Positions 1 to 23,959 of a stretch of DNA of 23,959 nucleotides are shown here, piece after piece. Origin of the DNA: a virus; IMG/VR virus record IMGVR_UViG_3300006072_000046, positions 1-23,959 of that record; one strand, given 5' to 3'. Each line of letters starts with the position of its first letter. The stretch's first letter is position 1. The notes beneath the pieces are model-generated. The model saw only the letters and a program-made list of their open reading frames with translations, did no database searches and was not told where the DNA came from. The translations under genes were made by a program, and so were the position numbers.

Positions 1-54
1 GCAGAGCTCACATCACAGTACAACTACTCTAACTTCACCTACAACTTAAACTAA
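1..54 (+). CDS. C-terminal end of an unknown gene (partial)
   Basis: Frame 1 is open from the window edge to a TAA at 52-54 and encodes 17 residues, rich in Asn, Tyr, Ser and Thr. The stop lies 1 nt before the ATG of the next gene, the tight spacing seen throughout this window, which supports a real gene end. Only the tail is visible, so no function can be given. A chance open frame of this length is also possible. Confidence 0.35.
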   Translation, partial: AELTSQYNYSNFTYNLN

Positions 55-55
55 T

Positions 56-196
56 ATGAAGAAGCTAATAACGTTAGTAGTACTACTCTCCCTCCTAAGC
101 TCCTGTGCAGTAGAGTTCGGAGCAAGGCTAGGAGGGTACAAAGCCCCAAGACATCTAAGATGTGTAGTGGGAGGAGTAAATTATTGGAGGAAGTAA
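56..196 (+). CDS. Small lipoprotein, 46 aa
   Basis: The 46-residue product starts with a textbook lipoprotein signal: MKK, a hydrophobic stretch at residues 4-14, then the lipobox L14-S15-S16-C17. After cleavage by signal peptidase II the mature peptide would be only about 30 residues, Gly- and Arg-rich, with one further Cys (residue 36). It is expected to be lipid-anchored in the host envelope. The ATG follows the previous stop by 1 nt. Phage-encoded small lipoproteins are known in superinfection exclusion and in lysis (Rz1-type), but Rz1 would need a partner Rz gene, which is not seen here. The specific role is unknown. Leu is often CTA and Arg AGG here, unlike the TTA/AGA preference of the structural genes further right. 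Confidence 0.55.
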   Translation: MKKLITLVVLLSLLSSCAVEFGARLGGYKAPRHLRCVVGGVNYWRK

Positions 197-198
197 AG

Positions 199-229
199 TT
201 GCTAGATATGAAAGAAGGTTGTATCTTTA
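199..229 (+). promoter_or_regulatory. Bacteroidota-type promoter upstream of the 82-aa gene
   Basis: TTG at 199-201 is followed by a 20-nt spacer and TATCTTTA at 222-229, which fits the Bacteroidota pattern TTG ... TAnnTTTG with one mismatch in the -7 box. Transcription would start about 20 nt before the ATG at 258. The same 20-nt spacing recurs at 5779 and 6386. Confidence 0.42.
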
Positions 230-257
230 GGCCATCAATCAAATCAAAACAAATACT

Positions 258-506
258 ATGCAACAAGCACATTGGTACAAGACTCAAGAAGCAGACTACT
301 GCACCCTATCAGGATTTAAGAACCTAACTAGGAACCTAGCCAAGAGAAAAGGCTACCTAGGACTATTCTCTGAGGCAATAACCAAGATCTCATGGGATAA
401 AGGGTTCAAAGGCTCTAAAGCACGTAGGAAGGCTCACATTAAGAGATTAATGGATAAGAGAGCTAGGACCGAGGCTAGGAGAGAGAGGAGAGGGTTGGCT
501 TCCTAA
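258..506 (+). CDS. Small basic protein of unknown function, 82 aa
   Basis: The 82-residue product is strongly basic, especially residues 50-79, which form a Lys/Arg-rich, probably helical tail (RRKAHIKRLMDKRAR and onward). It has no signal peptide or membrane segment. A nucleic-acid-binding role is plausible from charge alone, but no domain is recognised. The ATG lies about 20-25 nt downstream of the predicted start from the TTG-N20-TATCTTTA element, and there is no Shine-Dalgarno sequence. The gene is richer in G+C and in CTA/AGG codons than the structural genes, suggesting a different origin or age. It is followed by an A-tract and a structured spacer. Confidence 0.6.
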   Translation: MQQAHWYKTQEADYCTLSGFKNLTRNLAKRKGYLGLFSEAITKISWDKGFKGSKARRKAHIKRLMDKRARTEARRERRGLAS

Positions 507-513
507 AAAAAAA

Positions 514-595
514 GTTGGCTCGCGTGCCTTCACTTGCGAGCAGGTGAGGGCAGGCGTACCCAAGTACGGTCAAGTGAGAGCAGCATGAACCCAAC
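514..595 (+). ncRNA. Candidate structured RNA element
   Basis: This spacer is visibly richer in G+C than its surroundings and has no open frame. It holds a long hairpin: TGCCTTCAC (525-533) pairs with GTGAGGGCA (544-552) with one G-U pair, extended past a G-G mismatch by CGC (521-523) with GCG (554-556); the loop is 10 nt. GTTGG (514-518) and CCAAC (591-595) could close the whole region. A second small hairpin is CGTAC-CCAA-GTACG (555-568). Alternative pairings exist (GCTCGC 518-523 with GCGAGC 536-541; TCACTTG 530-536 with CAAGTGA 571-577), so it may switch or form a pseudoknot. No U-tract follows, so it is not a standard terminator. It matches no RNA family I recognise. Confidence 0.3.
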
Positions 596-696
596 GTGAT
601 TACAGCTGATCCCGCGATATTGGCGTAAACGTGTGACGGTGATTCTTGTTTCATTCTCCCGGCAAATTTTCATAAACATTAAAATATATATCAATT

Positions 697-780
697 ATGT
701 TAATATTAGTATTAAAATTAGTTCTATCGTTTGTAGTAGGATTTATGATTGGATATCAAATTAGGATTAAATTTTTGTGA
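697..780 (+). CDS. Very small single-span membrane protein, 27 aa
   Basis: ATG at 697 opens a 27-codon frame ending in TGA at 780. Residues 2-20 form one hydrophobic segment with a G15-xxx-G19 helix-packing motif, followed by a short basic tail (QIRIKFL) that would stay in the cytoplasm by the positive-inside rule. Phages commonly encode such mini-membrane proteins (holin-like, exclusion or modulator peptides), but the role cannot be told. There is no Shine-Dalgarno sequence, as elsewhere in the window. It sits first in a group of three small membrane proteins (697-1220). Because it is short, a chance frame remains possible. Confidence 0.42.
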   Translation: MLILVLKLVLSFVVGFMIGYQIRIKFL

Positions 781-821
781 TCAAGAAAGTAAAAACCTTG
801 ATAACTCCGTAAGAAAAAATT

Positions 822-855
822 TTGCAGGTAGCAAGGGTATATACTATTATTTATA
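822..855 (+). promoter_or_regulatory. Possible composite promoter upstream of the 49-aa membrane protein
   Basis: TTG at 822-824 (within TTTTG) is separated by 20 nt from TATTATTT at 845-852, an imperfect Bacteroidota -7 box. The late-type octamer TATTTATA occupies 848-855. Both lie just upstream of the ATG at 870. Either or both could drive the small membrane-protein genes. Confidence 0.33.
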
Positions 856-869
856 ATAAAAAATATAAT

Positions 870-1019
870 ATGAAGTGGTTTCCAAAAATTGGTGGATGGA
901 TTTTAGTAACGTGTGGTGTGCTAAATGTAGTTACTATTAATATACCTGTTGGTATGTTGTTGATTGTATTAGGTGTAACACTACTACTCGAAGATCAAAT
1001 TAAAAAAATAGACAATTAA
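870..1019 (+). CDS. Small membrane protein with two spans, 49 aa
   Basis: ATG at 870 is preferred over the in-frame upstream start at 822, because the extra 16 residues would overlap the putative promoter and are not hydrophobic in the same way. The product has hydrophobic segments at about residues 7-22 and 26-41 joined by a short polar turn (TINIPVG), and a charged C-terminal tail (EDQIKKIDN). This gives a two-helix hairpin in the inner membrane. No family is recognised. It stands 12 nt before the next small membrane-protein gene, so the two are probably co-transcribed. Confidence 0.55.
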   Translation: MKWFPKIGGWILVTCGVLNVVTINIPVGMLLIVLGVTLLLEDQIKKIDN

Positions 1020-1031
1020 AACAAATAAGTT

Positions 1032-1220
1032 ATGACAAAGTTATTTAACAAGTTACCGACCTGGCTTTTAGCTCTTATGTTTCTTATTGGAATATCCCTA
1101 GCAACTGCGTTGCTTACGTTTATACTAATAGCAGTACCTACAAAGATACTTTTACCTGCAATGTTTCTTGTGTTTGCGTACGCATGTATATTTTTTGCAA
1201 TCAAAGAACTAAGAGATTAA
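1032..1220 (+). CDS. Small membrane protein with two spans, 62 aa
   Basis: The 62-residue product is mostly hydrophobic, with segments at about residues 10-33 and 37-56 separated by a turn containing Pro and Lys (VPTKIL). The N terminus is basic and the C terminus charged (KELRD). The size and topology would suit a class II holin, but no lysin gene lies near, so that name is not justified. The ATG follows the upstream gene by 12 nt, and the stop is within 3 nt of the next start, so it belongs to a small operon. Confidence 0.6.
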   Translation: MTKLFNKLPTWLLALMFLIGISLATALLTFILIAVPTKILLPAMFLVFAYACIFFAIKELRD

Positions 1221-1223
1221 GTG

Positions 1224-1481
1224 ATGAGGAAGATAACCGAAGAAGAAGCAGTGTTCTATCAACCGTTAAGCTTTGAAGATCCGCTAATGTGTAAAAAGGC
1301 GGTCGCCTACACGGCTACTGTTATGAATGATCTACCCCCAGTGTCTCTCTACGGGACGTTGTGGGAGAATATAACATACTACGCTGATCCTAATGCTAAT
1401 TATTCTGTGTCTCCCCTGGAAATAATGTTAAATGAATGGAATACACACAAGAGTGATTTAAACGAAAATTTACCCGCTTAA
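1224..1481 (+). CDS. Unknown soluble protein, 85 aa
   Basis: GTG (1221) and ATG (1224) are adjacent in frame; ATG is chosen as the commoner start, giving 85 residues beginning MRKITEEEAVFYQP. The protein has no membrane segment, is mildly acidic, and is rich in Tyr, Asn and Pro in the middle. The likely helical C terminus contains the segment PLEIMLNEWNTHKSDLNENL. No domain is recognised. It directly follows the small membrane protein and ends just before a late-type promoter motif at 1485, so it is probably the last gene of the left-hand group. Confidence 0.6.
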   Translation: MRKITEEEAVFYQPLSFEDPLMCKKAVAYTATVMNDLPPVSLYGTLWENITYYADPNANYSVSPLEIMLNEWNTHKSDLNENLPA

Positions 1482-1484
1482 AAT

Positions 1485-1493
1485 CTATTTATA
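1485..1493 (+). promoter_or_regulatory. CTATTTATA motif upstream of the 82-aa gene at 1497
   Basis: CTATTTATA lies 3 nt before the ATG at 1497 (12 nt from its first base). The same motif at the same 12-nt distance precedes the genes at 1759 and 4843. TATTTATA is the reverse complement of the T4 late promoter TATAAATA, so this is called a candidate late promoter of altered type. Confidence 0.45.
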
Positions 1494-1496
1494 ACC

Positions 1497-1745
1497 ATGT
1501 ATAAGAAGAAAGTAAAGGAAGATATGGTAGCTGGGTTTTATAACCCGGATCGAAGTCTATCGTTTGTGGATATGATAGTGGCGGAGTTAGAGGCTAGGAT
1601 GCAAAAAGGACAGTTATCACCCGTGATATACAACAAGGGTGTCGATTTAGCTAGGAAGGTAGGTGGTCAATTAACCAGTATATACTCGGGAAGGCCTCGC
1701 GGACTCCTGACCGCTGTGAACTTTATTATTAACAAATGCCGCTAG
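1497..1745 (+). CDS. Unknown small basic protein, 82 aa
   Basis: The 82-residue product has a basic N terminus (MYKKKVKED), a probably helical middle (FVDMIVAELEARMQKGQLS, about residues 23-41) and a basic C terminus ending NKCR. There is no signal peptide or long membrane segment. No family is recognised. It begins right after a CTATTTATA element and its stop is 1 nt before the next such element, so it may be transcribed on its own late in infection. Its N terminus lacks the L-x-E targeting pattern of the next six genes. Confidence 0.6.
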   Translation: MYKKKVKEDMVAGFYNPDRSLSFVDMIVAELEARMQKGQLSPVIYNKGVDLARKVGGQLTSIYSGRPRGLLTAVNFIINKCR

Positions 1746-1821
1746 ACTATTTATTAGTATGAAAAAACAATACCTAAACGAAGTTAAGCAACTTCAAAAG
1801 ATAGCAGGTCTTTTAAAAGAA
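1745..1821 (+). repeat. Promoter plus targeting-peptide cassette, copy 1
   Basis: This block contains a 13-nt stretch (1745-1757, GACTATTTATTAG) identical to 2118-2130, and a 57-nt coding stretch (1765-1821) matching 2154-2210 at 54 of 57 positions. All three differences are silent third-codon changes. It encodes the N-terminal 19 residues shared by the two neighbouring proteins. Confidence 0.8.
1747..1755 (+). promoter_or_regulatory. CTATTTATT motif upstream of the 117-aa gene
   Basis: CTATTTATT begins 12 nt before the ATG at 1759, overlapping the end of the upstream gene by none. It is identical to the motif at 2120-2128 and one base different from CTATTTATA. Candidate altered late promoter. 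Confidence 0.45.
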
Positions 1822-2112
1822 GACGACTATAGTGATGATGATAATGATTCTGAAGAAAGTTCTGACAGTGAATCTGAGGATACAGATGCGATGGGTGGTA
1901 TTAACGAGAAAAGCATAGACCCTAACAAAAGAAAGGTTTATATAAAAGCTGCTATTGAAATGGCTCAATCCTATGCTAAGAGAGGTTATACTCAAGACGA
2001 AGCTGTTAAAGATGCTGCACAAGGTATTAAGAATGTATACGGATATGAATTAACAGACGTTGATAGACAAGCAGTAAAGCACTTTGTACCTGTACACGGT
2101 AACTTTAAATAG
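1759..2112 (+). CDS. Putative packaged internal protein with targeting peptide and acidic linker, 117 aa
   Basis: Residues 1-21 form an amphipathic helix ending L19-K20-E21, which fits the L/I-x-E cleavage rule of the T4 prohead protease gp21 and looks like a capsid-targeting sequence of T4 internal proteins. Residues 21-43 are almost entirely Asp, Glu and Ser. The remaining part (about 50-117) is probably all-helical, with a central helix (YIKAAIEMAQSYAKRGYTQ) and a C-terminal segment ending HFVPVHGNFK. The first 19 shared residues recur in the next protein. Packaging in the capsid and release with DNA is inferred from this and from the neighbours; the function of the body is unknown. Expression is likely late, from the motif 12 nt upstream. 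Confidence 0.65.
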   Translation: MKKQYLNEVKQLQKIAGLLKEDDYSDDDNDSEESSDSESEDTDAMGGINEKSIDPNKRKVYIKAAIEMAQSYAKRGYTQDEAVKDAAQGIKNVYGYELTDVDRQAVKHFVPVHGNFK

Positions 2113-2117
2113 AAGTT

Positions 2118-2210
2118 GACTATTTATTAGCATAAAAATTTAAAATGAAGAATAAACAATACCTAAACGAAGTTAAGCAACTCCAAAAAATAGCTGGTCT
2201 TTTAAAAGAA
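2118..2210 (+). repeat. Promoter plus targeting-peptide cassette, copy 2
   Basis: This is the second copy of the block at 1745-1821: GACTATTTATTAG at 2118-2130 and a 57-nt coding match at 2154-2210. Between the two parts copy 2 has an extra A/T-rich stretch, which puts the ATG 25 nt from the motif instead of 12. Confidence 0.8.
2120..2128 (+). promoter_or_regulatory. CTATTTATT motif upstream of the 180-aa gene
   Basis: CTATTTATT begins 25 nt before the ATG at 2145 and shares 13 bases with the element before the preceding gene. Candidate altered late promoter. Confidence 0.45.
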
Positions 2211-2687
2211 GGCCATGATATGGAAGAAGAAAGCATGGGAGTTGATCAAGATAAAATTAACAACGATGTTAAGCAGCTCATAGTAATGTCGATTCGCCAC
2301 TTTAATGGACTTGCAAAACAAGGAGATCTTACATCTGATGACTTTGCAAATGGTAATCTTCTTGGTTACATGGAGTCGTTTGACGACAGTGCGGATGATG
2401 ACTTTGACTTAACTCCAGAAGAATCATCAGCTTTTAGTAGTGTTTGGCAAAACGTTATGAAAAAAGCAAAAGCTGAAGCAGCTGCGGGTGGACTTAATAC
2501 ATTAAAAGATTATGTAAGTTTTCTTAATAAAGAAGCTGCTGGATTAGGAGAATCTAAAAGTGACAATTTAAACGAATGGGATCCTGATAAAGATTGGGAT
2601 GAAACCGACGACGAAGAAGAAGATGACGATAACGGTATGCCAAGTGATGAAGAATTATGGGGTACATCTCGCTCTAAGAGAAGATAG
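2145..2687 (+). CDS. Putative packaged internal protein with acidic tail, 180 aa
   Basis: Residues 4-22 repeat the targeting peptide of the preceding protein and end L20-K21-E22 followed by Gly, an exact match to the gp21-type L-x-E|G site. The middle (about 36-135) is helical and contains two acidic patches. Residues 145-170 are very acidic, and the C terminus switches to basic (SRSKRR). Known T4 internal proteins carry such cleaved N-terminal peptides. The body matches nothing I recognise. The gene starts after a CTATTTATT element and ends 21 nt before a terminator hairpin, so it may be a single-gene late unit. Confidence 0.65.
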   Translation: MKNKQYLNEVKQLQKIAGLLKEGHDMEEESMGVDQDKINNDVKQLIVMSIRHFNGLAKQGDLTSDDFANGNLLGYMESFDDSADDDFDLTPEESSAFSSVWQNVMKKAKAEAAAGGLNTLKDYVSFLNKEAAGLGESKSDNLNEWDPDKDWDETDDEEEDDDNGMPSDEELWGTSRSKRR

Positions 2688-2708
2688 TTGAATCTAATTA
2701 TACATTGT

Positions 2709-2731
2709 AAGCCCTCCTACATGGAGGGTTT
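2709..2731 (+). terminator. Rho-independent terminator after the 180-aa gene
   Basis: The stem is AAGCCCTCC (2709-2717) with GGAGGGTTT (2723-2731), including one G-U pair, around a 5-nt loop TACAT. The stem has a 6-bp G+C-rich core and T-rich 3' side. It lies 21 nt past the stop of the 180-aa gene and immediately before the next promoter motif, separating two units. Confidence 0.7.
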
Positions 2732-2732
2732 G

Positions 2733-2741
2733 CTATTTATA
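2733..2741 (+). promoter_or_regulatory. CTATTTATA motif upstream of the phosphoribosyltransferase-like gene
   Basis: CTATTTATA directly follows the terminator stem and starts 14 nt before the ATG at 2747. With the T4 geometry (start 6 nt after the box) the transcript would begin at the A of the ATG. Confidence 0.48.
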
Positions 2742-2746
2742 TACGT

Positions 2747-3766
2747 ATGATCAAGCTGATTGATATTTTAAAAGAGATAAAGGAAGGGGCAAAAGTTACC
2801 TTTGATGATGCCGGCAACGCTAGCAAAATTGAGATAGCTTATAAGCCTATTGACGGCGAACAGTTGAATACATATAGTGGAGTTACTACGACGAATAGTT
2901 ATAAGGTCTATTATAGCCTAGAATCAGCTCCAGATCAAACTAATATTAAAAAAGCTGAAGATTCTTTGAAATACGATTCTGATTTAATTAAACCAGCCGA
3001 CTTAAAAGATTTATTGAAAAATACACTACGCACAAGTATACCTAAAGTTGATTATATTGGTTATTTGGAATCTAAAGGGGGTTTAAATAAAATACTAATT
3101 GGTACAGTAAAAGAGCTTTATGGTGTATCTGAAGAGAATGTTGTAGAGGTTAAAAAAGTAGAGTATACTAATATAGATGATGCAGTTGATTGGGAATCCT
3201 TTAAAAAATTAACAGACCCTATTAAAAAAGAAGTTATTAGGTTTTTATATAAGACAGCAGAGGAAAAGCCTCCTTACAAAATTAAAAAGTCAAGTGGAAG
3301 AGAAGGCGGTGGTACACAATCTATTATAATAAGACAGCTACATTCTAAATATGACTTAGGTTTAAACCCTAATCTTAAGAATAAATCCTTACCTCCAATT
3401 TACGATGTATTAGTTAAGTGTATAACGCAAGGTAAGACTTTACTTATAGTAGATGATAATATACATGCTGGAATAGATTTTTATAAGATATTTCAAAATG
3501 TAGAAGAGCTTGTTAATAAATTAAAAGAAGCTAATGCAGCACCTACTGCTGATGAAGAAGGAGTTGATGAAAAGTTAGCTGCTTGGAAAGCAAATCTAAA
3601 AGCTAAAAAATCAGCTCATATACAAGGTGAAATTCAAAAATTAGAGGGTATTCAAAAAATGCGTAGAGAAAGAGTTACTATAATGAATAATGGCTTAAAT
3701 GGAAGTAATGAGCGTATATTTGGATATGTATTATATAATTTAGATCCTAAAGACGTTAAAAGATAA
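2747..3766 (+). CDS. Phosphoribosyltransferase-like protein with capsid-targeting-like N terminus, 339 aa
   Basis: Residues 229-244 (GKTLLIVDDNIHAGID) fit the PRPP-binding loop of type I phosphoribosyltransferases: two or more hydrophobic residues, Val, Asp236-Asp237, then a small-residue/Gly turn. The family usual is VDDxxxTGxT, so here His240-Ala241 replaces the typical Thr and the motif is a variant. An upstream segment (DYIGYLESKGG, 102-112) could be the N-terminal core strand and loop. The N terminus MIKLIDILKEIKEG carries L-K-E and then I-K-E|G, matching the gp21 prohead-protease site. Residues 272-312 look like a charged coiled coil inserted before a last strand (IFGYVLYNL). A role on nucleotides or in base salvage is possible, as is a packaged effector; the substrate is unknown. 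It is followed 2 nt later by a nuclease-like gene. Confidence 0.55.
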   Translation: MIKLIDILKEIKEGAKVTFDDAGNASKIEIAYKPIDGEQLNTYSGVTTTNSYKVYYSLESAPDQTNIKKAEDSLKYDSDLIKPADLKDLLKNTLRTSIPKVDYIGYLESKGGLNKILIGTVKELYGVSEENVVEVKKVEYTNIDDAVDWESFKKLTDPIKKEVIRFLYKTAEEKPPYKIKKSSGREGGGTQSIIIRQLHSKYDLGLNPNLKNKSLPPIYDVLVKCITQGKTLLIVDDNIHAGIDFYKIFQNVEELVNKLKEANAAPTADEEGVDEKLAAWKANLKAKKSAHIQGEIQKLEGIQKMRRERVTIMNNGLNGSNERIFGYVLYNLDPKDVKR

Positions 3767-3768
3767 AA

Positions 3769-4830
3769 ATGTATCGCTTGATAATAGAACATATAATCCG
3801 TCAGATTCTTCAAGAAGAAGAATTTACAAATTTACAAACCACCTCTTTTCGTGATCGTCCAACTAGAATTGAAACTTTTATTAATAAGCTAAAGACTAAC
3901 TCTGAATTTACTCTACGAAATGGAAACACTGTTAGTTTCAAGGATGCTAAGATTACAAAGAAAAATCCAGTTGTAGATCCAGAAAATGAAGAAAAGGAAC
4001 CTCAAAAAGAATTTACTTTTTTAGATAGTAGTGATAAGTTTGCTAAGGAATTAAATGAATTAGAACCTGGTGATAGATTATCGTTGACAGGTAGTGATGA
4101 AAAGACTTATAAAGTAAGTGATTTAGCAAAAACACAGGAACTTGGGGGTAAGGGTACGGGAATTGAACAACCTGGTGAAAAATCAGAAAATATTCAATTA
4201 CAAACTTTAAATGCAGGACTCAAAGGTGGTCCGTTTGATATTGAAGTAATCGACTATAAAGGTAAACCACATATATTAAAGGGAATTAAAGAAGCTATTC
4301 CAATTAAAGGACAACATAAAGCTGACATAGCTCTTGTTAGAATTGACGGTAGTCGTGTTTATATTCAGCTTAAACAAATAAAACATCGTCAGCTTGAAGG
4401 ATTAGTTAGATCTAATTTTGCTAAAGATACAGAGGGTAAAAAATTAATTATAGCTTTTGCACAAAATGTAAAAGAGGAGTTGAAAAAAGGAAGACTTAAA
4501 GAACCGTACGTAAAACCAATAAAAAATAAAAGGTTACAAAGGTTAGCAGTATATGGCACTGATAGTGGTAAAATGTTGGAAGATGAAAGTACAGTGGCTA
4601 TGTATTGCATTGGAAATGCAAAACTTACAGATGATAAAGAAGGAGTTAAAAAACTAACAGCCGATACTATCTACTTCTATCCCGATGTTCCAACAGATAA
4701 TCCTCCAGTACTAGCAGCTATTGATAAGGGAGGTAGATTCCAAAAAATGCCTAGTAAAGAAAAGACAGAAGAAAGACTTGCTGATGTGCGGTTGGGGGTA
4801 TACTTTAAAAATTCGGTTCCTAATCACTAA
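3769..4830 (+). CDS. PD-(D/E)XK nuclease-like protein with targeting-like N terminus, 353 aa
   Basis: The central part reads HKADIALV (183-190), then VYIQLKQ (197-203): Asp186 followed by Gln200-x-Lys202 on the next strand, a common Q variant of the PD-(D/E)XK metal-dependent nuclease core. A preceding segment (YKVSDLAKTQELGGKGTG, 114-131) with Glu and Gly-rich residues and the helix after it (138-150) resembles regions I recall from phage nuclease-like proteins. That recall is unverified. The N terminus (residues 1-17) is an amphipathic helix ending I13-L14-Q15-E16, like the neighbours' targeting peptides. The substrate may be DNA; catalytic activity is inferred. The ATG is 2 nt after the upstream stop, so it is co-expressed with the phosphoribosyltransferase-like protein. 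Confidence 0.5.
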   Translation: MYRLIIEHIIRQILQEEEFTNLQTTSFRDRPTRIETFINKLKTNSEFTLRNGNTVSFKDAKITKKNPVVDPENEEKEPQKEFTFLDSSDKFAKELNELEPGDRLSLTGSDEKTYKVSDLAKTQELGGKGTGIEQPGEKSENIQLQTLNAGLKGGPFDIEVIDYKGKPHILKGIKEAIPIKGQHKADIALVRIDGSRVYIQLKQIKHRQLEGLVRSNFAKDTEGKKLIIAFAQNVKEELKKGRLKEPYVKPIKNKRLQRLAVYGTDSGKMLEDESTVAMYCIGNAKLTDDKEGVKKLTADTIYFYPDVPTDNPPVLAAIDKGGRFQKMPSKEKTEERLADVRLGVYFKNSVPNH

Positions 4831-4839
4831 CTATTTATA
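4831..4839 (+). promoter_or_regulatory. CTATTTATA motif upstream of the 148-aa gene
   Basis: CTATTTATA starts immediately after the stop of the nuclease-like gene and 12 nt before the ATG at 4843. Same spacing as at 1485 and 1747. Candidate altered late promoter. Confidence 0.45.
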
Positions 4840-4842
4840 AAC

Positions 4843-5289
4843 ATGATTAAGCTAATTGACCTCATAGAAAATGATACTACTCCAGGAGGGAAAAAGAAGA
4901 TGCAAAATTTTCTTTACCGTGGTTCTAAAGATCAAATAGCACAAGCTCAGACAGCAAATACAGATAATATTTTAGATCCTAACCATAATAGCTTTAACGT
5001 AGTGGGTAGTAAACCTGGTACAATTGAAGGAAAAGGACCACTAGATACTTCTGATCATCCTGAAGATAGTAACCCTTCTCGTGCCTTTAATTTAGGGTAT
5101 CCTTGGGATTTTCAAGATCCTAGTGGTATATTTGAAGATGAAGAAGGTCCTTTTCAAAAAATAAGAGGAATTTTAATAGGTAGAGAATTTCAAACTATGG
5201 ATGATATTGCTAAAATGGCTTCAAGATTAAGACAAGCAGGTATCACTCAAAGCGACATTGAAGCTTTTATAATAAATTATATAATATGA
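4843..5289 (+). CDS. Unknown protein with targeting-like N terminus, 148 aa
   Basis: The first residues MIKLIDLIEN nearly repeat the start of the phosphoribosyltransferase-like protein (MIKLIDILKE) and contain L-I-E, so a packaging peptide is suspected. The middle (about 30-110) is rich in Asp, Asn, Pro and Gly, with low predicted structure. The C terminus (about 110-148) forms two short helices (TMDDIAKMASRLRQAG; SDIEAFIINYII). No catalytic motif is seen. The stop overlaps the next ATG by 4 nt (ATGA), indicating translational coupling. Confidence 0.6.
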   Translation: MIKLIDLIENDTTPGGKKKMQNFLYRGSKDQIAQAQTANTDNILDPNHNSFNVVGSKPGTIEGKGPLDTSDHPEDSNPSRAFNLGYPWDFQDPSGIFEDEEGPFQKIRGILIGREFQTMDDIAKMASRLRQAGITQSDIEAFIINYII

Positions 5290-5774
5290 CGACTTTCAAT
5301 ATGAAACAATGGCTTATGGAAAATAAGCAAGGAATGTACTCCAAGACTCTTTTAAGTGAAATGAATCCTAATGATATGGGACAAGCACAACAAAGTGCTG
5401 ACCAAGAAATGGAAACTCAAGAAACTGATGATAGTGATGATTTGCAAAATCAACAAATGGATGTAAGTGAAGAATCTGTAGGTTGGGTTGATAAAGTTGC
5501 TCCTGCTGATTCTAAATTAAGTGAATATTTAGAGAAGTTAAAAAATCATGATTGGTATTATATGATGTCTGATGACAATAGAGTTTATGAAAAAGGAGAG
5601 CAAGAAAAAAATAATTTAAAACAATTATATTCCCAATTAACACCGGACGAAAAACAAACCGCTTTAGACGCCTTTAAAGAGCAGTATACGTACATTTACA
5701 ATCCAAAGCATTACCCTAATGCTGAGCAAAATATCAAGTACTTAACTACTGATACTTTTAAGGGTTGTATCTAA
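5286..5774 (+). CDS. Unknown acidic protein with targeting-like N terminus, 162 aa
   Basis: The product opens with an amphipathic segment (MKQWLMENK) and has L-L-S-E at residues 22-25, a possible gp21-type site, although weaker than in its neighbours. Residues 28-65 are Gln/Asp/Glu-rich and probably disordered. The C-terminal half (about 75-160) has helices and many Tyr/Lys residues (KLSEYLEKLKNHDWYYMM; LTPDEKQTALDAFKEQY). It is coupled to the preceding gene by a 4-nt overlap. No known domain is recognised. It closes the run of six putatively packaged proteins. Confidence 0.58.
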   Translation: MTTFNMKQWLMENKQGMYSKTLLSEMNPNDMGQAQQSADQEMETQETDDSDDLQNQQMDVSEESVGWVDKVAPADSKLSEYLEKLKNHDWYYMMSDDNRVYEKGEQEKNNLKQLYSQLTPDEKQTALDAFKEQYTYIYNPKHYPNAEQNIKYLTTDTFKGCI

Positions 5775-5778
5775 AAAG

Positions 5779-5814
5779 TTGGAAACGTGAAAAATTTCTT
5801 GTAACTTATTTATA
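5779..5814 (+). promoter_or_regulatory. Bacteroidota-type promoter upstream of the glutaredoxin-like gene
   Basis: TTG at 5779-5781, a 20-nt spacer, then TAACTTAT at 5802-5809 fit TTG-N20-TAnnTT. The octamer TATTTATA of the late-type motif lies just after (5807-5814). A leader of about 75 nt, very A-rich (5838-5889), would precede the ATG at 5890. Confidence 0.42.
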
Positions 5815-5889
5815 TAATAATTAATTATACCTTTTAAATAAAAAAAAGCAAAAAGAAAAGAAAGTAAAAAAAGGTAAAAATAAAAAAGC

Positions 5890-6204
5890 ATGAAAAAAAT
5901 AAAGGTTGTACGGCTAGGTGGTTGCCATTGGTGTGAATCTTTAACATCGCAACTTAATGAATTAGAAATTCAATATGAAAGTATTGATGCTGATGAGAAT
6001 GGAAGCTTAGCTGATAGTTTAGAAGACTTACTTAATACTAATTACTATCCTATTGTAATTATTGAAACTCCTACGATCTTTTACTATCTTTACCGACCGT
6101 CTGATGCTAAGGATGCTGGATATACTACCTTAAATAATAAAGCTACTAAAATTGGATGCCTGACTTTGTCAGCTTTCGTTACACAAATTAAACAGTTAAT
6201 ATGA
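5890..6204 (+). CDS. Glutaredoxin/thioredoxin-like protein, 104 aa
   Basis: A thioredoxin-fold start (KKIKVVRLGG) leads into the redox motif C12-H13-W14-C15, followed by a helix (ESLTSQLNELE). A likely cis-Pro lies at Pro54 in NYYPIVII. Length suits a glutaredoxin, and T4 itself encodes NrdC, a glutaredoxin that donates electrons to ribonucleotide reductase. The reductase partner is not in this window, so that link is inferred from known phages. The C-terminal half diverges from typical glutaredoxins. The stop overlaps the next ATG by 4 nt, so the next small gene is co-translated. Confidence 0.7.
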   Translation: MKKIKVVRLGGCHWCESLTSQLNELEIQYESIDADENGSLADSLEDLLNTNYYPIVIIETPTIFYYLYRPSDAKDAGYTTLNNKATKIGCLTLSAFVTQIKQLI

Positions 6205-6377
6205 ACAACAAACCCTTAATTATCGACAAAATTGAAAATCTCGATAATAACATGAACACTCTTAGAACTATTGTTATGCAACAAGGAAGTACTAGAGAAC
6301 AATTTGAACATTGGTATGATATGATGAAGTATAGAATTGACGAGATTCGTACTCTAATCAATAGAGAGCAGGGATAA
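6201..6377 (+). CDS. Small helical protein, 58 aa
   Basis: ATG at 6201 overlaps the glutaredoxin-like stop by 4 nt and opens a 58-codon frame ending in TAA at 6377. The sequence is highly charged and looks like two helices (LIIDKIENLDNNMNTLRTIV and REQFEHWYDMMKYRIDEIR) in a coiled-coil arrangement. Short coiled-coil proteins of this sort are frequent in T4-like phages, but no function is known to me. The ATGA overlap and the clean open frame support a real gene. Confidence 0.6.
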   Translation: MNNKPLIIDKIENLDNNMNTLRTIVMQQGSTREQFEHWYDMMKYRIDEIRTLINREQG

Positions 6378-6385
6378 TAATAAAG

Positions 6386-6419
6386 TTGCTTTTCGTTTTA
6401 AAATGTAGTATGTTATAAT
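6386..6419 (+). promoter_or_regulatory. Bacteroidota-type promoter upstream of the HD-domain gene
   Basis: TTG at 6386-6388, exactly 20 nt, then TATGTTAT at 6409-6416 fit TTG-N20-TAnnTT. A TATAAT also lies at 6414-6419, but its distance from TTGCTT is 22 nt, too long for a standard sigma-70 promoter. The predicted start is about 10-15 nt before the ATG at 6435. Confidence 0.5.
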
Positions 6420-6434
6420 TAAAACACATTCTAT

Positions 6435-7208
6435 ATGTTATCAGCGGAAAAAATACAAAGCAATTTAGAGCAGTTCTATTCTAATATAGATCTTTATATT
6501 GCCGAACCTCGCAGAACTCAATTACTAGACCTTTACAAGGGTCAGGAAGAAGTATTGGCCTTAGCTCCAGCCTCTTCTAAAGCATCCTTTCACAACTCTT
6601 TTCCTGGTGGTTTTGTTGACCACATTAACCGAGTAGTAGCCGCTTCTTTAGCGGTTAGTGCTGTTTGGCTAGAGTTTGGTGCAGATACAGCTACTTTTAC
6701 TAGAGAAGAATTAGTATTTTCAGCAATTAACCACGACTTAGGTAAGTTAGGTTTATTTGGTAAACCACGTTATATTCCTAATGATTCAGAGTGGCATGTG
6801 AAAAATCAAGGTGCTAATTACAAGCCTAATGCAGAACTTCCTTTTCTACCTGTCCAAGACAATTCACTATTTATACTTCAATCAGCAGGCATTCCACTTT
6901 CAGTAAATGAATATATTGCAATTAAAATTCACGATGGACTTTATGATGATGGTAATAAAGCTTACCTTATATCAAGTCAAAACGAGTCTAAGTTAAGATC
7001 ATCTCTAGCTCTTATTTTACATCAAGCAGATATGCTAGCTTCGAGAGTAGAATGGGAAAAAGAATGGTTAGATAAAGTAGGTGTTGCAAAACCTAAAGAA
7101 GTAAAACCTACAACTCCTGGACAATTTAAACAGAGTGCAGATGCTAAAAAGTTGCAAAGTATTGGCAAAGGTAACCCTGGTTTATTAAACGCATTAAAAG
7201 GATTATAA
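6435..7208 (+). CDS. HD-domain metal-dependent phosphohydrolase, 257 aa
   Basis: The HD metal-binding pattern is visible in order: His63 (VDHINR), His100-Asp101 (INHDLGK), His166 (KIHDGLYDDG) and His196/Asp199 (ILHQADMLASRVE). This is the signature of HD-superfamily phosphohydrolases, which act on nucleotides, cyclic nucleotides or nucleic acids. The N terminus is helical, and the last about 45 residues are Lys/Pro/Gln-rich and probably flexible. Such proteins occur in T4-like phages, and nucleotide metabolism is the best guess, but the substrate cannot be read from the sequence. Cleavage of a signalling nucleotide in host defence is an alternative. It is the first gene of a unit with a host-like promoter and is followed 1 nt later by a membrane protein. 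Confidence 0.75.
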   Translation: MLSAEKIQSNLEQFYSNIDLYIAEPRRTQLLDLYKGQEEVLALAPASSKASFHNSFPGGFVDHINRVVAASLAVSAVWLEFGADTATFTREELVFSAINHDLGKLGLFGKPRYIPNDSEWHVKNQGANYKPNAELPFLPVQDNSLFILQSAGIPLSVNEYIAIKIHDGLYDDGNKAYLISSQNESKLRSSLALILHQADMLASRVEWEKEWLDKVGVAKPKEVKPTTPGQFKQSADAKKLQSIGKGNPGLLNALKGL

Positions 7209-7209
7209 T

Positions 7210-7482
7210 ATGATATTTGGAATTATTACACTTATTTTATGGGTACTAACAGTAATAGGTTGGATTATCTATAATCTATACACTAAGAATATTAAATTAG
7301 AGCAGACAGTTATTGCTCAATCAACCTTTATAGCAGGTTTACAGTCCATGATTTATGAATCAGATAAAGCTTTAAAAAACCTCGATGATAAAATCTGGAT
7401 GGAAAGTGATAAAGAACTTGAAACAGTATTTCAGAATTTAAAAGCAGTACAGGAAGGACTAAACCAATATAACAGACGATGA
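7210..7482 (+). CDS. Membrane-anchored coiled-coil protein, 90 aa
   Basis: Residues 2-22 form one hydrophobic span (IFGIITLILWVLTVIGWIIY) with no charged residue, followed by a long charged helix (about 27-87) that is probably a coiled coil. Topology suggests an inner-membrane anchor with a cytoplasmic helical domain. Its gene is 1 nt after the HD gene and its stop overlaps the sigma-factor start by 4 nt, so it is co-translated with both. In T4 the gene near gp55 is the co-activator gp33, but gp33 has no membrane span, so this is not called gp33. An Rz-like spanin is another thought, but no partner is seen. Confidence 0.6.
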   Translation: MIFGIITLILWVLTVIGWIIYNLYTKNIKLEQTVIAQSTFIAGLQSMIYESDKALKNLDDKIWMESDKELETVFQNLKAVQEGLNQYNRR

Positions 7483-8255
7483 TAGTAGAAGATATTTTTA
7501 AACCAGAAGAAGTAGAGGTTACACTTACAAAGGACGGAAAAGTTAGAAAAAGAAGGCCAAAAAAATCGATAGATTATTTTACTTTAGATACTCAACAAGC
7601 GATTATAGATTATAGATTAGAGACTAGTCAAGCTATAAGAAATAAGATATTTAATGAAAAAATCTACTACGCTTTTTTTAAACTAGCTGAAAATATTATT
7701 CACACTTTTAAGTTTTACCATACTGAAGTAGATAATATAAACGAACTAAAGCATGAGGTAATAGCGTTTTTACTAGAGAAATTACATCTATACGATCAAA
7801 CTAAGGGAAAAGCTTATTCTTACTTTGGAACTATTGCTAAGAGGTATTTAATCGTTTATAATAATAATAACTATAAAAGACTGAAAGGAAAAGCTCCTGT
7901 AAGTGATGTAGACGAAGATAAAACACTTTTAAATGAATTACTTCTTAATCAGAAAGATGAGTTAGAAGAGTTAAATTTTATTGATCTTTTTATTAAAGAG
8001 ATAGACGATAATCTACTAGATATCTTTCCAAAACCACAAGATGCAAGAGTTGGAGATGCTATTTTAGAGTTATTTAAAAGGAGAGAAAGTATAGATATCT
8101 TCAACAAGAAAGCCTTATTTATATACATCAAAGAGATTACAGACGCGCCAACTCCTATAATAACAAGGGTAATTAAGATTATGAAGGAGATTTATAAGGA
8201 TATGTTAAACCAATATTTAGAGGAAGGTGCAGAAATCAACATTTTCAGTCGTTAG
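7479..8255 (+). CDS. T4 gp55-like late transcription sigma factor, 258 aa
   Basis: The middle of the protein (about residues 55-125) resembles sigma region 2: helices with AIRNKIFNEKIYYAFFKLAE, then an acidic-to-hydrophobic helix (HEVIAFLLEKLHLYD), and TKGKAYSYFGTIAKRYL, the last being like region 2.3-2.4 which opens the promoter. T4 gp55 is 185 aa; this one is longer, with a basic N-terminal arm (KVRKRRPKK) and an extra C-terminal helical part. gp55 directs host RNA polymerase to late promoters with the gp45 clamp and gp33, neither of which is in the window. A C-terminal helix similar to the gp45-binding tail cannot be confirmed. The start overlaps the upstream gene by 4 nt. Confidence 0.65.
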   Translation: MIVEDIFKPEEVEVTLTKDGKVRKRRPKKSIDYFTLDTQQAIIDYRLETSQAIRNKIFNEKIYYAFFKLAENIIHTFKFYHTEVDNINELKHEVIAFLLEKLHLYDQTKGKAYSYFGTIAKRYLIVYNNNNYKRLKGKAPVSDVDEDKTLLNELLLNQKDELEELNFIDLFIKEIDDNLLDIFPKPQDARVGDAILELFKRRESIDIFNKKALFIYIKEITDAPTPIITRVIKIMKEIYKDMLNQYLEEGAEINIFSR

Positions 8256-8264
8256 CTATTTATT
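8256..8264 (+). promoter_or_regulatory. CTATTTATT motif upstream of the structural run
   Basis: CTATTTATT starts on the base after the sigma-factor stop and 21 nt before the ATG at 8277. It marks the start of the structural genes. Candidate altered late promoter. Confidence 0.45.
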
Positions 8265-8276
8265 TAAAATACACTT

Positions 8277-8642
8277 ATGGATTTGGATTTTGAGTTATAC
8301 GACGGTAAAAAGTATTCTGACCTTCTAAAGGATATTGTAAAGAATCACAAAGCTAAGCAGAATCAGATTAAATTATTGACCGATCAATTAGTTGATATGG
8401 TTGAAGAACCTGGTGATGCTACTATGATTGTACCCTTAATTAAAGGATATCTTGATTCTGATATTAAGAACGATGAAGCTTTGGTGAAGCTTGCACAGAT
8501 TATGCAGAAAGGAGCGGTTGCTACAGCAGCTGAAAATAGCGCATTTAGCGACAACGATTTAGAAAAGTTATTTGCAGATATCCAAAAGAGTACCACTCCA
8601 TTACCTGAAAAGGAAATAAAAGAACTACCTAATAGTATTTAA
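8277..8642 (+). CDS. Small conserved phage protein next to the baseplate hub, 121 aa
   Basis: The product is acidic and helical, with segments FELYDGKKYSDLLKDIV (5-21), IVPLIKGYLDSDIKNDEAL (51-69) and a Pro-rich C terminus. From memory it resembles small proteins located near baseplate genes in marine T4-like phages, but this is not verified and the function is unknown. It begins after the late-type motif and is 2 nt before the hub gene, so it is probably a virion or assembly protein expressed late. Confidence 0.6.
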   Translation: MDLDFELYDGKKYSDLLKDIVKNHKAKQNQIKLLTDQLVDMVEEPGDATMIVPLIKGYLDSDIKNDEALVKLAQIMQKGAVATAAENSAFSDNDLEKLFADIQKSTTPLPEKEIKELPNSI

Positions 8643-8644
8643 TT

Positions 8645-9598
8645 ATGGCTTTAGACCAGTCAATAAGTCAAATACAAGCCAACGCAGCTAAGGCTAAAAG
8701 TACTCCAGATTCTGGCTATTTAATAGCTAGAGTTACTCATTTAGTACAGGGTCCAAACTTTATGGGTACTAATATACCAGATCCTAATTATAAAAATCCC
8801 ACTGATTTAGGTAATATTTTATTTCAATTGATGGGAACTACGCAGGATAGAACTTTACAAAGTGCTGGTAATGTTGTTGCAAAACCTTTTTATTCCATAC
8901 TTAAACAATATCCTTTAGAAGGTGAGTTTGTTTTCATATTACCTGGTCCTAGTACAGCAATGAATGAAAGTAGAGGTCAAAAAGACTATTACTATCTTCC
9001 ACCATACAACATTTGGAGTGCCAGCCACCACAATGCTTTTCCTGATCTAGGTGACTATAGCCAGTATATTAGTAATGTAAATAGATCTTATCAAGATAGT
9101 GCAGCTGTCAATCAAGGAGTAAATGCGAGTGCAACAGGTTCTTTAACGATGCCTTTAGGTCCTAATTTTCCTGAGCTAACCTATATAAAAGCCTTACAAC
9201 AATTTACTGGAGATACTACAATTGAAGGTAGGTGGGGTAATTCAATTAGATTTGGGTCGACAAACGGGGGACAAGAAAAAGATGAAAATTATTGGTCTAG
9301 TGAAGGAACTGCTGGTTCACCTATTACTATTATAAGAAACGGTCAAGGAAAACAAGAAAACGATATAGCGTGGATTCCAACAGTAGAAAATATAAATGTA
9401 GATCCTAGTTCTATTTACTTAACTAATGGACAGCAACTTATAATAGATGATATAGATAATAATTTTAGCTTAGCAAGTTTAGGAGTTAATCTTGGTAGTA
9501 CAATAACTACAGCTATTCCAATCCAACAACAATTAACTAGCTTTAGTAATTTATCTCCAAATGAACAAGATAACCGTATAAAAAACCTTAATAGCTAA
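8645..9598 (+). CDS. gp5-like baseplate hub protein (OB-fold), 317 aa
   Basis: Recognised from two OB-fold segments: YPLEGEFVFILPGP (89-102) and TIEGRWGNSIRFGST (192-206), plus ENINVDPSSIYLTNGQQ (248-264), which I recognise as typical of hub proteins in marine and cyanophage T4-likes. T4 gp5 (575 aa) joins such an OB domain to a lysozyme and a beta-helix; here no lysozyme domain is seen, and the spike part seems to be encoded by the next gene. The protein would sit at the centre of the baseplate, below the tail tube. The stop is 1 nt before the next ATG. Confidence 0.62.
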   Translation: MALDQSISQIQANAAKAKSTPDSGYLIARVTHLVQGPNFMGTNIPDPNYKNPTDLGNILFQLMGTTQDRTLQSAGNVVAKPFYSILKQYPLEGEFVFILPGPSTAMNESRGQKDYYYLPPYNIWSASHHNAFPDLGDYSQYISNVNRSYQDSAAVNQGVNASATGSLTMPLGPNFPELTYIKALQQFTGDTTIEGRWGNSIRFGSTNGGQEKDENYWSSEGTAGSPITIIRNGQGKQENDIAWIPTVENINVDPSSIYLTNGQQLIIDDIDNNFSLASLGVNLGSTITTAIPIQQQLTSFSNLSPNEQDNRIKNLNS

Positions 9599-9599
9599 T

Positions 9600-10028
9600 A
9601 TGTTTACTCCTCAATTTCCATATCTAGGTAACCAAGTAATCATAACATCGGGTAGGGTTGTTCATCATTCCTATGATGATTTTATATTCCTATTTGGAAA
9701 AAAAGGAGTTTCAATTTCATCTCCTGCTACTTTTACGGTAGATGCTAACGAAAGAGCAGTAATAGCTTCACCTAAAATCGAATTAGGCTATCAAGCTGAA
9801 AGTCAGGGAGAGTCCGTTTTATTAGGAGATAGTACAGTAGAGCAATTGGGTTTTTTATTAGATGCTATACAAAGTCTAAGTTCTGCATTAGCACAATTAT
9901 CTGCTGAGCAACCTGAAACTGCTATAGCAGCTATTGTTCAAACAGCTACAATACTGAGTGGTACGGCACAAACTGTAAAGGCACAGCTAAGTAATTTTTG
10001 TTTATCTAATAATACCTATACTAAATAA
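9600..10028 (+). CDS. Baseplate spike-like protein, 142 aa
   Basis: The N-terminal half is beta-rich, with short repeating strands typical of a beta-helix spike (FIFLFGKKGVSISS, ATFTVDANERAVIASPKIEL) and a GESVLLGD turn (69-76). It ends with a helical C terminus (about residues 82-130). I recall similar 'spike or needle' proteins after gp5 in T4-like marine phages, where the gp5 C-terminal spike is a separate protein. That reading is from memory. Function as a membrane-piercing tip is inferred. The stop overlaps the next ATG by 1 nt, consistent with coupled expression with the hub. Confidence 0.48.
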   Translation: MFTPQFPYLGNQVIITSGRVVHHSYDDFIFLFGKKGVSISSPATFTVDANERAVIASPKIELGYQAESQGESVLLGDSTVEQLGFLLDAIQSLSSALAQLSAEQPETAIAAIVQTATILSGTAQTVKAQLSNFCLSNNTYTK

Positions 10029-12028
10029 TGGCTGCAGGTAATCTAGGAAAATCATTAGAGACGTTAGTAAACAACTCTGCTAGGCAATTAGGTACCTATC
10101 AAGTAGGTATTAATAGAGTATTATGGGGTAATGGAAATACTCAACCCAAAATAACAGCTAACTACTCGCATCAAAATGGTAGCTTACAATATAGCTCATC
10201 TATTTCAGATACACCAGCTAGTCCATCAAATGGTAATATTTTAACTTCAGGTTTAATAAATGCACTCAACGTATTAAATAAAGTTAACTTATGTAACGTT
10301 ATTACTTATTTAACTAGTCCAACTAATAAAGCAAAACCACCTCGTCCTCCTAAACCGTGGTCACAAGAGCAAACTATTTTTTATACTTTACAGGATGAGT
10401 GTAGTTTGGTTATTAACTATATTGACACCTACGACGCACATCAGACAACTCTTATAAACTCATTTGCTAATCTTGCAGCTAACCTTAATGCACCATCAGC
10501 ACCTTCAGGTAGTTTACAACCACCAGCTGGAAGCGTTACACAACAACAAGCTGCTAATCAACAAGGTGGCTCTGACGTCTCAAACCCTGCCGCTAGTGCA
10601 GCAGCTAAGTCTGCGGGAAGTGCAGGTTCGACAGATATACAAGGAACAAATGTACAGAAATACAATATGTTCTTTCTAATACAAAGTATCTCAAGCGTTT
10701 TTACTGTGAGTAATAGTACCGGATCTTTGTTTAATTCTGACGATATACAAACGCTAAAATTAATTCCTGGTATTGGAAATAGTTTAAATATTCTGGATAA
10801 TTTTTCTGCTGGTGGAAATCAATATACTAACTATAATTTAATATCAACCGCTGACTTACAAAAGCTTAAAAAAGAGATAACGCTTTTAAGAACAGCTTGT
10901 GTTACTATAAATAATTTAAGTTTTTCAAGTGGTGTCGCTTTAGCTGGAACTTTTTTACCTAACGACATTAGAAATCAAATACAGCAAATAAGTAAATATC
11001 TTGATCCAACACAAATAATACCTACTCTAAAGGAAATAAATTCAGCAATTCAATCGGCTATTCTTATAGGCAGACAGATACAAGGTATACTTAAGTTAGG
11101 ACAGGTATTAATTAAACTCATACTACTTTTCAATAAAATATATAAGTTCGTAATTGCTTTTCTTACAAAGCTACCTTTACCAAATCAATTTACGACTACA
11201 GGTATAACAAATACTTTTTCACAAGCCACTCAAGCAGCAAAGGATGAATCTGATGGTTTAACTGTAACATTAAAAGCTATAAATGCTTTATTGAGCATTA
11301 CCGTGACTTTCATACGTTATCTTCTTGCAAGTATGAATGAAGTACTTACAAGACTACAGACACTACTCGCAACTTTAGAAGGTTGTGATGCTGTAAAAGA
11401 TTCGCCTGTTGTAGCTCAATTAAAACAAACAGTAGGAGATATACAAAGTCTGCAAGCTGATTTAGGTAGTTACATAGCAAATTACGATTTACAAACAAGC
11501 CCAACAAGCACAACTTTTCAAGGGTTTACAATAAATGTAATTCCAGAAGAGGTATCTACTGCTGTTATTTATCCACGTAGAAGAGGTATAGCACTAGATA
11601 AGTATGGCGAAATTGTAGTTCAATCAGACTTAACCTTTGCAACAGATACAAGTGTAATTATAGGAGAAGTTGAACAATTATTAGTTTCACGTGGCTTTAC
11701 AAAACCATCTTCTCTATCTGCAGACGCTACAAATCAAGCAATTATAAACACTTCTTTAAATTATTTAGATATAAACGACGTATCACAAGGTGATTTAGCA
11801 CTACCAGTAACATCCTTAGATGCACCAGATAATTTAGACGAAAATAGTGGATTAGGGTTAAATGCATTTGTAAATAACTTAAAAGGTGGTAGAAGATTAA
11901 GACAAAGAACGAAGGCAGCTTTAAGTGCAGCTTCACAGAATTTACAATCACAAATATCTGGTGAAAACACCTCAGCACGTCAATCAGTAAGTAATAGTGT
12001 AAATTCAGCAAGTGGTAGTAGAGGTTAA
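10028..12028 (+). CDS. Large tail/baseplate structural protein, 666 aa
   Basis: The order of regions is: an N-terminal domain (1-150), a Gln/Ala/Pro/Ser-rich linker (about 155-205), a helical middle with a long hydrophobic stretch at about 335-390 (QIQGILKLGQVLIKLILLFN and on), a helical part with coiled-coil character (about 400-490), and a C-terminal domain with RRRGIALDKYGEIVVQSDL (about 515-540). The last pattern is like one I recall in cyanophage virion proteins. The long helices and the hydrophobic stretch would suit a tape-measure or membrane-inserting tail protein, but the size and the baseplate location also fit a hub component. It is followed by a 29-nt gap with a late-type motif. 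Confidence 0.45.
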   Translation: MAAGNLGKSLETLVNNSARQLGTYQVGINRVLWGNGNTQPKITANYSHQNGSLQYSSSISDTPASPSNGNILTSGLINALNVLNKVNLCNVITYLTSPTNKAKPPRPPKPWSQEQTIFYTLQDECSLVINYIDTYDAHQTTLINSFANLAANLNAPSAPSGSLQPPAGSVTQQQAANQQGGSDVSNPAASAAAKSAGSAGSTDIQGTNVQKYNMFFLIQSISSVFTVSNSTGSLFNSDDIQTLKLIPGIGNSLNILDNFSAGGNQYTNYNLISTADLQKLKKEITLLRTACVTINNLSFSSGVALAGTFLPNDIRNQIQQISKYLDPTQIIPTLKEINSAIQSAILIGRQIQGILKLGQVLIKLILLFNKIYKFVIAFLTKLPLPNQFTTTGITNTFSQATQAAKDESDGLTVTLKAINALLSITVTFIRYLLASMNEVLTRLQTLLATLEGCDAVKDSPVVAQLKQTVGDIQSLQADLGSYIANYDLQTSPTSTTFQGFTINVIPEEVSTAVIYPRRRGIALDKYGEIVVQSDLTFATDTSVIIGEVEQLLVSRGFTKPSSLSADATNQAIINTSLNYLDINDVSQGDLALPVTSLDAPDNLDENSGLGLNAFVNNLKGGRRLRQRTKAALSAASQNLQSQISGENTSARQSVSNSVNSASGSRG

Positions 12029-12044
12029 AAATACAATGTTAAAA

Positions 12045-12052
12045 TATTTATA
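12045..12052 (+). promoter_or_regulatory. TATTTATA motif upstream of the 143-aa gene
   Basis: TATTTATA (preceded by A rather than C) ends 5 nt before the ATG at 12058. By T4 geometry the transcript would begin at the A of the ATG, as for the motif at 2733. Candidate altered late promoter. Confidence 0.45.
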
Positions 12053-12057
12053 AACAT

Positions 12058-12489
12058 ATGGGACAGACAGATTTATTAAGAAAGCTAATCCGTGAAGAAG
12101 TTAGAGCAGTGTTTCAACAGGAACTTGCTGGTATTCTAAAAGAAGCTATCATAGCTAATAAAGGAACGCAGACTATTACGGAATCAGTTAGACCTCAACA
12201 AGTTGCACCAGCAACTTTAAACAGACAAGCACCAAAACCAATCGCACCTAAATTAGCGCCTGGTAATCCTTTAAATAGCATACTTGCTGAAACAGCGAGG
12301 TCAATGACTCCGATGGATTATGAAGGTTTAGGTGGAGCAGTAATGGATAGAGAGGTTCCAATTGTAGAATCAGTTGGCGGAATGTTAGCAAACTCTAGAC
12401 CAAGCTCTAATTTTGACGCAATTGAAATTAATGCAGTTCCTGATTTTTCTGGTATTATGGCTAAAATGAAAGCAAACGGTGAAATTTAA
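12058..12489 (+). CDS. Unknown virion-associated protein with targeting-like N terminus, 143 aa
   Basis: The N-terminal 30 residues form a long amphipathic helix that ends G-I-L-K-E|A, again matching the L-x-E gp21-type site, so it may be a packaged or processed protein, although its place among baseplate genes argues for a structural role. A middle segment is Pro/Ala-rich (about 50-75) and the C terminus (VPDFSGIMAKMKANGEI) is distinct and likely folded. From memory, similar small proteins occur before gp25 in T4-like phages. Its stop overlaps gp25 by 1 nt. Confidence 0.55.
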   Translation: MGQTDLLRKLIREEVRAVFQQELAGILKEAIIANKGTQTITESVRPQQVAPATLNRQAPKPIAPKLAPGNPLNSILAETARSMTPMDYEGLGGAVMDREVPIVESVGGMLANSRPSSNFDAIEINAVPDFSGIMAKMKANGEI

Positions 12490-12902
12490 TGGCATACGGT
12501 TTAAGAAATATTAACATACTCGATCTAAAGCCTTCAACAGGAGTTGGTGTGCAGTTGCCATTTAGTACACCTGGTGTATTTCAAACGGTTTATACTACGC
12601 AAGAGCAGTTGAAGTATAACATTATTAATTTCTTACTGACAAACCCAAGAGAGAGAATTTTTAACGCTAACTTTGGTGCTGGAATAAGACAAGCTTTGTT
12701 TCAGCAAATAACGTTAGATACTTTAGATGCTTTAGAGAATCAAATAAGAACAGGAATAGCTCAATACTTTCCAAATGTATTAATTACAACTCTTACTTTT
12801 GGAGGAAATTTACAAGAAAACGAAATAACAATCCAGTTTGGATATCTAATAAATAACACTGGTCAATCAGATAATATAATAATAAACTTAAATGGCCAAT
12901 AA
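12489..12902 (+). CDS. 25: gp25-like baseplate wedge protein, 137 aa
   Basis: Identified by the gp25/GpW-family (lysozyme-like fold) signature TNPRERIFNANFGAGIRQALF (residues 51-71), including the invariant PRER and NFG. T4 gp25 is 132 aa, so the length agrees. It is part of the baseplate wedge, together with gp6 and gp53, and forms the sheath attachment point. The order gp25 then gp6 is as in other T4-like phages. The stop lies inside the next gene (11-nt overlap), an unusual overlap length that implies tight coupling. Confidence 0.88.
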   Translation: MAYGLRNINILDLKPSTGVGVQLPFSTPGVFQTVYTTQEQLKYNIINFLLTNPRERIFNANFGAGIRQALFQQITLDTLDALENQIRTGIAQYFPNVLITTLTFGGNLQENEITIQFGYLINNTGQSDNIIINLNGQ

Positions 12903-14751
12903 AAACATAACATATTTAAATAAGGATTTTACATCTTTTAGAGAATCCTTAATTCAGTATGCTCAAGCCTACTATCCAACGTCCTATAATGACTTTTCTA
13001 CGTCATCTCCTGGTACTATGTTTATTGAGATGGCCTCTTATGTGGGGGATGTATTATCGTTTTATTTAGATAACCAAGTACAAGAGAATTTCTTAGAGTA
13101 CACTAAGCAGACAAATAATTTATATACGCTAGCTTATATGCTAGGTTATAGACCTAAAGTGACATCTGCAGCAGTAGTAGAACTTGACGTATATCAACAA
13201 ATACCAGCTTCAGGGTCTAATTATGCTCCCGACTTTAATTATGCGATGGTGATTAGTGATGGTATGCAAATAAGGTCAAATGTAAATAATTCTAGTTTTT
13301 TCTATACTCCTAATATAGTAAATTTTAATTTATCCTCTTCTGTTGATCCTACCAATATATCAGTATACACCACTGTAAACGGTAATCCAAATACATACTT
13401 ACTGCAAAAAACAACGCAGGCAATATCAGGACAAGTTAAGACAGTTCAACTTACTTTTGGAGCTGCACAGCAGTTTCCTATTCAAACTATACAAGATACT
13501 AATATTATTGAAATTTTAAATGTAGTTGATAGTAATGGAAACACTTGGTACGAAGTACCCTACTTAGCTCAAAACTATATATTAAAGGCTGTTTCAAACA
13601 CAGCTCAAAATTATCCTGAGTTGTATCAACAAGCTAATCAGGTTCCTTACATATTAGAAAGGTTACAGGTAAATAATAGGTTCGTATCTAGATTTACTAC
13701 AAGCAATACTTTAGAATTAGAGTTTGGTGCAGGTGTACAAGCTGTATCAGGATCAGTTCCTAATCCTTTTAATGTGGGTATTGGAACAGTAAATGGTATA
13801 GATCTTTTAAACACTGCATTTGATCCTACAAACTTTGTAGTGAATGATTCTTATGGAGTAGCACCGGTAAATACGGTTCTAACAGTGAGTTATTTAGTAG
13901 GAGGTGGGGCAGGAGCTAATGTTCCAACAAACCAATTAACACAGGTTGTATCAAGTAATATAACGTTTCCTAATCCAACTAATCCTATTGTACAAAATAA
14001 TATTGAAACGACTTTAGCAACCAATAATAGTGTACCGGCTGTAGGTGGTGGAGATGGCGATACACCCGACGGTATTAGACTGAATACCTTGGCAATATTT
14101 CCTTCTCAAATGAGAGCTGTAACACAGCAAGATTACTTAGGGATAGTTCTAGGGATGCCTTCTAAATTTGGTCAGGTAGCAAAAGCTTACGTAACTAAAG
14201 ATAATGCTATATTTGCTCAATATGTTGCTACAGAGCCAGGTGAAAATAATCCATTAGCAACTTCAATTTATTTATTAAGCTATGATGTTAATGGTACTTT
14301 AACAACTCCTGGACCTGCCTTATTGCAAAATATTCAAACTTACTTGGATGATTATAGAATGTTAACAGATACTATTTTACTTAAGCCTGCTTACATTATT
14401 AATATTCAAGTTAGCTTTAACATAATAACATTACCAAACTATACTCCTAGAGCTGTATTAGCTGCTTGTATTTTAGCCTTACAAACATATTTCAGTACTG
14501 CAAACTGGCAAGTTAACCAGCCAATTATATTATCGAATCTATATACAATACTAGATCAAGTGACAGGAGTACAAACCGTACAGTCTGTTAATATTACAAA
14601 TATAGCAGGAGTTTCACAAGGCTACTCAGCTTATAGTTACGACATATCAGCAGCAACATTAAACGGAGTTATTTACCCTTCTTTAGATCCAAGTATCTTT
14701 GAAGTTAAATACCCTGATGTTGACATTCAAGGACGCGTAGTAACAATGTAA
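12892..14751 (+). CDS. 6: gp6-like baseplate wedge protein, 619 aa
   Basis: Recognised from the N terminus (FTSFRESLIQYAQAYYP, 14-30; SSPGTMFIEMASYVGDVL, 38-55; a polar helix with LAYMLGYRPK), and the central block MRAVTQQDYLGIVLGMPSKFG (about 405-425), both typical of gp6 in T4-like phages. T4 gp6 is 660 aa, so the length fits. gp6 forms the ring that ties wedge arms together and links to gp25 and gp53. The C terminus ends PDVDIQGRVVTM. It overlaps gp25 by 11 nt and is followed by a 4-nt gap. Confidence 0.85.
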   Translation: MANKNITYLNKDFTSFRESLIQYAQAYYPTSYNDFSTSSPGTMFIEMASYVGDVLSFYLDNQVQENFLEYTKQTNNLYTLAYMLGYRPKVTSAAVVELDVYQQIPASGSNYAPDFNYAMVISDGMQIRSNVNNSSFFYTPNIVNFNLSSSVDPTNISVYTTVNGNPNTYLLQKTTQAISGQVKTVQLTFGAAQQFPIQTIQDTNIIEILNVVDSNGNTWYEVPYLAQNYILKAVSNTAQNYPELYQQANQVPYILERLQVNNRFVSRFTTSNTLELEFGAGVQAVSGSVPNPFNVGIGTVNGIDLLNTAFDPTNFVVNDSYGVAPVNTVLTVSYLVGGGAGANVPTNQLTQVVSSNITFPNPTNPIVQNNIETTLATNNSVPAVGGGDGDTPDGIRLNTLAIFPSQMRAVTQQDYLGIVLGMPSKFGQVAKAYVTKDNAIFAQYVATEPGENNPLATSIYLLSYDVNGTLTTPGPALLQNIQTYLDDYRMLTDTILLKPAYIINIQVSFNIITLPNYTPRAVLAACILALQTYFSTANWQVNQPIILSNLYTILDQVTGVQTVQSVNITNIAGVSQGYSAYSYDISAATLNGVIYPSLDPSIFEVKYPDVDIQGRVVTM

Positions 14752-14755
14752 CAAT

Positions 14756-15997
14756 ATGGCAGTATATCAAATATTTTCATCCGCAGATGCAACTTTATAC
14801 TCACAGTATCCTGAAAAGAATACTGGTAGAGATTCTATATTAGAAGTTTCTGTTCAAAATAACTTACAGGATCAGTACAGAATGGGTGCTTTAACACCTC
14901 TAACACAAAATCCTTATTACACCTATGATATGAGTGCTGCTAATGGTCCACAGCCAATAGCTTATACTGCATACTATGATCAAGAAAGTGGTAGTATTTA
15001 CTACGATATTGAAAGTAGCAGCACTTATTATGATGTAGAAGTTGCTAATTTAAGAAGATCAGTATTACAATTTTCTCCCTTAGATTTGGCTAAGCTTAAA
15101 AACTTTGCATCTCAATCAGTGAGTGGTGCCTGGGAAGCTAGTTTAGTAATGTATTTAGCATCAGCACAAAATTTAAACACAACCTATTCTTTAGATGTTT
15201 ATGCTTTAACACAGCCTTGGGCTATGGGAACTGGTACGTATGCACAGACTCCCGAATCTCAAAACGGTGTTAGTTGGATATACACAGGACCTTATAATAA
15301 CTCTCCTCAGTGGAATAGTGAAGGAGGTAGTTATAATACTACTTTTACAGGAAGTCAGTTTTTTGATTATATGTCGGATAAGGATATAAACATGAACATT
15401 ACAGATATTGTAAACGGTTGGTTCACAGGATCGATTCCGAACTACGGTATTATTGTAAAACATCCTGATTACATTGAAAACAATACAGCTTCTTTTATTG
15501 ATTTGAAGTTTTTTTCGGTTGATACCCATACCATTTACCCACCAACAATTCAATTTAAGTGGGATGATACTTACTATAATCCACCAATAAGTGCAAGCTT
15601 TGTAACAAACGATAGCATTACAGTAACACTAGCAAATAATCCAGGTGAGTTTGTGCAGAATGAAGTTTATAAAATGGCGACTTCGGTTAGACTAACATAT
15701 CCACCAAGATCATTTTCTACCTCATCTGTATACTTAAACCAATTATTTTTTACAGAAAACACTTGTTGGGCTTTACAGGATGTAAAAACAAACGAATTTG
15801 TAATTAATTTTGATCCTATTTATACTGCATTAAGTGCAGATACTAACAGTAATTATTTTATGTTATATACAAGTGGGTTGGAAGTTAATAGATTTTATCG
15901 TATATTAATACAAACGACAATAAATTCTAGTACTTACGGTCCACCAGAGGTTGTAACTTACACAGGTCAGAATTTAATATTTAAAGTAGCAGAATAA
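14756..15997 (+). CDS. Baseplate/tail protein with DNRLRE-like (CBM-type) fold, 413 aa
   Basis: The layout looks like a DNRLRE-like domain: SADATLYSQYPEKNTGRDS (residues 9-27), a Leu/Phe strand (RSVLQFSPLDLAKLK), Tyr-rich beta strands (TYSLDVYALTQPWAMGTGTY), a Trp-Asn box (SWIYTGPY) and VNGWFTGSIPNYGIIVKHPD. In bacterial enzymes this fold decorates carbohydrate-binding modules. In a phage it may contact the baseplate or host surface. The protein is rich in Tyr, Ser, Thr and Asn. It follows gp6 by 4 nt and shares 1 nt with the next gene. The domain call is from motif reading; confidence for the role is low. Confidence 0.5.
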   Translation: MAVYQIFSSADATLYSQYPEKNTGRDSILEVSVQNNLQDQYRMGALTPLTQNPYYTYDMSAANGPQPIAYTAYYDQESGSIYYDIESSSTYYDVEVANLRRSVLQFSPLDLAKLKNFASQSVSGAWEASLVMYLASAQNLNTTYSLDVYALTQPWAMGTGTYAQTPESQNGVSWIYTGPYNNSPQWNSEGGSYNTTFTGSQFFDYMSDKDINMNITDIVNGWFTGSIPNYGIIVKHPDYIENNTASFIDLKFFSVDTHTIYPPTIQFKWDDTYYNPPISASFVTNDSITVTLANNPGEFVQNEVYKMATSVRLTYPPRSFSTSSVYLNQLFFTENTCWALQDVKTNEFVINFDPIYTALSADTNSNYFMLYTSGLEVNRFYRILIQTTINSSTYGPPEVVTYTGQNLIFKVAE

Positions 15998-16341
15998 TGG
16001 CACAGCAGGTTAATTTAGTTAAAGAAGTCTTTGGACGTAATACCTATACGAGAGTAGTTGACACTTCTTTTAAGGAATTATACACACCAGTAACTGCATC
16101 TATTTCTGCAACACCTATAACTGTTGAGCAATTTTTTGATGCATACAATGCTTTATTTTTTCAGATTCCTGCAACAGGAGATGTAAATTCTCATACGTAC
16201 TTAATACAAAGAAGTACAGCTTATGTAGGCGCTGGTGTTTTATCGCCAAATGAACAGGCATATATTGCAGAAATTAATTCTCTTAGAGAACAACTATTGC
16301 AAGTTAATCAACAATATTTAAACCTATCTAACTTAGTTTAA
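15997..16341 (+). CDS. Small virion-associated protein, 114 aa
   Basis: The product has a start (VNLVKEVFGRNTYTRVV), a central motif FFDAYNALFFQIPATGDVNSH (residues 46-66), and a helical C terminus (EQAYIAEINSLREQLLQVNQQYLNL) that looks like a coiled coil. I recall similar small proteins downstream of gp6 in T4-like marine phages but know no function. Its stop and start share 1 nt with both neighbours, which implies that it is translated with the 413-aa and 1586-aa proteins and may assemble with them. Confidence 0.55.
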   Translation: MAQQVNLVKEVFGRNTYTRVVDTSFKELYTPVTASISATPITVEQFFDAYNALFFQIPATGDVNSHTYLIQRSTAYVGAGVLSPNEQAYIAEINSLREQLLQVNQQYLNLSNLV

Positions 16342-19300
16342 TGGAAATAGTAAATGTTGCATATATTGGATCTAATGATGAATATCAATCGTATTCACCG
16401 TCTGACCTAGCACTCATAAACACTGTTACTGTAAACGCAGCTTATGGGACTAGTAATTTTGACTACATTGAATACTTTATTAAAGACCAAAGTGGTGTTG
16501 TATTAAGTAGCAACTACTATGGTACCCAGTATAATGTTGGAAGTGTTGTTAATCCTACTAACGGAACAACTTCTCAACTCTACTTAGATCCACAAGCTGA
16601 TGCAGCTAATGCCGGTTATGATAGAGGTGTGGTTAATGTAAAGTATAATTTCTTTACAAAACAACTATTATCTGGACCTGATCCAGCTACAAATTTTTGG
16701 ATTAAAAACATATCACCAACTAGAACAGAAATTCAAGTTGCTAGACAGGACTTATCAAATACTCAACTGTCAGATGCTTTTAATAATTTTAACAACACCC
16801 TAGCAGCAGACGCATACTATCCAGATTTTTACTTAAACTTTGGAGGTGATATTCAAATTATTGCAGTTAATGCAGTTTACCTTGAAGATATTAACGGAGA
16901 CGGTACAATTATATTTAAGCTTTATGAACCTTTACCGTCCCAGTTTACTACAAAATCAACTTTTTGGGTTGTAACAGAAATAGCAGATCCAGCAGAATTT
17001 AACGTATCTATTGAAGTTACTCCTGAAGTAACTCAAGATTATACCAAGCTAAGAGGTCCTAATTTTAAAGTATCTGTTAAGGATAAGGTTGGTCATACGA
17101 CTCCTTTTTACAACTATAGTACTCTATTAGCAACTTCTTTGACATCATCATATCAGCAGTTACAATCGATGATGCAAGAGCAAGGTATTAATATTAATGT
17201 TGATTATGGTAATTTTGCTAATTTTATACACTTTTCTTCTGCGACAGAGAGATTATATAACTACGTATACAAGCAACAGTTGATCGAATCTGCATCTTCA
17301 GGTATTGCAGCAGGACAAACAACTACAGCAGCTTTATTACTGCAGCAGCAAATCGATAATATTATTACGAATTATGATGGGTACGAATATTATTTAACTT
17401 TTACATCAGAATCAACTGCATGGCCAAAGTCAAACAATACACCACCATACGTTCCCTACTCTGTAACATCGTCACAAGTTGTAAATTGGCTAGGTGGTTT
17501 AAACGTTGTTCCTAATGGTCCTTTGACTATGAGTATGTATTACTCATCTTCTTATTATGACGATCAGAATAAGGATCTATTACTCTATGCGACACCTTCT
17601 TTTATAGTAGACGATCCAAGTAACCAACCATATGTGTTGTTTCTGAATATGATTGGACAGATGTTTGATAATATTTGGATTTATCTTAAGGATGTAACTA
17701 ATCGTTATGCAGCTAATAATAATCCAAAGATAGGAATCTCAATGGACTTAGTAGCAGATGCTCTAAGAAGCTTTGGTATTCAACTGTACACTAATACAAG
17801 TACTTCGGATAATATTTATTATTCAATATTGGGGGTAAACCAAACAGGTTCTTCTTTGCCTGTAACATCAAGTTTATATTCAACAATTGTATACTCAAGT
17901 AGCAGCTTTTATCCTTTAGCAGGACAACCTTATTTAAGTGCATCCCTATCTTTACCTCCTTTTGGAGATGAATTAATAAGTCGTTTTGTAACTACCTTCA
18001 TAACTGGATCTCCAAACGTAACACAGAGTGTTCAAACATTACCGGATTCGCAGATTACTGCTGAAATATATAAACGTATTTATCACAATTTACCATACTT
18101 ACTTAAGACGAGAGGTACAACTAAGGGGCTACAAGCACTTGTTACTGCTTACGGAGTTCCTGACAATATCTTAACTGTACATGAGTATGGTGGCTATAAT
18201 ATTTACAACACTCCAGGTATTCAGGAAATTTCAAACGGCATGATTATTACTGGCAGTTTCCAGCAAATATCAGCTAGTTTATTATCTCCAAACGTTACTT
18301 TACAGTATTATAACAACAATCTACAAAGAACATCGATTGATGTAGAAGTAGCATTTACACCAGCTGATTCTATAAATGCTAGTATTACGGCGTCTGGACT
18401 AGTAACATCCTCAGCACAGCCTGGTTACTTTAACATTATGCAGCAAATTGGTGCTCCTAATTTACAGTATTCAAGCTCTTATATTCCACTAGACATTTTA
18501 GAAACTGAATTTTTTAATTCAGAATATTATAATAGAAATAATGTTTGGGACTTTATTAGAACTGTAAAATACTATAATAATTCACTATTCAAAATGCTGA
18601 GAGACTTTGTACCAGCTAGAGTAAGTGCTGATACAGGTATTGTAATTAAGTCTCACATGCTTGAAAGAAACAAGTATCCAAGAAAAGAACCTATAGCAAC
18701 AACAAGTTCTTTTAATGGTGAGATAGAATTAGTAGCAATTTCAGGTTCTAGTGGTGGAAGTGTAACAGGATCAACTGCCTATGTAGCAGCGATTCCGGTG
18801 CAATATAACGGTACATCTTCGATGGCTTTAACTGGTTCACCAGGATTAGTTTTCATGAGTTCTTCTAATAATGTACAACAGTATAACGGAGAGTTTAGTG
18901 GTAGCTATATTCAAGCTTCCTATAATTATTTCTCACAAGACAGTATTTCAAGCTACGCTTATCCGTGGTCTTCTTCTGTAGCTCCTTCAGAGCATGGCGG
19001 ACAAAACATATTATTTTTAACTTACTCTGTAAGTCCGTTATTTGAAAACGTAACGACACCTGTTAGATCCCAAAGATTTTTGGAATTAGATTATAATGGT
19101 AGTCAATTAGCACCTACAAACTACGGATTGGTAACACAATCATTGTCGCAAAGTTTAGTAATTGGAAACGTTTCACAAAGTGAACAAAAGTATTCACAAT
19201 ATGCCTATATACAGGATTATAACTATTATTCAAGAGGTTATGTAAACGGAAGATATAGTGGTTCACAGTTATCAGGATTATATTACAATACGTATAGTGT

Positions 19301-21101
19301 AGGTGATATTTCCTACGGTACACAACCTGTAATTAACTGGTATAGTGACAATTTAGGATTCTTTACTCAAATAGCAACTAGCTCATTTTTACCTGGACAA
19401 GTTAATGCAACTTTAGGATACCTAGCTGATGTATCAGGTGGTTTATTCGAATTAAACCAAAATAATAAGAACTGGGTTGATATTCAAAACATATTTAAAG
19501 CAGGAACGACGGCAACTATTAAGCAATTTGATAATCAAAAATACGGCAATCAAAGATCAACAGATGGTATAAAAGCTATTTTTAATAGCGGATACAACTA
19601 TACTCCTGAACTGTACTATAATTCTGGATCAGACCAGAGTGTTTACTTTCAGTATGTGGGATATGCTTCTCCTGATTCTGGATTCAGTGCTATCAATAGC
19701 GGAAGTGGAGGTACGAATTACTATATTAGTGGCGGCCTTTTACCACCTGAATACCCTGTAGCAAATCTAGTAGGTGGTACTGGTTCTATTCTTAATATAT
19801 TTGACGAATTAGTAGCAGGAACAGGATTTAGTATTGGTACTTTAGGTAGTACTCCACACTATACTCCAACAATTAATGAAGTGTTGTCTTTCAATGCTAA
19901 TTTCGCAATTAATTGGAATTTTCAACAATCAGGTGAATATGGTAATTATGTTTTTAACATAATGGATAAAAGTCTTACATTAGCTACTCAAACTATTCCA
20001 TTTGAATCGGTAGTATCACCAGGTACTAATGCTGTAATTCAATTAACTAATCCCCCAAATCCACACTACGATGTAGTTTTAGCTACTGGAGAAGATTATG
20101 ATGTTCCAATAGGAGAGACTATAACCATATATCTATATGTAGGAGATCCTTATCCTCCCACTTTAACTGTAGGATCACCTGGACTTCGTTTATCTAATTA
20201 CAACTACGCTACATCACCAGGCGGTCCTTTAAATAATGCGTTTAAAGCGATAAATAATGATCCTGCCTACACAGATGCAGCTTTTGATCCGTATTCGTGG
20301 GGTGATGGTAATTACGCTATTCAATACTACAATCCAAGTACACCCCCAGTTAATCAATTATCAGGTCAAGCGACGTTTAACCTAACAACAGCAGCAGCTA
20401 ACTACGGACCATCAAGTCAAGTAAGTTTTCAATTGACACAAAGCGTAAGCACTCCTTATTATACGGCTAGTTTAAATCAAGGTAGTTTGTCTGCTACTAT
20501 AACATCTGTTGGACAGGGTGCGTATCCATTTGCAACGACAAGCTTTGATCCAACGTCAACTGCTCCATTTATTAAAACAATAAAAAATTCAGGTACTGAA
20601 GGAAGTATAATAACTTTTGACGTTAGTATGTCAGCTTTTTATCAATATCAACAAGTACCTTATTTTACTTCGGCTTCAAATGGTAATGAAACAACCTTTT
20701 CAAGTAGTTTATATAATCGATATGGTAATGTAACCTATCCTTTTAATCCTCAGTTTGGAGATTTAGTAGTAATGAGTGATTTTAGTGGACTTACTCAAGT
20801 TTTAAATGTATTAACAGCTTCTTTATCTGGAAGCGGAGAATTAAACATAAATGTCACACCACAGGTATTTGGAAACTGGGAGCTTAATCCTAAATTAATA
20901 TACAATTTTCTCATGCTAGCAAGATATGATGATGAGCAGAATGTAATATTAACTTTTAATAAGACACCAGGACAAACGTCGTATGGATTTTTAATACCTA
21001 ATACAATAAGTCCAATTGTAACAAATAATATCAATACCTTACAAGCAGCTGTACAGTCACAATTACTTTCTAATCAAGCAGCAACAAGTCCTACTGGTTA
21101 G
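16341..21101 (+). CDS. Very large baseplate/tail structural protein, 1586 aa
   Basis: The largest gene of the window encodes a Tyr/Ser/Asn/Gln-rich protein. Two segments look conserved among phage virion proteins: LPYLLKTRGTTKGLQALVTA, with YGVPDNILTVHEYGG (about 583-617), and SLFKMLRDFVPARVSADTG, with IVIKSHMLERNKYP (about 748-781). N-terminal residues 1-250 are beta-rich. The C-terminal half (about 800-1586) looks like repeated beta-sandwich domains, possibly contacting the host or the tail fibre. It could be a gp7- or gp10-like wedge protein (T4 gp7 is 1032 aa) by position after gp25-gp6, but the sequence does not let me choose. It overlaps the upstream gene by 1 nt, and a 49-nt gap with a late-type motif follows. 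Confidence 0.5.
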   Translation: MEIVNVAYIGSNDEYQSYSPSDLALINTVTVNAAYGTSNFDYIEYFIKDQSGVVLSSNYYGTQYNVGSVVNPTNGTTSQLYLDPQADAANAGYDRGVVNVKYNFFTKQLLSGPDPATNFWIKNISPTRTEIQVARQDLSNTQLSDAFNNFNNTLAADAYYPDFYLNFGGDIQIIAVNAVYLEDINGDGTIIFKLYEPLPSQFTTKSTFWVVTEIADPAEFNVSIEVTPEVTQDYTKLRGPNFKVSVKDKVGHTTPFYNYSTLLATSLTSSYQQLQSMMQEQGININVDYGNFANFIHFSSATERLYNYVYKQQLIESASSGIAAGQTTTAALLLQQQIDNIITNYDGYEYYLTFTSESTAWPKSNNTPPYVPYSVTSSQVVNWLGGLNVVPNGPLTMSMYYSSSYYDDQNKDLLLYATPSFIVDDPSNQPYVLFLNMIGQMFDNIWIYLKDVTNRYAANNNPKIGISMDLVADALRSFGIQLYTNTSTSDNIYYSILGVNQTGSSLPVTSSLYSTIVYSSSSFYPLAGQPYLSASLSLPPFGDELISRFVTTFITGSPNVTQSVQTLPDSQITAEIYKRIYHNLPYLLKTRGTTKGLQALVTAYGVPDNILTVHEYGGYNIYNTPGIQEISNGMIITGSFQQISASLLSPNVTLQYYNNNLQRTSIDVEVAFTPADSINASITASGLVTSSAQPGYFNIMQQIGAPNLQYSSSYIPLDILETEFFNSEYYNRNNVWDFIRTVKYYNNSLFKMLRDFVPARVSADTGIVIKSHMLERNKYPRKEPIATTSSFNGEIELVAISGSSGGSVTGSTAYVAAIPVQYNGTSSMALTGSPGLVFMSSSNNVQQYNGEFSGSYIQASYNYFSQDSISSYAYPWSSSVAPSEHGGQNILFLTYSVSPLFENVTTPVRSQRFLELDYNGSQLAPTNYGLVTQSLSQSLVIGNVSQSEQKYSQYAYIQDYNYYSRGYVNGRYSGSQLSGLYYNTYSVGDISYGTQPVINWYSDNLGFFTQIATSSFLPGQVNATLGYLADVSGGLFELNQNNKNWVDIQNIFKAGTTATIKQFDNQKYGNQRSTDGIKAIFNSGYNYTPELYYNSGSDQSVYFQYVGYASPDSGFSAINSGSGGTNYYISGGLLPPEYPVANLVGGTGSILNIFDELVAGTGFSIGTLGSTPHYTPTINEVLSFNANFAINWNFQQSGEYGNYVFNIMDKSLTLATQTIPFESVVSPGTNAVIQLTNPPNPHYDVVLATGEDYDVPIGETITIYLYVGDPYPPTLTVGSPGLRLSNYNYATSPGGPLNNAFKAINNDPAYTDAAFDPYSWGDGNYAIQYYNPSTPPVNQLSGQATFNLTTAAANYGPSSQVSFQLTQSVSTPYYTASLNQGSLSATITSVGQGAYPFATTSFDPTSTAPFIKTIKNSGTEGSIITFDVSMSAFYQYQQVPYFTSASNGNETTFSSSLYNRYGNVTYPFNPQFGDLVVMSDFSGLTQVLNVLTASLSGSGELNINVTPQVFGNWELNPKLIYNFLMLARYDDEQNVILTFNKTPGQTSYGFLIPNTISPIVTNNINTLQAAVQSQLLSNQAATSPTG

Positions 21102-21123
21102 AGTGATTTTTAACAAATAACAA

Positions 21124-21131
21124 TATTTATA
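21124..21131 (+). promoter_or_regulatory. TATTTATA motif upstream of the 223-aa gene
   Basis: TATTTATA lies in the 49-nt gap after the 1586-aa gene, 19 nt before the ATG at 21151. Candidate altered late promoter for the last three genes in the window. Confidence 0.42.
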
Positions 21132-21150
21132 AGAAGTAAAATAACAAAAC

Positions 21151-21822
21151 ATGGCATATTTAAGTAACACGACAGTTATCGTAGACGCTATTTTAACTAA
21201 TACTGGTAGACAGTTGTTAGCACAAAATAACGGTTCTTTCCAAATCACACAGTTTTCACTATCTGATGATGAGGTGGATTATACTTTATACAATCCAAAC
21301 CAACCATCTGGATCGGCTTTCTATGGTGAAGCTATTGAAAATATGCCTATTATTCAAGCTTTTCCTGAATCTAACGAAATTATGAAGTATAAGTTGATTA
21401 CCTTACCAAGAGGCACAGCTGTTCTTCCTACTTTAAGTATTGGATATAGTTCAATTACACTTCCTCAAGGTGGATCTATTTCAATAACACCTCAAACATT
21501 AAATTATTTAGGTGCAACTTCAACGTTTGAATTGGATGGTTACACAGCTACGATTGGCGATGTGAGAGTAACTTCTGCATTTAACGGTGTTGGTATTAAT
21601 ACTACAAATGCAACTGCTTTGAATGCTACAGGAACAACTACAATCGGTACAAACGTATCTAAAACTGTTATTGGTACTACTATCAATATTACAGCTACAA
21701 CTGTAAATACTTTATTTGGTAGCAGCACTACTTTATATACAACCTTAACAATCGTAGGTAACGACTCAGGTGCAAGAATTTTTGTACCGGTTCAAATTAC
21801 TCAATCTTCTACCAATAAGTAA
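21151..21822 (+). CDS. Virion structural protein, 223 aa
   Basis: The N terminus (MAYLSNTTVIVDAILTNTGR) and the acidic block SLSDDEVDYTLYNP (36-49), with YGEAIENMPIIQAFPE, form a pattern I recall from structural proteins of uncultured T4-like marine phages. The C-terminal half is Thr/Ala/Asn-rich and beta-like. The specific role (tail or head-tail) is unknown. It has its own promoter motif upstream and is 11 nt before the next gene. The high Thr content in the second half is noticeable. Confidence 0.55.
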   Translation: MAYLSNTTVIVDAILTNTGRQLLAQNNGSFQITQFSLSDDEVDYTLYNPNQPSGSAFYGEAIENMPIIQAFPESNEIMKYKLITLPRGTAVLPTLSIGYSSITLPQGGSISITPQTLNYLGATSTFELDGYTATIGDVRVTSAFNGVGINTTNATALNATGTTTIGTNVSKTVIGTTINITATTVNTLFGSSTTLYTTLTIVGNDSGARIFVPVQITQSSTNK

Positions 21823-21833
21823 CAAAATAAATT

Positions 21834-22946
21834 ATGTCGTATACAACACTTGCTCCCACAGATTTTGTAGTCAGTTCTGATTCGGTTACTGCTCCGGCTT
21901 GGAGTAATAATCAACCTCTACTATCTACTTTTTTTACTGCTTCAGCAATTCCTAGCACAACAATAACACAGGGTGCGTTTTACTTAAACGTATATCAAAC
22001 TGCCAGCAACTCAAATGGTGCAGCTGTTCAATTTGCTATTGCGTATGGTAACGAACAAGGTTCAGGATCTCAATGGTACAATAACTTGGTACCAGGGTAT
22101 ACTCCTTCTCTAACTACATATAGACAGTATTCAACTTTAGTATACGGACCTGAAATATCAGGTTCTCAAGGATTTAGTTTTGGTGGAGCTGCACAAAATG
22201 CACCCGATATTTTTGCTATTAACGTAGATAGAAATAGATATAAACAAAGTCTACTACCAGGAACTTTTAATTTAACTTTATCAGGATCTAATAATACTCA
22301 AATTACAATTTGCGATAACAGTAACGACATTTCTACTGTAACTTATTTAGATTGTGGTAGAGTATTTGACATCGTATCTGGTTCTTATGGTAACGCAGTA
22401 AAAACTACGCCAATAGGTGGGATCGCACCAGGTTATACAGTTTCAGGATCTTACGGATTGTTTCTACCTGATATTGGAACGATCATTTTAAATCCAGGAG
22501 CTTTAGCATTGAGTGCTGTGAGTGGTGGTATTGGCTTATCTTTAGATATTAATAACTACGGATCAGGAAGCTATACTTTAAATCCATCGGCTTCTTATAC
22601 GTCAACAAACAATACACTTTTATATCAAGCAATTTCTAGTAGCGCAACTTTACCTCTTACTGGATCTGGATTTCAATTAAATTCACAAGAAACTATTTCT
22701 TCTGATTATGTATTTGTACGAATTGGTAACCAAGATTACAATTATTCAACTAATCCAACCTTTATAACAGGCTCAGGAACAGGTGCAGTATTGTATCCTA
22801 CTATGATTTATAGTCCACAAACCTACATTACAACAGTAGGATTATATAATAACAATAATCAACTTTTAGCAGTAGCTAAAATGTCGACACCATTAGTTAA
22901 AGATTTTACAAAAGAAGCGTTAATCAGGGTTAAATTAGATTGGTAA
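21834..22946 (+). CDS. Virion structural protein, 370 aa
   Basis: The protein is beta-rich and Ser/Gly/Asn/Tyr-rich with no transmembrane segment. A central block FAINVDRNRYKQSLLPGTFN (about residues 126-145) looks like one I recall in marine phage structural proteins. The middle holds Gly-rich repeat-like turns. The C terminus ends with TKEALIRVKLDW. It is probably a tail or fibre-associated protein, by position. It sits between the 223-aa and the last (incomplete) gene in the same late run. Confidence 0.5.
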   Translation: MSYTTLAPTDFVVSSDSVTAPAWSNNQPLLSTFFTASAIPSTTITQGAFYLNVYQTASNSNGAAVQFAIAYGNEQGSGSQWYNNLVPGYTPSLTTYRQYSTLVYGPEISGSQGFSFGGAAQNAPDIFAINVDRNRYKQSLLPGTFNLTLSGSNNTQITICDNSNDISTVTYLDCGRVFDIVSGSYGNAVKTTPIGGIAPGYTVSGSYGLFLPDIGTIILNPGALALSAVSGGIGLSLDINNYGSGSYTLNPSASYTSTNNTLLYQAISSSATLPLTGSGFQLNSQETISSDYVFVRIGNQDYNYSTNPTFITGSGTGAVLYPTMIYSPQTYITTVGLYNNNNQLLAVAKMSTPLVKDFTKEALIRVKLDW

Positions 22947-22957
22947 TAATATAGAAA

Positions 22958-23959
22958 ATGAGTAGAGCATCAAATAGTCTTACTGTATCAGATGTTATCG
23001 TTACTCCAATCAAATTAAAGTATACTGCCTCATACGATCAATGTACGATCAACGAATATGGTATAACGGTTTTGACTGGGATTAATGGTCCTGTGACTAT
23101 AACTGGATCTGTGCCTCAAGAAACCTTGAACTATAGATCAGTTAAGCAGCTCTATTATGCCAATACCTTAACTGGATCATACCTAACAACTACTTCTAGC
23201 TTTGATGTTTCATTACAATCAACAGCAGCATCAGGAACATTTGATTCAGATAATAGGTATTTTCCAACTGAATCAGGTGCTCAAGTAAGAATTTTATCAA
23301 TTCCGAGGGGAGTTTTTGGTCAACAGATATCGAGACATAGCTTTTTAATGAGTTCATCTCTTTATTCTATTGCTGATGATGGAAATGGGAACTTATATGA
23401 TTCAAGATTTAATCAACCTTACGTAGAAGCTGGTTATTTTACACCAGATCCACAACCTCCAACAGTAGACAGCTACACTTATCCAGGAGTAGACATTATT
23501 CATGTAGGTAATATACTATATGCACAAGGAATGGTGATTATTACTAATCAGAATTACCTTGATATCTTTCCTTATCCTCCTACAGCAGTAAACGACTATG
23601 CAACTTTTTTAACCACAGATAGTCCTAAAACCGTTAATATACTAGCTAATGACGATCCTGGAACAGGAACCCTTATTCCAACATCTGTTTTCTTATTTAG
23701 TGGAAGCGTTGGTTTGTTCACAAATAATTTAGATGGAACAGTTACATTAAATACAACAACACCTGGATTTTATCAAACGTATTATACAGTACAATCTGCT
23801 ATTCCCGGTGGATGTCCTTTAACAAGTAACAGTGCTTCCATAAACGTAACAGTGGATCCAGTTTGTAATTTTGAAGTAGTTTTGCTTAATCCTTACACAA
23901 CAACAAGTACTACGACGAGCACTACAACCTTAGTCCCAACTACCACGTCGACTACAACA
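22958..23959 (+). CDS. Tail/fibre protein with Ig/cadherin-like domain and Thr-rich tract, partial (334 aa seen)
   Basis: ATG at 22958 opens a frame with no stop up to the window edge. Residues 1-200 look like phage structural sequence (RILSIPRGVFGQQISRHSFL, 111-130; VGNILYAQGMVIITNQ, 183-198). Residues 205-300 carry a tandem-cadherin/Ig-like signature: PTAVNDYATF (208-217) and VNILANDD (226-233), then DGTVTL. Residues 314-334 are nearly all Thr and Ser. Cadherin-like domains in phages and bacteria mediate surface binding, so a host- or fibre-contact role is inferred. The C-terminal part is missing, so size and final domain are unknown. The gap from the 370-aa gene is 11 nt. Confidence 0.6.
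   Translation, partial: MSRASNSLTVSDVIVTPIKLKYTASYDQCTINEYGITVLTGINGPVTITGSVPQETLNYRSVKQLYYANTLTGSYLTTTSSFDVSLQSTAASGTFDSDNRYFPTESGAQVRILSIPRGVFGQQISRHSFLMSSSLYSIADDGNGNLYDSRFNQPYVEAGYFTPDPQPPTVDSYTYPGVDIIHVGNILYAQGMVIITNQNYLDIFPYPPTAVNDYATFLTTDSPKTVNILANDDPGTGTLIPTSVFLFSGSVGLFTNNLDGTVTLNTTTPGFYQTYYTVQSAIPGGCPLTSNSASINVTVDPVCNFEVVLLNPYTTTSTTTSTTTLVPTTTSTTT
23897..23959 (+). repeat. Low-complexity Thr/Ser-coding tract at the window end
   Basis: This 63-nt stretch encodes only Thr and Ser apart from one Leu-Val-Pro. Thr is written with all four codons (ACA, ACT, ACG, ACC), so it is a protein-level repeat rather than a simple short DNA repeat. It probably forms a flexible linker. It continues past the edge. 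Confidence 0.7.

Follow-up and report, generated by a model that had tools for sequence, protein, structure and literature searches.

When T4-like phages degrade host DNA, the work is usually credited to enzymes made after infection. The chloroviruses package their own restriction enzymes, which are thought to degrade host DNA; this degradation starts within five minutes, presumably through the packaged enzymes, and the same enzymes are reported not to be responsible for the exclusion of other viruses (PMC7019647). The targeting peptides of phage T4 are 10-19 residues long, and fusion to them suffices to package foreign proteins, such as EcoRI and staphylococcal nuclease, into heads (PMC9026906). 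The gene considered here lies in a 23,959-nucleotide stretch of viral DNA (the window), and its product (the window protein) was originally predicted to be a PD-(D/E)XK nuclease-like protein possibly carried in the capsid. On the whole, this interpretation is supported.

The open reading frame is real and has the limits given in the original prediction (Table 1), and residues D186, Q200 and K202 are found where they had been placed, in the stretch HKADIALVRIDGSRVYIQLKQ. The next in-frame Met after residue 1 occurs only at about residue 269, and therefore the N-terminal leader described below is not the product of a mis-called start. The sole alternative start able to shorten the frame is a TTG at codon 4.

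Table 1. Positions of the nuclease-like gene, its features and its neighbours in the window, with examples of the DUF6267 gene in relatives (contig:positions).
Feature	Position	Strand	Remarks
Nuclease-like ORF	3769..4830	+	ATG at 3769, stop ending at 4830; 353 aa, uninterrupted
Probable capsid-targeting leader	3769..3816	+	MYRLIIEHIIRQILQE, residues 1-16; predicted prohead-protease cut after LQE
Family-wide N-terminal module	3853..4131	+	Residues 29-121, FINKLKTNSEFTL..NG ... YKVSDLAKTQELGGKG; conserved in family alignments
PD-(D/E)XK core (predicted)	4174..4485	+	Residues 136-239: helix with E140, three strands, then helices
E140	4186..4188	+	Glu on first core helix; E in 85/91 members
D186	4324..4326	+	Putative metal-binding Asp of PD motif (here K-A-D); D in 90/91 (one gap)
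Q200-L201-K202	4366..4374	+	(D/E)xK position; S-H-K in nearly all relatives
Q208	4390..4392	+	Six residues after K202; Q in 89/91 members
Neighbour	1759..2112	+	Leader MKKQYLNEVKQLQKIAGLLKE, common to gene 2145
Neighbour	2145..2687	+	Leader MKNKQYLNEVKQLQKIAGLLKE, nearly that of gene 1759
Neighbour directly upstream	2747..3766	+	Leader MIKLIDILKEIKE, capsid-leader-like
Neighbour directly downstream	4843..5289	+	Leader MIKLIDLIE
Neighbour	5286..5774	+	Leader MTTFNMKQWLMENKQGMYSKTLLSE, resembling immuto_194 and immuto_195
DUF6267 examples	L149:5923-7155, L165:4421-5653, L164:4418-5644, L207:4313-5539		

In a PHROGs profile search, the window protein is matched by phrog_13937 over residues 83-326 (E 2.9e-8). 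Stenotrophomonas phage DLP6 gp065, first met as a marginal tblastn match, matches the same profile end to end (4e-147) and gives a blastp E of 3e-7 against the window protein in a single pairwise comparison. Viral contigs were scanned from DLP6 and two relatives, and the best 80 of 192 confirmed relatives were kept. A profile of 89 DLP6-like proteins, from which the window protein was left out, recovers it with E 1.5e-19 over profile positions 2-283. The window protein almost certainly belongs, as a very divergent member, to the DLP6 gp065 family (phrog_13937), which is a large, unnamed family of T4-like phages. It is 17-29% identical to the other members (about 25% overall), and in the family tree its branch is very long, at about 6 changes per site.

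A scan of bacterial genome contigs with the family patterns gave no cellular relative, and the family therefore looks phage-borne. The window protein has no match in Pfam or NCBIfam, and tblastn of it against phages at E 1, as well as viral contig scans, found nothing. Its only PDB sequence match (thrombospondin, E 0.006) was judged to be chance, as were matches in the Srd region of Acinetobacter phages (E 3-6), and the family profile yielded only chance matches among PDB sequences. T4, KVP40, the tested cyanophages, HTVC008M and Caulobacter Cr30 gave no phrog_13937 match, and neither did the phages closest by baseplate gene; of the 80 viral contigs related through that gene, none has a homologue within the stretch examined.

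The family-wide N-terminal module also occurs in Desulfovibrio phage 7757 (L156:4001-5221), where it is joined to another core, one with NISLKNGAVSQVGQVGG, and it may therefore be mobile. The gene preceding this fusion starts MKSFRQFILEYK.

AlphaFold2, supplied with a 46-sequence alignment, gave a model of the window protein with a mean pLDDT of 81.7 and a pTM of 0.65, while a single-sequence model (pLDDT 36) was discarded. The alpha-beta-beta-beta-alpha core on which the original prediction staked itself is present in the model, in the order helix 136-150, strands 167-178, 187-191 and 196-202, and helices 213-219 and 221-239. D186 opens one of the two strands of a hairpin, and Q200/K202 close the other; read from the hairpin register, the three residues would be adjacent. 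The window protein very probably has the PD-(D/E)XK fold.

Among the predicted viral structures of BFVD, Foldseek matched the model to R.CviJI (P52283; E 3.3e-10, probability 1.00), the NYs1 endonuclease (E 2.3e-8) and Nt.CviQII (Q0ZLZ5; E 5.3e-7, probability 1.00), and also returned phage relatives. As far as the predicted structures go, the closest named relatives are the chlorovirus endonucleases R.CviJI and Nt.CviQII. Foldseek against the PDB gave no match below 1e-3. A second-look structural aligner placed MspI first (Z 6.8 over 162 residues) and HhaI next (Z 6.6 over 152 residues), Z values of 6-7 being in the range where a match can reflect a common arrangement; in its lower PDB rows, Holliday junction resolvases, other restriction enzymes and EcoRV are mixed with unrelated folds. 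The search against restriction-endonuclease-like families that had been proposed as a check thus leads to R.CviJI, Nt.CviQII, MspI and HhaI.

Profile models of defence enzymes point in the same direction for the family. The PADLOC type II restriction endonuclease model PDLC03459 matches 45 of the 46 family members (best 1.1e-16), and the type II nicking-endonuclease model matches 23 of the 46. In one relative (L159), the match to the nicking-endonuclease model PDLC03396 is to the catalytic stretch 135-158, which by alignment is D...S-H-K. The window protein itself has no match to PDLC03459 or PDLC03396, and for this reason it is called related to the R.CviJI/Nt.CviQII group rather than a member of it. 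The relative in S-CAM7 was annotated by its depositors as 'type-2 restriction enzyme CviJI'.

In an alignment of ten representatives, E140, D186, K202, G211, G267 and G282 are invariant. Among the 91 aligned family members, 90 have Lys at 202; at position 200, Ser occurs in 89 and Gln in the window protein alone. The residues named in the original prediction amount to more than a coincidental pattern, and its Q variant of the core is real, but the Q is peculiar to the window protein, the family having S-x-K. The family motif K-S-D...W-I-S-H-K...Q-Q-W-G-G reads K-A-D...Y-I-Q-L-K...Q-L-E-G in the window protein; no other member replaces the conserved Ser200 by Gln or His201 by Leu.

By profile and by alignment, the homologues start with MANLS or MASLS at about window residue 19-20, and residues 1-18 (MYRLIIEHIIRQILQEEE) are therefore an addition. 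This leader of 16-18 residues is modelled by AlphaFold2 as a helix (residues 2-15) and contains a gp21-type [LI]xE site (L14-Q15-E16), while differing from the textbook T4 motif. The likeness that had been noticed between this N terminus and the packaging peptides of the neighbours is borne out. An [LI]xE within 30 residues of the start is found in all six genes between 1759 and 5774 versus 6 of the 21 other genes of the window (hypergeometric p about 0.003), a count that lends weak support, because shuffles show that composition alone often yields such a site. Genes 1759 and 2145 have a common leader, MK(N)KQYLNEVKQLQKIAGLLKE, and immuto_188 of Flavobacterium phage immuto, which is among the closest isolates by baseplate gene, has MKKQILSEQFRRMQKLAGIITE. 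The immuto_194 and immuto_195 genes are located shortly before the terminase and head genes, and the immuto prohead protease starts MNNPLLINVTPFKGLLTE, also ending in LxE. The window leader probably acts as a capsid-targeting peptide.

Two other observations concern this part of the window. Gene 2747-3766 has a stretch, TLLIVDDNIHAG, that is similar to the PRPP-binding motif known from phosphoribosyltransferases. A glutaredoxin-like gene (5890-6204; PF00462, E 1.4e-5) lies between the leader-bearing genes and a phosphohydrolase-like gene (6435-7208).

The same arrangement is seen in relatives. In contigs L176-L181, MKTFKGFITE is directly joined to MASLSPKE, that is, a T4-like targeting peptide to an intact ancestral start, and other versions of the leader occur on L182, L164, L165, L199, L209, L207 and L211; leader-bearing relatives begin, for example, with MERFKSFITEA, MISFKRFLNEEK, MLSFKSFLNEEK or MLNLKSFKEFLLEA. 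That relatives carry T4-type capsid-targeting peptides strengthens the capsid idea. In the family tree the tag requires a minimum of five changes (gains or losses), and for two of these the branches that force them are well supported. Fifty of the 58 members in the tree have no leader, so that packaging would not be the usual state of the family. The homologue in PA5oct appears to be the reverse case, because it is leaderless and, unlike several of its neighbours, carries no annotation of detection in virions by mass spectrometry.

In phage G010 (194.6 kb), 10 proteins have this type of leader, compared with a mean of 0.8 and a maximum of 5 in 2000 shuffles, and in an internal-methionine control the leader type appears in 2 of 1160 cases. 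The leader-bearing set includes the nuclease and the next gene, DUF6267. The members of the set (L257-L266, at 23-40 kb and elsewhere, several at 37.3-39.9 kb) have MxSFKxYLxE-type leaders and look like capsid cargo. A gp21-type prohead protease (Peptidase_S77) is encoded by all ten relevant genomes tested, including immuto, in a survey that covers the relatives, the window being a fragment without head genes.

DUF6267 (PF19782) adjoins the nuclease-like gene in many relatives and was found in 29 of the 46 records searched. It has invariant K-x-D-G-x-P, QGD and EG-x-V stretches similar to the motifs of nucleotidyltransferases (ligases), and in many of the copies a T4-type capsid-targeting leader is present. 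The DUF6267 profile gave no ligase match in the PDB, and the ligase reading is therefore one drawn from the motifs only. It may tentatively be proposed that T4-like phages have repeatedly made a chlorovirus-type (CviJI/nicking) endonuclease family into capsid cargo, often tagging DUF6267 likewise, and that a cut-and-seal pair may enter the host with the genome. If true, this would be a counterpart to the restriction enzymes that algal viruses package.

A separate family is present in Pelagibacter phage HTVC008M (L106:3767-4822) and in Melnitz (L147:2980-4062), with the pattern KTD...ISLK...QLMSG. In HTVC008M the protein has the leader MLSFTGYSNLSEA, and a DUF6267-like gene comes next. Homology of this protein to the window protein is not claimed (hhalign probability 0.2); the family may be another capsid-targeted nuclease-like one.

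For the window protein, the following course is proposed. The leader MYRLIIEHIIRQILQE would bind the prohead core during assembly, and a gp21-type protease would cut after LQE, leaving a mature N terminus nearly equal to that of the untagged relatives. The enzyme would be packed alongside the genome and ejected with it. E140, D186 and K202 (with Q200 and Q208) would bind metal, and host or competitor DNA would be nicked or cut before phage expression. On balance, the window protein is probably a capsid-cargo PD-(D/E)XK endonuclease of a T4-like phage family related to R.CviJI/Nt.CviQII. Early action on host or competitor DNA is possible, and is put forward with some reserve.

Three other explanations have to be weighed against this one. 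The protein may be packaged but catalytically dead, its fold being kept as a DNA-binding internal protein that fills the prohead core or coats the DNA, or that blocks host restriction enzymes as T4 IPI does. One of the leader-bearing internal proteins of T4 does inhibit a host restriction enzyme (PMC9026906). Moreover, the very long branch, together with the unique S200Q and H201L replacements, suggests that the activity of the window enzyme may be changed or lost. However, E140, D186, K202 and Q208 are all kept despite the low overall identity, whereas an inactive protein that had diverged this far could be expected to have lost them, and MspI, the top PDB match, is active with Asn at the position equivalent to Q200. 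A dead enzyme is therefore considered unlikely, and the window protein is reasonably likely to be an active nuclease.

It is still less likely that the protein is not packaged at all but is a late or replication-linked nuclease (for nicking, recombination or repair), in which case the N-terminal helix would simply belong to the protein proper. Such a role would suit the majority of relatives, which have no leader and are found beside helicase, MazG, DUF6267 and nucleotidyltransferase genes, and also the untagged PA5oct homologue. In the window, however, the gene is within a run of leader-like genes and outside any replication module, the leader is missing from the untagged relatives, and the leaders of the neighbours resemble those found close to the head genes in immuto, the nearest isolate. 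An equally improbable explanation is that of a phage restriction enzyme which mainly excludes competing phages rather than attacking the host, the phage's own DNA being modified. The relation to site-specific chlorovirus enzymes would fit it, as would the methyltransferases in G010 (PF00145) and in S-CAM3 and S-CAM7 (PF01555), but neither of these two families was found in DLP6, phiM12, S-CAM9, PA5oct or the 24-kb window. Since a methyltransferase of the two families tested is present in only some of the family phages, protection by methylation does not appear to be general. The chlorovirus report on exclusion (PMC7019647) also speaks against an enzyme that mainly excludes competitors.

The capsid-cargo reading has several consequences. 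An endonuclease family arriving inside the head would act earlier than enzymes made after infection. A packaged nuclease also raises the question of how it is kept safe beside the packed phage DNA, and the concern over its control expressed in the original prediction is reasonable. The chlorovirus link would connect two unrelated virus groups through one enzyme family, and possibly through one strategy. In addition, the joining of a targeting peptide to a start that is itself left intact may serve as a sequence rule for finding injected proteins, one that covers the ligase-like DUF6267 partner as well. A literature search, outside which many journals lay, gave no paper describing this phage family as capsid cargo or as a nuclease, which is not proof that no earlier description exists. 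A known fold and a known targeting device are here joined in a way that was not found described for natural phages.

Compared with its own family, the window protein is like DLP6 gp065 and the cyanophage and Sinorhizobium phage phiM12 relatives in its near-full-length homology, its N-terminal module and its active-site positions; these members have S-H-K and no leader, while the window protein has Q-L-K and a leader. Of the chlorovirus enzymes R.CviJI and the nicking endonucleases Nt.CviQII and Nt.CviPII, its predicted fold matches the first two across about 260-300 columns, and its relatives have the D...S-x-K stretch in common with the nicking-endonuclease model. In contrast to these enzymes, to which it is about 13-17% identical, it is phage-borne, has Q for S at (D/E)xK and an added leader, and is without a visible companion methyltransferase in the 24-kb fragment. 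MspI and HhaI, its best solved-structure matches, are bacterial restriction-modification enzymes with 12% identity to it.

The T4 proteins IPI, IPII, IPIII and Alt have, like the window protein, a short peptide at the N terminus that finishes with an [LI]xE-type site, and phages related to the window phage have the gp21-type protease. The internal proteins of T4 as listed in PMC9026906 include no nuclease, and EcoRI and staphylococcal nuclease are packaged by T4 only as engineered fusions. PBCV-1 differs from the window phage in being an algal virus whose packaging route does not use a T4-type leader and whose DNA is protected by methylation, but the proposed logic is the same as that of its packaged restriction endonucleases: the enzyme enters with the genome, and host DNA is destroyed within minutes (PMC7019647).
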